Assembly: GCF_030908245.1 (NCBI RefSeq)
Contig: NZ_JAVFJJ010000015.1
Span: forward strand, 1 to 64,000
DNA from: Sinomonas sp. ASV322
Lineage (GTDB): Bacteria; Actinomycetota; Actinomycetes; Actinomycetales; Micrococcaceae
Reading direction: 5' to 3'
DNA: 64,000 nt
The notes under the pieces are model-generated. The model did not search any database. It worked only from the letters and a program-made list of their open reading frames with translations, and had not been told where the DNA came from. This document shows positions 1 through 64,000 of this stretch, in pieces. The translations under genes were made by a program, and so were the position numbers. How positions within the stretch are numbered: the stretch's first letter is position 1; the number at the start of each line of letters is the position of its first letter.

Positions 1-825
1 CTGATCGCCACGGCCGGGGAGCACGTGATCGGCTGGCAGTGGTGCGACACCGAGAAGTCCGCCGCGTGGGCGGCCCTGCTCGAGCGCTTCCCCGCCCCGC
101 GCGTGGTGGTCTGCGACGGCGGTGCCGGCCTGGCCTCGGCCCTGCGCAAGGTCTGGCCGGAGACCCGGGTCCAGCGCTGCCTGGTGCACGTTCACCGCAA
201 CGTCCGCACCCACCTGACCCATCGGCCCCGGCTCGAAGCCGGCAGAGCCCTCCTTCGCCTCTCCAAGGCGCTCATGCGCCTGAAGACCGCCGAAGAGGCC
301 GCCGCCTGGGCGACCGCGCTGAACGACTGGCACACCCGCTGGGGCCCGATGCTCAAACAGCGCACCCACCGCGGCGAGGCCGGGGCCGCGCCGTCATGGG
401 TCAAGCCCTCCCAGCAGTGGTGGTACACCCACAAGCGGCTGCGCGCCGCGTACTACCTGCTCGAGCGGCTCGTGAAGGCCGGGACGCTGTTCACCCACCT
501 CGCCCCCGAGCACGAGGACCTCCGGATCGCCTCGACCACAAACCGGATCGAAGGAGGGGTCAACGCCCAGCTGCGCCTGCTCCTGAAGCACCACCGCGGC
601 ATGAGCCAGAACCACATGAAACGCGCCGTCGAATGGTGGCTCTACACCCACTCCGAAAACCCCGCCCCGGCCCACAAGCTCATCCGCCCAGAGCACCGCG
701 AACCGCCGAAACGAACACCGACAACGACCGAGGAAGAACGGATCGGACCGGCCCTCTACGACACCGCCACGACCGCCGAGGAAGGCCTCTGGGCACGCAC
801 CGGACGGGCCGGCAGAAGCCGATGA
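1..825 (+). mobile_element. IS1249-like transposase, 3' part (cut by window start)
   Basis: C-terminal part of a transposase of the IS1249-like group (mutator/IS256 superfamily). The reading frame is open from base 1, so the start lies outside the window; about 274 residues are visible. Family hallmarks seen: a DGGAGLASAL segment containing a probable catalytic Asp, the following RCLVHVHRNVR segment (C..H pair), and a conserved STTNRIEGGVNAQLR / HHRGMS block that matches the end of IS1249-type transposases. The stop is the TGA at 823-825. A likely right terminal sequence follows at about 838-863 (GTTTTGACCGATAACCCC core), although the left end needed to prove an inverted repeat is outside the window. 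No frameshift is visible, so the copy may be intact. It lies downstream of the tRNA-Ala terminator, where insertion would do little harm. Confidence 0.85.
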
Positions 826-917
826 CACGCCCGGGCCATCCCCACGTTTTGACCGATAACCCCCCGACCGATTGGGAAAGATCAACCGGACTGGAGCGCG
901 GGCTTGCCAGACGAAAA

Positions 918-943
918 GGGTCCCAGCACTAGTGCTGGGACCC
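918..943 (-). terminator. Rho-independent terminator after tRNA-Ala
   Basis: Perfect 26-base palindrome (each arm GGGTCCCAGCACT) starting 5 bases past the tRNA-Ala 3' end. Read on the minus strand it is followed by TTTT (plus-strand AAAA at 914-917), the classic intrinsic terminator shape. It would end transcription of the DUF3566 / tRNA-Ile / DLW-39 / tRNA-Ala block. Confidence 0.85.
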
Positions 944-948
944 ATCGG

Positions 949-1021
949 TGGAGGCAAGGGGACTCGAACCCCTAACCCCCTGCTTGCAAAGCAGGTGCGC
1001 TACCAATTGCGCCATGCCCCC
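949..1021 (-). tRNA. tRNA-Ala (TGC)
   Basis: 73 nt on the minus strand. The acceptor arm GGGGGCA pairs with TGCCTCC, with discriminator A at 949. The anticodon loop contains TTTGCAA (anticodon TGC) on a CCTGC/GCAGG stem, and the T-loop GGTTCGAGTCC is standard. CCA is not encoded directly after the discriminator. It lies downstream of tRNA-Ile in the same orientation, an arrangement common next to gyrA in Actinobacteria. Confidence 0.97.
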
Positions 1022-1037
1022 GAGAATCCAGGCGAAG

Positions 1038-1157
1038 CTAGTCGACGCGATCCGTCGTCGAGCTCCAGACCTTCTTCTGGGCTTCGGATTCCTGGATCTT
1101 CCGGACAAGAAAGGCACCCGCGAGAGCAGCGATCGCCACCGCAATCAGCTTCTTCAC
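1038..1157 (-). CDS. DLW-39 family micro-protein
   Basis: 39-residue protein beginning MKKLIAVAIAALAGAFLVRK, with a GTG start at 1157 and stop TAG at 1038-1040. A strong GGAGG Shine-Dalgarno lies 5-6 bases upstream. The length of exactly 39 residues, the single N-terminal hydrophobic helix (about residues 4-18) with a KK start, the acidic-polar tail and the location between tRNA-Ile and tRNA-Ala all match the actinobacterial DLW-39 family of unknown function. The family's naming DLW triad appears here as KVW. It is probably anchored in the membrane by one helix. It is too short for most gene-calling cut-offs and easy to miss. Confidence 0.85.
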   Translation of the reverse strand: MKKLIAVAIAALAGAFLVRKIQESEAQKKVWSSTTDRVD

Positions 1158-1186
1158 GGGCACCTCCAACCGGAAACAGGTTTCCG

Positions 1187-1260
1187 TGGGCGTACCAGGA
1201 CTTGAACCTGGGACCTCTTCGTTATCAGCGAAGCGCTCTAACCGCCTGAGCTATACGCCC
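1187..1260 (-). tRNA. tRNA-Ile (GAT)
   Basis: 74 nt on the minus strand. The acceptor stem GGGCGTA pairs with TACGCCC, discriminator A at 1187. The D-arm is AGCTCAGGCGGTTAGAGC, the anticodon loop CTGATAA (anticodon GAT), and the T-loop GGTTCAAGTCC. It is followed on the same strand by the DLW-39 gene and tRNA-Ala. Confidence 0.97.
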
Positions 1261-1334
1261 CCATTTTGGCCCCACAGTGCGCTCGGGCCGAGATATGACT
1301 TTACAGCACCCCGGGGCCACCGGACAAATCGAGA

Positions 1335-1922
1335 TCAGTCGTCCGTGAGGGTCACCCCGATGCCGCCAACGAGCGCAGCCGAGATGTTGTACAGGACGGC
1401 CGTGAGCATCGAGAGCGCCGTGAGCAGCACGACGTTGACGACGGCGATGATCGTCGCGAACGACGCGACCTGGCCCAGCGAGGCGATCTTCTTGAGGTCG
1501 AAGCCGCCGCTCTCGGATCCCGCGACCTCACCGAGGAGGCCGTTGATCTTGTCGAAGATGCCCGTGACGTCGAGGACCATCCACAGGACGATCGACGCCA
1601 CGACGGTCACGATGCCGAGCGCGACCGAGAGGAGGAACGACATCTTGAGCACGGACCACGGGTCGACCTTGCTCACGAGGAGCCGCGCGCGCCGCTGCTT
1701 GGCCTTCGGAGCGGGGCGCACGAGACCCTGCGTCGGGGCGCCACCAAGGGGAGCCCGCGGCTGCGTCGGCCGAGGGGCGGGACGCTGCTGCGTCGTCGTC
1801 GGGCCTTGGGAGCCGCGCGGCTGGGAGTTGGCCGACGGCGCTGCGGCACCCGGCCGCTGAGGTGGCCGAGCCGGTGGGGTCACCGGGTAGCCGCCACGGG
1901 CCTCGTTCTCTGGCGTGCTCAC
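1335..1922 (-). CDS. DUF3566 membrane protein
   Basis: 195 residues. The N-terminal half (about 1-85) is Pro/Arg/Gln-rich and probably disordered. The C-terminal half carries two hydrophobic segments (about 95-125, [20 protein letters not shown]; and about 150-185, [21 protein letters not shown]), the DUF3566 pattern. The GTG start at 1922 overlaps the gyrA stop by 4 bases (GTGA), so it is translationally coupled to gyrA. DUF3566 proteins sit next to gyrA across Actinobacteria; in mycobacteria the homologue has been linked to cell-envelope and division complexes, but that function is not proved for this one. tRNA-Ile follows 74 bases downstream. Confidence 0.9.
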
Positions 1923-4558
1923 GCGTTACCTCCGGGGTTCTCGACAGAGTCTCCGGTCAACGTTACGGCATCCGACGCTTCGGTGCTGGGGCCCTCGACC
2001 GCAGCGGCGCCCTCAGTACCCTCCTCCTCGGGCTCCTCCACGAGCCCACGCTCGGTGTTCTTCGCCACCGCAATGATGCGGTCGCCCCTGTCCGGCTTGG
2101 CGAAAATGACGCCCATCGTGTCACGTCCCGTGACCGGCACGCCGGATACGGCGGAGCGCACGACCTTGCCGCCCTCCATGACCACCAGCACCTCGTCCTC
2201 GTCGTGCACGATGAGTCCGCCCATGAGGTGGCCGCGGCCCTCTTGGTACTTGCCGACCTTGATGCCGAGACCGCCACGCCCCTGCCGCCGGTACTCCTCG
2301 ACGGCCGTCTTCTTGGCATAGCCGGCCTCGGTGACGATGAAGACGTACGAGTCGTCGGTCACGACGTCCGCGGTGAGGAGCTCGTCGTCGTCCCTGAACT
2401 TCATGCCGGTGACGCCGCTCGTGGCGCGGCCCATCGGGCGCAGCGCGTCGTCGTCGGCCGTGAAGCGCACGGACTGGCCGTGGCGCGAGACGAGCATGAG
2501 ATCGTCGGTCTCTGACACGAGCTGCGCCGAGACGAGTTCGTCGCCGTCGCGCAGGTTGATCGCGATGACGCCGGCGGTGCGGTTCGTGTCGTAGTCCTCG
2601 AGGCGGGTCTTCTTGACGAGGCCGCTCTTCGTCGCGAGCACGAGGTACGGCGCCTGCTGATAGTCGCGCAGGTCGAGCACCTGGGCGATGCGCTCGTCGG
2701 GCTGGAACGCGAGGACGTTCGCGACGTGCTGGCCCTTCGCGTCGCGGCCGCCCTCGGCGAGCTCGTACGCCTTCGCCCGGTAGACGCGGCCGAGGTTCGT
2801 GAAGAACAGGAGCCAGTGGTGCGTCGTCGTGACGAAGAAGTGCTCGACGACGTCGTCGCCGCGCAGCTGAGCGCCCCTCACACCCTTGCCGCCGCGGTTC
2901 TGCTGCCGGTACTGATCGCTCCGGGTCCGCTTGACGTAGCCGCCGCGCGTGATCGTGACGACCATTTCCTCTTCGGGAATGAGGTCCTCGACGCTCATCT
3001 CGCCGTCGAAGCCCGCGAGGATGCGGGTGCGGCGGTCGTCTCCGTACTTATCGACGATCGCCCCGAGCTCCTCGGAGATGATCGTGCGCTGGAGGGCCGG
3101 ATCGGCAAGGATCGCATTGAACTCGACGATCTGGGCCTCGAGCTCCTCGTGCTTGTCGATGATCCTCTGCCGCTCGAGGGCCGCGAGCCGTCGAAGCTGC
3201 ATGTCGAGGATCGCCTGGGCCTGTTGCTGGTCGATCTCGAGCAGCGCCATGAGGCCCTCACGCGCTTCCTCGACTGTGGGGGAGCGGCGGATGAGCGCGA
3301 TGACCTCGTCGAGCATGTCGAGCGCCTTGAGCACGCCGCGGAGGATGTGGATCTCCTCCTCGGCCTTGCGCAGCCGGAAGCGGGTGCGGCGCACGATCAC
3401 GTCGATCTGGTGCGTGACCCAGTGGCGCACGAACGCGTCGAGGGAGAGGGTGCGCGGCACGCCGTCGACGATCGCGAGCATGTTCGCCGCGAAATTGTCC
3501 TGCAGCTGCGTGTGCTTGTAGAGGTTGTTGAGCACGACCTTCGCGACCGCGTCCCGCTTGAGGACGATCACGAGGCGCTGGCCGGTGCGGCCCGAGGTCT
3601 CGTCTCGGAGGTCGGCGATGCCGGCCAGCTTGCCGTCCTTGACGAGCTCGGCGATCTTCATCGCGAGGTTGTCCGGGTTCGCCATGTAGGGGAGCTCGGT
3701 GACCACGAGGCACGTGCGGCCCTGGATCTCCTCGACGTTGACGACCGCGCGCATCGTGATCGAGCCACGGCCGGTGCGGTAAGCGTCCTCGATGCCCCGG
3801 TGGCCGAGGATCGTCGCGCCCGTCGGGAAGTCAGGGCCCTTGATGCGCGCGAGGAGCGCGTCGAGGAGTTCCTCGCGGGTCGCCTCGGGGTTCTGGAGGT
3901 ACCACTGGACGCCGTCGGCCACCTCGCGCAGGTTGTGCGGCGGGATGTTCGTGGCCATGCCGACGGCGATGCCCGACGAGCCGTTGACGAGCAGGTTCGG
4001 GAACCGGGCCGGCAGGATCGTCGGCTCCTGGTTCTTGCCGTCGTAGTTGTCCTGGAAGTCGACGGTCTCCTCGTCGATGTCCCGGACCATCTCCATGGCG
4101 AGCGGCGCCATCTTGGTCTCGGTGTACCGCGGTGCAGCCGCGCCGTCGTTTCCGGGGGAGCCGAAGTTCCCCTGGCCGAGCGCGAGCGGGTACCGCATGA
4201 CCCAGTCCTGGATGAGGCGCACGAGGGCGTCGTAGATCGCCATGTCGCCGTGCGGGTGGTACGTGCCCATGACGTCGCCCACGACGCGCGCGCACTTGTT
4301 GAACCCGCGGTCGGGGCGGTAGCCGCCGTCGAACATCGCGTACAGGACGCGCCGGTGCACGGGCTTGAGGCCGTCGCGCACGTCCGGCAGCGCGCGGCCG
4401 ACGATGACCGCCATGGCATAGTCGAGGTAGGAACGCTGCATCTCCGTCTGGAGGTCGACCTGCTCGACGCGGTCGATCACCGCGCCCTCGACGACGCCGC
4501 CGGCAAGGCCGGCGTCGTCCGGGCCCAGGCCGGGGTTCTCGGGGGTCTCGTCACTCAC
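1919..4558 (-). CDS. gyrA: DNA gyrase subunit A
   Basis: 879 residues, full length. Subunit A of the type IIA topoisomerase that introduces negative supercoils. The catalytic tyrosine is Tyr145 in [10 protein letters not shown]. The wing and coiled-coil regions follow, then six beta-pinwheel blades; the GyrA-box appears as QNRGGKG. The C-terminus is acidic and Glu-rich. GTG start at 4558 with an AGGAG motif upstream. It is downstream of gyrB (49 bases) and overlaps the DUF3566 gene. In the quinolone-binding helix the sequence is [10 protein letters not shown] (101-110): the residue equivalent to E. coli Ser83 is Met106, while the acidic residue (Asp110) is kept. Confidence 0.98.
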
Positions 4559-4607
4559 GAGTGTCTCCTAAAGATTGCTCTGGCTTATCCGCGGGTCGGG
4601 ACCCGGC

Positions 4608-6632
4608 TCAGATGTCCAGGAAGCGGACGTCCTTGGCGTTCTGCTGGATGAAGTGGCGTCGCGACTCGACGTCGTCGCCCATGAGCACGGAGAAGGTCTG
4701 GTCCGCGGCCGCGGCATCCTCCATCGTGACCTGCAGGAGCGTCCGGTGGTCTGGGTCCATGGTCGTGTCCCACAGCTCGGTGTAGTCCATCTCGCCGAGG
4801 CCCTTGTACCGCTGGATCCCGTTCTCCTTCGGGAGCCGCTGGCCCTTGGCTGTGCCCACGCGGATGGTCTCGTCCCGCTCGCGGTCGCTGTACACGTAGT
4901 CGTGCGCGTGGTTCGACCACTTGATGCGGTAGAGCGGCGGCTGCGCGAGGTACACGTAGCCGTTCTCGATGAGCGGGCGCATGTACCGGAACAGGAGCGT
5001 CATGAGCAGTGTCGTGATGTGCTGGCCGTCGACGTCGGCGTCGGCCATGAGCACGATCTTGTGGTAGCGCAGCTTGGCGATGTCGAAGTCCTCGCCGATG
5101 CCCGTGCCGAACGCCGTGATCATCGACTGGATCTCGGCGTTGCCGAGCGCCTTGTCGAGGCGAGCCCGCTCGACGTTGAGGATCTTGCCGCGCAGCGGGA
5201 GGATCGCCTGCGTCTTGGGGTTGCGGCCGCGCTTCGCCGAACCGCCTGCCGAGTCACCCTCGACGAGGTAGACCTCGCACTCCGACGGATCCTTGGACGA
5301 GCAATCCGAGAGCTTGCCCGGCATGCCGAACGATTCGAGCGGGCTCTTCCGGCGCGCGTTGTCGCGGGCCTTGCGGGCCGCCATGCGCGCCTGGGACGCC
5401 TGGATCGCCTTGCGGATGACCTCGCGAGCCGGCCCCGGATTGCGCTCGAGCCAGTCGCCGAGCTGGTCCGTCACGACGCGCTGGACGAACCCCTTCGCGT
5501 CGGAGTTGCCGAGCTTCGTCTTCGTCTGGCCTTCGAACTGTGGTTCAGCGAGCTTGATGCTGACGACGGCGGTGAGGCCTTCGCGGACGTCGTCGCCCGT
5601 GAGGTTCTCCTCCTTCTCCTTGAGGATGCCCTTCTCGCGCGCGTACCGGTTGACGAGGGACGTCATCGCGGCACGGAAGCCCTCCTCGTGGGTGCCGCCC
5701 TCGTGCGTGTTGATCGTGTTCGCGTACGTGTGAACCGACTCGGCGTAGGCCGTGGTCCACTGCATTGCGATCTCAAGCGCCATCTTCTTCTCGTCGTCGA
5801 CGTTCTCGAACGCGATGACTTCCTCGTGCACAACCTCGATCTTCTTCGAGGAGTTGAGGTGCTTGACGTAGTCGAGGAGACCGTCCTCGTACCTGTAGTC
5901 GACGGTGCGCGGCGCGGGCGCGTGCTCGCCGTCGTCGCCCGCGATCTCCTCCTCGTCGATCTGTTCGAAGCGCTCGTCCGTGAGCGTGATGCGGAGCCCC
6001 TTGTTGAGGAACGCCATCTGCTGGAAGCGAGCACGGAGCGTCTCGAAATCGAACTCGGTGCTCTCGAAGATCGCCGGGTCTGGGTAGAAGGTCTGGATCG
6101 TCCCCGTCGCGTCGGTCGCCTCACCCTGCTCGAGGCTTCCAACCGGCTGCCCGCCGTCGCGGAAGGACATGCACCACACATGGCCCTGGCGCCGCACTTC
6201 GGTGATGACGCGCGTCGAGAGGGCGTTGACGACCGAGATGCCGACGCCGTGGAGGCCGCCCGAGACGGTGTATCCGCCGCCGCCGAACTTGCCGCCCGCG
6301 TGCAGGATCGTCATGACGACCTCGACCGTCGGCTTGCCCTCGGTCGGGTGGATGTCCACGGGAATGCCGCGGCCGTTGTCCTCGACGCGCACGCCGCCGT
6401 CGCGCTGGAGCGTCACGTTGATGTGGTCGCAGTAACCCGCGAGGGCCTCGTCGACCGAGTTGTCGACCACTTCGTAGACCAGGTGGTGCAGGCCGCGCGG
6501 ACCTGTGGACCCGATGTACATGCCGGGGCGTTTGCGGACGGCTTCGAGGCCCTCGAGCACCGTGATGCTGCTTGCCCCGTATTCCTTGGGTGCCTTCGCT
6601 TCGGGCACGTTCGCTCCGCTCTCGTCAGACAC
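4608..6632 (-). CDS. gyrB: DNA gyrase subunit B
   Basis: 674 residues, the ATPase subunit of gyrase. The GHKL ATP-binding site is seen as NSVDEA (58-63), the EDNGRGIPV motif near 84 and the [18 protein letters not shown] lid (125-139). The TOPRIM domain has EGDSAGG at 458-464 and DADVDG at 531-536. Start is a GTG at 6632. The 274 bases between this start and the dciA stop hold its promoter region; I see no convincing hexamer pair there. gyrA follows 49 bases downstream and is likely co-transcribed. Confidence 0.98.
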
Positions 6633-6906
6633 AGGCGGTCTCTACCCCTCTTCAGTAGACAGGCTTATCGCATTAATTCTACCGGTTGGTTCGCGAAATT
6701 CCGGCCAGCGGCGCCCGCGGGTGCCCATGGGAAGCCCGCAACGGGCCGAATGGCGGCTCATCGGGACCCCGACCAAGGGGGAGTGTGGCTCCCGCCCCGT
6801 GAACGGCCCAGACAGCGGATTCCCGGCTTCCGCCGCATACCAGTCGACGCGCCGTTGCGCCAGTCACCTTCCCGGGCCCGGCCGACGGGAGCGGAGGGGC
6901 GAGACG

Positions 6907-7455
6907 TCAGCCGTACGTGTCGCGCGGCCCGCGGCCCCGCACGTGCCGCACGCCCTTGCGCCAGCTCGGCGCCGCGGGCCCGAGAACATGGAGCGAGCGG
7001 ACGACGTCGGGGCCCAGCTCGCGCGCGAAGCGGTCGAGGAGCGCCGTGCTCAGCAGGCGGAGCTGAGTGGCCCACGCCGTCGAATCGCACCTCACCCGCA
7101 GCGTCGTGTCCTCGAAGCTCTCCGGCGTGCAGTGCGCCGCGACCTCGGGACCCACGAGTTCGGGCCACCTCGCGATCACCGAGCCGACCGCGACCGGGGA
7201 GGACCATCCCCGTTCCGAGACCATGCGGCTCATGACGCTCCCCAGGCCCTGTGGGTCCCGGCCGCCGTAGCCCTCGGCAAAGCCGGATCCCCGCCGTCGT
7301 CCTTCACGCCTGGCCCGGGTATCGGCCGCCCCCGACGAGCCGAGCGAGCCGGACGCGCGCGTGCGGATCTCGCCGCGCGCCTCGGCCGCCCGGCGAACCC
7401 GATTGAGGGCGGACTGGGCGGCGTCGATCTCGTCCTTCGGCTCGTCCGCCATCAT
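6907..7455 (-). CDS. DciA-like helicase loader (DUF721)
   Basis: 182 residues from the ATG at 7455, which overlaps the recF stop in an ATGATGA-like junction (a second ATG at 7452 is equally possible). The N-terminal third is charged and flexible. The C-terminal DUF721 domain (about residues 60-165) contains SPVAVGSVIARWPELVGPEV and the strand LRVRCDSTAWATQLRLLS. DUF721 proteins are the DciA family, which helps load the replicative helicase in bacteria lacking DnaC; the role is established for relatives and inferred here. The position after recF within the replication cluster fits. Confidence 0.85.
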   Translation of the reverse strand: MMADEPKDEIDAAQSALNRVRRAAEARGEIRTRASGSLGSSGAADTRARREGRRRGSGFAEGYGGRDPQGLGSVMSRMVSERGWSSPVAVGSVIARWPELVGPEVAAHCTPESFEDTTLRVRCDSTAWATQLRLLSTALLDRFARELGPDVVRSLHVLGPAAPSWRKGVRHVRGRGPRDTYG

Positions 7456-8774
7456 CCACCCGCCGGGGCGGGCCCGGTTTCGTCCTCGATCCCGCCGGGC
7501 ACAACCCTGATCCGGCGGCCCGCGAGCTCGGCCGGGATGTCGCCGTCGACCGCGGCCGTGACAATGACCTGCTCCGCGTGCGCGACGATCGAGGCGAGCC
7601 GCGCGCGGCGGGCCGTATCGAGCTCGGCGAAAACGTCGTCGAGGATGAGGATGGGCTCGTCGCCGTCGACCGTCGAATCGTCGAGCATGACGTAGTACGA
7701 CCCGAGCCGGAGCGCGAGCGCGAACGACCACGTCTCGCCATGGGACGCGAAGCCCTTCGCGGGCGCCTCGCCCAGGAGAAGTTCAAGCTCGTCCCGATGC
7801 GGCCCCACGAGCGAGAGCCCGCGCTCGAGCTCGGCCGGCCGCGCGGCCGCGAGTGCCGAGAGATAGAGCTCCGCGAGCTCGTCGGCGGGGAGGGCCTCGA
7901 GGCCGCCGCCGTCGGATGAGCCCTCGGCTTGCGCGGACAGCGGCGCCGCGCCCGCATCCACGGTGAGCAGGCCGCCGGAGGCGGGCTGGGCATCGGGGCC
8001 GGATTGGGCATTCGGGTCAGACTGGCCGTCGTCGTCCGGGACGAAGCCCGTGATCGAGGAGCGATAGACGAGCCGCGCGGCCTTCGACCCGTCCGTGAGC
8101 TGCTCGTACGCCTTTGCAACGTGGGGCCGCAGCCGCTCGACGATTTCGAGTCGCGCGGCGAGGAGCTGTGCGCCGATCCGCGCGAGATGCTGGTCCCACA
8201 CATCGAGGGTCGACTCGACCGTCGCACCGTGGGCGTCGGGCGCCCGTCCTCCGCGCGAGCGGGAGGTGCGTGCCGACTTGAGGAGCGCATTGCGCTGCTT
8301 GAGGACACGGTCGTAGTCCGCCCGGGTGCCGGCATGCCGGGGAGCGAGGACCGTCAGGAGCTCGTCGAGGAAGCGACGGCGCGCCGACGGGTCGCCCTTG
8401 ACGAGGGCAAGGTCCTCGGGCGCGAAAAGGACGGTTCGGGCGATTCCGAGGATTTCCCGCGCACGCCGTGGGGCGCCGCGGTTGATCCTGGCCCGGTTCG
8501 CCTTCCCCGGATTGATCTCGAGTTCGAGCTGCGAACGCTGCACGCCGCGGACGAACCCGGCGCGAACGAAGGCTTGCGTCGAGCCGAACCGCACGAGCGG
8601 CGCGTCCGAGGAGACGCGATGCGAGGACAGCGTCGACATGAGGCCCAGGGCCTCGACGACGTTCGTCTTCCCGACGCCGTTCGGCCCGACGAGAACAGTC
8701 GGGCCGGGTTCGAACTCGAGATCGAGCTGGGGGTAGCTCCGGAAGTCCGTGAGCGAGAGCCGTTCGACGTACAC
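7452..8774 (-). CDS. recF: DNA repair and gap-recombination protein RecF
   Basis: 440 residues. SMC-like ATPase acting with RecO and RecR to load RecA at ssDNA gaps. It starts MYVERLSLTDFRSYPQL, has Walker A GPNGVGKTN near residue 33, and ends with the ABC-type signature region and Walker B (PILILDDVFAELD, near residue 385). An insertion at about 245-290, rich in Ser, Asp and Ala, makes it longer than the usual 360-400 residues. dciA overlaps its 3' end; gnd lies 23 bases upstream. Confidence 0.95.
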   Translation of the reverse strand: MYVERLSLTDFRSYPQLDLEFEPGPTVLVGPNGVGKTNVVEALGLMSTLSSHRVSSDAPLVRFGSTQAFVRAGFVRGVQRSQLELEINPGKANRARINRGAPRRAREILGIARTVLFAPEDLALVKGDPSARRRFLDELLTVLAPRHAGTRADYDRVLKQRNALLKSARTSRSRGGRAPDAHGATVESTLDVWDQHLARIGAQLLAARLEIVERLRPHVAKAYEQLTDGSKAARLVYRSSITGFVPDDDGQSDPNAQSGPDAQPASGGLLTVDAGAAPLSAQAEGSSDGGGLEALPADELAELYLSALAAARPAELERGLSLVGPHRDELELLLGEAPAKGFASHGETWSFALALRLGSYYVMLDDSTVDGDEPILILDDVFAELDTARRARLASIVAHAEQVIVTAAVDGDIPAELAGRRIRVVPGGIEDETGPAPAGG

Positions 8775-8797
8775 GGACCAGGCAGTCCTTCCCGCCG

Positions 8798-9682
8798 CTA
8801 CTTGGCGGGGCGCGTGGCGTGCCCGCCAAACTGGTGGCGCAGGGCCGAGACCATCTTCATGGCGGGGGAGCTGTCCTCGCGGGACTCGAAGCGCGCGAAA
8901 AGAGCGGCGGTGATGGCCGGTGCGGGGACCGCGTTGGCGATCGCCTCCTCAACCGTCCAACGGCCCTCGCCCGAATCCTCGACGTAGTCGTCGATGTTCG
9001 CAAGGCCGGGGTCTTCCTCGAGGGCCTTGACGAGGAGGTCGAGGAGCCACGACCGGACGACGGTGCCCTTCTGCCACGCACGGAACGTGCCGGGGAGATC
9101 GGTGATGATGTCCTTCGCGGCGAGGAGCTGGTACCCCTCGGCGTAGGACTGCATGAGGCCGTACTCGATCCCGTTGTGGACCATCTTGGCGTAGTGGCCC
9201 GCGCCGATCCCGCCGACGTGGACGAAGCTGTCCGCGCGCTCGCCTTGGGGGCGCAGTGCATCGAAGATCGGCATGGCGATCTCGACGTCCTCCGCCGCGC
9301 CGCCGGCCATGAGCCCGTAGCCGTTTTGGAGCCCCCACACTCCGCCGGAAACGCCGCAGTCCACGAAGCGGATGCCCTTCTCGGCGAGTTCGGCGGCGTG
9401 GCGCTGGTCCTCGGTGAAGCGCGAGTTGCCGCCGTCGATCACGAGATCGCCGGGGGAGAGCTTCTCGCCGAGCTCCTTCACGACTTTGTCGGTGATCTCG
9501 CCCGCGGGGACCATGACCCAGACGACGCGCGGAACCGGCAGCGTGCCGACGAGCTCATCGATCGTCGCGACATCCGAGACCTCGGGATTGCGGTCGAAGC
9601 CCGTCACCTCGAGACCCGCGCGGCGTGCTCGCTCGCGCATGTTGAAGCCCATCTTGCCGAGGCCGATCAATCCGAAGTGCAT
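8798..9682 (-). CDS. gnd: 6-phosphogluconate dehydrogenase, short NAD-type
   Basis: 294 residues. Oxidative decarboxylation of 6-phosphogluconate to ribulose 5-phosphate. The N-terminal Rossmann motif GLGKMGFNM is at 7-15. The substrate loop VDCGVSGGVWGLQNGYG and the catalytic helix KMVHNGIEYGLMQ identify the family. The length of about 300 residues marks the short GntZ/YqeC-type form, usually NAD-dependent, rather than the 470-residue form. Insertion of gnd between recF and dnaN is a recurrent arrangement in Actinobacteria. Confidence 0.92.
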   Translation of the reverse strand: MHFGLIGLGKMGFNMRERARRAGLEVTGFDRNPEVSDVATIDELVGTLPVPRVVWVMVPAGEITDKVVKELGEKLSPGDLVIDGGNSRFTEDQRHAAELAEKGIRFVDCGVSGGVWGLQNGYGLMAGGAAEDVEIAMPIFDALRPQGERADSFVHVGGIGAGHYAKMVHNGIEYGLMQSYAEGYQLLAAKDIITDLPGTFRAWQKGTVVRSWLLDLLVKALEEDPGLANIDDYVEDSGEGRWTVEEAIANAVPAPAITAALFARFESREDSSPAMKMVSALRHQFGGHATRPAK

Positions 9683-9720
9683 GGTTGTCCTTTCGACGAC
9701 GACTGAGGGCCTGGGTGGGG

Positions 9721-10845
9721 TCAGTTGGGGAGACGCACGGGCATGACGAGGTAGCGGTAGTCCGTCTCGTCGTCGCCGTCGAGCTCCTTCTGCGCCGTGA
9801 TCATGGCAGGCTTCGGGGCGCTCGTGAACGAGAACCTCACGAACGGGGTCTCGATGACGCTCAGCCCCTCGATGAGGTAGTGGGGGTTGAAGGCGACCGT
9901 GATGTCCTCGCCCGTGAGCTGCGATTCGAGCTCTTCGGAGGCCTGGGCGTCCTCGCCCGTCCCGGCGTCGAGCACGACAAGCCCCTCGCTGAAGGCCAGG
10001 CGAACGGGGGTGTTGCGTTCGGCGACGAGCGAGACTCGTCGAACGGCCTCGACGAGCTCCTGTGTCGAGACGACGGCATGGATCGGGGTGCTGTCGGGGA
10101 AGAGCGAGCGGATCTTGGGGTAGTCGCCGTCGACGAGGAGCGACGTCGTGGTGCGGCCGCCGCTTTCGAAGCCGACGAGCCGTGAATCGTCTTCGGCGAG
10201 GGCGATGTTGAGTTCGCCTGAGCCGCCGAGGGTCTTGGCCACCTCGTTGAGGGTCTTTGCCTTGACGAGCGCGCTGGTCGAAACGCTCGGAGTGGCAGGC
10301 TTCCAGGCGATTTCGCGGAGGGCGAGCCGGTAGCGGTCGGTGGCCAGGAGTGTGATGAGCCCGTCCTCGAACTCCATCCGGACGCCGGTGAGGATCGGCA
10401 GCGTGTCATCCTTGCTTGCCGCGATGATCACCTGCGACACGCCCTTCGCGAACGAATCCCCGGGAACTGCGCCGGTGATGGTCGGCAGCTCAGGTAGGGG
10501 CGGGTATTCCGATTCAGGCATCGTGGCGAGGTGGAACGAGCTTCGACGGCACGTGAGAGTCACCTTCGATCCGTCGGTTTCGACGTCGACAGGCGCGGCG
10601 GGGAGGCTGCGGCAGATGTCCGCGAGCAGGCGGCCTGAGACCAGGATCGTGCCTTCAGCGCTGATCTCGGCCGGGATCTCGAGACGAGCGGAGGTTTCGT
10701 AGTCGAAGCTGCTGAGGCTCACCACGCCGTCGTGTGCTCGAAGCAGGAGACCGGACAGGACAGGTACCGGGGGCCTTGGGGAGAGCGACCGTGCCGCCCA
10801 GCTCACAGCCTCGGTGAGGACATCCCGCTCGACTCGGAACTTCAC
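9721..10845 (-). CDS. dnaN: DNA polymerase III sliding clamp (beta)
   Basis: 374 residues from the GTG at 10845, giving MKFRVERDVLTEAVSWAARSL, the usual DnaN N-terminus. An upstream GTG at 10890 would add 15 residues that are not conserved and would leave the AAAGGCGGG ribosome site unused, so the shorter start is preferred. Three clamp domains are present, with the C-terminal FSFTSAPKPAMI and ending YRYLVMPVRLPN, the family's classic last strand. It forms the dimeric ring that tethers DNA polymerase III. Confidence 0.97.
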   Translation of the reverse strand: MKFRVERDVLTEAVSWAARSLSPRPPVPVLSGLLLRAHDGVVSLSSFDYETSARLEIPAEISAEGTILVSGRLLADICRSLPAAPVDVETDGSKVTLTCRRSSFHLATMPESEYPPLPELPTITGAVPGDSFAKGVSQVIIAASKDDTLPILTGVRMEFEDGLITLLATDRYRLALREIAWKPATPSVSTSALVKAKTLNEVAKTLGGSGELNIALAEDDSRLVGFESGGRTTTSLLVDGDYPKIRSLFPDSTPIHAVVSTQELVEAVRRVSLVAERNTPVRLAFSEGLVVLDAGTGEDAQASEELESQLTGEDITVAFNPHYLIEGLSVIETPFVRFSFTSAPKPAMITAQKELDGDDETDYRYLVMPVRLPN

Positions 10846-11301
10846 GGAAGGGTTCCCGCCTTTCAACGATTCGTGCGTCCCAGCGCGCACTGCCCACAGC
10901 TTAGCCGCAAGTTCCTCGGGTCGTTCAACGGGCTGGTGATTTGCCAGGACCGTGCGGGGTGGGGCGCAGGGCGAGCGGGTTCCTGTTGTCTAGCTGTTCA
11001 TGGAGTTTTTGGGATTCGTGGTGTTAATAACTGCTGTGGAAACTGTGGAAAAGCGCTTTCCGACCTGACGGACAGCGGGTTCGGGCTGTTCATGAGTTGT
11101 TGATCGGATGCGGACGATCGGGGGTGGTTCTGTGGATCGCAGGATTCTTGTCATTCAGCTCCTCCACAGAGCCGTGGTGAGTTTTAAGCCCATCCGGGGC
11201 ACCTGTGCACTTAACTTCCCACAGGGTTGTCCACAGGGTGCTGTTAATAAGGAATGACAAGAAGGGCGAGCGCCGGGTGCCAGGGGTTCCCGTGCCGGGG
11301 C
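10846..11301. other. dnaN-dnaA intergenic region, likely oriC
   Basis: 456 bases with no gene. DnaA-box-like 9-mers: TTGTCCACA at 11227-11235 (perfect actinobacterial box) and weaker ones TGTGGAAAC 11035-11043, TGTGGAAAA 11044-11052 and TGTGGATCG 11131-11139. AT-rich elements GTTAATAA occur at 11022-11029 and 11243-11250, each beside a box. This position and content are those of chromosomal oriC in most Actinobacteria. Fewer perfect boxes are present than expected for a main origin. Confidence 0.65.
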
Positions 11302-12714
11302 TCACGCCCCTCGCTGGGCCTGCTTGATCTTGTTCGTGAGCTCCGTGACCTGATTGAAGATCGCTCGCCGCTCGGCCATGAGTTCGCGGATCTTCCGGTC
11401 CGCGTGGATGACCGTCGTGTGGTCGCGTCCGCCGAGCACCTGGCCGATCTTGGGCAGGGACATGTCGGTGAGCTCGCGGCACAGGTACATCGCGATCTGG
11501 CGGGCTGTCACGAGAGTGCGCGTGCGCGACTTGCTGTTGAGCTCCTCGATCGAGAGCTTGAAGTAGGCGGCCGTCTCGTGGAGGATCTGGTCCGCCGTGA
11601 TCTCGAGCGACGAATCGTCCGTGATGAGGTCCTTGAGGACCATCTCGGCGAGAGCCACGTCGACCGGCTGCTTGTTGAGGCTCGCGAACGCCGTGACGCG
11701 GATGAGGGCGCCTTCGAGTTCGCGGATGTTCGAGGCGATCCGCGAGGCGATGTACTCGAGCACATCGTCCGGGGCGTAGAGGCCCTCGCTGTTGGCCTTC
11801 TTCCGAAGGATCGCGATACGGGTCTCGAGGTCCGGCGGCTGGATGTCCGTGAGGAGGCCCCACTCGAAGCGCGACTTCATGCGGTCCTCGAAGCCGTGCA
11901 GTGCCTTCGGCGGCTGGTCGGACGTGATGACGACCTGCTTGTTGCTGTTGTGCAGCGCGTTGAACGTGTGGAAGAACTCCTCCATCGTCCCCGTGCGGCC
12001 TGCGAGGAACTGGATGTCGTCGATGAGCAGGAGGTCCACGTTGCGGTACGTGGTTTTGAAGCTCGTGCCCTCGTCGTCGCGGATCGAGTTGATGAAGTCG
12101 TTCGTGAATTCCTCGGAGTTCACATAGCGGACGCGGATCCCCGTGTAGAGCCGGCGCGCGTAGTGGCCGATCGCGTGCAGGAGGTGGGTCTTGCCGAGGC
12201 CCGAGTCCCCGTAGATGAAGAGAGGGTTGTACGCCTTCGCGGGAGCCTCTGCGACGGCGACGGCGGCCGCATGGGCAAATCGATTCGAGGCGCCGATGAC
12301 GAAGGTGTCGAACGTGTACTTCGGGTTGAGGCGGCCGAACTCCTGGGACGTGCTCGGTGGCGTGGGCGCCGGCCGCAGGTCCGGCACGGGCTCGGGACGC
12401 TTGATCGGCTCAAAGATCTCTTCGCGGACGGGTACGAGCTCGGTGTCGACGTCGATCGCGCACCTGACGTCCTCAGAGAAGACCGAGCGGAGCGCGGCGT
12501 CGAGGGGTTCCTTGAGCTGGGTCTGGAGGACTTCGCGCGTGAGCTCGTTGGGGACCGCGACGAGGAGCGTCGAGCCGATGAGGCCCTGCGCCTGGGCGAG
12601 GGCTACGAATCCGCGCTGCCGCGGGCTGACCCGATCGTCCTCCTCGAGCAAGCGCACGACGCGCCGCCACGAACTGCCAACGGTGTTGGCCTCGTTCGCC
12701 TCGTCAGTTCCCAT
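11302..12714 (-). CDS. dnaA: Chromosomal replication initiator DnaA
   Basis: 470 residues from the ATG at 12714 (MGTDEANEAN), with AGAAGGG just upstream. Domain I is at about 15-95; linker domain II is short and Pro-rich (about 100-120), shorter than in Streptomyces. The AAA+ domain carries Walker A GDSGLGKTH (169-177) and Walker B LLLIDDIQF (228-236). Domain IV ends with the DnaA signature, including MSLPKIGQVLGGRDHTTV. The protein binds DnaA boxes and opens oriC. Candidate boxes lie on both sides of the gene and in a second, denser cluster at 21.4-21.8 kb. Confidence 0.98.
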   Translation of the reverse strand: MGTDEANEANTVGSSWRRVVRLLEEDDRVSPRQRGFVALAQAQGLIGSTLLVAVPNELTREVLQTQLKEPLDAALRSVFSEDVRCAIDVDTELVPVREEIFEPIKRPEPVPDLRPAPTPPSTSQEFGRLNPKYTFDTFVIGASNRFAHAAAVAVAEAPAKAYNPLFIYGDSGLGKTHLLHAIGHYARRLYTGIRVRYVNSEEFTNDFINSIRDDEGTSFKTTYRNVDLLLIDDIQFLAGRTGTMEEFFHTFNALHNSNKQVVITSDQPPKALHGFEDRMKSRFEWGLLTDIQPPDLETRIAILRKKANSEGLYAPDDVLEYIASRIASNIRELEGALIRVTAFASLNKQPVDVALAEMVLKDLITDDSSLEITADQILHETAAYFKLSIEELNSKSRTRTLVTARQIAMYLCRELTDMSLPKIGQVLGGRDHTTVIHADRKIRELMAERRAIFNQVTELTNKIKQAQRGA

Positions 12715-13214
12715 GTGCCCTTCTCGCCGTCCATGCAGTGCTCTGTCTTGTTGCTGCGCAGCCACCGTTTTCCACACGGCTATCCACACGTGCGCATGGG
12801 GTGCATTGAGCAAGCCTAGAGGACGGAGAAACCAGATGAGAACTGGGAACGGCCGCGCTGTGAATTACACTGATGGAGTTCGCCGCGTGAACCGCGGCGC
12901 CACGCTGTCCACAGGCTCGACGTGCAATTCACCACAGCTGGGGACAACGTCCTGAGAGTTGGCTCAGGCCGTCCTTCGGCGACCCTTCGGTTTGCTGCTG
13001 AGTTTGACGGCTGTGCCGTCCTTGCCCTAACGTCGTTAAGTCCTTTGTGTCTGCCTACTGTCCTGTCGCATGCCCCCGAACGCCTGGTCCAGCCCTGAAA
13101 GCTGGCGTGGCGGTCGGCATGAGGCGCGGCGGGGCGGCAGGCACCGCATATACGCGTCCGCCTGGCTCAACCGTGCCATCCGGGTGAGGCGCCGGAACCC
13201 ACTGGAGTGACACC
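12715..13214. other. dnaA-rpmH divergent intergenic region with DnaA-box-like sites
   Basis: 500 bases between divergent dnaA and rpmH. It holds TTTTCCACA 12768-12776, CTATCCACA 12780-12788, CTGTCCACA 12905-12913 and TGGGGACAA 12939-12947, each one or two bases from a DnaA box. These sites sit where the dnaA promoter must be, so autoregulation of dnaA is a simple reading; a bipartite origin flanking dnaA is the alternative. The rpmH promoter lies at 13004-13033. Confidence 0.55.
13004..13033 (+). promoter_or_regulatory. Candidate rpmH promoter
   Basis: TTGACG (13004-13009), an 18-base spacer, then TAACGT (13028-13033), in front of rpmH. The hexamers resemble housekeeping actinobacterial promoters. 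The leader to the GTG would be about 175 bases. Confidence 0.45.
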
Positions 13215-13352
13215 GTGAGCAAGCGGACTTTTCAGCCGAACAACCGCCGTCGTGCCAAGAAGCACGGCTTCCGCCTTCGCATGCGTACCCGCGCCGGCCG
13301 TGCCATCCTGGCTGCCCGCCGCTCCAAGGGCCGCGCAGAGCTCTCGGCCTAA
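13215..13352 (+). CDS. rpmH: 50S ribosomal protein L34
   Basis: 45 residues with a GTG start at 13215 and stop TAA at 13350-13352. The sequence [20 protein letters not shown] and the [17 protein letters not shown] tail are diagnostic of L34. A GGAG motif lies about 8 bases upstream. It is the first gene of the plus-strand block, with rnpA 50 bases downstream. Confidence 0.97.
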
Positions 13353-13402
13353 GCCGGGCTCAGCCCTCGGCCTGCGGGTGATGCAGCGTTAGGAGCCCTG
13401 AC

Positions 13403-13786
13403 GTGCTTCCCGCCCGCAACCGACTGCGAACGAGCGTCGATTTCTCGCATACCGTACGTTCCGGCGTCCGCCAAGGGCGCCGGAACGTCGTGCTGTATGC
13501 GGCTCTTTCGGACGACGGCGCGCCGTCGCGGTTTGGCTTCATCGTCTCCAAGGCGGTGGGGAACGCCGTCACCCGCAACCTCGTTAAGAGGAGGCTGAGG
13601 GAAGCCGGCGCGGAGACGCTCCGGGAGAGGCCGAGGGGCGTTGACGTCGTCGTGCGGGCTCTTCCCGCCGCGGCGTCCGCCGACTGGCCTTCCCTCCGAA
13701 GCGATTACGTCTCAGCTTTGCGCGGAGCGGTGCGGAAACTCGCGATGGGGTTGCGACAGGAGGACGTCGATGGCAGCGGTGAGTGA
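13403..13786 (+). CDS. rnpA: Ribonuclease P protein component
   Basis: 127 residues. Protein subunit that helps RNase P RNA bind pre-tRNA 5' leaders. The RNR signature region is VSKAVGNAVTRNLVKRRLRE (about 52-71), with an FGFIVSK strand before it. The gene overlaps yidD by 17 bases and so is translationally linked to it. The N-terminus MLPARNRLRTS is typical. Confidence 0.95.
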   Translation: MLPARNRLRTSVDFSHTVRSGVRQGRRNVVLYAALSDDGAPSRFGFIVSKAVGNAVTRNLVKRRLREAGAETLRERPRGVDVVVRALPAAASADWPSLRSDYVSALRGAVRKLAMGLRQEDVDGSGE

Positions 13787-14180
13787 CGCTCCACGGGGCC
13801 ATGCCCCGCGGGAGTGGTTCGCCGTCGTCGGACGCTTCGTCTGGAACGTGCCGCGGAACGTGCTCATCGTCTTGCTCGTCGTCTACCGCGCCGTCATCTC
13901 ACCGCTCTATGGGCAGGTGTGCCGGTTCTACCCCTCTTGCTCCGCATACGCGCTCGAGGCCGTCACAGTTCACGGGGCTGTGCGAGGATCGTATCTGGCG
14001 GTTCGTCGGCTTGCGCGCTGCCACCCCTGGAACTCCGGCGGACTGGATCCTGTGCCCGATGGGCACCGGCACTGGCCCGCCGGCCGCACGCCGCGGATCG
14101 TGGTGCTCAACCACCCGGACCGCTACTGGAAAGACGAGCCGGGCTCTGGTGGCCTGACGGCTTTCGACACGAGGAAATAG
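13770..14180 (+). CDS. yidD: Membrane insertion efficiency factor YidD
   Basis: 136 residues from the ATG at 13770 inside the end of rnpA, chosen because AGGAGG lies 6 bases upstream. An amphipathic/hydrophobic helix (LIVLLVVYRAVISPLYG, about residues 30-46) is followed by the diagnostic CRFYPSCSAYALEAV with two conserved cysteines, and the helix-turn ending in RCHPWNSGGLDPVP. YidD assists YidC-dependent membrane protein insertion. yidC follows 9 bases later. Confidence 0.93.
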   Translation: MAAVSDAPRGHAPREWFAVVGRFVWNVPRNVLIVLLVVYRAVISPLYGQVCRFYPSCSAYALEAVTVHGAVRGSYLAVRRLARCHPWNSGGLDPVPDGHRHWPAGRTPRIVVLNHPDRYWKDEPGSGGLTAFDTRK

Positions 14181-14189
14181 GGAAAACAC

Positions 14190-15152
14190 ATGGACCCTCT
14201 GGGGACAATACTCCTGCCCTTCGAGTGGCTGGTCTCCTTCGTCATGGTGGCCTTCCACGAGGCGCTCTCGTTCATCGGCCTGCCCGCTGCAAGCGGCTGG
14301 ACGTGGACGTTCTCGATCATCGGGCTCGTGCTCGTGATCCGTGCCGCCCTCATCCCTGTCTTCGTCAAGCAGATCAAGGCCCAGCGCGGCATGCAGCTGC
14401 TGCAGCCGGATCTCCAGAAGCTCCAGGCCAAGTACAAGGGCAAGACTGATCAGCTCTCGCGCCAGGCCATGGCCCAGGAGCAGATGGCCCTGTACAAGCA
14501 CCACGGCACGAATCCGTTCTCCGCGTGCCTCCCCATGCTCATCCAGATGCCGTTCTTCTTCGGCCTCTTCCGAGTGCTGTCCAACGTCAGCGGCGCTCAG
14601 ACCAACAATCCGGGCATCGGGGCGATGTCCACCGATCAGGTCAATCAGTTCCACGGTTCAAGCATCTTCGGCGCGCCGCTTTCTGCGTCGCTCCTGCACG
14701 GCGGTGGTGGGGACGCCGTCGTCGTCGCCGTTCTCTCGATCCTCATGATCGTCGCGATGACCGCCTCGCAGTTCATCACGCAGAAGCAGATCATGGCGAA
14801 GAACATGTCCGAGGCCGCGATGCAGAGCCCGTTCATGCGCCAGCAGAAGATCCTCCTCTACATCCTCCCGCTCGTCTTCGGCGTGGGCGGCATCAACTTC
14901 CCCATCGGCGTCCTCATCTACTGGACCATCAGCAACCTCTGGACGATGGGCCAGCAGTTCTACGTCATCCGACGCATGCCCGCCCCCGGTTCGCCGGCCG
15001 CGAAGGCCCTCAATGAGCGGCGTGCCGCGAAGGGCCTCGCTCCCATTGACGTGACGACCGGGAAGGCCATGAAGCCCGAGGACATCCCGCCGCCCCCTGA
15101 GCCCAAGGGCCAGCGTCAGCAGCCGCAGCGCAAGAACCGGAGGAAGAAGTGA
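14190..15152 (+). CDS. yidC: Membrane protein insertase YidC
   Basis: 320 residues, the short actinobacterial form without the large periplasmic P1 domain. Five hydrophobic segments: about 8-30, 33-55, 110-130, 165-192 and 228-256. The conserved core is seen as ALIPVFVKQIKAQRGMQ and PFFFGLFRVLSNV. The basic C-terminal tail ends QPQRKNRRKK, which may contact ribosomes. The stop overlaps the khpB GTG (GTGA). Confidence 0.95.
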   Translation: MDPLGTILLPFEWLVSFVMVAFHEALSFIGLPAASGWTWTFSIIGLVLVIRAALIPVFVKQIKAQRGMQLLQPDLQKLQAKYKGKTDQLSRQAMAQEQMALYKHHGTNPFSACLPMLIQMPFFFGLFRVLSNVSGAQTNNPGIGAMSTDQVNQFHGSSIFGAPLSASLLHGGGGDAVVVAVLSILMIVAMTASQFITQKQIMAKNMSEAAMQSPFMRQQKILLYILPLVFGVGGINFPIGVLIYWTISNLWTMGQQFYVIRRMPAPGSPAAKALNERRAAKGLAPIDVTTGKAMKPEDIPPPPEPKGQRQQPQRKNRRKK

Positions 15153-15766
15153 CCCCTGCCGAGACCACCGCAGTGAACGGAACCGACGACAGCCTGGAGT
15201 GGGCGAACGCCCACGAGGACGCCGAAGCCGCTGAAGCTTCTGATGACGTCGCCGAGTCCGCGGAGAACGGCACCGATGAGGGTGCCGACGAGGTTCCCCT
15301 GAGCCGCCTCGAAGAAGAGGGCGACGTCGCGGCAGACTACCTCGAGGAGCTCCTCGACATTGCCGACATCGACGGCGACATTGACATCGAGGTGCGTGGC
15401 GGCCGGACCTATCTCTCGGTCATCGGCGACGAGAACGCCCAGGGTCTCGACACCCTTGTCGGCGACGGCGGCGAGGTGCTCGAAGCCCTTCAGGAGCTCA
15501 CGCGGCTCGCCGTGCTCTCCCAGACGGGCTCGCGTTCGCGCCTTGTCCTCGACATCAATGGCTATCGGGGCGAGCGGACCAAGTACCTCCACTCTGTCGC
15601 CGAGGATGCCGTCGCGAAGGTCAAGGCGGATGGCACCCCCGTTCACCTCGATCCGATGAGCTCGTACGAGCGCAAGATCGTCCACGACGTCGTTGCCGAT
15701 CTGGGCTTCGCGAGCGAGTCCGAAGGCGAAGGGGCCAAGCGCCACATCGTCGTCTCGGCCGCCTGA
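15149..15766 (+). CDS. KH-R3H RNA-binding protein (KhpB/Jag)
   Basis: 205 residues, GTG start overlapping the yidC stop by 4 bases. The first 60 residues are strongly acidic (Glu/Asp/Ala-rich), replacing the Jag-N domain of Firmicutes. A KH domain follows (about 70-130: LEELLDIADIDGDIDIEV and the IGDENAQGLDTLVGDGG loop), then an R3H domain (about 135-205) with the R-x-x-x-H signature ERKIVHD. KhpB partners with KhpA in RNA binding and affects cell-envelope growth in other bacteria. Confidence 0.9.
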   Translation: MTPAETTAVNGTDDSLEWANAHEDAEAAEASDDVAESAENGTDEGADEVPLSRLEEEGDVAADYLEELLDIADIDGDIDIEVRGGRTYLSVIGDENAQGLDTLVGDGGEVLEALQELTRLAVLSQTGSRSRLVLDINGYRGERTKYLHSVAEDAVAKVKADGTPVHLDPMSSYERKIVHDVVADLGFASESEGEGAKRHIVVSAA

Positions 15767-15767
15767 C

Positions 15768-16469
15768 GTGGCGGAGGAGCACGCGCCGTCTGCCGCGCGC
15801 GACGCGTCGATGGGAGCGGCCGACGGCGGTCTTCCGGACTTGGCGGGGGCGGAGCTCGCGGCCGCGGAGAAGCTTTTTGGCGATCGACTCGAGCTGGCAC
15901 GACGATACGTCGACCACCTCGCGACGTCGGGCCTCGAGCGCGGCCTGATTGGACCGCGCGAAGTGCCGCGTCTCTGGAGCCGGCACGTGCTCAATTGCGC
16001 CGTCATCGAGTCGGAGTTCTCCCACGGCGCCCTCGTGGCCGATGTCGGAAGCGGGGCCGGGCTGCCCGGCCTATGTCTCGCACTCGCCCGCCCGGACCTC
16101 ACGCTGATCCTCATCGAGCCTCTCGAGCGCCGGGTGGTCTGGCTCGAGGAGGTCGTCGCGGATCTCGGGCTGACCAATGTTCGCGTCTTTCGCATGCGGG
16201 CCGAGCAGGCTGTCGACCTCGTGAACGCCGACTACGTGACCGCGCGGGCTGTCTCGGCCCTCGCCACACTCATCCCGCTCACCCTTCCGCTTCTCGGCGG
16301 TTCGGGAACGCTCGTCGCGATCAAGGGGCGCAGCGCTGCCGAGGAGATCGAAAAGGCGGCGAAGGCAATCAAGAAGTACCACGGCCGGAATCCGCAGATT
16401 CGCGTCCTCGGGGAGGGCCTCCTCGAGGAGCCGACGACAGTCGTGAGGATTGACGCCGGCCGTGCCTGA
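15768..16469 (+). CDS. rsmG: 16S rRNA (guanine-527-N7)-methyltransferase
   Basis: 233 residues from a GTG at 15768, one base after the khpB stop; an ATG at 15810 is the alternative, giving 219 residues. RsmG methylates G527 of 16S rRNA using S-adenosylmethionine. The SAM motif VADVGSGAGLPGLCLAL lies near residue 88, the LIEPLERRVVWLEEV acidic motif follows, and VTARAVSALATL and AIKGRSAAEEI complete the family pattern. Neither start has a clear Shine-Dalgarno; coupling to khpB is likely. Confidence 0.93.
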   Translation: MAEEHAPSAARDASMGAADGGLPDLAGAELAAAEKLFGDRLELARRYVDHLATSGLERGLIGPREVPRLWSRHVLNCAVIESEFSHGALVADVGSGAGLPGLCLALARPDLTLILIEPLERRVVWLEEVVADLGLTNVRVFRMRAEQAVDLVNADYVTARAVSALATLIPLTLPLLGGSGTLVAIKGRSAAEEIEKAAKAIKKYHGRNPQIRVLGEGLLEEPTTVVRIDAGRA

Positions 16470-16540
16470 TCCGGGGAAGGGCCGAGCCCACCCGCTAGGC
16501 TAGAGTGAGGAGACGTACGCGAACCGGGAGTGAGTGAACA

Positions 16541-17575
16541 GTGAGCAGTGACGAGTCATCGGCACAGCGGATTCCGCCCTTCGTATCGCTGGGGCCAGCT
16601 CGCTCGTCAACCGTCGCACAGTCTCTTGCTTCTCAACCCGCTCAGGTTGATTCCACCGCTTCTCGCGGACCCGCCAACGGGTCATCGCCCGGGATCAGCA
16701 TCGATGAGTCGAGCCCGATTGGGAGCCAGCTCGCGAACGAAACGAAGCGCCGAGAGCGGCTCAGCCAGCGCCAGCTCCGCAGGCCGGACGCCACGCGGAT
16801 CTTCACCGTATCGAACCAGAAGGGCGGCGTCGGCAAAACCACGACGACGGTGAATATCGCCGCGGCCCTCGCGGCCTCGGGCCTCAACGTCCTCGTGATC
16901 GACATCGACCCGCAGGGCAATGCGTCGACCGCCCTGGGCATCGAACACCACGCCGACGTGGAGAGCATCTACGACGTGCTCATCAACGATCTTGCACTCG
17001 CCGACGTCGTCCGTCCGTGCCCAGACGTCGAGCGGCTCGAGTGTGCGCCGGCCACGATTCATCTCGCGGGGGCCGAGATCGAGCTCGTCTCACTCGTTGC
17101 CCGCGAACAGCGCCTGCGGCGCGCGATCGACAACTACGCGAAAGAACGCGTGGCCCAGGGCCTTGAGCGGTTGGACTACATTTTCATCGACTGCCCGCCG
17201 AGCCTCGGCCTCCTGACGGTCAACGCGTTCTGTGCGGCCGGCGAGGTGCTCATCCCCATCCAGTGCGAGTACTACGCGCTTGAGGGACTCAGCCAGCTCC
17301 TCAATAACATCGGGATGATTCAGAAGCACCTCAACGGCGATCTTCGAGTTTCCACGATCCTGCTGACGATGTACGACGGTCGCACGAACCTTGCGGCGCA
17401 GGTTGCGGCCGAGGTTCGTGAGCATTTCCCGAACCAGGTCCTTGAGGCTGTTGTGCCGCGCTCCGTTCGCATCTCGGAGGCTCCGAGTTACCAGCAGACG
17501 GTCATGACGTATGACCCGTCGTCGACCGGGGCACTCTCCTACATGGAGGCTGCGGCGGAAATCGCCGAGCGTTAG
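16541..17575 (+). CDS. parA: Chromosome partitioning ATPase ParA
   Basis: 344 residues, GTG start. Deviant Walker [11 protein letters not shown] at 94-103, Walker B region [12 protein letters not shown], and [14 protein letters not shown] identify ParA/Soj. An N-terminal extension of about 85 Ser/Pro-rich residues precedes the ATPase, which in Soj starts almost at residue 1. ParA-ATP binds DNA non-specifically and moves ParB-parS complexes apart. parB follows after 56 bases, and four parS-type sites lie 0.4-5.7 kb downstream of parB. TAGAGT at 16501-16506 is a possible -10 box. Confidence 0.96.
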
Positions 17576-17631
17576 TTTTTCACACAGGTCACACCCTCCG
17601 TGGTCGAGGGTTCGAGGGAGGAAGTCCGCGC

Positions 17632-18861
17632 ATGAGCGAGAAGCGCCGAGGCCTGGGCCGTGGCCTGGGAGCTCTGATTCCGAGTTCCGGCACGGTCTCG
17701 GGTGGGACTGCCGCGCCGTCGCGTCCGGTTGACCTCTTCTTCCCCGAGTCGCGCAGTTCGAGTGAAGAGCGTGCGACGGCTGAGGAGACCGCCGCCCCGC
17801 AGAAAGAGGCTGAGGCTGCGAACTCGGCTGCGCCGGCAGCGGCTGAGGGGGAGCGTTCGACGGCGGCAGGGCTTGCCTCGGAGTCCGCCGCCCAAGTCGA
17901 GGAACGCCCGACGACGAAGCGCTCGCCTTCTCCGTCAAAAGGGTCGGGATCGCGAAGCGGTTCCGAGCGGCGCAAGAGCACGTCCGAGGAAGGCCCTTCC
18001 TCGTCTGCGGGCGGATCGGGCGAAGATGAGCTCGATCTTGTCGAGGTTCCCGGCGCGCAGTTCGCCGAGCTTCGAGTCGGTGACATCCATCCGAACCGCA
18101 AGCAGCCTCGCAGTGTCTTCGATGAAGACGAGATGGCTGAACTTGTGCACTCAGTTCGCGAAATTGGCGTTCTTCAACCGATTGTCGTCCGTCGATCAAC
18201 CGAACCTGGTAGCGAAAGCTACGAGCTCGTCATGGGCGAGCGTCGCTGGCGCGCCGTTCAACAAGCCGGCCTCGAGACGATACCCGCCATCATCCGTGAC
18301 ACGAGTGATGACGACCTCTTGCGCGACGCACTCCTCGAGAACCTGCATCGCAGCCAGCTCAATCCGTTGGAAGAGGCGGCCGCGTACCAGCAGCTTCTCG
18401 AGGACTTCGGGACGACCCATGAAGAGCTTGCCGACCGTATTGGTCGCTCGCGTCCGCAGGTCTCCAACACGATTCGCCTTCTGCGCCTTCCGCCGCTTGT
18501 GCAGCGGCGCGTTGCCGCGGGTGTCCTTTCCGCCGGCCACGCCCGCGCGTTGCTTTCTCTCCCAGATGCCGGGGCCATGGAACGCGTCGCGCAGCGCATC
18601 GTTGCTGAAGGCCTCTCGGTGCGGGCCACGGAAGAGGCCGTTGCCCTGTATCAGGACCCGGGGGAGCCTCGCCGCAACAACATCCCCAAGCCGAACGCTC
18701 GGCACGAACGGCTCGACTTCCTGGCCTCGACGCTTGCCGACCGCCTCGACACGAGCGTGAAGATCACACTCGGTGCTCGCAAGGGCCGCGTGAGCATCGA
18801 GTTTGCGAGTGTTGAGGATCTGAATCGCATCATGGGTGTTTTGAACCCGGGCGCGGAGTAG
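17632..18861 (+). CDS. parB: CTP-dependent parS-binding protein ParB
   Basis: 409 residues. The N-terminal [14 protein letters not shown] motif (4-17) is the ParA-contacting segment. A long low-complexity linker (about 20-140) rich in Ser, Glu and Ala follows, then the ParB/Srx fold with the CTP motif GERRWRA at 202-208, the helix-turn-helix parS reader (about 261-283, [20 protein letters not shown]), and a C-terminal dimerisation domain. ParB loads at parS as a CTP clamp and spreads. The recognition-helix region is of the Spo0J type that reads TGTTTCACGTGAAACA, and sites of that sequence occur just downstream. Confidence 0.96.
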
Positions 18862-18888
18862 GCGGAGTATTCCCTCCGGGGTCGCGAT

Positions 18889-18924
18889 GACAGGGCCTCG
18901 TCCGTTATGGGCGGGGCCCTTGTC
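18889..18924 (+). terminator. Hairpin after parB
   Basis: GACAGGGCC (18889-18897) pairs with GGCCCTTGTC (18915-18924) with one bulge, 28 bases after the parB stop. There is no T-tract, so it may act as a weak terminator or only as an mRNA 3' end stabiliser. Confidence 0.4.
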
Positions 18925-19256
18925 ATGTGCAGAGGGCTGTCGCGGTGGTGCGGTCTCCTGGTCGTGTGGCTGGCCTGTTCGTGCGCCGGTGCCCGCGGAT
19001 TGCTTGGGACTGGCAGCTCCTCCTTGCCGCTGAACGACACACGGTGCCTCTGCCGCCCGCATCGTTGCCTGACCTGCGCCTCGTCGGGCTGGTTTCAATG
19101 CACCTAGGGAGCCGTCGTGCGCCGCTCAAGAGCTACCGCGGATAGAAGCGCGCCGAGTGGTTTGCCGTGGGGTGCACTGCAGCCGGAAATGATCGACCAC
19201 ACCGGGGTCTCGCTGTCGGCGAGGGGATCGTTGAGCAGCAGTCGCACTGGACGTGG

Positions 19257-19272
19257 TGTTTCACGTGAAACA
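19257..19272. promoter_or_regulatory. parS site 1 (perfect)
   Basis: TGTTTCACGTGAAACA, identical to the 16-bp Spo0J/ParB consensus palindrome. It lies 396 bases past the parB stop. Confidence 0.95.
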
Positions 19273-20093
19273 TGACGTATGACTGCGGTCAGCTCTCGAT
19301 GAGTTTCGTGGGGTTCGCCGCCAGCACGATGAGTGTCTTGTGTGAGCGGGGCCTCTCCACCTGGACCGGGTGTCGCGTGGTGAAGTCTCACCCATTGTGT
19401 GAAAGGTCGCCGATCCCTCCGTCCAGGGCGTCGTGGGTGCAGCCGCCAGAACGCGCCTGGGGCTGGTTCCACATGGAAGCTTGACGTGCGACCCAGCGAT
19501 TTTGGGCCCAAGTTGAAGGAGTCAGGGCCTGCGCGTACGTCGTGGTCGCGACCTGCTCTACTCGGGCGCAGTGAGGGCCACCAGAGAGATAGCCAATGAT
19601 CCGCCGGCCCGTATGTACCGACCCAATCCGGCCCAATGGTGCGCGGGTGGGTGCGGATTCCACACCGTAGCCGCGAAATTGGGGAGGGCGTCGGACTGCG
19701 GAGCCCGGGCCGTTCACTGAGGCCTGATGCTGACCGAGCAGGATCGGTTCGGCGGACGCGCGCAACGGAGCGGCGTGGGTGGTTGGGCGGGCATTGCGCT
19801 GACTCTAAGAGCGATTGATGTGGCCAGATCGGACTTGGTCTGTTGATCACGAGTGCCAGCCGGAGATCTGTGCATCAGGGCTAGGTGGATTCTGGAGCTG
19901 ATGGGCTCATCGTGCCATCGGACGCGGGCACTTGAGTCAGGAGGCTGAATCGGCAGCGACTTGCGGTGTCAAGGGCGGTTCCAGGGGAGGCTTCAGGGCG
20001 ATGGCGGGATGCTTGTCGTCTCGCTTGGGTTGCGAGCTGGCGGCGAATTGGGCGGTTCGAGCTCGGGTGTCGGCTGCGTTTGCGGCGGGATCG

Positions 20094-20560
20094 AGGGTAA
20101 GGCAACGCTGGCCGGGATCACCGTTCCGCAATGCTGGCCCGGACCGTAGAGTGGCAAGGTTCAGCCGGGATGGGGGTAGGCGACGGCCGGTCGGGGATGG
20201 TGTGCGGGAGCGTCGGGCGGGGAAGAAGTAGGGGAACGTTGGCTGGGACGGAGCACAGGGCGTTGGGTGGTGATGGGTTACGGCGACATCGGGCGGGGCC
20301 GCAGTACGGGAGCGTTGGGCTGGGACGGAGCACTGGGCGTTGGGCGGTGATGCGTTACGGCGACATCGGGCGGAGCCGGAGTACGGGAATGTTGGGTGTT
20401 GATAGGGTACGGCGACGTTGGGTGATGACGCAGTACGGGAACGATGACCGGGACGCGATATGGCAAAGCCTTCCGCGGCTGCTTTCCGGAACGCTGGCTG
20501 GAGCTGCGGTAGGGCAATGACCGGAGGGGCGTCCGGCGGGTGGATGGGTGGTCGGGGACT
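20094..20560. repeat. Degenerate ~26-bp tandem repeat array
   Basis: About 16 imperfect units of 23-28 bases, G-rich on the plus strand, sharing a core like GTACGGGAACGTTGGGC. Inside it a higher-order unit of 77 bases (20241-20317) is repeated directly (20318-20394) with about 7 mismatches, so part of the array grew by segmental duplication. No coding potential and no unique spacers, hence not a CRISPR array. Confidence 0.75.
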
Positions 20561-21254
20561 GGCCCGGTGCGGACGGAGGTGTTGGGAGATCTGGTCCGCG
20601 CTGAAGATTCTCCCTTGGCGAATCGACGGGTACCGATTCCTTGGCGGTTTCGATCGATGGATTGTGGTCGATTCCCCGCGGATTACGAAGAGACGCGTTC
20701 CGGAAAGGGTAGTAGCGAACGGTAGGCGCCGGTGGGTTTGTGCATGGCGGTAAGTGCCGACGTGTCAGCACTCGAGGATGAGGCCGGGCTCGCGGCGTCG
20801 AGTTCGGTGCCGGACCCACGGTGTGATACCGGGCTGCTGATCGATCATGGGGTAGCTGGCCATATCCAACGCTCGCACGCCGTTTTGTGCATCTGTCGCC
20901 TGACTACATCCTGTCACTGGTGTCTGGTCACGCCTTGGCTTGCTTTGGAGAGCGCCTCGCGTGGCTGCCCTAGCGGCAGTGGATGCTCGGCGGACCCGAC
21001 ATGCGTCGTCGGTTCCGGTCATCCATGGTCGCGGAACCTGACTCGGCGAGCGGCTTCTGCTGCCGGCTGTTCGTGTGGTTCCGAGTGGGATGGTGCCTGG
21101 CGTGGGCGGACCCGTAGCGAGTCCTCGCCGCCAGCAGGCGGTCCCATCGCGAGCTGGTTCGCGCGTGGGCGCGGGCATGGAGTTTGAAGAGCCTCCGTAT
21201 CGGCTGGTGCGGAGGTGTACACCGACGTTTCCCATCGCAGAGCGGAGCTGTCCA

Positions 21255-21270
21255 TGTTTCACGTGAAACA
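21255..21270. promoter_or_regulatory. parS site 2 (perfect)
   Basis: TGTTTCACGTGAAACA, a perfect match. Symmetry extends to 22 bases (CCA...TGG, 21252-21273). Confidence 0.95.
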
Positions 21271-21377
21271 TGGATGGTCGCCGGATTCAGGGAATTCAAT
21301 CACGACGACCAATCCTTCTGCGCGCGCATCTGGGTGGTCGTGCATCGCTCGGGTGCCACTAGACACCCGAACCGTCG

Positions 21378-21789
21378 TGTGGATTTCACTGTGGATAACC
21401 TCATGCACCCGATTTTCGGATAGTGACAGGGACTGTGGATAACCGATGCGAAGGTGCTCAAGGCTGGATGGTTTGACGCGTCCGATGAATAGTGAGTTCC
21501 GTGTGATCAGAGCCCCGCGTGCAATTCGACAGGAGGCACGACGGTCCAGGGGCGACGCCGAGGTTGGGTTGCGGCGCTATCTAGACCTTGGAAATGCGCG
21601 TTTCCCGAAGGTTGAGGGGTGCTGTGCGTCGCCGCGCGCGGATTCTCCCATCCGTGACGTGGACTCGGCGGCCTGCGGCCGGGGACGTTAGCGCAGACGT
21701 CCTGATTGGGCAGCGCATTCCGGGCCCCCACTATCCACATGACGCGTTGCCCATCTGTGGATAACTGCTGTGGATACGCTTGTGGACAA
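21378..21789. promoter_or_regulatory. DnaA-box cluster
   Basis: Seven DnaA-box-like 9-mers in 412 bases, in two groups. Group 1: TGTGGATTT 21378-21386 (near match), TGTGGATAA 21390-21398 and TGTGGATAA 21434-21442 (both perfect, the complement of TTATCCACA). Group 2: CTATCCACA 21731-21739 (one mismatch, opposite orientation), TGTGGATAA 21756-21764 (perfect), TGTGGATAC 21769-21777 (one mismatch), TGTGGACAA 21781-21789 (perfect complement of TTGTCCACA). The density of perfect boxes is higher than in either region flanking dnaA. No clear AT-rich unwinding element is adjacent. Confidence 0.8.
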
Positions 21790-22911
21790 CTGTCAAAACT
21801 CCGAGTGACGACAAGGCACTTCGAGTACGGTTCTCACGGTACCTAAGAGCGACTGGTCCACCCGGGGGGCTTGGTCATCGTTCGGGTGCTGCGCCGAGGC
21901 GCGTGGGTTGGGCCGGGCAGATGTGCGCCTTCGCTGGTCCAAGGTACTGCACGGTTCGTTTGGCCGTCGACCAGTCCGTGCTCCGGACGACAGGTCACGC
22001 GACTCGCGTTGGCTCATTGCGCGGCCCCGGACGAGCCCGGAGTCCGGCGTGAAGGGAGGTGAACCGGCGTAGCGCTTCGGCCATTGCCTGTGGGCGTAGC
22101 TCCCAGCTGCTGTGGCGTCCACTTGGGGCAAAGCGCCGACATCTCGATGGGCACGTGCCTCCTGGCTACCCGGCGCGGCGGATCGCCCGACTCGGCCCGG
22201 GCAGGTGGGTCTTCAGAGGTAAGTAGGCGTGACACTGGCCTCCGTCCGCGGGTGCCCGGAGAGCGAGTGGATTTTGGCCACGGCGCCCACCATCGCACCG
22301 TGGACCGCGTCCTGTGTTCAGCGTGCCATCGCTGGACTCGCCGTTGTGTCCGTTGAGGGTCGACCGGGGCCATGTGGTCGGTGCTGCGAGGGATACCGCG
22401 TTCACCTGCCATGCCTACGGGCCGTCTGGGGCTCAACTCATTCCACGGCGCAGCGTCCTGGTGCGGGACGATGCTCAGTTCGTAGGGTGCCCGCGGTGCG
22501 AGGTGACGCCCCGCCGCTCGTCTGACCGCAGATGAGCCGCGCTGCCGGAGAGCCGCCGATAGTGGCTCTGCTTCCTCACGCGATTCTCTGCGTTACGAGT
22601 AGTTCGGCGGTTCGGTGTGCCGAGTTGGTGGGGGATTCCCCGGGATGACTCTGCTGCCAATCAGTCAGGATGAGTCGGACGTCTAAGCGTCGTCCGGCAC
22701 AGCTGTTCAATCAGATCCCCATGCCTCTTGGGTTCTCTTGCCGTGCCTACCGGTGTGGGGCGTCACGCGTCCGTTCCATCGGAGCGAACTCGCGCCGCCG
22801 CTTCTGACCGAACCTGGATCAATACGCTGTCCATTCGGAATTAAGTGGCGGGAGGTCCGACAGTTCCTATGGTCTTCGGGCCCTATCGATCAGCTGGTTC
22901 GGGTCAGGCTA

Positions 22912-22927
22912 GGTTTCACGTGAAACA
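22912..22927. promoter_or_regulatory. parS site 3 (one mismatch)
   Basis: GGTTTCACGTGAAACA. The inner 14 bases are a perfect palindrome; only the outermost base differs from consensus. Confidence 0.9.
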
Positions 22928-23825
22928 TCGTTGGGCCGGTCCCACGGGATGGCTTCGTCCGCTAGGGCGCTGTCGGTTGGTGGGTGGGTCACGTTCGACG
23001 ATCGTTGGGCCGCCGGCGGGACGAAGTGTCGGTGCTCGACCGAATCATTAGCGTAGACGCGGTGGGTCATTGGGCGCGTCTGGCATTCTGCTGGCAACCA
23101 CAGTTTGACCGCGAGGCAGTGAGAATCACCCAGCCCAGGAACGGAACCAGGGTCAGATAAGGGCCTGAGCGGCTCCGCGGCTCCCAGCGACTCGCCCATG
23201 TCCATAGGTGTCCTCACATGAGGCATTCTGTGCGCTGCGGTACCGGGTAGTTGGAGTGCCAGCCATTTTGATCGTCCCAGACTCATGGATCCAACGTGTA
23301 TCAGCTCGGGCCGGGCGCTGGCCCTGCATTCTGCAGATGACCGTTGGTTGTGTCGACGAGCTCGCTGCGCTGCCCCCGTGTGATCGAAGGGCTGCCGGGG
23401 CCTGCGGACTGGGGTTCGGGCGGCGACGCGGACGGGAATGAACCACGGCCTTCGCGACCCTGGCTCGAAAGGCCCGCCCCCGCCATGTGAGTCGTTAGCT
23501 GCGGGGAGCATTTGCACAGATGTCGACGGAAGGGGCAGCTTCGACGGTGGCGGTTTCGACAATGAGCGTCAAAGTTGCCCGATGGCCCCCGGCGGGCAAC
23601 GGAGGTGGTCCGAGCTATTCCGCGTGATGGAGGGTAGCGAGGAGCCGGACCTTGCGACCGGCGGAAGTTCCGCTGGGGGAAGAGCTGAGTCGTGCCCACC
23701 AGCGGTTAGCGAGCCGTCGGGACCAGGGCGGCACGGCGCGCGGCTGGCACCTGGATGCGCACGCCGCGGGCTAATGACGTCTAGCTTCGCCAAAAAGGTA
23801 GACCTCTGCAGATCACTTCTCGAAA

Positions 23826-24205
23826 GCTGAGCGATGGGGTAAATGCTGGTCGACGTGCCGCACACCGGGCGGCGTGGCGGAAGCTGGTCGATGTGCCGGG
23901 TCCTGAGTGGCGTGGCGGATGCCGATCGGAGTGGCGGACGCTGAGCGATAGGGCGGACGCCGGCCAATGCGTCCGACCCCTGAGTAGCGAGGCGGAAGCC
24001 GGCTGATGTACCGCGCGCCGAGTGGTGTGGCGGAGGCTGGCTGATGTGCCGGGTCCTGAGTGGCGTGGCGGATGCCGATCGGAGTGGCGGACGCCGAGCG
24101 ATGTGCTGCGCGATCAGCGTGACGGACGCTGAGCAATTGGGCAGACGTCGGCCAATGTGTCCGACCCCGAATAGCGAGACGGACGCCGATCGGCGTGGCG
24201 GACGT
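23826..24205. repeat. Degenerate ~19-bp tandem repeat array
   Basis: About 20 units of 15-22 bases with a core like GCCGATCGGAGTGGCGGAC. A 52-base segment is present twice without a mismatch (23890-23941 and 24043-24094), so the array has expanded by duplication. Translation in any frame gives only repetitive Arg/Pro/Ser peptides. The iteron-like period is near two helical turns. Confidence 0.75.
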
Positions 24206-24582
24206 CGGTCCACACAGCGCCGGGTTCCCCGCCTCCCATATCGGCGACGGTGGCGAAGGATGTGGATTCAGAAGTAGCGACGCCTCGTCGTCCATTGGAC
24301 GCGTCTCTCAGTGCCTCTGGGGGTGCTGGCGTGATCATCGTTGGCCCGACCATCGGTGACTCCTCGCTGAGGGGCGCGTGACGGCTTTTCAGGCGCATTG
24401 TGAGGATCATGATCTCGGCGGAGCAGTCCTCATCTTGGCAAAGCGTTCTGGACACACCAGCTGCGATGACGTTCTCCCGCGTCGTTGTGCACTCAGTCAC
24501 CTCATGGCAAGCCATGGAAACAGAGGGATCCAATTGATCCCGAGCTTCGGGTCGCGCTTCGCACGAGCACGAGCCGCCTCAT

Positions 24583-24598
24583 CGTTTCACGTGAAACA
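24583..24598. promoter_or_regulatory. parS site 4 (one mismatch)
   Basis: CGTTTCACGTGAAACA; only the first base differs from consensus. It begins 2 bases beyond the trxA terminator stem, so its sequence also supplies the T-rich tail of that terminator on the minus strand. Confidence 0.9.
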
Positions 24599-24600
24599 AA

Positions 24601-24628
24601 GGGGGCGCAGCCACCAGGCTGCGCCCCC
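24601..24628 (-). terminator. Terminator of trxA
   Basis: GGGGGCGCAG (24601-24610) pairs perfectly with CTGCGCCCCC (24619-24628), with an 8-base loop. On the minus strand the stem is followed by TTTGTTT, which belongs partly to parS site 4. Confidence 0.8.
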
Positions 24629-24652
24629 TCAGATTCCGTCGAAACGGATGAG

Positions 24653-24982
24653 CTACTTGGAAAGGATCTCCGACCATTCCTTCTCGAAGTACTGCTTGGG
24701 ACGGGCCCCGATCACGGTTCCGGTCACCTTGCCCCCCTCGAAGAGGTAGACGGCGGGAATCGATGTGATTCCGTACTCAGCGGCAATGTTCGGGTTGTCG
24801 TCGACATTCACCTTCACAACGTCGACCTGATCCGAGTATTCGACCGAGATGTCGTCGAGGATTGGACCCACCTTGCGGCACGGCCCGCACCATTCAGCCC
24901 AGAAGTCGACGATAACGGGCTTCTCCGAAAGAAGAACCTCATCGGTGAACTGGGCGTCGGTGACGTCTCTGGCGTTGCTCAT
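24653..24982 (-). CDS. trxA: Thioredoxin
   Basis: 109 residues. Small dithiol oxidoreductase of the cytoplasm, reduced by TrxB. The active site WAEWCGPCRK is at about 28-37; the cis-Pro loop is ITSIPAVYLF. ATG start at 24982 with GGAAGG upstream. It follows trxB after 27 bases, so the pair is an operon ending in the terminator at 24601-24628. Confidence 0.96.
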   Translation of the reverse strand: MSNARDVTDAQFTDEVLLSEKPVIVDFWAEWCGPCRKVGPILDDISVEYSDQVDVVKVNVDDNPNIAAEYGITSIPAVYLFEGGKVTGTVIGARPKQYFEKEWSEILSK

Positions 24983-25009
24983 GTCTGCCTTCCGATCTGT
25001 GGGGGTGAA

Positions 25010-25990
25010 TTAGGCTTGCTGAGTGGCGAGGGTTCGCGCCTCGAGGTCTGCAAGGTAGTGCTCAACGTCGAGGGCGGCAACGCAACCGGATCCGGCTGCG
25101 GTAATCGCTTGGCGGTACGTGGGGTCGACGACGTCGCCCGCGGCAAACACGCCGGCGACACTCGTGCGGGACGAGCGGCCATCCACGGCGATCGTGCCGA
25201 CGGCGGTCAACTCGAGCACGTCCTTGACAAGGTCAGTGCGCGGATCGTTCCCGATGGCGACGAAGATGCCGGTCACCGCGAGCACGGACTCCGATCCGTC
25301 CTCGATGTTGCGAAGCGCCAGGCCGGTGACCTTGTCGCCGCCGATGACATCGACGACTTCGCTGTTCCACGCGAACGAGATCTTCTCGTGCGCGAGCGCG
25401 CGGTCAGCCATGATCTTCGACGCGCGAAGAGAGTCGCGGCGGTGGACCACCGTAACGGTGCGCGCGAACTTGGTCAGGAATAGTGCTTCCTCCATGGCGG
25501 AGTCGCCGCCGCCGACGACAGCGATGTTCTGGTCCTTGAAGAAGAAACCGTCACAGGTCGCGCACCAGCTCACGCCGTGGCCCGAGAGACGCTTCTCGTT
25601 GGGCAGCCCCAGCTCGCGGTAGGCCGAGCCGGTCGCGATGATGACCGAGCGAGCAAGGTGCTCCTCGCCGTTCGCAAGGACCACCCGCTTGACCTCGCCC
25701 TCGAGGTCGACTGTCTCGACGTCCTCGAACTCGATCTGGGCGCCAAACTTGGCCGCCTGCTGCTCGAGCTTGTCCATGAGCTCGGGACCCTGCACGCCGT
25801 CCGGGAAGCCGGGGAAGTTTTCGACCTCGGTCGTGTTCATCAGTTCGCCGCCGGCGGTCACGGAACCAGCGAAAATCAACGGCTTGAGGTTGGCTCGCGC
25901 GGTATAGATCGCTGCGGTGTACCCGGCGGGACCGGAGCCCACGACGATAACGTCGCGGATGTCGGTGGCGTTGCTGTCGGCAGTGCTCAC
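25010..25990 (-). CDS. trxB: Thioredoxin reductase (NADPH)
   Basis: 326 residues from the GTG at 25990 ([20 protein letters not shown]). The frame is open 17 codons further upstream, but those residues are basic and not conserved. FAD-binding motif [10 protein letters not shown] near residue 19, redox pair CATCDG, NADPH motif [10 protein letters not shown], and the C-terminal FAD motif [15 protein letters not shown] reduces the enzyme disulfide, which then reduces TrxA encoded next to it. Confidence 0.96.
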
Positions 25991-26126
25991 TGGCGGATGA
26001 CCTCTTCTTCTGACGTGCGGGACTCGGCGTCCACAGCTCACAACGTGTCGACGAGCGCTGGTATTCCGCCGCTCTGTCGCCCTTCAAGGGTACCGAAGGC
26101 GTTCGTGGCCCGAGAGGATGTGAAGA

Positions 26127-26162
26127 AAAGCCGCCCCCGGAACCACATCCGGGGGCGGCTTT
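26127..26162. terminator. Terminator after the pseudokinase-like gene
   Basis: AAAGCCGCCCCCGGA (26127-26141) pairs perfectly with TCCGGGGGCGGCTTT (26148-26162) around a 6-base loop. A and T runs flank the stem, so it can work in both directions. It separates the murJ block from trxB. Confidence 0.85.
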
Positions 26163-26196
26163 CGACGAAAAGGGGGCTGCGCCGTCGTCGTCCGGT

Positions 26197-27735
26197 CTAT
26201 TGGATCTTGATCTCGGCAAGCCGCAGACCATACGGATACTGCGTCTTCGGAGCGGACAGCCTCGGCAGCGCCTTGATCTGAATGATCACGTATTGCGCCT
26301 TGACGGCGTTGGGCAGCGGAAGGACGAGCTTTTCGCTGTTGAAGGAGCTTGTCCCGGCAAGCGTCGCGCCGGTGAGATCGGGCTGTGCGTTGGTGTAGAC
26401 ACTGACGCTGCCGCCCGTTCCGCCGAGCTGGTCGAGCTCGACCTGCTTGATGTCGGAGACTTCCTTGAGCTTCACGGAGAGGGAGACGCTCTTGACGAGT
26501 CCGCCCCAATCCTCGGAGCCGAACTCCATGTCCGACCAGTATGTTGCCGGATTGCCGTCGAACGTCAGCGGGAGCTTCGAGTCGAACTGCGCTGCGAAGC
26601 TCAGCTCGCCCGGATTGAGCCGGGTCACCGAGTCGATGACGGGAACAACCGGCGCGGCGGGCTGGCTCTGCCCAGGGCTCGAGGACTGGCCGGCCCCGCC
26701 GGTCGTGGCCCCCTTGGTCCCGCCCGCCTGTGGTTGGAAGAGTCCGCCGAGGGTCGTGAACGCGAAGATGAGCGCCGCGATGAGGATGACCGCGAGGATA
26801 CCGCCGACGAGCCACGGAACCGACTTCGGTCGGGTCGACTCGTCGTCCTCTTCGAGCTCGTCGTCCCGGTCGAAGACTCGTTCCGATGTGTTGCTCCAGG
26901 CCGCCTGCCGTGCGGCATTCGGGAACGTCGTTCCGCGGCCCTGACCCGACGGGGACGCCGCAGAGGCAGGCTTCTGGGCCGGCGGCTGAGGTGTGTAGCG
27001 CGGGGCTTCCGTCGGAGGCGGCGCGGCCGGTGCGGCCGGCGTGGCCTGCGTGGGCGCCGGAGAGGTGTTCTGAGACGAAGGCTCACCGGTCGCGGGCTCG
27101 TACCACGGGGTCACCTTGGGCTGAGAGGCCGCCGGGCCCTCGCTTCCGGCGTCGAGGCCATTCGCCGAACGGGGAGGCGCCGCCGGAGGGGGCGGAGCGG
27201 CAGCAGGCGGAACCGGGGGCGCGGCCCACTGCTGGCGCGGTGCCTGCGACCCGTTCGCCTGCGGAATCTGGCCTGTCGGCCCGCCCTCTTCCCCCTCCGG
27301 GTACTGGATGTAGTCATGCTGGCCGTGGTCGTACAGCCCGTTGTAGGTCTCGGGTTCGCGCGAGCGGGATTCGCCGAAGATCTCGCTGCCGAGGGTGTCC
27401 GTGAAGAACGGCTCCACATATGGAGCCTCCTGGGCGACGATGAGGTCGAGGAGATCGGCGGCCTCGGCGTGGTTCGTGATGAGATACGTTGCGCCGTGGC
27501 TGACCCCGAGATCGAGCACCTGGATGCCGACGTTGCGTTCGCCAACTGCGACTTCGCGCGCGCTCTGGGCGAGTTGTTCGGCGTTGTCCGGCGCTGAAAC
27601 CAGGATGCTCACGGGACGGTTGAGGATCTGGTCCACTCCGTCGAGCACCAGGTCCCCGTCGTGCGACGTGACGATCGAGGACGTGACTTTATACCGTCCG
27701 CCCAACACTGTGCCGACGTCGATGGACTGGGACAC
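26197..27735 (-). CDS. MurJ-linked pseudokinase-like membrane protein with extracellular discoidin-like domain
   Basis: 512 residues. Residues 1-100 resemble the N-lobe of a Ser/Thr kinase (VLGGRYKVTS..., ...LNRPVSILVS), but the invariant VAIK lysine is absent (ILV) and no catalytic HRD or DFG motifs follow, so it cannot be an active kinase. A Pro/Ala-rich linker spans about 140-300. One membrane helix (PWLVGGILAVILIAALIFAF) is at about 308-328. The outside part (about 370-512) looks like a galactose-binding/discoidin fold (YWSDMEFGSEDWGGL, final strand RLAEIKIQ). In M. tuberculosis MurJ (Rv3910) these three parts are fused behind the flippase; here they form a separate gene just downstream of murJ. 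It may bind the FhaA-type regulator and wall components; that is inference. Confidence 0.75.
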   Translation of the reverse strand: MSQSIDVGTVLGGRYKVTSSIVTSHDGDLVLDGVDQILNRPVSILVSAPDNAEQLAQSAREVAVGERNVGIQVLDLGVSHGATYLITNHAEAADLLDLIVAQEAPYVEPFFTDTLGSEIFGESRSREPETYNGLYDHGQHDYIQYPEGEEGGPTGQIPQANGSQAPRQQWAAPPVPPAAAPPPPAAPPRSANGLDAGSEGPAASQPKVTPWYEPATGEPSSQNTSPAPTQATPAAPAAPPPTEAPRYTPQPPAQKPASAASPSGQGRGTTFPNAARQAAWSNTSERVFDRDDELEEDDESTRPKSVPWLVGGILAVILIAALIFAFTTLGGLFQPQAGGTKGATTGGAGQSSSPGQSQPAAPVVPVIDSVTRLNPGELSFAAQFDSKLPLTFDGNPATYWSDMEFGSEDWGGLVKSVSLSVKLKEVSDIKQVELDQLGGTGGSVSVYTNAQPDLTGATLAGTSSFNSEKLVLPLPNAVKAQYVIIQIKALPRLSAPKTQYPYGLRLAEIKIQ

Positions 27736-27847
27736 GGGTACCTCCCTGGATAAAAGTCTGCCCCGGCCAGCCCGGACGTGCCGGGCCTATGTGCTAAGTC
27801 TTGATCCTAGCGGACAGGGGCCGGACGACTCTTTTTGACGGAGCGGA

Positions 27848-29788
27848 TCAGATTTCCGGGAAATGCGGATTCCGCCCCGGTCGGCCTTGGTAAGTCCTCC
27901 TGCCGGGCAGGGTGCCGGGACCCGATGAGGGCGGCCGCGCGCGGTAGAAGCCCGGGTCGAACTGGCCCGAAATGCGCGGGATGATGCCCGTGTCGTCCGA
28001 GAGGGTCGGAAGGCTGTCGCGGAGCGCGTAGGCCGGCTCCGGCTCGCGCGGGTGGCCGGCGGCAGCACCCCCGTCGTCCGTCGCCGCACGCGCTGGAGCG
28101 GACGACGGCGTGGCAGCCGCCCGCGCGCCGAGTCGCCCCAGCAGGGGGCGCAGGAGATCCCGCAGCTCATGGACGCGGAAGATCCGCAGCAGAACGAGGT
28201 AGACGAAGAGCATTGCGACGCCGATGACGGCGATCGACACGAGGGCTGCGAAGCTCGAGCTCCAGATGAAGCCGTCCTTCGAAAGCCCGCCGAGGAGCCC
28301 CACAGCAAGGCCGCCCGCGAGGGCTGCGCCGGACGCGGCGTAGCCCATGCGGATGTACGAGCGGGCCACGGTGGCGCCGTCGAGATGGCCGAGTCGGCGC
28401 CTGAGGTACGCGCCGCTCAGGACGACGGAGAGGATGTTGCCCACCGTGTACAGGGCGGCGATGGCGTAGATGATGAAGCGCGCGGGAAGGAACTGGATCG
28501 CCGTGGCGCCGACGACGTTGAGGACGGCGAGCCATAGCTGGATCTTGAACGGCGTCTTCGCGTCCTCGTAGGAGTAGAAGACGCGGGACATCATGAAGTT
28601 CGCGCTCAGGAACGGGGTGCTGAGGGCGAGGATGCTGAGGGTCTGGGCGAGCATGACGCCGTCGGTCTTGTTGCCGCCCGAGAAGAACATGCCGAGCGGC
28701 GCCGCGAGGGCGAAGAGCGCGAGGGCGCTGAAGACGGTGGCGACGGCCATCGTGCGCAGACCGGAGGAAAGCGCTATCCGCACGCCGCGCCGGTCGCCGG
28801 ACTGGGAGGCCTCCGTCATCCGGTTGAAGAGGACCGTCGCGAGGGAGAGCGCAATGATCGAGTGCGGCAGGAGATAGAGCTGGCTCGCCATCTCGAGCAC
28901 CGTGTTGCCCGGGATGAACTGCCATAAGGGGTCGTTGGCCTCGCGCAGCTGTTCACGCGCGGCGCCCGGCATCGAGGCGACCCTCATGAGGTAGAGGAAC
29001 GTGAGCTGGCCGACGGCCGTCGTCGCGAGCGTCCACGCCCCGATGCGCGCTGCCGCACCGAGGCCGACGCCGCGCCACCCGAATCGCGGCCGCAGCCCGA
29101 GGCCGAGCCGGGCCACCGGGATGAACAACATGGCTGTCTGGATCACGACGCCGACCGTCGAGGCGCCCGCGACGAGCAGCGTCTGCGGCGTGCCCCAGTT
29201 GTCGAGCGTGTGCTGATGCGCGTTGTTTGTGCCGAAGATCCAGATGAACATGCCGAGGCCCGCGATCGCGACGACGTTGTTCACGAGCGGCGCCCACATC
29301 GCGGGCCCGAAGGCCCCATGCGCGTTGAGGACCTGGGTGAGCAGGGCATACAGCCCGTAGAAGAAGATCTGCGGGAGGCACCAGTACGCGAAGACTGTCG
29401 CGAGTGCGAGCTGGGGCGGGCTGTACCCGGAGGTCGTGAGGCGCATGACAATCGGGGCGCCGATCGTCACGAGGGCGGTAAGGACAAACGTGACGATGAC
29501 GCCCAGCGTGAGCAGCCGGCTGATGTAGTCGGCACCCTGGTCGGCAGCCCGGCTCGCCTTGATGATCTGCGGAACGAGGACGGTGTTGAAAACTCCGCCC
29601 GCGACGAGCAGGAAGATGAGATTCGGCAGGTTGTTCGCGTTGACGAACGTATCCGTGACCGTCGAGCCGAGGCCCAGGGCGTAGACGAGGAGGAGCTGGC
29701 GCAGAAAGCCGAGCACGCGCGATAGCAGCGTGCCGGCGGCCATGATCGCGCTTGATCGGGCCTCAGACGCCGGGGCCTTGGTTGCCAT
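27848..29788 (-). CDS. murJ: Lipid II flippase MurJ
   Basis: 646 residues. Multispanning MOP-superfamily exporter (about 14 helices over residues 10-540) that flips the peptidoglycan precursor lipid II. The N-terminus SRVLGFLRQLLLVYALG and the VNANNLPNLIFLLVAGG helix match MviN/MurJ. The cytoplasmic C-terminal tail (about 550-646) is Pro/Arg-rich. ATG start at 29788, only 10 bases after the NUDIX stop. The pseudokinase-like gene follows 112 bases downstream. In mycobacteria both are one polypeptide. Confidence 0.93.
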   Translation of the reverse strand: MATKAPASEARSSAIMAAGTLLSRVLGFLRQLLLVYALGLGSTVTDTFVNANNLPNLIFLLVAGGVFNTVLVPQIIKASRAADQGADYISRLLTLGVIVTFVLTALVTIGAPIVMRLTTSGYSPPQLALATVFAYWCLPQIFFYGLYALLTQVLNAHGAFGPAMWAPLVNNVVAIAGLGMFIWIFGTNNAHQHTLDNWGTPQTLLVAGASTVGVVIQTAMLFIPVARLGLGLRPRFGWRGVGLGAAARIGAWTLATTAVGQLTFLYLMRVASMPGAAREQLREANDPLWQFIPGNTVLEMASQLYLLPHSIIALSLATVLFNRMTEASQSGDRRGVRIALSSGLRTMAVATVFSALALFALAAPLGMFFSGGNKTDGVMLAQTLSILALSTPFLSANFMMSRVFYSYEDAKTPFKIQLWLAVLNVVGATAIQFLPARFIIYAIAALYTVGNILSVVLSGAYLRRRLGHLDGATVARSYIRMGYAASGAALAGGLAVGLLGGLSKDGFIWSSSFAALVSIAVIGVAMLFVYLVLLRIFRVHELRDLLRPLLGRLGARAAATPSSAPARAATDDGGAAAGHPREPEPAYALRDSLPTLSDDTGIIPRISGQFDPGFYRARPPSSGPGTLPGRRTYQGRPGRNPHFPEI

Positions 29789-29798
29789 CAGGGGCCCG

Positions 29799-30353
29799 TC
29801 ACTTCAGGAGGTGCTCCGGGAGCACTTCCCGGGCCAGATCCGCGATGCGCCGCTCGTTGGGGAACGAGAGCCGCCGCGAGAGTTCCGAGATCGGGACCCA
29901 CGCGACATCGACCGCCTCTTGGTCGGGATCGTTCTCGATCGTCAGATCGCCGCCTACCGCCTGGAGAAGATAGTGGTGCACGGTCTTGTGCACGCGATGG
30001 CCCGTGACGGTGAACCAATAGTCGATGCTTCCGAGCGGCGCGAGGATCAGCCCGTCGATTCCGGTCTCTTCGCTGATCTCCCGGACTGCGGCGGTTTCGT
30101 TGGATTCCTTGCCCTCGGGATGGCCCTTGGGGAGGCACCACTCGAGCCGGCCTCCGCGATTGAGCCGCGCGATGATCGCGACGGGAAGGTTCGGATCGGT
30201 TGTATCGACGATGACGCCGCCCGCGGAAATCTCCTCAACAGTGGGAAGAGAGTGGATATAGGTTTGCCCGGCCGGCGCGACGTGCGGTCCGATCGCGGAC
30301 GGCAGCGGCGCGCTCCTCCTCTTCTGAGGATCGCTCGGCAGCGGGATAACCAT
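29799..30353 (-). CDS. NUDIX hydrolase
   Basis: 184 residues from the ATG at 30353. The Nudix box is GHPEGKESNETAAVREISEETGI in one run; its key residues are the G of GHPEG, the REISEE core and a final Gly. The fold starts at about residue 47 (EISAGGVIVDTT). It is the counterpart of mycobacterial MutT4 (Rv3908), which lies in the same order next to the CCA-adding enzyme and murJ. It hydrolyses a nucleoside diphosphate derivative; the substrate cannot be told from sequence. It is divergent from the CCA gene (109 bases between starts). Confidence 0.85.
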   Translation of the reverse strand: MVIPLPSDPQKRRSAPLPSAIGPHVAPAGQTYIHSLPTVEEISAGGVIVDTTDPNLPVAIIARLNRGGRLEWCLPKGHPEGKESNETAAVREISEETGIDGLILAPLGSIDYWFTVTGHRVHKTVHHYLLQAVGGDLTIENDPDQEAVDVAWVPISELSRRLSFPNERRIADLAREVLPEHLLK

Positions 30354-30462
30354 GCAGTCCACTCTAACCAAGAGAGCTCCCCGCGGGACCGTGCACGGCC
30401 TGCGCCGCAAGATCTGCCAAGCTTTAAGGACTATGGCAGGAGAAGAAGCGCAGGGAGCACGT

Positions 30463-31968
30463 ATGACGGCGCCCGAGTCACCGTCCGTTCAATTCACGAT
30501 TGAGCCCGTGGCGCTCGAACTCGGTCGGCGATTCGTCGATGCGGGCTTCGAGCTTTCTCTCGTTGGCGGCCCTGTGCGTGACCTCTTCCTTGACCGGCGC
30601 TCGCCCGACCTCGACTTCACGACGAACGCCACGCCCGACGAAACGCTCAACGTCATCAAGGGCTGGGCAGATGCCCACTGGGAGATCGGGCGAGACTTCG
30701 GGACCATCGGGCTGCGCAAGGCTGGCTTCCAGCTCGAAGTGACGACCTACCGCGCGGAAGCGTACGATCCCGAGTCCCGCAAGCCCGTCGTCGCGTTCGG
30801 AAGCTCGCTCGTCGGAGACCTCGAGCGCCGCGACTTCAGCATGAACGCCATGGCGCTCCGCCTGCCCTCGCTCGAACTCGTCGATCCGTTCGGCGGCGTC
30901 CGCGACCTTCTCGCCGGCGTCCTCCGCACTCCCGGAACGCCTGAAGACTCCTTCTCCGACGATCCGCTGCGCATGATGCGGGCCGCACGTTTCGCGTCCC
31001 AACTCGAGGTCGACGTCGCCCCCGACGTGCGTGCGGCGATGACCGCCATGGCGGGCCGGATCTCGATCGTCTCGGCCGAGCGCATCCGCGACGAACTCGT
31101 CAAGCTCATCAACGGCCCGGACCCGCGTGTCGGCATCGACCTCCTCGTCGAGACCGGGATTGCGGACATTGTCCTGCCGGAGGTGAGCGCCCTGCGGCTT
31201 GAAGTCGACGAGCACCACCGCCACAAGGACGTCTACCACCACTCCTTGACCGTGCTCGATCAGGCGGTCGCTCTTGAGACCGGCCCCGACGGCTCTGTGC
31301 CCTCGCCGGACTTCGTGCTCCGCTTCGCTGCCCTCCTGCACGACATCGGCAAGCCGGCGACGAGGCGCTTCGAGCCGGGCGGCGGGGTTTCCTTCCGCCA
31401 CCACGACGTGGTCGGCGCGAAGCTGGCCAAGAAGCGTATGCGCGAGCTCCGCTTCGACAACGACACCATCAAGGCCGTCGCGAGGCTCGTCGAGCTGCAC
31501 ATGCGCTTCTACGGCTACGGCGACGCGGGCTGGACGGATTCCGCCGTCCGCCGCTACGTGACCGACGCGGGACCCCTGCTCGAGCGGCTCCACCGGCTCA
31601 CCCGCTCGGATGTGACGACGCGGAACCAGCGCAAGGCTGATCGCCTCTCGTTCGCCTACGACGACCTTGAGCAGCGCATCGCCGAGCTCGCCGAGCAGGA
31701 GGAGCTCGCCGCGATTCGCCCCGATCTCGATGGCCAGGACATCATGGCGATCCTCGGGATCAAGCCGGGACCCGTCGTCGGCCGTGCATACCGCTTCCTG
31801 CTCGACGAGCGCATGGAGAACGGGCCGGCCACGGAGGACGAGGCGCGCGCGAAGCTGCTTGAATGGTGGGCGGCTCAGCCGGAGTCCGCCGGTGACGGAA
31901 ATGCCGATGGGGCAAGCTCCGGTGCCGCAGAGAAGGCCGGCACGGCTGAGAAGAAGGAGAACGAGTGA
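30463..31968 (+). CDS. CCA tRNA nucleotidyltransferase
   Basis: 501 residues from the ATG at 30463, preceded by GGGAGC; another ATG at 30433 would add 10 residues. It adds or repairs the CCA 3' end of tRNAs. Nucleotidyltransferase motif GGPVRDLFLDR with DLDFTTNA (metal-binding Asp pair), the EVTTYR strand and the DDPLRMMRAARFA motif are all present. A C-terminal HD domain (LLHDIGKPATRRF, HHDVVGAKLA) is added, as in other actinobacterial enzymes. The last 35 residues are low-complexity. It overlaps the phosphatase gene by 4 bases. Confidence 0.93.
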   Translation: MTAPESPSVQFTIEPVALELGRRFVDAGFELSLVGGPVRDLFLDRRSPDLDFTTNATPDETLNVIKGWADAHWEIGRDFGTIGLRKAGFQLEVTTYRAEAYDPESRKPVVAFGSSLVGDLERRDFSMNAMALRLPSLELVDPFGGVRDLLAGVLRTPGTPEDSFSDDPLRMMRAARFASQLEVDVAPDVRAAMTAMAGRISIVSAERIRDELVKLINGPDPRVGIDLLVETGIADIVLPEVSALRLEVDEHHRHKDVYHHSLTVLDQAVALETGPDGSVPSPDFVLRFAALLHDIGKPATRRFEPGGGVSFRHHDVVGAKLAKKRMRELRFDNDTIKAVARLVELHMRFYGYGDAGWTDSAVRRYVTDAGPLLERLHRLTRSDVTTRNQRKADRLSFAYDDLEQRIAELAEQEELAAIRPDLDGQDIMAILGIKPGPVVGRAYRFLLDERMENGPATEDEARAKLLEWWAAQPESAGDGNADGASSGAAEKAGTAEKKENE

Positions 31969-32546
31969 GCGTCGAGGATTTCGGACTGCCCAAGCTGTGG
32001 CTCCTGCGGCACGGCGAGACGGAATGGTCGAAGAGCGGCCAGTACACGGGGCTCACGGACCTTCCGCTCACCGCTGAGGGCGAGGACCAGGCGCGCGAGG
32101 CGAAGTCGACGCTGGGCGGCGTCGACTTCGGGCTCGTGCTCACGTCGCCGCTCCAGCGGGCGCGGACGACGGCGGCGCTTGCCGGCTTCCCGGACGCGAC
32201 CGTCGAACCGAATGCGGTCGAGTGGGACTACGGCGACTACGAAGGCATCCGTTCCGCCGACATCCGCAAGGAGAATCCGGACTATCTCATCTGGACGCAC
32301 GGAGTTCCCCACGGCGAGACGCTCGACGACGTCTCGGCGCGCGCGGATCGGGTCGTCGAACGCGCGCTGAACTCCGAGGTGGAGAACGTCCTCGTCGTCG
32401 CGCACGGCCATTTCTGCCGCATCCTCACGGCGCGATGGCTCGGGCTGGCCCCGATCGAGGGACGTCACTTCCTCCTCGGCACCGCAAAGGCCTGCCGCCT
32501 CGGCTGGGACAAGAGGACACCGGCCGTCGAGGCCTGGGGACTTTAG
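31965..32546 (+). CDS. Histidine phosphatase family protein
   Basis: 193 residues. GTG start overlapping the CCA gene stop (GTGA). Phosphoglycerate-mutase-like phosphatase: catalytic RHGETEWS near residue 16, LTSPLQRARTTA near 59, and second catalytic His in VVAHGHF near 147. Such proteins act on small phosphorylated metabolites; the substrate is unknown. Coupling with the CCA-adding enzyme is seen in related genomes, and this suggests housekeeping rather than accessory function. Confidence 0.88.
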   Translation: MSVEDFGLPKLWLLRHGETEWSKSGQYTGLTDLPLTAEGEDQAREAKSTLGGVDFGLVLTSPLQRARTTAALAGFPDATVEPNAVEWDYGDYEGIRSADIRKENPDYLIWTHGVPHGETLDDVSARADRVVERALNSEVENVLVVAHGHFCRILTARWLGLAPIEGRHFLLGTAKACRLGWDKRTPAVEAWGL

Positions 32547-32775
32547 GACATTCGCCTCCGGGGCGCGGCTCGGCCGGCCCCGAAAGCTGGCGGCAATTCG
32601 CGTGTATCGACGTGCTGATGGCTTCTGGCGCAAACACGAGTGAAATTTTCTCGTCGCGGGGTTGCGAATTCTTGTGATGCTGGGATAGCTTTACTGATGT
32701 GCCGTGGGGCTTTGGCCTCGTTATCGACTCGACGTCCGGCACGAACGCATATCGGCAGCAGAGGAGGGTGGACTC

Positions 32776-32871
32776 ATGAAGGCAACCAAGGTTCTTGACC
32801 GTGGCTGGACCGCGTTTACGGTGGGAGGAGTCCGCGGACTGCTGCCGGTACGCGGCGCACGGCGAGGCTGA
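32776..32871 (+). CDS. Possible 31-residue small protein
   Basis: ATG at 32776 behind a strong GAGGAGG ribosome site (32761-32767), encoding MKATKVLDRGWTAFTVGGVR followed by GLLPVRGARRG. Basic, with no recognisable family. It may be a small protein or a leader peptide for the downstream unit. The support is only the ribosome site and a clean stop, so this is tentative. The rest of 32547-33148 shows no gene; it contains a 12-base palindrome TGTGAATTCACA at 33021-33032. Confidence 0.35.
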   Translation: MKATKVLDRGWTAFTVGGVRGLLPVRGARRG

Positions 32872-33148
32872 AGCCTGCCCTTTGCGCCGCCGCGCCTTCT
32901 GACACCGTAGGCCGGGCTATGCCCACACCCCGAAGTCATCGTTCCGGGGACCCTTCTCGCCTGCGGCATTCCGGGATTCTGTCTTTCTGATCCCGGCTTC
33001 CCGCACGCAGCTTTTCGACGTGTGAATTCACATCGATGATTGCTGCCTGCAGTCGCCGAATTGGCGCACGACCAATTCCGCATGCCCTTATTCAGCCGTG
33101 CCCACCTATTGTGCGCGGCCGCACCACTCACGCACCGAGGAGTTACCC

Positions 33149-33385
33149 ATGCCCACGCCCATTTCGCCGTCCCCATCGACCGCGATCGACGACGAGCCAA
33201 GCGGCGTCGACGACCCGCACGGCGACCACCCGCCGTCGTCCATTGACAGCGAATCACCCGAGGAGGTGACGACCATGATCCAGCGTCTCCGTCAGATTCT
33301 CTCGACCGGCATCGACGCCGAACGCATCGAAGCGCACCGCGAGGCGGTCCACCGTGAGATAGCCCTCACCACTCCGCTTCGGTGA
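33149..33385 (+). CDS. Small acidic hypothetical protein
   Basis: 78 residues from the ATG at 33149 with GAGGAG upstream. The N-terminal 40 residues are Pro/Ser/Asp-rich and disordered; the C-terminal 36 form a likely amphipathic helix (MIQRLRQILSTGIDAERIEA). A second start at 33275 also has a strong GAGGAGGTG site and would give only the helical part, so two nested products are possible. No family recognised. It lies 75 bases before a secreted protease. Confidence 0.45.
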   Translation: MPTPISPSPSTAIDDEPSGVDDPHGDHPPSSIDSESPEEVTTMIQRLRQILSTGIDAERIEAHREAVHREIALTTPLR

Positions 33386-33460
33386 CACTGGCCAGAACCC
33401 GAGTACGTCGTGAAGAATCCCTCTCGGGCGCACAGGGCGTGCGCGGGGAAGAAGGGGAGC

Positions 33461-34303
33461 ATGCGCAAGAGAATCCTTGCCGTCTTTGCGGTATTGGCCA
33501 CGGTATTCGGGCTCGCGGTCGCGGCCGTTCCCGCTCAGGCGAGCACTGGCGGGACGGCCGACGGCGGCGCGCACCCGGGCGTTGCGATGATCGTCTTCTA
33601 CTCGGCTGAGGGGCGGTTCCGCTGCTCGGCGGCCCTTGTTGCGCCGAACGTGCTGCTCACGGCGGCCCACTGCACGGATGGCGCGCTCGGGAAGACACTC
33701 GTGACGTTCGATTCCGTCATCGCCGAGCAGCCGCCGTCGGGCCTTCCCGTCGCATCGGACCCCAAGGCCGGGTACTCGGCCGCCGATCTCGCAGGGCGGA
33801 TCTCGGGCACGGGGTACACCGACCCGCAGTATTCGCACTTCACGGACGAGGCGAACTGGAACGACGTCGGCGTCGTCGTGCTCGACCAGCCCGTCTCTCA
33901 GCAGCCGTACGCGATCGCGGCGTCCGGAACGCTGGACGCGCTCGCACCCGGCGATGTCCCGAAGTCGACGGTCACCGCGGTCGGCTATGGAGTCGAGCTC
34001 GGCAAGCCTGAGTCTGGCCCGCAGCGACGCGTGCCCATCGCGTACCCGATGATCCGCCGCTCCGTGGACCTGCGCGTCCAGAGCGTTGCGGCACAGATCC
34101 TCACGACCCATGCGAACGTGAACCCCGGCCGGGGCACGGGCGGGATCTGCTCGGGCGATTCGGGCGGGCCGGTCTTCGCGGACGGGGTGATCGTCGCGGT
34201 GACGAGCTTCGGCCAGGCGAACTGCCTTGCGCACGACGGCCTGCAGCGCGTCGACATCGCCCCCGTTCAGGCGTGGCTCGCGGGCTTCGGCGTGACGCCA
34301 TAG
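33461..34303 (+). CDS. Secreted trypsin-like serine protease (S1)
   Basis: 280 residues from the ATG at 33461 with AAGGGGAGC upstream. Signal peptide: MRKRILAVFAVLATVFGLAV with cleavage likely after AQA (about residue 27). Chymotrypsin-fold triad: His in LLTAAHCTDG (about 70), Asp in NDVGVVVLDQP (about 139-146), Ser in CSGDSGGPVF (about 235). The protein is exported with no membrane anchor. Two or three Cys pairs (HC...; GICSG; NCLAH) would form the usual disulfides. Substrate unknown. Confidence 0.88.
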   Translation: MRKRILAVFAVLATVFGLAVAAVPAQASTGGTADGGAHPGVAMIVFYSAEGRFRCSAALVAPNVLLTAAHCTDGALGKTLVTFDSVIAEQPPSGLPVASDPKAGYSAADLAGRISGTGYTDPQYSHFTDEANWNDVGVVVLDQPVSQQPYAIAASGTLDALAPGDVPKSTVTAVGYGVELGKPESGPQRRVPIAYPMIRRSVDLRVQSVAAQILTTHANVNPGRGTGGICSGDSGGPVFADGVIVAVTSFGQANCLAHDGLQRVDIAPVQAWLAGFGVTP

Positions 34304-34346
34304 GCCTGCGAGCCTGGGGCGCGGCCTGCGGCCGGCGTCGGCCGGT

Positions 34347-35810
34347 ATGCTCGGTGGCATGGACCCGACCGCGGACGACGACGGCCGCGCGCCGCGCGCG
34401 GTCATGTCGCCGAGCCGCAACGATCCGCTCGTGCACACCCTCTCGGAGGTCGTCGGTGGGCCGGTAGGTTCCCACGCCGCACCGGGAATCGTGCGTCGGG
34501 GAATCTGGACCCCTGAACTCATGCTCCTGATTCTGACGGCGGCCGCGGCCGTCGCGGGCGTGCTCATCAAGGGGTACTGCCGGGCCAACGGGTGGAACTC
34601 GCCCGCCGAGTTCTATGCGACGTGCTATTCGGACTTCCCGACCCTCTTCAAGGAACGCGGATTCGCCGACGGCATCCTGCCGCTCTTCACCCCGGGGACC
34701 CGCTTCGAGTACCCCGTCGTCACGTCGTTCATCGCGGCGGTCACGGCGCTCGTCGTTCCGGGCCATGGGGCGAGCGACGCGCGGGCCACGGCCTACTTCG
34801 ACGTCAACGCGACCCTCGCCGCGCTTATGTGGATGATCGCGGTCGTCGCGACGGCCCGCTTGAACCTGCGGCGGCCCTGGGACGCGGCCCTCCTCGCGAT
34901 CGCTCCGGGCGCGATCCTCGCGGGCTTCATCAACTGGGACCTGTGGGCCGTCGCGTTCCTCTCCCTCGGCATCCTCGCGTTCTCCCGCAACCGACCTGTC
35001 CTCGCGGGCCTTGCGATCGGCCTCGGAACCGCGACGAAGTTCTACCCAGTGCTCGTCCTCGGGGTGCTTGTGCTTCTCGCGATCCGCACGGGACGGTGGC
35101 GGCAGACCCTCCTCGTGGTGGGTTCGGCCGCGCTTGCCTGGCTCCTCGTCGACCTCCCGGCCATGATCGGCGACCCTCGCGGCTGGGCGTTCTTCTACGA
35201 GTTTTCAGCCTCGCGCGAGCCCGGCTTCTCCTCGGCCTACTACGCGTGGAACCTCGTCGCCGACCGGCTCCACTGGACCCAGATCTCGGCCCCGGCCGCC
35301 AACGCCCTGTTCATCGCGGGGTTCGGCGTCTGCTGCCTCGGCATCGCGTTCATCGCCCTGCACGCGCCGCGTCGCCCGCGACTCGCGCAGCTCGCGTTCC
35401 TCGTCGTCGCGGCCTTCACGCTCACGGGCAAGGTCTACTCGCCGCAATATGTCGTGTGGCTCATTCCGCTCCTGGCACTTGCCCGGCCCAGATGGCGCGA
35501 CTTCCTCGTCTGGATGGCCGCCGAGGCGCTGCATTGGACCGCGGTGTGGATGTATCTGGGCTTCACGACGAGCAACGGGCCGGTTCAGAACAACATCGAC
35601 TCGCCGTATTATGCGATGGCCGTCCTCGTGCATATGGCGATCCTCGTATACCTCTGCATACATGTCGTTGCAGACATATACGACCCTTCGACGGATCCGA
35701 TCCGCAGGAGCCGCCAAGACGATCCCCAGGGTGGCGAGTTCGACGGCGCGCCGGATGCAGTGACGATCGCGCGGTCTGGGCTGGCCTTCACGACATCGAC
35801 TGCTGCGTAA
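34347..35810 (+). CDS. GT87-type polyprenol-phosphate-sugar glycosyltransferase (DUF2029-like)
   Basis: 487 residues (GTG/ATG choices at 34347 or 34359). About ten membrane helices between residues 50 and 440. The loop after the first helix carries acidic residues and aromatic-rich text (FPTLFKERGFADGILP...FEYPVVTSF) like the GT-C transferases that use polyprenyl-phosphate sugars for envelope glycans. The motif INWDLWAV and the ATKFYPVL helix are typical of the GT87/mannosyltransferase group. Acceptor unknown. The last 9 codons lie within the 25-bp inverted repeat that reaches into the next gene. Confidence 0.75.
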   Translation: MLGGMDPTADDDGRAPRAVMSPSRNDPLVHTLSEVVGGPVGSHAAPGIVRRGIWTPELMLLILTAAAAVAGVLIKGYCRANGWNSPAEFYATCYSDFPTLFKERGFADGILPLFTPGTRFEYPVVTSFIAAVTALVVPGHGASDARATAYFDVNATLAALMWMIAVVATARLNLRRPWDAALLAIAPGAILAGFINWDLWAVAFLSLGILAFSRNRPVLAGLAIGLGTATKFYPVLVLGVLVLLAIRTGRWRQTLLVVGSAALAWLLVDLPAMIGDPRGWAFFYEFSASREPGFSSAYYAWNLVADRLHWTQISAPAANALFIAGFGVCCLGIAFIALHAPRRPRLAQLAFLVVAAFTLTGKVYSPQYVVWLIPLLALARPRWRDFLVWMAAEALHWTAVWMYLGFTTSNGPVQNNIDSPYYAMAVLVHMAILVYLCIHVVADIYDPSTDPIRRSRQDDPQGGEFDGAPDAVTIARSGLAFTTSTAA

Positions 35811-35855
35811 CTGTCGTTATGGGGTCTCAAAACGACAGTTACTCAGCAGTCGATG
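35794..35855. repeat. 25-bp inverted repeat joining glycosyltransferase and helicase genes
   Basis: Left arm 35794-35818 and right arm 35831-35855 are complementary at 24 of 25 positions (the mismatch is at the 13th base of the left arm), with a 12-base loop 35819-35830. The core is GTAACTGTCGTT...AACGACAGTTAC. The loop begins with the helicase ATG, so in mRNA the start codon sits in a hairpin loop with no Shine-Dalgarno in front. It may be an intergenic palindromic repeat element, a terminator or a translational switch. Confidence 0.8.
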
Positions 35856-38497
35856 CCGCAGCGCGCGGCTTCGACCTCGCGCACCTCGGCGCGGGGCTCG
35901 TGTTCGCACACGCGCTCGACGAGCTCGGGGACGTGCTCGCCGTGCGGGGAGTCGCCGTCGTCCAGGCGCCGCCCGGCACCGGCAAGACGACGCTCGTCCC
36001 ACCGCTCGTCGCCAACCTCACCTCCCGTTTGGCCGCGGACGACGGCGGGAGGCGCCCGCGCGTCGTCGTCACCCAGCCCCGGCGGGTCGCCGTACGGGCA
36101 GCGGCCCACCGCCTCGCCGCGCTCGACGGCAGCGCACTCGGCGACCGCGTCGGCTACACGGTCCGCGGCGAACGCCGCGGCGGCCAGGACCTGCTCGTCG
36201 AATTCGTGACCCCGGGGGTCCTCGTGCGGCGCCTCCTCGCGGACCCGGCCCTCGACGGCGTCTCGGCGGTGATCCTCGACGAGGTCCACGAGCGCGGCCT
36301 CGAAACCGACCTCGCATTCGGCATGCTCGCCGAGGTGCGCCAGCTCCGCGAAGACCTCGTGCTCGTCGCGATGTCGGCGACCCTCGACGCGCCCCGATTC
36401 GCGGCCCTTCTCGCGAACGACGACGTCGTGCCGGCTGCCGTCGTCGACAGTCCTTCCGCTCTGCACCAGCTCGAGGTGGGCTGGGCGCCGTCGTCCGCTG
36501 CGAGGCTCGATGATCGCGGGGTGACGCGCGGATTCCTCGACTACGTGGCGGACACGGCGGCCGCCGAGCATTCGGCAGCGCTCGCCGCCGGTCACGACAT
36601 CGACGCGCTCGTCTTCGCGCCCGGCGCGCGCGAGGTGCGCCACATCGCGGAACGACTGCGCGCCAGGCTCACTGGGGTCGACGTGTTCGAGCTCCACAGT
36701 CAGGCCCCGCCCTCGGAGCAGGACCGCGCGGTCTCCGGGCGAGCACCGGGCGACCCGCCGCGCATCGTCGTCTCGACCTCGCTCGCGGAGTCGTCGCTCA
36801 CGGTTCCCGGCGTGCGGCTCGTGATCGATTCGGGGCTCGCGCGCGAGCCGCGGCGGGACGCGACGCGCGGCATGTCGGGACTCGTCACGGTCTCGTGTTC
36901 GCGGGCGTCAGCCGAACAGCGGGCCGGGCGTGCGGCCCGGCAGGGACCGGGACGCGTCGTGCGCTGCTACGACGAGCGCGCGTACGCGGCGGCTCCGGCT
37001 CAGCCGACCCCCGAGATTGCCGTCGCCGACCTCACGGAGGCCGCACTCCTCCTCGCATGCTGGGGCGCCCCCGGCGGGCGCGGACTCGCGCTCCCGGACC
37101 AGCCGCCGCCGTCCGCGCTGGCCGACGCCGTGCGCACCCTCGAAGGCATCGGCGCCATCGCGCAGGACGGGCTCGCTACGGAGCTCGGGCGCGTCCTCGC
37201 CCGGATTCCCGCGGATCCGCGGCTGGGCAGAGCCCTGCTGGATGGGTCTGCCGTTGTGGGTCCGCGCGCCGCAGCGGAGGCCGTCGCGCTCGTCGCACGC
37301 GATCCGCGGGCTCCCGGGGCCGATCTCGGGAGGCTCCTCGCCGTGGCGCGAGCCGGCCGCGAGCCCTCGCTGCGGGCCTGGGACGAGGAGGCCCGGCGGT
37401 TCGAGCGCCTCGCCCGCGAGCACGCCGGCCCCCCGGGGCCTGACCGCGACGGTACGCCGCCCCCCACGCTGCGGACCGACGCCGAGAGGGCCGGTCTCGT
37501 CGTCGCCCTCGCCTTCCCGCGCTCCGTGGCACGCCGCGTTCCGGGCGCGGACGAGCGGTACCTGCTCGCGTCCGGAACCCGAGCGGGCCTTCCGGCGGCA
37601 AGCCCGCTCTCGGGGCACGAATGGCTCGCGATCGCCGACGTCGCGCGCTCGCAGGGGCGGGACGCGGCCGGCACGGGCGCTGTCGTTCGGGCAGCCGTAG
37701 CGATCAGCCAGAACATTGCGGAGTACGCGGCGAGCCACATTGTGACAGATGCCGTCCGGGCGGAATTCGTCGAGGGTCGCGTGGCGGCGCGGCGCGAGCG
37801 ACGGCTCGGGGCCATCGTGCTCTCGTCCACCCCGGTGCGTCCCTCGCGCGCCGAAGGACGCGAGGCGGTTGGCCGGGCACTCGCCGAGGACGGCCTCGGC
37901 GTCGTCGGCTGGTCGCCGGCCGCAGACGCGCTCCGCCGCCGGCTCGCGCTCGTCCGCCGGGAAATCGGGGATCCCTGGCCGGACGTCGCCGAGGCCGCGC
38001 TCCTCGAGCGCCTCGACGAGTGGCTCGGCCCCGAGCTCGAGGCGCTGGCCGATGGCGCCTCGACGCGGTCGGTCGACCTCGCCGATCCGCTGCGCCGCCT
38101 CCTCCCATGGCCCGAGGCCAGCCGGCTCGACGAGCTCGTCCCAGAGCGGCTCAAGGTGCCGAGCGGTTCGCGCGTTCGGATCGACTACCCGGCTCTCGCG
38201 CCGCACGGCGCGGACGACGGCGGGCGGCCGGTTGTCGCGGTCAAGCTTCAGGAGTGCTTCGGTCTGGCCGAGACCCCGCGCATTGTCGGCGGGCGCGTGC
38301 CGATCCTGTTCCACCTCCTCTCGCCCGCGGGCCGGCCCCTCGCCGTCACCGACGATCTCGCCTCGTTCTGGTCGGGGCCGTATGCGCATGTCCGGGCGGA
38401 AATGCGCGGAAAGTATCCCAAGCATCCGTGGCCCGAGGATCCGTGGACGGCCGTCGCCACCGCAAAGACCAAGCGGCGCATGGAGGGCGGCGGGTAG
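35819..38497 (+). CDS. hrpB: ATP-dependent helicase HrpB
   Basis: 892 residues from the ATG at 35819; the conserved FDLAHLGAGL start of the family lies at 18-27, so the start is close to right even though it has no ribosome site. DEAH/RHA helicase: Walker A PPGTGKTT (51-58), motif Ia TQPRRVAVRAAAHRLA, DEVH box (154-157), motif III SATLDAPRF, motif VI SAEQRAGRAARQGPGR. The HrpB-specific C-terminal domain ends with LQECFGLAETPRI and SFWSGPYAHVRAEMRGKYPKHPWP, all in separate blocks. Probable RNA helicase; the biological role is poorly known. Confidence 0.9.
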   Translation: MGSQNDSYSAVDAAARGFDLAHLGAGLVFAHALDELGDVLAVRGVAVVQAPPGTGKTTLVPPLVANLTSRLAADDGGRRPRVVVTQPRRVAVRAAAHRLAALDGSALGDRVGYTVRGERRGGQDLLVEFVTPGVLVRRLLADPALDGVSAVILDEVHERGLETDLAFGMLAEVRQLREDLVLVAMSATLDAPRFAALLANDDVVPAAVVDSPSALHQLEVGWAPSSAARLDDRGVTRGFLDYVADTAAAEHSAALAAGHDIDALVFAPGAREVRHIAERLRARLTGVDVFELHSQAPPSEQDRAVSGRAPGDPPRIVVSTSLAESSLTVPGVRLVIDSGLAREPRRDATRGMSGLVTVSCSRASAEQRAGRAARQGPGRVVRCYDERAYAAAPAQPTPEIAVADLTEAALLLACWGAPGGRGLALPDQPPPSALADAVRTLEGIGAIAQDGLATELGRVLARIPADPRLGRALLDGSAVVGPRAAAEAVALVARDPRAPGADLGRLLAVARAGREPSLRAWDEEARRFERLAREHAGPPGPDRDGTPPPTLRTDAERAGLVVALAFPRSVARRVPGADERYLLASGTRAGLPAASPLSGHEWLAIADVARSQGRDAAGTGAVVRAAVAISQNIAEYAASHIVTDAVRAEFVEGRVAARRERRLGAIVLSSTPVRPSRAEGREAVGRALAEDGLGVVGWSPAADALRRRLALVRREIGDPWPDVAEAALLERLDEWLGPELEALADGASTRSVDLADPLRRLLPWPEASRLDELVPERLKVPSGSRVRIDYPALAPHGADDGGRPVVAVKLQECFGLAETPRIVGGRVPILFHLLSPAGRPLAVTDDLASFWSGPYAHVRAEMRGKYPKHPWPEDPWTAVATAKTKRRMEGGG

Positions 38498-38596
38498 GGG
38501 CGAGGTGGCCGTCGTCGTCCGATGTCGCCGGCTGTGGGTAGGATTCCCCTCCAATAGGGGGAATATCCCGGCGCTGCTTTGGCTCGGCCGGGTGCA

Positions 38597-40777
38597 ATGG
38601 GGGTTGCAGTGCGCAAGAAGCTCGTCGCGTGGCCGTTTGCCACGTCCGCTGTTTTCGGCAGGATCTTGTCTTTCGTCGGCGTCAGCGCCCTGTGCGGCGT
38701 GTTGGTCGCGGGGCTCATCATGCCCGCGGCCGCGGTGGTGGGAAGCGCCGCGGGCGGCACGGCCCAGATTTTCGACCGGCTCCCGAGCGAGCTCATCGTT
38801 GCGCCGCCCGGGCAGGTGACCAGGATCCTCGCGGCCGACGGCTCGCAGCTCGCGACGCTCTTCAGCGAGAATCGGACACCGGTCAAGCTCGACGACATGT
38901 CGCCCAACATCAAGAACGCCATTGTCGCCGTCGAGGACTACCGGTTCTACGAGCACGGCGGCGTCGACATGTCGGGCATCCTGCGGGCCGCCGTCGCAAA
39001 CCTGCGCGGCGGGCGGCAGGGCGCATCCACGATCACACAGCAATACGTGACCAACGTCCTCAACGACGCCCGGGTTGCGCAAGGCAGGCAGAACGAAGTC
39101 GTCGTCAACGGGCAGCAGAAGGGCTACGGGGACAAGCTTCGGGAGATCAAGCTCGCCATCGCCCTCGAGAGGCAGTACTCGAAGGAGCAGATCCTCGAGG
39201 GGTACCTCAACATCGTCTTCTTCAACCGCAACGCGTACGGGATCCAGGCTGCGAGCCAGTACTACTTCTCCGTCGACGCGAAGGACCTCAGCCTCACTCA
39301 GGCGGCCACGCTTGCGGGTCTCGTCAACGGTCCCGCGTTCTTCGACCCGATCCAGGCCCCCGAGGCCTCGGCCAAGCGCCGGAACCTTGTTCTCGGGGCG
39401 ATGCTCGAACACGGCTACATCAACCAGCGCCAGTACGACGAGGCCGTTGCATCGCCTTTGCAGACGAAAGCGAGCCCGCCCAGGCAGGGCTGCGCGTACG
39501 CGGCCCAAGCCCCGTATTTCTGCGACTTCGTCGTGAACCAGATCCTCGGCGATTCGGCCTACGGTTCGACGCCCGAGGAACGCGCGCGTACGCTCTCGCG
39601 CGGCGGCCTCACGATCAAGACGACGCTTGACCCCCGGCTTCAGGGACCGGCCCAGGACCAGGTCGACTCGACGGCAGGAGCCAATCCCGACACATGGGGC
39701 GCCTCGCTCGTGACCGTCCAGCCCGGGACGGGCAAGATCCTCGCCATGGCCCAGAACACGCGCATGCTCAAGGACCAGGGCCTCGACTTCGTCACGGCCT
39801 ACAACTTCAACGTGGACGCCCACGACGCCGGCGGCAACGACCTGGGCGGAGCCGGCGGATTCCAGCCGGGCTCGACGATGAAGCCCGTGACGCTCTCGGC
39901 ATGGCTCGGCGAGGGCAGAGCCACAAACCAGTATGTCGACGCGTCGCGTCGCCGCTACGGCCTTGACCACCCGTGGAAGACGACGTGCAGCCCCGTGACC
40001 GGCTCCTACGACAGCTCGCAGCAGGGCTCCCTCGACCTCCAGAACGATGAGCCCACGTGGTACCGCCGCATGACGGTCCGTGAGGGCGTGTACCAGTCGA
40101 TCAACACCGCGACGTTCGCCTCCGCGGCCGCGCTGAGCGACTTCTGCAACATCCAGCGCGCCGCAGATTCGCTCGGCATCCACAAGGGCGAGGGCCAGGG
40201 CAAGAAGCTCGACCTGTCGACTCTCGGCAACCTGCTCGGCGGTGAGAATGTCGCCCCTATGACGATGGCGAGCGCCTTCGCGACCTTCGCGGCGAACGGA
40301 ACGTACTGCGAGCCGATCTCGATCAGCGAGGTCACGGACTCCCGCGGGAAGCGGCTCGGTGGCCAGGCACAGCGCTGCATCGAGAGCGCCGTCAAGCCCG
40401 ACGTCGCGAAGGCCGTGACCAACGTGCTCGAGGATGTTCTGACGAAGGGCTCGGGCCTCAACATCAAGGACGCCGGTGGCCGGCCGATCAAGGTCGGCGT
40501 CCCGGTCGCCGCGAAGACGGGGACGAACCAATACAACAGCCAGACGTGGGTCGTGGGCTACACGCGTGGACTCGCGACGGCGTCCTTCTTCGGCGAGGCG
40601 CTCAACGACCCGAGCCTGCGGAACGGGCGCGACGTGTGGGTCAACGGACGGCACTATCGAAGCGTCGACGGTGCTTTCATTGCGGGGCCGCAGTGGGCGC
40701 AGTACATGCAGAAGGCCGCGCCGCTCTTCGACCGCGGAGACTTCGACCCGCCCCCAAGGAACCTCATCACCGGGTAG
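38597..40777 (+). CDS. Bifunctional class A penicillin-binding protein
   Basis: 726 residues from the ATG at 38597; a GTG at 38609 is an alternative start. One N-terminal membrane helix (about 20-50). The GT51 transglycosylase domain is seen as EDYRFYEHGGVD and GASTITQQY, and REIKLAIALERQYSKEQIL. The transpeptidase has SxxK as STMK (Ser426), and KTGT at about 640. It polymerises and cross-links peptidoglycan. It lies directly before a second transpeptidase gene. Confidence 0.92.
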   Translation: MGVAVRKKLVAWPFATSAVFGRILSFVGVSALCGVLVAGLIMPAAAVVGSAAGGTAQIFDRLPSELIVAPPGQVTRILAADGSQLATLFSENRTPVKLDDMSPNIKNAIVAVEDYRFYEHGGVDMSGILRAAVANLRGGRQGASTITQQYVTNVLNDARVAQGRQNEVVVNGQQKGYGDKLREIKLAIALERQYSKEQILEGYLNIVFFNRNAYGIQAASQYYFSVDAKDLSLTQAATLAGLVNGPAFFDPIQAPEASAKRRNLVLGAMLEHGYINQRQYDEAVASPLQTKASPPRQGCAYAAQAPYFCDFVVNQILGDSAYGSTPEERARTLSRGGLTIKTTLDPRLQGPAQDQVDSTAGANPDTWGASLVTVQPGTGKILAMAQNTRMLKDQGLDFVTAYNFNVDAHDAGGNDLGGAGGFQPGSTMKPVTLSAWLGEGRATNQYVDASRRRYGLDHPWKTTCSPVTGSYDSSQQGSLDLQNDEPTWYRRMTVREGVYQSINTATFASAAALSDFCNIQRAADSLGIHKGEGQGKKLDLSTLGNLLGGENVAPMTMASAFATFAANGTYCEPISISEVTDSRGKRLGGQAQRCIESAVKPDVAKAVTNVLEDVLTKGSGLNIKDAGGRPIKVGVPVAAKTGTNQYNSQTWVVGYTRGLATASFFGEALNDPSLRNGRDVWVNGRHYRSVDGAFIAGPQWAQYMQKAAPLFDRGDFDPPPRNLITG

Positions 40778-40851
40778 CGGCCCGGGACCGTTTGACCATC
40801 GAACGCAGTAAAGTCCTAGGACGCGCTGCCCGAACTGCGTAGGCTGGGGCG

Positions 40852-42867
40852 GTGGGGAACCTCCGTACCGTCACCTTTGTCCTCTCTGCCGCCCTGCTGG
40901 CCGCCGCTCTCGCGTCCTGCGACGACGGTTCTCAGGCCGCGCAGCAACAGGCCGCCGACCAGGTCTCCAAGGCGCTTTCGGCGCTCGACGTGAGCCAAGC
41001 GCCCATCACCGGGACGGATCCGGCGACCGCCCAGAGCCAGCTCAAGGCCATCGTCGAGGGCCTCGGAGACGCCAAGCCCGCCGTGACGGCCGGGCACCCC
41101 ACGAAGTCCAACGAGGCGACGACCGTGCCGCTCGACTTCCGCTGGGAGCTCGCCGGTCGCGAGTGGAAGTACACGACGACGGCGCAGGTCGCCCAGGACG
41201 GCGGGCACTGGGCAGTACGCTGGGCGACCGGACTGCTTGCCCCCGGACTCCAGGCCGGGGAAGTGCTCGTTGCGCAGACGCGCACGCCCGCACGGGCCGA
41301 CATCATCGGGGCGGGGGACGCGAAACTCGTGACGGAGCGCGCAGTCGTGCGGGTAGGCATCGACAAGACCAAGGTCCCGAAGGAAGCGCAGGACGCTTCC
41401 GCACGCGCTCTCGCAACCCTCACGGGCCTCGACCCGGCCGACTACGCGAAGCAGGTCGCGGCCGCGGGCGAGAAGGCGTTCGTCGAGGCCATCGTGCTGC
41501 GCGATGCGCCCGGCCGCACCCCCAACGACGCACAGATCACGGCCATCCAGGGTGCGGTGGCCCTGGGAGACACCCTTCCCCTCGCCCCCACGAAGGCCTT
41601 CGGCCGGGCGCTTCTCGGAACCGTCGGCCAGGCCACGGCCGAACAGATCCAGAAGTCGGGCGGCGAGCTGAGCGCGGGCGATCTCACGGGCACGGGCGGG
41701 CTCGAGGAGAAGTACAACGACCAGCTGCGCGGGAAGGAGGGCGTGACCGTTTTCGCGGTCCATTCCGGCGGCTCGGGCGAGCCCAGCGCAACCGCGGCCC
41801 CCAGCGCGGGGAAGGCGGCGCCGTCGCCCTCGCCCTCGGGCTCCGCGAAGCGCACGATCTTCGAGGCAGCCCCCGAGCCGGGCACGCCCGTCAGGACCAC
41901 GATCGATCCCCGGCTCCAGCAGCTCGCCGACGACACCCTCGCAGGGGTCGGCCCGGCGTCGGCGATCGTCGCGATCAGGCCGTCGGACGGCTCGGTGCTC
42001 GCGGCCGCGAGCGGACCTGGCAGCAAGGGATACAACACCGCGATGCTCGGGCAGTACGCCCCCGGCTCGATCTTCAAGACAGTCGACTCCCTCGCGCTCC
42101 TGCGCCAGGGCGCGACGCCCGAGCTTCCCGTCGAATGCACCCCGACGCTCACGGTGGACGGCAAGACCTTCCAGAACGCAACGGGCTACCCCGCCGCCCA
42201 CCTCGGTACGATCCCGCTTCGCGATGCGTACGCGCACTCGTGCAACACCGCGTTCATCTCGCAGCGGGACAAGGTCTCGCAGGATCAGCTCTCGGCGACT
42301 GCGACATCCCTCGGCGTCGGCGTCGAGGCGCCGCTCCTCGGCGCGGACGCCTTCCTCGGGTTGGTTCCCGATCAGGCCGGGTCGACCGAGCATGCCGCGT
42401 CGATGATCGGGCAGGGCAAGGTCCTCTTCTCACCCCTCGCGGCCGCGGTCATGGCCGCGTCCGTCGAGAAGGGCGATCGCGTCTCGCCGCGGCTCGTGCT
42501 CAGCCAGGGAGAGCACGACGAGCCGACCGAGGGAAGCACGGCCTCGGCAACCGCGGCGGCCTCGCCGACCGCGAAGACGCCCATAGGCAAGCCGATCTCC
42601 CAGGCTGAGGCGAGCACGCTTCAGGGCATGATGCGCGCCGTCGTCACGAGCGGGCACGCGGGTTTCCTCCTCTCGGTGCCCGGCGCACCCGTCGGCGCGA
42701 AGACCGGAACGGCCGAGTTCGGGAGCGACAACCCACCCAAGACGCACGCGTGGATCATCGGAATCCAGGGAGACCTCGCGGTCGCCGTCTTCGTCGACGA
42801 GGGCGGCCTCGCTGCGACGATCTCCGGCCCTCTCCTCACAACGTTCCTCACGAAGGCAGCGCAGTGA
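40852..42867 (+). CDS. Lipoprotein penicillin-binding transpeptidase (class B-like)
   Basis: 671 residues, GTG start. Signal peptide with a lipobox LASC (Cys23), so probably a lipid-anchored protein rather than one with a membrane helix. An NTF2-like MecA-N domain (about 30-150) and dimerisation region precede the transpeptidase. Catalytic motifs: SIFK (Ser406), SCN (463-465), KTGT (617-620). A Ser/Pro/Ala linker (about 310-335) separates the halves. D,D-transpeptidase of the PBP2a/PBP3-like group without glycosyltransferase domain. Its 3' end overlaps the MFS gene by 4 bases. Confidence 0.88.
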   Translation: MGNLRTVTFVLSAALLAAALASCDDGSQAAQQQAADQVSKALSALDVSQAPITGTDPATAQSQLKAIVEGLGDAKPAVTAGHPTKSNEATTVPLDFRWELAGREWKYTTTAQVAQDGGHWAVRWATGLLAPGLQAGEVLVAQTRTPARADIIGAGDAKLVTERAVVRVGIDKTKVPKEAQDASARALATLTGLDPADYAKQVAAAGEKAFVEAIVLRDAPGRTPNDAQITAIQGAVALGDTLPLAPTKAFGRALLGTVGQATAEQIQKSGGELSAGDLTGTGGLEEKYNDQLRGKEGVTVFAVHSGGSGEPSATAAPSAGKAAPSPSPSGSAKRTIFEAAPEPGTPVRTTIDPRLQQLADDTLAGVGPASAIVAIRPSDGSVLAAASGPGSKGYNTAMLGQYAPGSIFKTVDSLALLRQGATPELPVECTPTLTVDGKTFQNATGYPAAHLGTIPLRDAYAHSCNTAFISQRDKVSQDQLSATATSLGVGVEAPLLGADAFLGLVPDQAGSTEHAASMIGQGKVLFSPLAAAVMAASVEKGDRVSPRLVLSQGEHDEPTEGSTASATAAASPTAKTPIGKPISQAEASTLQGMMRAVVTSGHAGFLLSVPGAPVGAKTGTAEFGSDNPPKTHAWIIGIQGDLAVAVFVDEGGLAATISGPLLTTFLTKAAQ

Positions 42868-44129
42868 CCCTCCCTCGTGACGCGTCCGACACCGAAAGGA
42901 TCGAGGCGGCGACGCCGCGCGCCGTCGTGCGCCGCGCAGCGATCGCGACGTTCGTCATCTTCGCGACGAACGGATTCATCTTCGCGAGCTGGGCCGCGCG
43001 CATTCCGGCGGTGACCGAGACGCTCGGCCTGTCGACGGGACAGATGGGCCTCTTGCTGCTCGTCGGGGCGATCGGCTCGCTGTGCTCGATGCCGCTCGTC
43101 GGGCACATCGCGGGGCGCATCGGGATCGTCCGCACGGTGCGTCTCGGCGGTCTCCTCGCGGTCGTGGCGGGTGGGACGCTCGCCGGCGGACTGCTTGTGC
43201 ACTCAGTCCTGGTGGTTGCGGCGGGGCTCGCCGTGTTCGGCGTGGGAATCGCGCTCTGGGACGTCGGGCAGAACATCGAAGGGGCCGACGTCGAGCACCG
43301 CCTCGGCCGCACGATCATGCCCCAGCTGCACGCGGGCTTCAGCGGCGGCGCCGTGCTGGGGGCGCTCGTCGGCGCGGCCTTGAGCGCGCTCGGGGTGCCG
43401 CTCCCACTGCATCTCGCGGCGATCATGGTGGCGGTCCTTGTCATCGTTGCCCTGGTTCCGCGGCACTTCCTTCCGCTCGCCGCCCACGAGACGCCCGCCC
43501 TGAGCGCGGCGGACAACAGCGCGGACGACGGCGGGTCCCCGGCCCGCGCGGACAAGGAACCGGGCGGCGCGCTCGCCGCGTGGACGCACCCGCGCACGCT
43601 GCTCATCGGCGTCGTCGTCCTCGGGGCGACGCTCACGGAGGGCGCGGGCAACGACTGGATCTCGAAGGGCGTCGTCGACGGCCTCGGCACGAGCGAAGCG
43701 GCGGGCGCGGCCCTCTTCGCGGTGTTCGTGGGTGCGATGACGATCGCGCGCTGGTTCGGCGGTGCGATCATCGACCGCCTCGGCCGCGTGACGGCGCTCC
43801 GGCTCAGCATGGTCTCGGCACTCGTGGGCCTCGCCGTCTACGCGCTGGCGGGAACCTATTGGATCTCCTTCGTCGGCGCGCTGCTCTGGGGCCTCGGTGC
43901 GGCCCTCACATTCCCCATGGGCATGTCCGCCGCGTCCGACGATCCCCGGCACGCCGCCGCGCGCGTCTCCGTCGTCTCGACCATCGGGTACATCGCGTTC
44001 CTCGCGGGCCCGCCTTTCCTGGGCTTTCTCGGAGACCACGTAGGGCTCCGCCCGGCTCTCCTTGCGATCCTCGCGCCGATCGCCGTCGCGCTCGTCCTCG
44101 CGGGGGCCACGCGCAAGCCCGCGTCTTAA
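42864..44129 (+). CDS. MFS transporter
   Basis: 421 residues from the GTG at 42864 that overlaps the preceding stop (GTGA). Twelve hydrophobic segments. The cytoplasmic loop signature after helix 2 is GHIAGRIGIVRTVRLG, and a central acidic-hydrophilic loop lies at about 205-232. The pattern FATNGFIFASWAARIPAVTETLGLS at the N-terminus (split here: FATNGFIFASWAARIP) is that of the YbjJ-like subgroup. Substrate unknown. Coupling to a PBP gene may simply be fortuitous. Confidence 0.85.
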   Translation: MTLPRDASDTERIEAATPRAVVRRAAIATFVIFATNGFIFASWAARIPAVTETLGLSTGQMGLLLLVGAIGSLCSMPLVGHIAGRIGIVRTVRLGGLLAVVAGGTLAGGLLVHSVLVVAAGLAVFGVGIALWDVGQNIEGADVEHRLGRTIMPQLHAGFSGGAVLGALVGAALSALGVPLPLHLAAIMVAVLVIVALVPRHFLPLAAHETPALSAADNSADDGGSPARADKEPGGALAAWTHPRTLLIGVVVLGATLTEGAGNDWISKGVVDGLGTSEAAGAALFAVFVGAMTIARWFGGAIIDRLGRVTALRLSMVSALVGLAVYALAGTYWISFVGALLWGLGAALTFPMGMSAASDDPRHAAARVSVVSTIGYIAFLAGPPFLGFLGDHVGLRPALLAILAPIAVALVLAGATRKPAS

Positions 44130-44132
44130 CCG

Positions 44133-44182
44133 TTCAAGGGTCAGGTCCCGTGGGTGAGAACCCACGGGACCTGACCCCTGAA
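44133..44182. terminator. Shared terminator between convergent MFS and S53 genes
   Basis: Arms 44133-44155 and 44160-44182 pair over 23 bases with one mismatch around a GAGA tetraloop. Position between two convergent stops (44129 and 44198) indicates a bidirectional terminator; no T-tract is present. Confidence 0.7.
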
Positions 44183-44197
44183 TGATTGGCGGGAGGC

Positions 44198-45487
44198 TTA
44201 GAAGGCCCCCGTGCCGTTCGGCGTTCCGAGCCCCGTCGGCCCGTCCCAGCCCGTGCCGGCCGTGCACCACAGCGACGGCGAGCACGAGCCATTGGTCCCG
44301 TTCGTGACGTCGAAGAGGCTGCCCGGGTGGCCGTACGGGATCGAGTTCGCGTACGTGCCCGTCGCCGCCGAGCCCGTGTTGCCGCTCAGTGCGTAGACGG
44401 ACGCGATGATCGGCGAGGCCTCGCTCGTGCCGCCGAACTGGCCCCACGTCGAGCTCTTGCTCGAGGTCGGGTAGTAGACGGCGAGGCCGCCGGTGTTTGG
44501 ATCGGCGGCCGCGGCGACGTCATTCATGGCCCGCTTGGCGCAGCCCGTGTTGTAGGGAGCCGCCGCCGGCAGCGCGGCGTTGTAGGACGAGCAGCCCGAT
44601 CCCGTGCCGCTCCACACCGACTCGGTCCAGCCGCGTGCGGTGCCGGGGGCCGCGGAGAGCGAGGTGCCGCCGACGGCGGTCACGTAGCTCGAGTCGGCCG
44701 GGTACGAACCGCCCTTGTAGCCGCTGTCGCCGGCGCTTGCGGTTACTGCGATGCCGGGGAAGTTGTAGTACTTCCCGTACGTCGCGTCGGAGGCGTCGGA
44801 GCCGCCGTAGCTGTTCGAGATCGCGACGACGCCGGGGATTTTCGCCGCGGTCTGGACGCCCGTGCCGAGGTCGCTGAACGATGCGCTGTTGGCCTGGATC
44901 ACGACGATCTTGCAGTCGGGGCACGCCGCCGAGACCGCGTCGACGTCGAGGGACTGCTCCTGCGCCCAGCCGAGGTTGAACGCGGGGAGCCTCGTGCCGC
45001 CGTTCTCATTCAGGATCCGCAGGCACCCGCTCGCGACGGTGCACGCGGGCAGGCCGAACTGCGCGCGGTACGTCGCGAGATCGTTTGCGAGGTTCGGGTA
45101 GCCGTAGGCATCGACAATCGCGACTGTGCGGCCGCCGGACGACGTTCCCGTGAGCTTGTAGGCGTCGCGGAGCTGCGCCGGAGTGAGCGCCGTGCTGGGG
45201 GGAGACGCGTTCGAGACAGGGTGGCCATTGCGATCGGCCGCTTGGCGTGCGGTGCACGCTGCCTGACCCGGCAGGAGGTTCGTGCACACCTTGATCGAGT
45301 GATCGATCGTCACGTCGACCACGTGATCGACATCCACTTCGACTGAGGGGCCGACCTTGACATCGACCGAGGGGCCGGCGTTCACCGAGACGTCGAGGGA
45401 CGAGGCCCACGACGGAGTCGACATGGCCGCAAGGCCCGTCGCGAGCAGCAGGGCTGAGCCCGCCAGCGCAAAGTATTTGCGTTTCAA
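44198..45487 (-). CDS. Secreted S53 (sedolisin-type) peptidase
   Basis: 429 residues from a TTG at 45487, chosen because GAGGAG lies 7 bases upstream and the reading then starts KRKYFALAGSALLLATGLAA, a signal peptide cut near residue 29. Sedolisin residues: Glu177 and Asp181 in WAQEQSLDVD, Asp254 in SAGDSG, Ser355 in GGTSEASP. These proteases work at acidic pH outside the cell. The region before the catalytic domain is only about 75 residues, against the roughly 180-residue prodomain of well-known members, and holds a repetitive VDVKVGPSVEVDVDHVVDV stretch. Confidence 0.82.
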   Translation of the reverse strand: MKRKYFALAGSALLLATGLAAMSTPSWASSLDVSVNAGPSVDVKVGPSVEVDVDHVVDVTIDHSIKVCTNLLPGQAACTARQAADRNGHPVSNASPPSTALTPAQLRDAYKLTGTSSGGRTVAIVDAYGYPNLANDLATYRAQFGLPACTVASGCLRILNENGGTRLPAFNLGWAQEQSLDVDAVSAACPDCKIVVIQANSASFSDLGTGVQTAAKIPGVVAISNSYGGSDASDATYGKYYNFPGIAVTASAGDSGYKGGSYPADSSYVTAVGGTSLSAAPGTARGWTESVWSGTGSGCSSYNAALPAAAPYNTGCAKRAMNDVAAAADPNTGGLAVYYPTSSKSSTWGQFGGTSEASPIIASVYALSGNTGSAATGTYANSIPYGHPGSLFDVTNGTNGSCSPSLWCTAGTGWDGPTGLGTPNGTGAF

Positions 45488-45620
45488 GTGGTGTCTCCTC
45501 GACTCACAGCTGTGTAACAAGTTGACAGTTTGTGTTATTAAACAGCCTTCAGAGCGTTGCAGACCACGGCGCCATTCACAAGATGGCGTTCAGGATTATC
45601 AGCTCATTCCCAGCTTCGGT

Positions 45621-46208
45621 TCAGTCTTCCGGCTGGGCGCGACTCAGCGCACGCCGCACGATCAGGGCGAGCGCCGCGATCGCCAGCACGACGGCGGCGC
45701 CTCCCGCGATGACCCACCACGGCACGCCCGCCCCGACCGCTTCATGGTCGCTGTCCGATGAGCCCGCGGCCGGCGCGGACGACGGCGGGGCGACCCCCGC
45801 GGTTGCGCCCCCGTCCGCGGCCCCTCCGCGGGGCGCCTTCGCCGTGAACGTGAAGGTGCCCTCGATGGGGTGCGAGTCCGAGGACACGACGCGCCACGTC
45901 ACGGTGTAGGCACCGGCCGGGGCGCCGGGCTTGATCGCCTGGGTCACCGTGTTGTCGACGACGCGCGCCTCACCCGACGCCACGTCCGTTCCGGATGGAT
46001 CCTTCACGACGACCTTCGTGCCGATCGCAATCGGCGTGTGGTCGAAGGTGAGCTCCACGGCGGCGGGCACGGCCGCGACGGTCGATCCGTTCGCCGGATT
46101 CGTCGACTCGAGGACATCGTGAGCGTTCGCGGCCGCGGCAGGCAGCGCGAGGGCCGCGGCCGCAGCGATGACCGCAGCGGCCCGGGCAAGGGTCGTAAGA
46201 GTTCGCAT
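45621..46208 (-). CDS. CopC-domain copper-binding protein with C-terminal membrane anchor
   Basis: 195 residues from the ATG at 46208. Signal peptide ends ANA, leaving His as mature residue 1 (HDVLESTNPANGS), as CopC proteins need for Cu(II) binding; the other ligands fall in SSDSHPIEGTFTF. A Gly/Ala/Ser linker leads to one helix (VPWWVIAGGAAVVLAIAALA) and a short basic tail. It lies 56 bases after ycnI. Role in copper handling is known for the family and inferred here; no CopD domain is fused. Confidence 0.87.
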   Translation of the reverse strand: MRTLTTLARAAAVIAAAAALALPAAAANAHDVLESTNPANGSTVAAVPAAVELTFDHTPIAIGTKVVVKDPSGTDVASGEARVVDNTVTQAIKPGAPAGAYTVTWRVVSSDSHPIEGTFTFTAKAPRGGAADGGATAGVAPPSSAPAAGSSDSDHEAVGAGVPWWVIAGGAAVVLAIAALALIVRRALSRAQPED

Positions 46209-46264
46209 CGTCACCATTCTCCGCGGGAGGTGGCCGGGCGCGGGCCCGGCCACCTCCATGATGC

Positions 46265-47020
46265 TTACTTGGCGGTCTTGCCGCGACGGGTCAGGACCAG
46301 GCCGAGCGCGGTTGCACCGAGCACAGCCCCGATCGCGCCGAGGACGACGCCCCACCCTCCTGCCACATCGGTGGTCTGTGCCGCGGGGGCGGCCGAGTTC
46401 GCCTTTGCCGCACCAGCGCTCGGGCTCGCGCTGGCCGTCGCCGTTGCCATCGCCGGCGCCGCCTCGTCGGCCGCCGTCGTCGTGAATGCCGGCGCCGGGT
46501 GCTTAGGCTCGGGCTGGCCCTCCTCGGCGGTCTCGTTCCACTCGACGACCATGCCGTCGGTGTACGTCTGTGTAGCCGCGAGCACCACCTTCGTGCCCGC
46601 GGCGGGGAGCCTCCCGACCGAGAGCGAGAACGACTGGTACTGGTTCTGGCCGATCTGATGGGCCGCGTCGTTCGCGGTCCAGACCACCTCGATCGGCGCC
46701 TTCGTGACGGTCGATCCGCCGACCGTGACCGGCTTGGGCAGCTCGCCCGTGATGACCTGGGCGGTCCAGCCTTCAACGGGCCTGACCGAGACGGATGTGA
46801 ACGGGGTGTCGGTGGGGAGCTTGACCTCGAGCTTGGTGGTCTCGGCCGTCTCGGATTCGTTCGGCATGTTGAACGTGAGGTGGCTGTAGCCGTCGGCGCC
46901 GGTGTCGTCGGGGCTCACGGTGACGTGGGCATTCGCTGCGGCGGCTCCCGCGGCGATGAGGGCGGCCGTCGCGGCGGCGGTGCCGAGGGACGTGAGGGTA
47001 CGACGAAAGTTCGTGTTCAT
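46265..47020 (-). CDS. YcnI-family copper-binding protein (DUF1775)
   Basis: 251 residues from the ATG at 47020. Signal peptide (TAAATAALIAAGAAAANA) followed by mature N-terminal His (HVTVSPDDTGADGYSHLTFN), the residue that forms the copper-binding site in B. subtilis YcnI. The DUF1775 domain covers about 30-175; conserved Trp in VEGWTAQV and VVWTAND. A Ser/Ala-rich linker and one C-terminal membrane helix (GVVLGAIGAVLGATALGLVL) follow, ending RRGKTAK. Same operon as the CopC gene. Confidence 0.88.
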   Translation of the reverse strand: MNTNFRRTLTSLGTAAATAALIAAGAAAANAHVTVSPDDTGADGYSHLTFNMPNESETAETTKLEVKLPTDTPFTSVSVRPVEGWTAQVITGELPKPVTVGGSTVTKAPIEVVWTANDAAHQIGQNQYQSFSLSVGRLPAAGTKVVLAATQTYTDGMVVEWNETAEEGQPEPKHPAPAFTTTAADEAAPAMATATASASPSAGAAKANSAAPAAQTTDVAGGWGVVLGAIGAVLGATALGLVLTRRGKTAK

Positions 47021-47100
47021 GTGAAAGGCCTTCAGGGTTGCCGGGCGTGTCCCGGTCAGGATTGATGAGGAACCCGCTGCCGCGGGGAGCACGTGCCGTC

Positions 47101-47682
47101 TCAGGCGACGGCGAAGGCCGCCGGCGGGCCGCGGCGCGACGGCAGCCGAGTGCCGGGCCAAGGGCCCGGGGCAGCTTCCTCGGTGAAGGCCGGAACGACC
47201 GGCGTGGGGTGAGGGGCGACGGCGGTCAGGACCCTCACAAGGGGGCGCAGCCACGCGTGGAGGGCCCACAGGGCGGCCTCGCCCTTCGCGAGGACCATCC
47301 CGGTCAGGACCGTCGCGGCGGTGTGCGCGAGGATCATGAGCAGGCCGTCCGCGTGGACGTGACCGGCGACCGCTTGAGCCGCGCCGCCGAGAACATGGAC
47401 GTGCGCCGCCGAAAGCTCCGGGAGGCTCGTGGCCGAAATCGAGAGTGCGTCGAACGCTTCGTGCAGGACGAACTGGCCCGAGATGAGGATCGCGAGCATG
47501 GCCGCCGCCGAGATCTTCCGCCGCGAGAGTGCGATCACGGGGACGAGCACGAGGGAGAAGAGGCCGGCCACGATGAGCGGGTCTGGCAGCACTCCGCCCG
47601 CGGCGACGTGGGCGCTCGCAGCGAGGAACACCGTCATCGCGGAGACAGTGACGGCGCGCGAGAGCCTGAAGGGCATGCGCAT
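47101..47682 (-). CDS. Small multispanning membrane protein linked to copper genes
   Basis: 193 residues from the ATG at 47682, which has GAAGGCGG at proper distance; an ATG at 47721 lacks one. Four or five hydrophobic helices. The extracytoplasmic loop contains a His cluster (SAAHVHVLGGAAQAVAGHVH), which could bind metal. No named family recognised. It is the first gene of the YcnI-CopC unit (80 bases before ycnI), so a role in copper or metal uptake is plausible but inferred. Confidence 0.6.
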   Translation of the reverse strand: MRMPFRLSRAVTVSAMTVFLAASAHVAAGGVLPDPLIVAGLFSLVLVPVIALSRRKISAAAMLAILISGQFVLHEAFDALSISATSLPELSAAHVHVLGGAAQAVAGHVHADGLLMILAHTAATVLTGMVLAKGEAALWALHAWLRPLVRVLTAVAPHPTPVVPAFTEEAAPGPWPGTRLPSRRGPPAAFAVA

Positions 47683-47715
47683 GCAGGCACCGCCTTCCGT
47701 CGCTTCGCCAGAGGA

Positions 47716-47740
47716 TCGCATCTACTGTACGTAGAAAGGC
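47716..47740 (-). promoter_or_regulatory. Candidate operator before the copper-type cluster
   Basis: Partial inverted repeat CTAC-N5-GTAG around GTAC (CTACTGTACGTAG, 47722-47734) directly upstream of the first gene. It resembles a repressor-site shape (CopY/BlaI-like) but no regulator gene is nearby, so this is a weak call. Confidence 0.25.
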
Positions 47741-47818
47741 CGGGCGGACGGGAATCCGGCCGCGTCTGGTGCCATCCGGGGTTCCGTCCCGTGCGCGTAC
47801 CGCAAGGGACGCGCGCGG

Positions 47819-48367
47819 TTAGTTTCCGCCGGCCGTGGCTGGCGCGGAGGCCTTCGGTGCTGGCGTGGCGTCGCCCGAGCCGGCGCCAGCCCCCTGGGAC
47901 GAGCGGCTCCCGAATCCTCCTTGGCCTCCGTTCGTGCCGCCAGTCTGGCCTGTACCGGCGCCGTTCTGGCCCGTGCCGGGCGTGAACTGCGAGAAGTTCC
48001 CGCGGCCCGTTACCCCGTTGCGCACGTCCACGACCTTCTGGACCGCCGCCCCGCCGAGCGCGCCGGCGAGCACGAGGCACGCGCATGCGAGCACCTTGGT
48101 GAAGCGTCCCATGCGGTACCGCGGGGCGGGAACGAACGGCTCGTCGTCGGCCGCGGCGGGGGTCACAGGCTCGGCGCCGCTCCACGCGGGCTCGCCATGG
48201 TGACCGACGACGGCGGCCGGCGCCCCGGCGTCGTGCGTCGCCTGATGCTGGGGCGCGCCCCAGGCGGGGGCGCCCCAGCCGGGAGCGGGGGCGTCGAAGG
48301 ATTCGGTCGGGCTCTCGACGCTGGTGAGTTCCGACGTGCGGTCGGATTCGGAGGTGCGCTCAGGCAT
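47819..48367 (-). CDS. Single-span membrane protein of the MacAB-like operon
   Basis: 182 residues from the ATG at 48367 (an earlier ATG at 48382 lacks a ribosome site). N-terminal cytoplasmic part (about 1-90) rich in Pro, Ala and His; one helix (VLACACLVLAGALGGAA, about 91-108); extracytoplasmic tail of Gly/Thr/Gln/Ser low complexity. No family recognised. It begins 22 bases after the permease stop, so it is the fourth gene of the efflux operon and may be an accessory or assembly factor; that is inference. Confidence 0.65.
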   Translation of the reverse strand: MPERTSESDRTSELTSVESPTESFDAPAPGWGAPAWGAPQHQATHDAGAPAAVVGHHGEPAWSGAEPVTPAAADDEPFVPAPRYRMGRFTKVLACACLVLAGALGGAAVQKVVDVRNGVTGRGNFSQFTPGTGQNGAGTGQTGGTNGGQGGFGSRSSQGAGAGSGDATPAPKASAPATAGGN

Positions 48368-48389
48368 GTGCGGCTCTCTCATGGGTGGC

Positions 48390-49615
48390 CTACTCGTAAC
48401 GGAGGGCGTCGATGGGGCGGAGCTTGGCGGCCTTGTTGGCCGGGTAGATCCCGAAGACGAGGCCGATGCCGGCCGAGACGGCGACGCTCAGCCACACGGT
48501 CCACCACTGGACTTCGGGGCGGATCCCGGCGATCGTGAAGCTTGACGCCCCGAATCCGATGAGGATCCCGACGATCCCGCCGAGGATCGAGATGATGAGC
48601 GATTCGACGAGGAACTGCATGACGATGTTCCCGCGCGTCGCGCCGATCGCCTTGCGGATGCCGATCTCGCGCGTCCGCTCCGTCACGGTCACGAGCATGA
48701 TGTTCATGACGCCGATCCCGCCCACGAGGAGGCTGATGCCGGCCACGGCGCTCAACAGGATCGTGAGCGTCTGGGTGGTCGTCGTCGCGGTCGAGAGAAC
48801 CTGCGCCTGGTTGCGGACCTGGTAGTCGCGGTTCGTGCTCGTGACCTGATGCCTCGCGTCGAGGATCTGCTGGATCTCGTTCTGGGCCTCCGTCATGACG
48901 TCCGCGCTCTTCGCCTGGACCTGGATCGAGGAGAGGCTCGGCGAGTAGCCCGAGAACTTGTCCTGGGCGGTCGCGTAGGGGACCATTGCCACGTCGTCCG
49001 GGTCGTTGAGCCCGCTCGTGCCCTTGGCCGCGAGGACGCCGGCCACCGTGAAGTTCTGCCCGTTGAGGGACACCGTCTGCCCTACGAGGGTGGAGACATT
49101 CGTGGCGAGGTCCGCTGCGACGCTGTTTCCGAGCACGACGACGGGCTGTCCGGCGTCGGCGTCGTCGATCAGGCGGCCGGCGGCGATCGTGAAGTTCGTG
49201 ATGCCGAAGTACGAGGGCGATGTCCCGAGAGTCGACGCGATCGAGTGCGTCGACGAGCCGAGTGCGGCGGTCACCGACTGGGTCTGCACGACGGGCGCGG
49301 TGGTCGCGATATCGGGGGCGAGGACGGGGTCCTGGAGGGCCTGCTGGTCCGCGAGCGTGAGGTTCGTGGTCCGCGTGCGCGTGCCCGTGGCGCTCCCTCC
49401 GGTCGTGCGGCCGCCCGTCGAGATCGCGCGGTTGACCGTGAGGACGTTCGTCCCGAGCTTTCCGATCTGGTCCTTGATCATGTTCGACGTCCCCGCGCCC
49501 ACCGCGAGGAGCGTGATGACGGCGCTGATGCCGATCACGATGCCGAGCGTCGTGAGTACCGAGCGCATCTTGTTGGCGCTGATGCCGGAGAGGGCGAAGC
49601 GGATGGCTTCGGCAA

Positions 49616-49619
<4 letters not shown>
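48390..49619 (-). CDS. MacB/FtsX-type ABC transporter permease
   Basis: 409 residues. ATG at 49619 overlaps the ATPase stop (ATGA). MacB-like layout: helix 1 ([20 protein letters not shown], about 21-40), a large extracytoplasmic domain (about 50-280), then three helices (about 285-400) with the hallmark [19 protein letters not shown] coupling loop. It moves substrate by mechanotransmission rather than through a channel. Together with the MacA-like and ATPase genes it forms an export system for peptides or antibiotics; substrate unknown. Confidence 0.9.
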
Positions 49620-50365
<746 letters not shown>

Positions 50366-50375
50366 CGCCCACGCC

Positions 50376-51947
50376 TCACTTGCCGGTGCCGGAGTTGGTG
50401 CCACCCGTGCCGCCTCTCGTGCCGCTGTTGCCATTGCCCCCGTTGCCCGCGCCTCCAGTTCCGCCGATGCCGCCGCCCCCGAAGCCGCCCCCGAGGAAGC
50501 CGCGGTTGGTCTGCGTGCTCGAATCCGTGCTCGTCGTGACGCTCGGGAGCACGACCTGGTCGCCGTCGCTCAGCCCCGTGAGCACCTCGGTGCGGCCGTT
50601 CGCCGTGATGCCGGTCGTGATCGCGACCATCTGCTCGGAGCCGCTGCGCTCGACGCTCACGGTCTGCCGATTGCCCGCCGTCGTGATCGCGAGCGTGGGA
50701 ACAACGAGCGCGTTCGCCGCGGTCGACGTCGTGACCGCGATGTCCGCGCTCTCGCCGAGGCGCACGGCCGCGGGCGGGTTGGCGATCGAGACGGTGACGG
50801 CGTAGGTCACGACGCCGTTCGTCGTCGTCGACGTCGCCGCGATCGAGGTGACCGTCCCCGTGATCGCCGCCGCGCTCGGATCCGCCTTGAGTGCGGGGAA
50901 CGTGAACGTCGAGGCCTGTCCGACCTTCATTGACGCGATGTCGGACTCGGAGAAGCCCGCGACGACCTGCAGGTGCGCCGTGTCCGTCAGCGTCACAAGC
51001 CCAGAGGACGACGACGAAGAGCTCGCCGAGGAGCCCGAGCTGCCACCGGCTGCGCCTGAACCGCCCGATCCGCTCGCCGACGAGCCCGTGCTTCCTGTGC
51101 TTCCCGCGTTTGCGCCGACGACGGCGCCGATCGCGGTCACCGTGCCGTCGGAGGGTGCCTTGACCGTGCAATCCGCGAGGTTCTTCTGGGCCGTCTGAAG
51201 GGTGATCTTCGCGGACGTCGTGTTGCTCGGCGCGGCGTTCGCCTGCGAATTCTGCGCGGAGCTGAGCGACACCTGTGCTGACGAGAGCTGCTGTTGATCC
51301 TTGAGCGCGGAGGACTGCTGCTGGTTCTGCGCCTGGGTCAGCGCCTGCTGATCCTTCGCGAGCTGCGCCTGCGCGGCCGCCAAGGCATTCGCGTCTTGGA
51401 CGTTGTTGGGGTTCGCCGACGCCGTGGCCTGCGCGGAGTTGACCGTGGTCTGATCGGTGTCCACCTGCTTCTGCGCGTTGGCCACCGCGGCAGACTGCTG
51501 TTGCGCGTCGAGCGCCTGGGTCTGCTGGGCGTTCGTGAGCTGCTGCTGGGCCTGGGAGACCGAGTTCGCGGCCTGTGCGGCTTGCTGCCCGGCCTGGGCG
51601 ACGGCGGAATCCAGGGCGGCCTGCGCGGAATCGACGGCGTTCTGCTGGTTCGTGGGGTCGATGTCCACGAGCTCCTGCCCTGCTTTGACGGGCTGCCCGA
51701 CGCTCACCTTGACCGCCGTGACCGGCCCGGAGCAGTTTCCGGGGCCCACGGCCGTTGTCGTTGCGGACGAGACGTTTCCCGACGCGGTTGCGGTGGCCTG
51801 CAGGCTTGCCCTGCTCACGGCGACGGTTCTCGCGGTGACGGTGCTTGCCGGCTTGGCCGTCGCCGAGATGGTCGCGTAGGTGCCCCCAGCGAGAAGGAGC
51901 GCGGCGGCTCCGAGGGCGGAGTTGATGACGACGGTCTTTCGGTTCAC
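50376..51947 (-). CDS. MacA-like periplasmic adaptor protein
   Basis: 523 residues from the GTG at 51947; an upstream GTG at 52013 with AAGGA is the alternative (545 residues). One N-terminal helix (VINSALGAAALLLAGGTYA). Half of a biotinyl-lipoyl domain (about 70-95), an unusually long Gln/Ala-rich coiled-coil hairpin (about 100-235), the second lipoyl half, a Ser/Gly linker (SSASSSSSSSG), then beta-barrel and membrane-proximal domains. The tail is Gly-rich (GGGFGGGGIGG). HlyD/MacA family. In a Gram-positive cell it would sit outside the membrane and help MacB. Confidence 0.88.
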   Translation of the reverse strand: MNRKTVVINSALGAAALLLAGGTYATISATAKPASTVTARTVAVSRASLQATATASGNVSSATTTAVGPGNCSGPVTAVKVSVGQPVKAGQELVDIDPTNQQNAVDSAQAALDSAVAQAGQQAAQAANSVSQAQQQLTNAQQTQALDAQQQSAAVANAQKQVDTDQTTVNSAQATASANPNNVQDANALAAAQAQLAKDQQALTQAQNQQQSSALKDQQQLSSAQVSLSSAQNSQANAAPSNTTSAKITLQTAQKNLADCTVKAPSDGTVTAIGAVVGANAGSTGSTGSSASGSGGSGAAGGSSGSSASSSSSSSGLVTLTDTAHLQVVAGFSESDIASMKVGQASTFTFPALKADPSAAAITGTVTSIAATSTTTNGVVTYAVTVSIANPPAAVRLGESADIAVTTSTAANALVVPTLAITTAGNRQTVSVERSGSEQMVAITTGITANGRTEVLTGLSDGDQVVLPSVTTSTDSSTQTNRGFLGGGFGGGGIGGTGGAGNGGNGNSGTRGGTGGTNSGTGK

Positions 51948-52117
51948 GAGAGGAATGTAGTGGTGGATCCTATGCGTCGGCTGTGCGGTCTCGGAGATCC
52001 CCCCATGGATCACTTAGTCCTTGAGGACGATGCCCCCGAGCGAGGATCATCCCGCGGAGCGTCGCGCGCCGCTGCCTGCCGTCCTAGCGTGGAAGGGTCA
52101 GCTACCCAGGAGGCGAC

Positions 52118-53988
<1,871 letters not shown>

Positions 53989-54001
53989 CGCTCGGTCCAC
54001 A

Positions 54002-55351
54002 ATGGACGCCATGGCACCACTGATTCCGGCGGGGGGTGCGCCCAGAAGAACGGACGGCGCACTCCCCGTCTCCGTGCCCGCGGCCCGCACGGCATCCGGC
54101 CCGGCGCCTTCGCGCGCTCGCGACGGCCGTGGCCCTGCTTCCGGCGAGCAGTCCGGACCACCCGCGTACGTACCGCCCGTCCGCCGGGGCCGCATCCGCC
54201 AATACCTCTACGAGCATCCCGTCGCGATGGACGGGGTTGTCGTCTTTGCGAGTTCGGTCCTCTCGATCGGGGCGATCATCGAGACGGCCGACGGCAGCCA
54301 CTGGTGGCAGTTCGCGCTCGTCGTCGCCGAGCAGCTCGCGCTCATGCTGCGGCGCAAGGTGCCGTGGTCGCTTCTCGGCGGCATCGCCGTCGCGGACGCG
54401 GTGTTCCTGTTCGCGACGCCGAGCATGGGAAGCACGAGCGCGGCCGTGCTCTTCGCCCTCTACGCCGTCGCCGTGCAGGTTCGCACGGGATGGGCGCTCG
54501 GCGCGGCGGTCGCCGCAAGCTTGCCGGTTGCCGTGTACTTCGCGCTCGTGTACCGACCCACCGAAACGCTCGTCGAACAGAGCGGGCCGTTTATCGGCCT
54601 TGTCGGCTCCGTGTCGGTGCTCCTGTCCAATCTCGTCGCGGTCGGGGTCGGCATCGTCGTCCGGGGCAACCGGATCCATCAGGCCGAGATCCGCGCATGG
54701 GCCATGCGCCGTGCCCAATTCGCGTCTATCCAGGAACGCAACCGCATCGCGCGCGAGATGCACGACGTCGTCGCCCATTCGCTCACCGTCATGGTCGCGC
54801 TGAGCGACGGGGCAGCGCGCGCGCTCGAGCGCGATCCCGAGACAGCACGGGCCGTCCTCGGCGAGCTCTCGAGCACGGGACGCGCAGCACTCGCCGATAT
54901 GCGGCGCGTGCTCGGTGTGCTTCGCGCCGACGCGGGGGCGCCCACGCGCGAACCCGCCCTCGGCGGGCTCCAGGCCCTGGTCGATGGATTCAGGGCCGCG
55001 GGCCTCCCCGTCATCCTCACGCAGGACGGCGAATCGCTTCCGGACGACGCCGCCTTTCGGCTTGCGGTGTACCGGATCATCCAGGAGTCCCTCACGAACG
55101 TCCTGAGATACGCGCGCGGAGTGGGGCGCGTCGACGTGCTCGTGGCGCGCGACGGCGGGACCGTGCGCGTGCGGGTGGAGAACGACGGCGGCACCGCACC
55201 TGACGGCCCCGAGGCGCACTTGGGGACCGGGGGAGGGATCGCCGGCATGCAGGAACGCGCCGCGATCTTCGGGGGTTTCCTGAGCGCGGGTCCGCGATCC
55301 GGGGGAGGATGGCGCGTGGACGCTGAACTGCATTGGAACGAGGGGGAATGA
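54002..55351 (+). CDS. Sensor histidine kinase (HisKA_3, NarL-type partner)
   Basis: 449 residues from the ATG at 54002 (another ATG at 54011). About 55 disordered residues, then five or six membrane helices (about 75-225) with very short outside loops, so it probably senses within the membrane. Phospho-acceptor His in IAREMHDVVAHSLTVMV; ATPase N box IIQESLTNVLRYA and the G box in GTGGGIAGMQERAA. It is likely to phosphorylate the regulator encoded next. The stop overlaps the regulator ATG (ATGA). Confidence 0.9.
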   Translation: MDAMAPLIPAGGAPRRTDGALPVSVPAARTASGPAPSRARDGRGPASGEQSGPPAYVPPVRRGRIRQYLYEHPVAMDGVVVFASSVLSIGAIIETADGSHWWQFALVVAEQLALMLRRKVPWSLLGGIAVADAVFLFATPSMGSTSAAVLFALYAVAVQVRTGWALGAAVAASLPVAVYFALVYRPTETLVEQSGPFIGLVGSVSVLLSNLVAVGVGIVVRGNRIHQAEIRAWAMRRAQFASIQERNRIAREMHDVVAHSLTVMVALSDGAARALERDPETARAVLGELSSTGRAALADMRRVLGVLRADAGAPTREPALGGLQALVDGFRAAGLPVILTQDGESLPDDAAFRLAVYRIIQESLTNVLRYARGVGRVDVLVARDGGTVRVRVENDGGTAPDGPEAHLGTGGGIAGMQERAAIFGGFLSAGPRSGGGWRVDAELHWNEGE

Positions 55352-56079
55352 TGGGTGCCGAGACACCGTCGAGGACGTCGGGTGGCGCGGAGGACCACGC
55401 CCTGAGGCTCCTGCTGGTCGACGACCAACCGCTCCTGCGGGTCGGGTTCCGCATGGTCCTCGAGTCGGAGGACGGGATCGAGGTGGTCGGCGAGGCGGGC
55501 GATGGCGCGGAGGCCGTCCGGCTGACGCGCGAGCTTGATCCCGACGTCGTGCTCATGGATGTCCGCATGCCCGTCATGGATGGGATCGAGGCCACTCGCA
55601 GAATCGCGGCATCGCCGTCTGCGGCCAGGGTCATCATCCTGACCACGTTCGACCTCGACGAATATGCGTTCGCGGGCCTTCAGGCCGGGGCGTCCGCGTT
55701 CCTGCTCAAGGACGTTGCGCCCGCCGAACTCGTGCACGCGGTGCGGCTCGTCGCGAGTGGCGACGCCGTCGTGAGCCCGAGGGTGACCCAGCGCCTCCTC
55801 GAGACGTACGTGCGGGCGGAGGGCGCCGCCGTCGGACGCCCCGAAGCCCAGTCGGACCCGCTCCTGCATGATCTGACGCCGCGGGAGCTCGAGGTGCTCC
55901 GGTCAATCTGCGAGGGCCTCAGCAACGCGGAGATCGCGCACCGGCTCTACCTCTCGGAGGCGACGGTCAAGAGCCACGTTCGCCGCATCCTGTCGAAGCT
56001 GCACTTGCGCGATCGCGTGCAGGCCGTGGTCTACGGGTACGAGACGGGCCTCGTGATCCCGAGCAACCCGGACTACTGA
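55348..56079 (+). CDS. LuxR/NarL-type response regulator
   Basis: 243 residues from the ATG at 55348. Receiver domain (about 20-140) with phospho-acceptor Asp in VVLMDVRMPVMDG, the conserved Thr in ILTTFD and Lys in FLLKDV. The HTH is of LuxR type (about 175-235: LTPRELEVLRSICEGLSNAE). Most likely controls the adjacent ABC transporter genes, and perhaps the divergent MacAB-like operon. Confidence 0.93.
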   Translation: MMGAETPSRTSGGAEDHALRLLLVDDQPLLRVGFRMVLESEDGIEVVGEAGDGAEAVRLTRELDPDVVLMDVRMPVMDGIEATRRIAASPSAARVIILTTFDLDEYAFAGLQAGASAFLLKDVAPAELVHAVRLVASGDAVVSPRVTQRLLETYVRAEGAAVGRPEAQSDPLLHDLTPRELEVLRSICEGLSNAEIAHRLYLSEATVKSHVRRILSKLHLRDRVQAVVYGYETGLVIPSNPDY

Positions 56080-56096
56080 CGGCGACGGCCCCACCG

Positions 56097-56187
56097 TTTC
56101 TCCAAGTACAAATCCTGTTTGGAGCAAACTTGGAGAACGGTTAGACTTTCTCCAAGTACAAGTTCTATTTGGAGCAAAGTTGGAGAA
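56097..56187 (+). promoter_or_regulatory. Duplicated 41-bp operator-like element before fic
   Basis: Two direct copies, 56097-56137 and 56147-56187, 50 bases apart and identical at 37 of 41 positions. Each has inverted ends (TTCTCCAAGT and ACTTGGAGAA, weaker in copy 2) and an internal TTTGGAGCAAA. The 50-bp spacing places both on nearly the same helix face. Copy 2 includes the ribosome site (GGAGAA) of the downstream gene, so a bound protein would block expression. A likely ligand is the winged-helix C-terminus of the Fic protein. Confidence 0.7.
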
Positions 56188-56190
56188 GCC

Positions 56191-57519
56191 GTGAAGCTGC
56201 CCATGCCTCCTCCGGATCCTGCCGTCAGCCGGAAGCTCATGGCTGGCGTCTTGGCTCTCGGGACCTATCACGAGCTCGATGACTCGACCTATCTCCCGTG
56301 GGACGAGCTACGGTACCGGCCCGTCCCAGAGATCCTGGGCTCCGACGCCGACCACGAACTCTGGTGGGCGGTCCTTATGTGGTCTCGTCGGGCACGCCGC
56401 CGCAATCTTGGAATCCTGCAGTCCAACGGCGAACCTTTTGGCCTTGTCCTCACCGACCGGATCCTCAAAGCGTCCGAACAGATCGCTCGCGAGACTGGCG
56501 GTCGCTTAGGCCTCCCGGAAGACGTCCTCGGGCCCTCCGATAGGAATCAGTACATCGTCCGCTCGCTCGTCGAGGAAGCGATTACGTCGTCGCAGCTTGA
56601 GGGTGCGTCAACGTCACGGCGGGTAGCCAAGGAGATGCTCGATTCGGGTCGCGAGCCCGTCAACAAGTCCGAGCTCATGATCGTGAACAACTATGTCGCC
56701 ATGCAGCGGATCCGCGACGAGGCCAAGAATGCGCTGACTCCTGCGTTCGTGCTCGAGCTCCATCGGATCCTCACAGACGGAACCTTGGATGATCCGGAGG
56801 ATGCAGGTCGCCTCGAGACCCCCGATCATGAGCGTGTTGCAGTGTGGGACAACGAGTTGAAGATCCACACGCCGCCGCCCGCCGAACAGCTTCCCGATCG
56901 GCTGCATAGACTTTGCGATTTCGCCAATGGCAAGCTTGCCCCGGAGGTGTATCTACCCCCGGTGGTGCGCGCCGTCGTCGTCCACTTCATGGCGGGCTAC
57001 GATCACTACTTCGCCGACGGCAACGGACGTACAGCGCGCGCGCTCTTCTACTGGAGCATGCTCCATGAGGGCTATTGGCTGAGCCAGTACGTCACGATCT
57101 CGAAGATCCTTCGAAAGGCCCCCTCCAGATACAGCCTTGCGTACCGGCACACCGAGGACGACGACGGAGACCTCACCTATTTCATCCACCACCAACTTGA
57201 TGTCATCCTGCGGGCGATCCGCGAGCTCAACGAGTACATAGATGCAAAGGGACACGAGCTGCGGTCGGTGCGTTCTGCCCTGCGAGGACAAGCTCACGAC
57301 CTCAACCAGCGTCAACTCCAGGCTCTCGAGGAGGCCGTGAAGGACGACTCCGGGCTCCTGACGGTCAAGGAGCACGCTGGCCATTTTGGCGTGTCGGGCG
57401 AGACGGCTCGCGCGGACCTCGGCGACCTCGAGCGACGGGGCTACTTGGTCCGCTCGAAAGCAGGCAAGCAGTTCGTATGGAAGCCGGCCCCCGGCCTTGC
57501 CGGCCTGTTGGGCCGATAG
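56191..57519 (+). CDS. Fic-domain protein with inhibitory helix and C-terminal winged helix
   Basis: 442 residues from the GTG at 56191, just behind GGAGAA. An earlier in-frame ATG (56119) would translate the operator repeat and is rejected. Fic core HYFADGNGRTAR at 272-283 keeps the catalytic His and the phosphate-binding loop, so AMP transfer to a protein target is expected. The inhibitory motif SSQLEG at 133-138 (S-x-x-x-E-G) before the Fic fold marks a self-inhibited, class II protein. The last 80 residues form a DNA-binding winged helix (TVKEHAGHFGVSGETARADL). Probably autoregulated. Confidence 0.88.
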   Translation: MKLPMPPPDPAVSRKLMAGVLALGTYHELDDSTYLPWDELRYRPVPEILGSDADHELWWAVLMWSRRARRRNLGILQSNGEPFGLVLTDRILKASEQIARETGGRLGLPEDVLGPSDRNQYIVRSLVEEAITSSQLEGASTSRRVAKEMLDSGREPVNKSELMIVNNYVAMQRIRDEAKNALTPAFVLELHRILTDGTLDDPEDAGRLETPDHERVAVWDNELKIHTPPPAEQLPDRLHRLCDFANGKLAPEVYLPPVVRAVVVHFMAGYDHYFADGNGRTARALFYWSMLHEGYWLSQYVTISKILRKAPSRYSLAYRHTEDDDGDLTYFIHHQLDVILRAIRELNEYIDAKGHELRSVRSALRGQAHDLNQRQLQALEEAVKDDSGLLTVKEHAGHFGVSGETARADLGDLERRGYLVRSKAGKQFVWKPAPGLAGLLGR

Positions 57520-57690
57520 TCTTCGGGGCTGGCTTCCCAGCTGCGCTCTGGTCCGGTTGTGATGTCCCAATCGGTCGAAAACTCGGCGTGTCGGGTCGGA
57601 TCCGCCCGTGTTGGGCCGGATAAACGGTCCGGAGCGCGCCCCCTCGAACCCCCTCTACCGCGCTGACCCGGCCCGGCGCACAATGGCCGC

Positions 57691-58422
57691 ATGCGGCCGT
57701 TCCTGCTGTTGGCCTCGCGCGACCATGACGTCGTGGCAGACGACGAGTACCGCGCATTCTGCGAGTATGGCGGTCTCGCACCCGCAGAACTGCGCCGCGT
57801 CCGGGCGGAAGCTGGTCCGCTCCCGGACATCCGGCTCGAGGACTACTCGGGCGTAATCCTTGGCGGCAGCCCGTTCACCGCCTCCGACCCGGAGGACCAG
57901 AAGAGCGCTGTCCAGCTGCGTGTCGAGGCCGAGATCGGGGCGCTCCTCGACGGCATCGTCGCGGCTGACTTCCCGTTCCTTGGCGCGTGCTACGGAGTCG
58001 GGCTTCTCGGCACGCACGAGGGCGCCGTCGTCGACCGCCGCTTTGGGGAGCCCATCGGCGCGGTCAAGGTCCGCCTGACCCCGGCCGGGCTCCTCGACCC
58101 GCTCTGCGCCGGCCTCGAGGAGGTGTTCGAGGCCTACGTGGGGCACAAGGAGGCCGTGCGGACGCTCCCGTCGAGCGCGGCGCTCCTCGCGGGCTCGGCC
58201 ACGTGCCCCGTGCACATGTTCCGGTTCCGCCGCAATCTGTATGCCACCCAGTTCCACCCCGAGCTCGACCTCCGGGGCATCGAGCATCGTGTCGAGGCTT
58301 ACCGCCACTCGGGCTATTTCCCGCCGGAGGAGGCCGAGGCCGTCATGGAGCGAGCGCGCGGCGCGCACGTGCACGAGCCCCACCGGATCCTGCGGAATTT
58401 CGTGGAGCGGTACGCGCGCTGA
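57691..58422 (+). CDS. Class I glutamine amidotransferase-like protein
   Basis: 243 residues. GATase1 fold with nucleophile elbow FLGACYGVGLLG (Cys about 109) and catalytic pair in ATQFHPELD (His/Glu about 188-190). The strand YSGVILGGSPFTASDP is the GMP-synthase-like oxyanion loop. Stand-alone members of this group cleave glutamine or gamma-glutamyl compounds, but the substrate is not known. The 171 bases before it show nothing further that I can name. Confidence 0.85.
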   Translation: MRPFLLLASRDHDVVADDEYRAFCEYGGLAPAELRRVRAEAGPLPDIRLEDYSGVILGGSPFTASDPEDQKSAVQLRVEAEIGALLDGIVAADFPFLGACYGVGLLGTHEGAVVDRRFGEPIGAVKVRLTPAGLLDPLCAGLEEVFEAYVGHKEAVRTLPSSAALLAGSATCPVHMFRFRRNLYATQFHPELDLRGIEHRVEAYRHSGYFPPEEAEAVMERARGAHVHEPHRILRNFVERYAR

Positions 58423-58467
58423 CCGCGGCCCGGCGGCTCCGTGCCGGCGCTGGCTAGACTCGGGACC

Positions 58468-59745
58468 ATGCCTACCGCCGCGCATCGCCATGCCCTGGAC
58501 CTCGGCCGTTTCGTCATGGCCTCCCCCTCGAGCTTCCACGCGGCTCACGAGGGCGCGCGGCGGCTCGCGGAGGCCGGGTTCCGGGTGCTGTCCGAGGCCG
58601 AGGAATGGCCGACGGCGCCGGGCGCCTACGCGGTGATCCGCGACGGCGCGCTCATGGCCTGGGTGGTCCCCGACGGTGCCGGGCCGCTCACGCCGTTCCG
58701 GATCCTCGGCGCGCACACCGATTCGCCGTCGTTCAAGCTCAAGCCCAAGCCGACGACCGGCGCCCATGGCTGGCTCCAGGCGGGCGTCGAGATCTACGGC
58801 GGCCCCATGCTGAACTCGTGGCTCGACCGTGAGCTTCGGCTTGCGGGACGCCTCGTGACGCTCGACGGCGCCGAGCACCTCGTCGCGACCGGTCCGCTTC
58901 TGCGGTTCCCGCAGCTCGCAATTCACCTTGATCGCGCGGTCAACGACGGCCTCACGCTCGAAAAGCAGCGGCACATGAACCCCGTGTGGGGCCTCGGAAA
59001 TCCCGCCGAGGCCGATCTTCTCGGGTTGCTCGCCGGGCACGCGGGGGTCGAACCGACTGAGGTCGGCGGCTACGACTTCGTCGTGGCGGACGCTCAGGAG
59101 CCGGCCGTGTTCGGCGCGGGCGACGAGTTCTTCGCCTCGGGGCGGCTCGACAACCTCTCGTCGGTGCATGCGGGCCTCACTGCCCTCGCGCGATCTTATG
59201 AGGGTGCCGGAGGCGATGCGATCCCGGTGCTTGCGGCGTTCGATCACGAGGAGGTCGGTTCCGCGACCCGGTCCGGTGCGTGCGGGCCGTTCCTCGAGGA
59301 CGTGTTGGCCCGCATCGGCGACGGCTTGGGTGCGACGGCGACCGAGCGCCGTCGTTCGCTCGCCGCCTCGTGGCACGTCTCCGCCGACGCCGGCCACGCG
59401 ATCCATCCGAACTACCCCGAGAAGCACGACCCGGCCAACCGCCCCGTCCTGAACGGCGGGCCGCTGCTCAAGATCAACGCCCAGCAGCGCTACGCGACCG
59501 ACGCGGCGGGCGCCGCGCTGTGGGCGCGCCTCTGCGCCGAGTCCGAGGTGCCGTACCAGGAGTTCGTCTCGAACAACGCCGTGCCGTGCGGCTCGACGAT
59601 CGGCCCGCTGACCGCGACCCGGCTCGGGATCCGGACGGTCGACGTCGGCGTGCCGCTCCTCTCGATGCACTCCGCCCGCGAACTCGCCGGCGTCTTGGAC
59701 CCGTGGCGGCTCGCGCTCGTCGCGGAACGCTTCTTCGCGGGCTGA
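58468..59745 (+). CDS. M18 family aminopeptidase
   Basis: 425 residues from the ATG at 58468; an earlier GTG at 58441 would add 9 residues. Zinc-dependent, tetrahedral (TET-like) aminopeptidase. Metal ligands in ILGAHTDSPSFKLKP (His/Asp), FDHEEVGS (Glu pair), the NLSSVHAG block with RLDN before it, and the C-terminal SMHSARE. It cleaves N-terminal residues, commonly acidic ones. It ends one base from the stop of the convergent DUF1345 gene. Confidence 0.92.
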   Translation: MPTAAHRHALDLGRFVMASPSSFHAAHEGARRLAEAGFRVLSEAEEWPTAPGAYAVIRDGALMAWVVPDGAGPLTPFRILGAHTDSPSFKLKPKPTTGAHGWLQAGVEIYGGPMLNSWLDRELRLAGRLVTLDGAEHLVATGPLLRFPQLAIHLDRAVNDGLTLEKQRHMNPVWGLGNPAEADLLGLLAGHAGVEPTEVGGYDFVVADAQEPAVFGAGDEFFASGRLDNLSSVHAGLTALARSYEGAGGDAIPVLAAFDHEEVGSATRSGACGPFLEDVLARIGDGLGATATERRRSLAASWHVSADAGHAIHPNYPEKHDPANRPVLNGGPLLKINAQQRYATDAAGAALWARLCAESEVPYQEFVSNNAVPCGSTIGPLTATRLGIRTVDVGVPLLSMHSARELAGVLDPWRLALVAERFFAG

Positions 59746-59746
59746 C

Positions 59747-60412
59747 TCAGCTCGCGAGGCCGATCACAAGATTGATCGTGGCCGCAAGGATGAGTGTCGC
59801 GAAGACGTACGCGAGGAGGCTGTGCTTGAGTGCCTCGGCTCGCATGGCGTGGTTCGTGATCGATGTGTCTGAGACCTGGTAGGTCATGCCGAGGCTGAAC
59901 GCCATGTACGCCATATCCGTATAGCGCGGCGGGGTGTCCTGGTTGAAGTCGATCCCGCCCTCGGGCGTCGACGTGTAGTACAGCTCGGCGTAGCGGAGCG
60001 TGAAGAGCGTGTGCAGCATGAGCCAGGACGCCCCGACGACTAGCAGGGCGAGGAGGGCGAGCGCGATCTTCACGGGCTTCTCCGCCTGATTCCCGGAGAC
60101 CATGACGATGAGGACCGCGATGATCGCCGCGGCATTCGCGCAGAGGATGAGGAAGTCGCGGGTCGTGCGCCGAGGGTCTTCCTCGCGCGCGTGCACGCGG
60201 GTCTCGGCGGGGTCCATGCGGCTGATGCGGGACCAGACCCAGACGTCATAGAGGAGCGCGGCAGCTCCCCAGCCCGCCGCGGGTGCGTGCCACCACGAGT
60301 TGAAGAATCCCGTGATGAGCGCGGCGGCGGCGCCGACGGCCACCATGACCCAGATGCGTCGGCGGGCGGTCTTCGCGCGGGGAGTGGGCAGGCTGAGCGT
60401 TTGCGGGGTCAT
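59747..60412 (-). CDS. DUF1345 membrane protein
   Basis: 221 residues. Five hydrophobic segments (about 20-60 as two, 88-108, 117-140, 190-218). The conserved AELYYTSTPEGGIDF loop and DMAYMAFSLGMTYQVSDT are diagnostic of DUF1345, whose function is not known. ATG start at 60412. Confidence 0.88.
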   Translation of the reverse strand: MTPQTLSLPTPRAKTARRRIWVMVAVGAAAALITGFFNSWWHAPAAGWGAAALLYDVWVWSRISRMDPAETRVHAREEDPRRTTRDFLILCANAAAIIAVLIVMVSGNQAEKPVKIALALLALLVVGASWLMLHTLFTLRYAELYYTSTPEGGIDFNQDTPPRYTDMAYMAFSLGMTYQVSDTSITNHAMRAEALKHSLLAYVFATLILAATINLVIGLAS

Positions 60413-60662
60413 GTCACGATCGTTGCACCGGGGGGCTTGGCGGAGGCCGATATCCCGTCCACATTTTCAGTTGCGGCGTGTCGTCCACATCGGCGCCCAA
60501 GACGGACGACGACGGCCCGCAGCCGGCGTAGCGTCGAGGGTATGGGAGCGAGGGGGTGCTTCGGCTGGGTCCGGGGCTGCGAATCCGGTAAGATAGGGAA
60601 GTCTGTGCTGCGGACGGGTCGTTGTCATGACGGCCGCGGACCGCGCAGACGAACGCAATTGA

Positions 60663-60707
60663 ACCTCCTGTTGCGGAAAGACCGCAACCGCTTAGCCCAA
60701 AGGAGGT
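60663..60707 (+). promoter_or_regulatory. rpsF leader with sequestered Shine-Dalgarno
   Basis: ACCTCC at 60663-60668 is the exact complement of the ribosome site GGAGGT at 60702-60707. Between them TTGCGG (60671-60676) pairs with CCGCAA (60682-60687) as an inner hairpin, followed by CCGCTTAG. This resembles the S6:S18-binding mRNA leaders, in which excess ribosomal proteins S6 and S18 stop translation of their own operon. A possible -10 box (TAAGAT, about 60588) lies about 75 bases upstream. Confidence 0.6.
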
Positions 60708-60717
60708 GGGTTCACAC

Positions 60718-61023
60718 ATGCGTGCTTACGAACTGATGGTCCTCATCGACCCCGAGGTCGACGAGCGCACCGTTCAGCCGTCGCTCGACAAGTTCCTCAG
60801 TGTGATCACCACCGACGGTGGAACCGTCGACAAGGTGGACATCTGGGGCCGTCGTCGTCTGGCCTACGACATCAAGAAGAAGAGCGAGGCGATCTACGCC
60901 GTCGTCAACTTCACCTCTGAGCCGGCCACGGCGCAGGAGCTTGACCGTCAGCTGAACCTCAACGAGACGATCATGCGCACGAAGATCATCCGTCCCGAAG
61001 ACCAGAAGGTGTCCGCCAAGTAG
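60718..61023 (+). CDS. rpsF: 30S ribosomal protein S6
   Basis: 101 residues from the ATG at 60718 with a full AAAGGAGGTGG site. [36 protein letters not shown] and [10 protein letters not shown] are family signatures. First gene of the rpsF-ssb-rpsR-rplI operon. Confidence 0.97.
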
Positions 61024-61085
61024 TCTTGGCGTAAACCCTTCGCTTACCCGCAAGAACGTCGAAAAGGCTCGGACCAGGAGGCAGC

Positions 61086-61685
61086 ATGGCAGGCGAAACC
61101 ACAATCACGGTCATCGGCAATCTGACGAACGATCCGGAACTCCGGTTCACGCCGTCGGGATCTGCCGTGGCCAACTTCACGGTGGCTTCCACTCCGCGCA
61201 CCTTCGATCGCCAGTCGAACGAGTGGAAGGACGGAGAGACCCTCTTCCTCCGCGCGTCGATTTGGCGTGAGGCTGCCGAGAACGTCGCAGAGTCCCTGAC
61301 CAAGGGCATGCGCGTGATTGTCAGCGGCCGGCTCAAGAGCCGTTCTTACGAGACCAAGGAAGGCGAGAAGCGCACCGTCATCGAGCTCGAAGTCGACGAG
61401 ATCGGCCCGAGCCTGCGCTACGCCTCTGCCAAGGTGAACCGCACCCAGCGCTCCGGCGGTCAGGGCGGGAACTTCGGCGGTGGCAATTTCGGTGGCGGGA
61501 ACGCCGGGGGCAACCTGGGCGGCGGTTCCGGCGGCAACTGGGGAGGCAACCAGGGTTCTCAGAACCAGGGTGGCAACTCCGGCGGCTGGAGCGGCGGCGC
61601 TCAAAGCGACGATCCGTGGGCAACCCCGGGCGTTAGCAACTCGGGCGGTTGGGGCAGCGGCTCCGACTCCGAGCCGCCTTTCTGA
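61086..61685 (+). CDS. ssb: Single-stranded DNA-binding protein
   Basis: 199 residues. OB fold in the first 115 residues ([38 protein letters not shown]). The middle is a Gly/Asn-rich flexible tail ([17 protein letters not shown]). The acidic C-terminal tip DSEPPF is the peptide that recruits replication and repair partners. AGGAGG upstream. Location between rpsF and rpsR is widely conserved. Confidence 0.97.
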
Positions 61686-61749
61686 TCACCACTTTCATTA
61701 CCATCCCGTGGATTGACCACGGGCTCCGCGAGACATAAGGAGCTCCACG

Positions 61750-61989
61750 ATGGCTAAGGCTGAAATCCGCAAGCCCAAACCAAAGTCCAACCCCTTGAAG
61801 GCCGCTGACATTACGGTCATCGACTACAAGGACGTCGCCCTGCTGCGCAAGTTCATCTCGGACCGCGGCAAGATCCGCGCCCGCCGAGTGACCGGCGTGA
61901 CCGTGCAGGAGCAGCGGAAGATCGCCCAGGCGATCAAGAACGCCCGCGAGGTTGCCCTGCTCCCCTACTCCGGCGCTGGCCGCGGCTGA
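61750..61989 (+). CDS. rpsR: 30S ribosomal protein S18
   Basis: 79 residues. [20 protein letters not shown] and the [20 protein letters not shown] segment are typical. The N-terminus has no CXXC zinc ribbon, the C-minus form of the protein. AAGGAG precedes the ATG. It pairs with S6 encoded upstream, and the two together may bind the operon leader. Confidence 0.97.
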
Positions 61990-62008
61990 GAAGGGAAGCT
62001 AGAGAACC

Positions 62009-62461
62009 ATGGCAAAGATCATCCTGACCCAGGAAGTGACCGGACTCGGCACGCCTGGCGACGTTGTTGAGGTCAAGGACGGCTACGCCCGCAACTACCT
62101 GTACCCGCGCGGCTACGCGCTGCGCTGGACGCGTGGCGGCGAGGCTCACGTCGAGGCGATCAACGCGGCGCGTGCCGCGAAGGCCCACAAGACGCTCGAG
62201 GCCGCTCAGGAGCAGGCCGCTGCGCTGGCCAAGACGCCCGTGCGTCTCGAGGTGAAGGCCGGCAAGGAGGGTCGCCTCTTCGGCACCGTCCGCACCGAGG
62301 CCGTCGCTTCGGCCGTCGAGGCCGCTGGCCTCGGCGTCATCGACAAGCGCAAGGTCGTGCTTCCGGGCCACATCAAGTCGACCGGCAACTACAGCGTCTC
62401 CGTGCGCCTGCACGACGACGTCACCGCGACGATCAACCTCCAGGTTGTCGCCGCGAAGTAG
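62009..62461 (+). CDS. rplI: 50S ribosomal protein L9
   Basis: 150 residues. The N-terminal domain [20 protein letters not shown], the [14 protein letters not shown] motif, a long central helix (about 45-75) and the C-terminal domain are full length. Last gene of the operon; the terminator follows 31 bases later. Confidence 0.97.
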
Positions 62462-62492
62462 TCTCCACGCGGCCTGATGGCTGTTGGACGCA

Positions 62493-62524
62493 AGAGGGCC
62501 CCTGCCAGACGGCAGGGGCCCTCT
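62493..62524 (+). terminator. Terminator of the rpsF-rplI operon
   Basis: AGAGGGCCCCTGCC (62493-62506) pairs perfectly with GGCAGGGGCCCTCT (62511-62524), with a 4-base loop, followed by GTTCTGTTTGT. Confidence 0.9.
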
Positions 62525-62695
62525 GTTCTGTTTGTCCCACCCCCGCTTGCCTCCTGCCCCCGCCCACCTTCCTCCCGCCCGCCGCCCGCCACCTCCTGCC
62601 CGCCCCCGCCCGCTGGGGCGGGAATAGGTTCGGGGCGTCATCCGTTGCAGAGATCGATGCAAATGCATGAACTCAGCGAATGGAGCTCGAACATC

Positions 62696-63346
62696 ATGGA
62701 CGCCCAGAAGATCGTGGTCATCTCGGCCGGACTCGGCACGCCGTCGTCGAGCCGCCTCCTCGCCGATCAGCTCGGCGACGCGACGGCCCGACGCGCGGCC
62801 GGCTTCGGGATCGAGGCCCGGGTCACGACCTACGAGCTGCGCGACCTCGCCGTCGACATCGCCAACAACTTCGTGACCGGCTTCGCCGCGCCGAAGCTAG
62901 CCGAAGCGATCGAGGACGTCGAGCGCGCCGACGCCCTGGTCGTCGTCTCGCCCGTGTTCAGCGCCTCGTACAGCGGACTGTTCAAGTCGTTCTTCGACCT
63001 CATCGACAACAAGGCGCTCGAAGGCAAGCCGGTCCTGCTCGGCGCCACGGGCGGTTCCCAGCGGCACAGCATGGTCCTCGACTTCGCGATGCGGCCGCTC
63101 TTCAGCTACCTGCGCGCGCGCATCATGCCGACCGCGGTCTTCGCCGCCCCGATGGACTGGGGACAGAGCGCCGACGGTGACCTCGGCGGGGCCGGCGACC
63201 TCACCTCTCGCCTGGAGCGTGCGGCGGCCGAGCTGGCCGCCGAGCTCGTGCACGACGGCGGGGCCTCCGCCGCTCCGAAGGTCGCGACGCGTCCTGAGGA
63301 CAAGAGCTTCGAGGAACTCCTCGCCGACCTCACGAGCGGCCGCTGA
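62696..63346 (+). CDS. NADPH-dependent FMN reductase (CE1759-like)
   Basis: 216 residues from the ATG at 62696; an ATG at 62657 is less likely. Flavodoxin-like fold: phosphate loop AGLGTPSSSR (about 9-18), VVVSPVFSASYSGLFKSFFD and VLLGATGGSQRH flavin-contact loops. Members of this group reduce FMN with NADPH, sometimes for a partner oxygenase; no partner lies nearby. The 170 bases before it, after the rplI terminator, are C-rich and show no other gene. Confidence 0.85.
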   Translation: MDAQKIVVISAGLGTPSSSRLLADQLGDATARRAAGFGIEARVTTYELRDLAVDIANNFVTGFAAPKLAEAIEDVERADALVVVSPVFSASYSGLFKSFFDLIDNKALEGKPVLLGATGGSQRHSMVLDFAMRPLFSYLRARIMPTAVFAAPMDWGQSADGDLGGAGDLTSRLERAAAELAAELVHDGGASAAPKVATRPEDKSFEELLADLTSGR

Positions 63347-63354
63347 GCCCTCAT

Positions 63355-63435
63355 TGCGCCGTCACGTCCGCAAGGGGGAGCACCCGCGAGAGGTGACGGC
63401 GCACGTGTCGGGGACCCGCGAGAGGTGACGGCGCA
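63355..63435. repeat. Short repeat cluster with inverted copy
   Basis: A 22-base sequence (ACCCGCGAGAGGTGACGGCG plus CA) occurs twice in direct orientation, 63382-63403 and 63414-63435, without a mismatch. Its last 11 bases (GTGACGGCGCA) are complementary to TGCGCCGTCAC at 63355-63365, so either copy can form a hairpin with it. It starts 9 bases past the FMN reductase stop and may act as a terminator or be a REP-like element. Confidence 0.7.
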
Positions 63436-63517
63436 ACGGGAGCGCTCCCCGGTGCTGTGCAGGGCGGGCCGGGTAGCGGGGCCGGGGCCGAGCCCCGGGG
63501 CGGCGTACGATGACGGG

Positions 63518-64000
63518 ATGCGCGCAGCAACCGCCTGGCCGCCGGTCATCGACGGCCACAACGACCTCCCATGGGCCCTCCGCCAGGACTTCGGCTACGA
63601 CGTCCTGGGGGCCGGGCTCGACGTCGGCCAGCCGCGCCTCCACACGGACATTCCAAGGCTGCGACGCGGGGGAGTCGGGGCCCAGTTCTGGTCGGTCTTC
63701 GTGCCCTCGACGCTCACGCCCGAGCAGTCCGTGGTCGCGACCCTCGAGCAGATCGACTGCGTGCAGCGGATCACCGCGGCCTACCCGGACACGTTCGAAC
63801 TCGTCCGAACAGCGGCAGGCGCGCGCGACGCCGTCGACCGCGGGAAGATCGCATCGCTCATGGGGATGGAAGGCGGCCACAGCATCGCGGGCTCCCTCGC
63901 CGTGCTCCGCGCGATGTCCGAACTCGGCGTCCGGTACATGACGCTCACCCACAACGACAGCACTCCGTGGGCCTCGTCGGCGACGGGCGACGGCGAGGAT
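63518..64000 (+). CDS. Membrane-type dipeptidase (M19), 5' part
   Basis: 161 codons from the ATG at 63518, open to the window end. Zn dipeptidase of the amidohydrolase superfamily: metal ligands His/Asp in VIDGHNDLPW and bridging Glu in GMEGGHSI, then RYMTLTHNDST. The full protein should have about 350-400 residues, so more than half lies outside. Related enzymes split dipeptides with free alpha-amino ends. The stretch 63440-63517 before the start has no clear ribosome site. Confidence 0.9.
   Translation, partial: MRAATAWPPVIDGHNDLPWALRQDFGYDVLGAGLDVGQPRLHTDIPRLRRGGVGAQFWSVFVPSTLTPEQSVVATLEQIDCVQRITAAYPDTFELVRTAAGARDAVDRGKIASLMGMEGGHSIAGSLAVLRAMSELGVRYMTLTHNDSTPWASSATGDGED

Follow-up and report, generated by a model that had tools for sequence, protein, structure and literature searches.

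The 5,791-bp interval between parB and trxA in Sinomonas sp. ASV322 (18862..24652 of the window, the 64,000-nucleotide stretch of DNA analyzed here) adjoins the replication-origin region and carries parS sites together with a compact, two-part group of DnaA boxes. From its sequence, we judge the chances to be about even that this interval is a centromere island free of genes, within which a DnaA-binding module close to oriC restrains DnaA or draws it from oriC. The sequence-only reading had proposed a composite locus; the association of parS with DnaA boxes stands, being gene-free in ASV322 and kept in relatives, but the repeat arrays do not belong to the design. The order it gave (parS1, 26-bp array, parS2, DnaA boxes, parS3, 19-bp array, parS4) is correct.

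The parB-trxA interval

Table 1. Features of the parB-trxA interval and its surroundings (positions in the window)
Feature	Position	Strand	Remarks
dnaN-dnaA gap, likely true oriC	10891..11301		boxes; AT-richer; well-conserved sequence
parA	16541..17575	+	Pfam AAA_31
parB	17632..18861	+	Pfam ParB_N, HTH_ParB, ParB_C
Gene-free parB-trxA interval (proposed centromere island)	18862..24652		22 of 22 ORFs without coding signal
Strong terminator-like hairpin after parB	18883..18927	+	-31.3 kcal/mol over 45 nt
parS1	19257..19272		perfect match
26-bp tandem array	20192..20440		real; not shared with other islands
parS2	21255..21270		perfect match
DnaA-box subcluster A	21378..21442	-	TGTGGA at 21378, 21390, 21434; steps 12 and 44 bp
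DnaA-box subcluster B	21731..21789	-	21756, 21769, 21781 on minus; steps 13 and 12 bp
parS3	22912..22927		16-mer with one mismatch (first base); core 14-mer perfect
38-bp (2x19) tandem array	23871..24077		real; not shared with other islands
parS4	24583..24598		16-mer with one mismatch (first base); core 14-mer perfect
Strong terminator-like hairpin after trxA	24593..24637	-	-35.3 kcal/mol over 45 nt
trxA	24653..24982	-	Pfam Thioredoxin; convergent with parB

The four parS-type palindromes noted in the sequence-only reading, two of them perfect and the others with a single mismatch, are all of the near-perfect parS sites of the 4.34-Mb draft genome; elsewhere in the draft there is a single further parS-like place at up to three mismatches, and it has three. 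Several near-perfect sites near oriC and parAB, rare elsewhere, are the arrangement of a chromosomal ParABS centromere, and ParB would be expected to load at these sites in gene-free DNA. Matches to the parS 14-mer occur in 15/15 genus genomes. Among the matches listed for the ten relatives G001 to G010, all perfect 14-mers fall in the stretch from parA to trxA; G006 also carries a site with one mismatch outside it. The clade described below has roughly one site every 0.7-0.9 kb, and Sinomonas sp. ASV322 has one every 1.7-2 kb. Their spacing has a coefficient of variation (CV) of 0.50 against a null of 0.79 (n = 36), and of 0.56 against 0.79 in 16 hand-picked subclade representatives; regularity is not significant in nine islands scored as outgroup (P 0.13), among which L003 is in fact a clade member. 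Regular spacing is a tendency only.

No credible gene was found in the 5.8 kb, in agreement with the sequence-only reading. Gene-like codon usage appears in none of the 22 ORFs of at least 80 aa, while the control recovered 8/8 known genes as positive in training, with values of 0.10 to 0.35 when they were left out of it. The ORFs had no tblastn match in 85 other intervals at E up to 0.01; neither an Rfam family at gathering score nor a tRNA lies in the island; and the ten of the 22 ORFs compared with Pfam gave no match reaching the cut-off. Hidden genes in the ASV322 island were rejected on codon usage and Pfam, and a mobile-element origin of the island was rejected after plasmid and phage comparison without a match. 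Across 37 islands, 10 of 1,255 ORFs of at least 60 aa score above zero, in L003 (3), L019 (3), L111 (1), and L112 (3). Three of these ten were compared with Pfam: one from L003 is an integrase-core transposase (its first 70 residues alone give no Pfam match), and two had no match. The seven outside the Pfam scan include a gene-like 551-aa ORF in L112. The islands of L003 and L112 are not gene-free, and that of L019 perhaps is not.

Each end of the island is marked by a hairpin that probably stops transcription of the convergent parB and trxA genes. The parB-end hairpin exceeds the internal 5% tail in 32/36 islands and the trxA-end hairpin in 36/36. Not each of the 32 parB-end hairpins need be a terminator, since some (as in L108) contain a parS palindrome. 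A consensus scan for promoters and terminators gave no more than shuffled sequence and missed the end hairpins, probably owing to its limits on T-run and loop.

Both tandem arrays singled out by the sequence-only reading are real, but they appear private to the Sinomonas sp. ASV322 genome and not part of a conserved design. Arrays scoring at least 80 are absent from 25/36 other islands and lie at different places in the remaining 11/36; two of these 11 have an array of period 19 (L023) or 26 (L019). A blastn comparison of the window island with other islands, run with the low-complexity filter on, gave no match at its arrays. The arrays were rejected as functional parts, not being common to the islands of relatives.

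The DnaA-box module and its conservation

The island holds six DnaA boxes within 400 bp, ~10 kb from oriC. Exact TTRTCCACA boxes lie at 21390 and 21434 in subcluster A and at 21756 and 21781 in subcluster B; one-mismatch boxes lie at 21769 and at 21731, the latter being the one plus-strand box of subcluster B. The dense cluster claimed in the sequence-only reading is borne out by four exact and two one-mismatch boxes, and four exact boxes in 400 bp are a strong cluster because the whole genome has 39 exact ones. Allowing one mismatch, the 64-kb window contains 18 sites where 6.7 would be expected, and 0/100 shuffles reached 18. Other DnaA-box groups exist, so the island module is not the sole candidate for initiation control.

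Distribution was assessed among the 80 best ParB matches and 14 genus genomes, a sample that leans towards near relatives and whose rows are not mutually independent. Within a clade of Sinomonas and many Arthrobacter-type species, parS sites and a two-subcluster DnaA-box module are found together in 37/37 measured intervals, which are 3.1-9.2 kb long; absence from close relatives with intact parAB, which would have told against the sequence-only reading, was looked for and not found. The remaining 49 measured intervals have no perfect DnaA box. On the DnaA tree, 34 labelled rows fall in a single clade of 36 rows (support 100/99); the two without a label lie on contigs that stop short of trxA and have boxes too, in reduced form in L028. 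The assignment to the genus Sinomonas follows from where L001 sits on this tree. Of the 49 module-less intervals, 41 lie outside the clade on the tree, and eight (L039, L041, L045, L049, L056, L066, L070, L071) have no DnaA with which to place them. Nine further loci have no trxA in reach, and six of these were inspected downstream of parB (L035, L072, and L073 being left out).

In three groups of related islands, sequence is near-unalignable, yet nine of the ten conserved segments are parS sites or DnaA boxes; invariant columns make up 0.53, 0.71, and 0.55 of motif positions versus 0.02, 0.09, and 0.04 elsewhere. The top twelve clustered 6-mers across islands all derive from the parS and DnaA-box motifs. 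When the window is aligned to its four near relatives, parS2 is the only segment above threshold and the boxes fall below it; in blastn of the window island against other islands, four of seven matches lie within subcluster B. The gap between A and B is usually ~260-390 bp and is shorter in L004 (216) and L019 (205). It measures 330 bp (sd 6) in the six nearest species, where B and the next parS stand 772 (sd 289) apart. The A-B spacing is not indispensable, since in L003 a transposase gene separates the subclusters by 1.85 kb.

Possible roles of the module

Dense, conserved DnaA boxes near but outside oriC characterize the repressive clusters of Streptomyces and Bacillus, and such boxes are found here. 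The bipartite boxes, in two mostly same-strand subclusters kept among relatives, would bind DnaA, and a module this near oriC would be copied soon after initiation. Given such early copying, it most likely acts as those clusters do, drawing DnaA from oriC or restraining it just after firing. The presence of DnaA boxes does not by itself tell titration apart from activation or from a part in segregation.

The main rival is a Caulobacter-like coupling to segregation, in which island-bound DnaA would license or time segregation, not initiation, by acting at the centromere as the level of DnaA-ATP goes up, or on ParB loading or ParA action; we regard this as possible but clearly the less probable reading. 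Its geography matches that described for Caulobacter in passages of PMC6399470, with DnaA at parS near the origin, and the module lies inside the parS array, its boxes within the parS region, in 37/37 measured clade intervals. In 16/17 Arthrobacter-type islands the two subclusters enclose one parS, which follows A by 103 bp (sd 11), and box-parS position is near-fixed in these 16 and in 3/3 Paenarthrobacter-type islands. However, A and B enclose no parS in 16/16 Sinomonas or 3/3 Paenarthrobacter-type islands, and position is not fixed across Sinomonas, where the nearest parS stands before or after the boxes and as far as 698 bp away. Nor are the nearest box-parS distances below chance (median 114 bp versus 94 bp in shifted controls, P 0.80). 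The paired subclusters, with their tight spacing in the nearest species, would also suit an element of datA or DARS type, in which A and B would fold into a nucleoprotein complex together with a bending protein and so change the nucleotide-bound form of DnaA. The E. coli elements depend on partner proteins such as IHF; no third conserved motif that could serve a partner was found in the islands, neither in the footprint nor in the 12 top 6-mers, though a degenerate site could escape such a search, and we think this type of element quite unlikely.

A second or displaced replication origin appears very improbable, though its dense boxes and, in 11/13 Sinomonas loci showing both, a greater number of exact boxes than in the dnaN-dnaA gap would fit one; this surplus counts for the DnaA-binding module as well. 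Among 21 Arthrobacter-type loci the island has more exact boxes than the gap in 7, equal numbers in 11, and fewer in 3, and its boxes hold no clear advantage over those of oriC. The local skew switch is not sharply placed at dnaN-dnaA either; skew is positive on the dnaN side as well in G014 and the window, so by itself it gives no firm position for the origin. The module, however, shows neither the AT-rich unwinding stretch nor the GC-skew switch of a bacterial oriC. Skew is positive both left (33/36) and right (34/36) of the boxes, which fits replication running outward from the side of dnaA; skew at 4-fold sites in neighbouring genes was uninformative. The AT-richest 50 bp reach 0.48-0.66 near the boxes versus 0.60-0.74 in the dnaN-dnaA gap, and are lower in 33/33 loci showing both. 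The gap is conserved at 0.73-0.79 identity versus 0.42-0.46 for the island. On skew, AT content, and gap conservation, a second oriC is disfavoured. Neutral decay, with parS mattering and the boxes as relics, would account for freely evolving sequence between sites, for tandem arrays that come and go, and for gene-like insertions in L003, L112, and perhaps L019, but relics would be lost, and the boxes persist through saturation in every one of the 37 clade intervals; we find it hardly credible.

Known systems and implications

The claim in the sequence-only reading that nothing like this locus had been described was overstated, as Caulobacter, V. cholerae, Streptomyces, and Bacillus offer parallels. 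In Caulobacter crescentus, DnaA binds the parS region (Mera et al., 2014, via PMC6399470), again an initiator at a centromere near the origin, although in ASV322 binding is predicted from boxes; Caulobacter is an alphaproteobacterium, whereas ASV322 has a 5.8-kb gene-free island with several parS sites and a bipartite box module. In the same source, rctA/parS2 of Vibrio cholerae chromosome II, where the initiator RctB binds at the centromere, likewise unites a centromere and initiator-titrating sites in a single locus adjoining the origin, but with a different initiator and on a secondary chromosome. OriC-proximal DnaA-box clusters repress untimely initiation in Streptomyces coelicolor (Smulczyk-Krawczyszyn et al., 2006, via PMC4585315) and Bacillus subtilis (Okumura et al., 2012, via PMC4585315); the passages of PMC4585315 on these clusters do not mention a position inside a parS array. 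E. coli datA and DARS, as outlined there, are also non-coding DnaA-box loci apart from oriC. Myxococcus xanthus resembles ASV322 in its dense parS cluster near parAB, where 22 sites are packed into 3 kb at a distance of ~4 kb upstream of parA, and the passages of PMC3899335 on that cluster do not mention DnaA boxes. The particular combination of a parS island with an embedded bipartite DnaA-box module was not found in a literature search.

These data tentatively raise a further, rather unlikely prospect: that one actinobacterial clade has a replication-segregation hub, a transcription-insulated centromere at which DnaA on the module alters ParB loading or ParA release. If so, the DnaA pulse that fires oriC would also set segregation of the new origin. 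The footprint, in which sites are kept and nearly all else is replaced, suggests that sites and empty space, and not a particular sequence, may be what a bacterial centromere requires. As a natural, compact, gene-free locus of soil bacteria, from which boxes and parS could be deleted independently of each other with no gene affected, the island makes coupling between origin firing and segregation directly testable outside Caulobacter and Vibrio; chromosome separation and the timing of chromosome copying may be linked at the ASV322 island.

Content and placement of the parB–trxA interval

The sequence-only reading placed four parS sites, a dense DnaA-box cluster and two repeat arrays behind parB; a site search recovered the four parS and a cluster of six boxes where claimed. 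Its description of the 5.8-kb interval as gene-free also holds: none of 22 ORFs is coding by score, while the eight known genes score as coding both in training and when left out. Pfam confirmed the identities of parA, parB, trxA, trxB, dnaA, and dnaN. Neither an Rfam family at gathering score nor a tRNA was found within the island, and a genome scan returned no further parS with at most two mismatches outside it. A private 26-bp array sits at the strongest plus-strand G excess (GC skew 0.28).

A ParB search of the named genome collection ranked Sinomonas cellulolyticus first (72%), with other records similar in identity; on the DnaA tree this species and the window share a 13-row clade (support 100/100). 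Sampling covered 95 loci: 80 named, 14 from the genus (15 genomes with the window's own), and the window. Both parB and trxA are visible in 86, and 37 of these intervals contain the two-subcluster DnaA module (A and B), counting locus L003, where an insertion splits A from B; the remaining 49 contain no perfect DnaA box. On the tree, each of the 34 labelled rows that have a DnaA sequence belongs to a single 36-row clade (100/99). The other two rows, L016 and L028, carry boxes at the right place (in reduced form in L028), on contigs that stop before trxA. Three module holders from the genus (L107, L110, L112) are absent from the tree, their fetched stretches being without DnaA.

By record names, the clade comprises Sinomonas, Pseudarthrobacter, two Paenarthrobacter, and many Arthrobacter; one more record under the Paenarthrobacter name (L031) falls outside it and has no module. 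The nearest outside row, Psychromicrobium, has an interval of only 72 bp, and Micrococcus and two Rothia, also outside, have 132–135 bp. Arthrobacter koreensis and A. gandavensis, likewise outside, have a long interval with parS and without the module. Many rows, in the clade and beyond it, have a parS no more than about 100 bp from parB, which suggests that the island expanded behind an old parS and that the DnaA module was gained once, later.

Conserved elements and module anatomy

Aligned islands in three groups of related genomes (15 islands) have near-random mean pairwise identity (0.42–0.46), and nine of ten segments above the conservation threshold are parS (six) or DnaA boxes (three); the tenth adjoins trxA in one group and coincides with the end hairpin. 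In the window's own group, parS2 is the sole segment above threshold, the DnaA boxes falling below it. Two near-identical genomes made up a fourth group, which was uninformative. When the window island was compared with all other islands by blastn (E up to 1e-3), seven matches appeared: four hit subcluster B and three hit parS. Among the best 12 6-mers ranked by local clustering across 36 islands, CTGTGGATAA fragments take places 1–5 and parS fragments places 6–12.

Boxes within A and B lie mostly on the same strand, often in steps of 12–13 bp, with 44–45 bp steps as well in Sinomonas. In the six nearest species, A and B are on average 330 bp apart (sd 6), compared with 361 (sd 32) for the ten other Sinomonas. 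The mean gap is 319 (sd 35) across 17 Arthrobacter-type islands and 261 (sd 39) across three of Paenarthrobacter type. In L003, a natural spacing mutant, A and B are separated by an integrase-core transposase gene and by another gene-like ORF. TGTGGA density is 11.9 per kb in the cluster versus 0.43 outside, only the latter being unbiased because the cluster was picked by its boxes. Strong hairpins past the internal 5% tail follow parB in 32 of 36 islands and trxA in all 36; transcription within the island is therefore probably low. Separately, among the ten relatives listed in full (G001 to G010), four carry an extra perfect parS some 1 kb upstream of parB, a position that falls in the parA region.

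Positions of features in the window and in compared loci and genomes
Feature	Location	Position
26-bp array	window	20192-20440
Insertion between A and B	L003	13434-14884
Extra parS	G006:C1	3695931
Extra parS	G007:C2	89635
Extra parS	G008:C134	69685
Extra parS	G009:C3	61882
~150-bp DnaA-box element (also in L115, L116, L117)	L114 (G000:C12:420000-436000)	6787-6932, 8415-8539, 12334-12458
dnaB with intein	L113 (G000:C7 about 65767-68613)	1767-4613

Replication origin and other DnaA-box groups

The island is unlikely to be an origin, judging by features of the dnaN–dnaA gap and by island skew. The gap keeps its boxes and is well conserved in sequence, and its AT stretch is richer than that at the island module in 33 of 33 loci; non-coding island GC skew is positive both left (33/36) and right (34/36) of the module. 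In one nearly closed genome (G014), skew in 19–20 kb pieces is negative in four of five on the dnaN side of dnaA and zero or positive in all five on the other, including the piece with dnaA and the island. This agrees weakly with an origin at dnaN–dnaA, and skew does not pin the origin, because the 2.3 kb adjoining dnaA on the dnaN side is positive.

Elsewhere, locus L114 carries three copies of a ~150-bp DnaA-box element sharing a AACTACAnnnCTGTAAGTT-like motif. Copies lie about 15 kb from dnaA on the dnaN side in G014, with similar ones in genomes G012 and G006; the core motif (at most one mismatch) occurs in 19 of 80 genomes sampled from the family. The element is possibly its own DARS- or datA-like family. 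A dnaB gene encodes a LAGLIDADG-containing intein; at the upstream end of the dnaB ORF, two exact DnaA boxes are separated by 45 bp.

Possible function

No description of a DnaA-box module within a Micrococcaceae parS island was found in the largely open-access literature searched; each component is already known, and the fixed combination of parS and DnaA module is, as far as seen, new. Given its parS content, the island is almost certainly the chromosome centromere, and box quality and conservation make DnaA binding there a likely prediction. Caulobacter provides a precedent for coupling to segregation (PMC6399470), and ParA or ParB contacts with DnaA are described in B. subtilis, V. cholerae, and Deinococcus (PMC7022226, PMC7174722). 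Because DnaA-box clusters near oriC restrain initiation in Streptomyces and Bacillus (PMC4585315), the most economical reading is that the island boxes would do the same.
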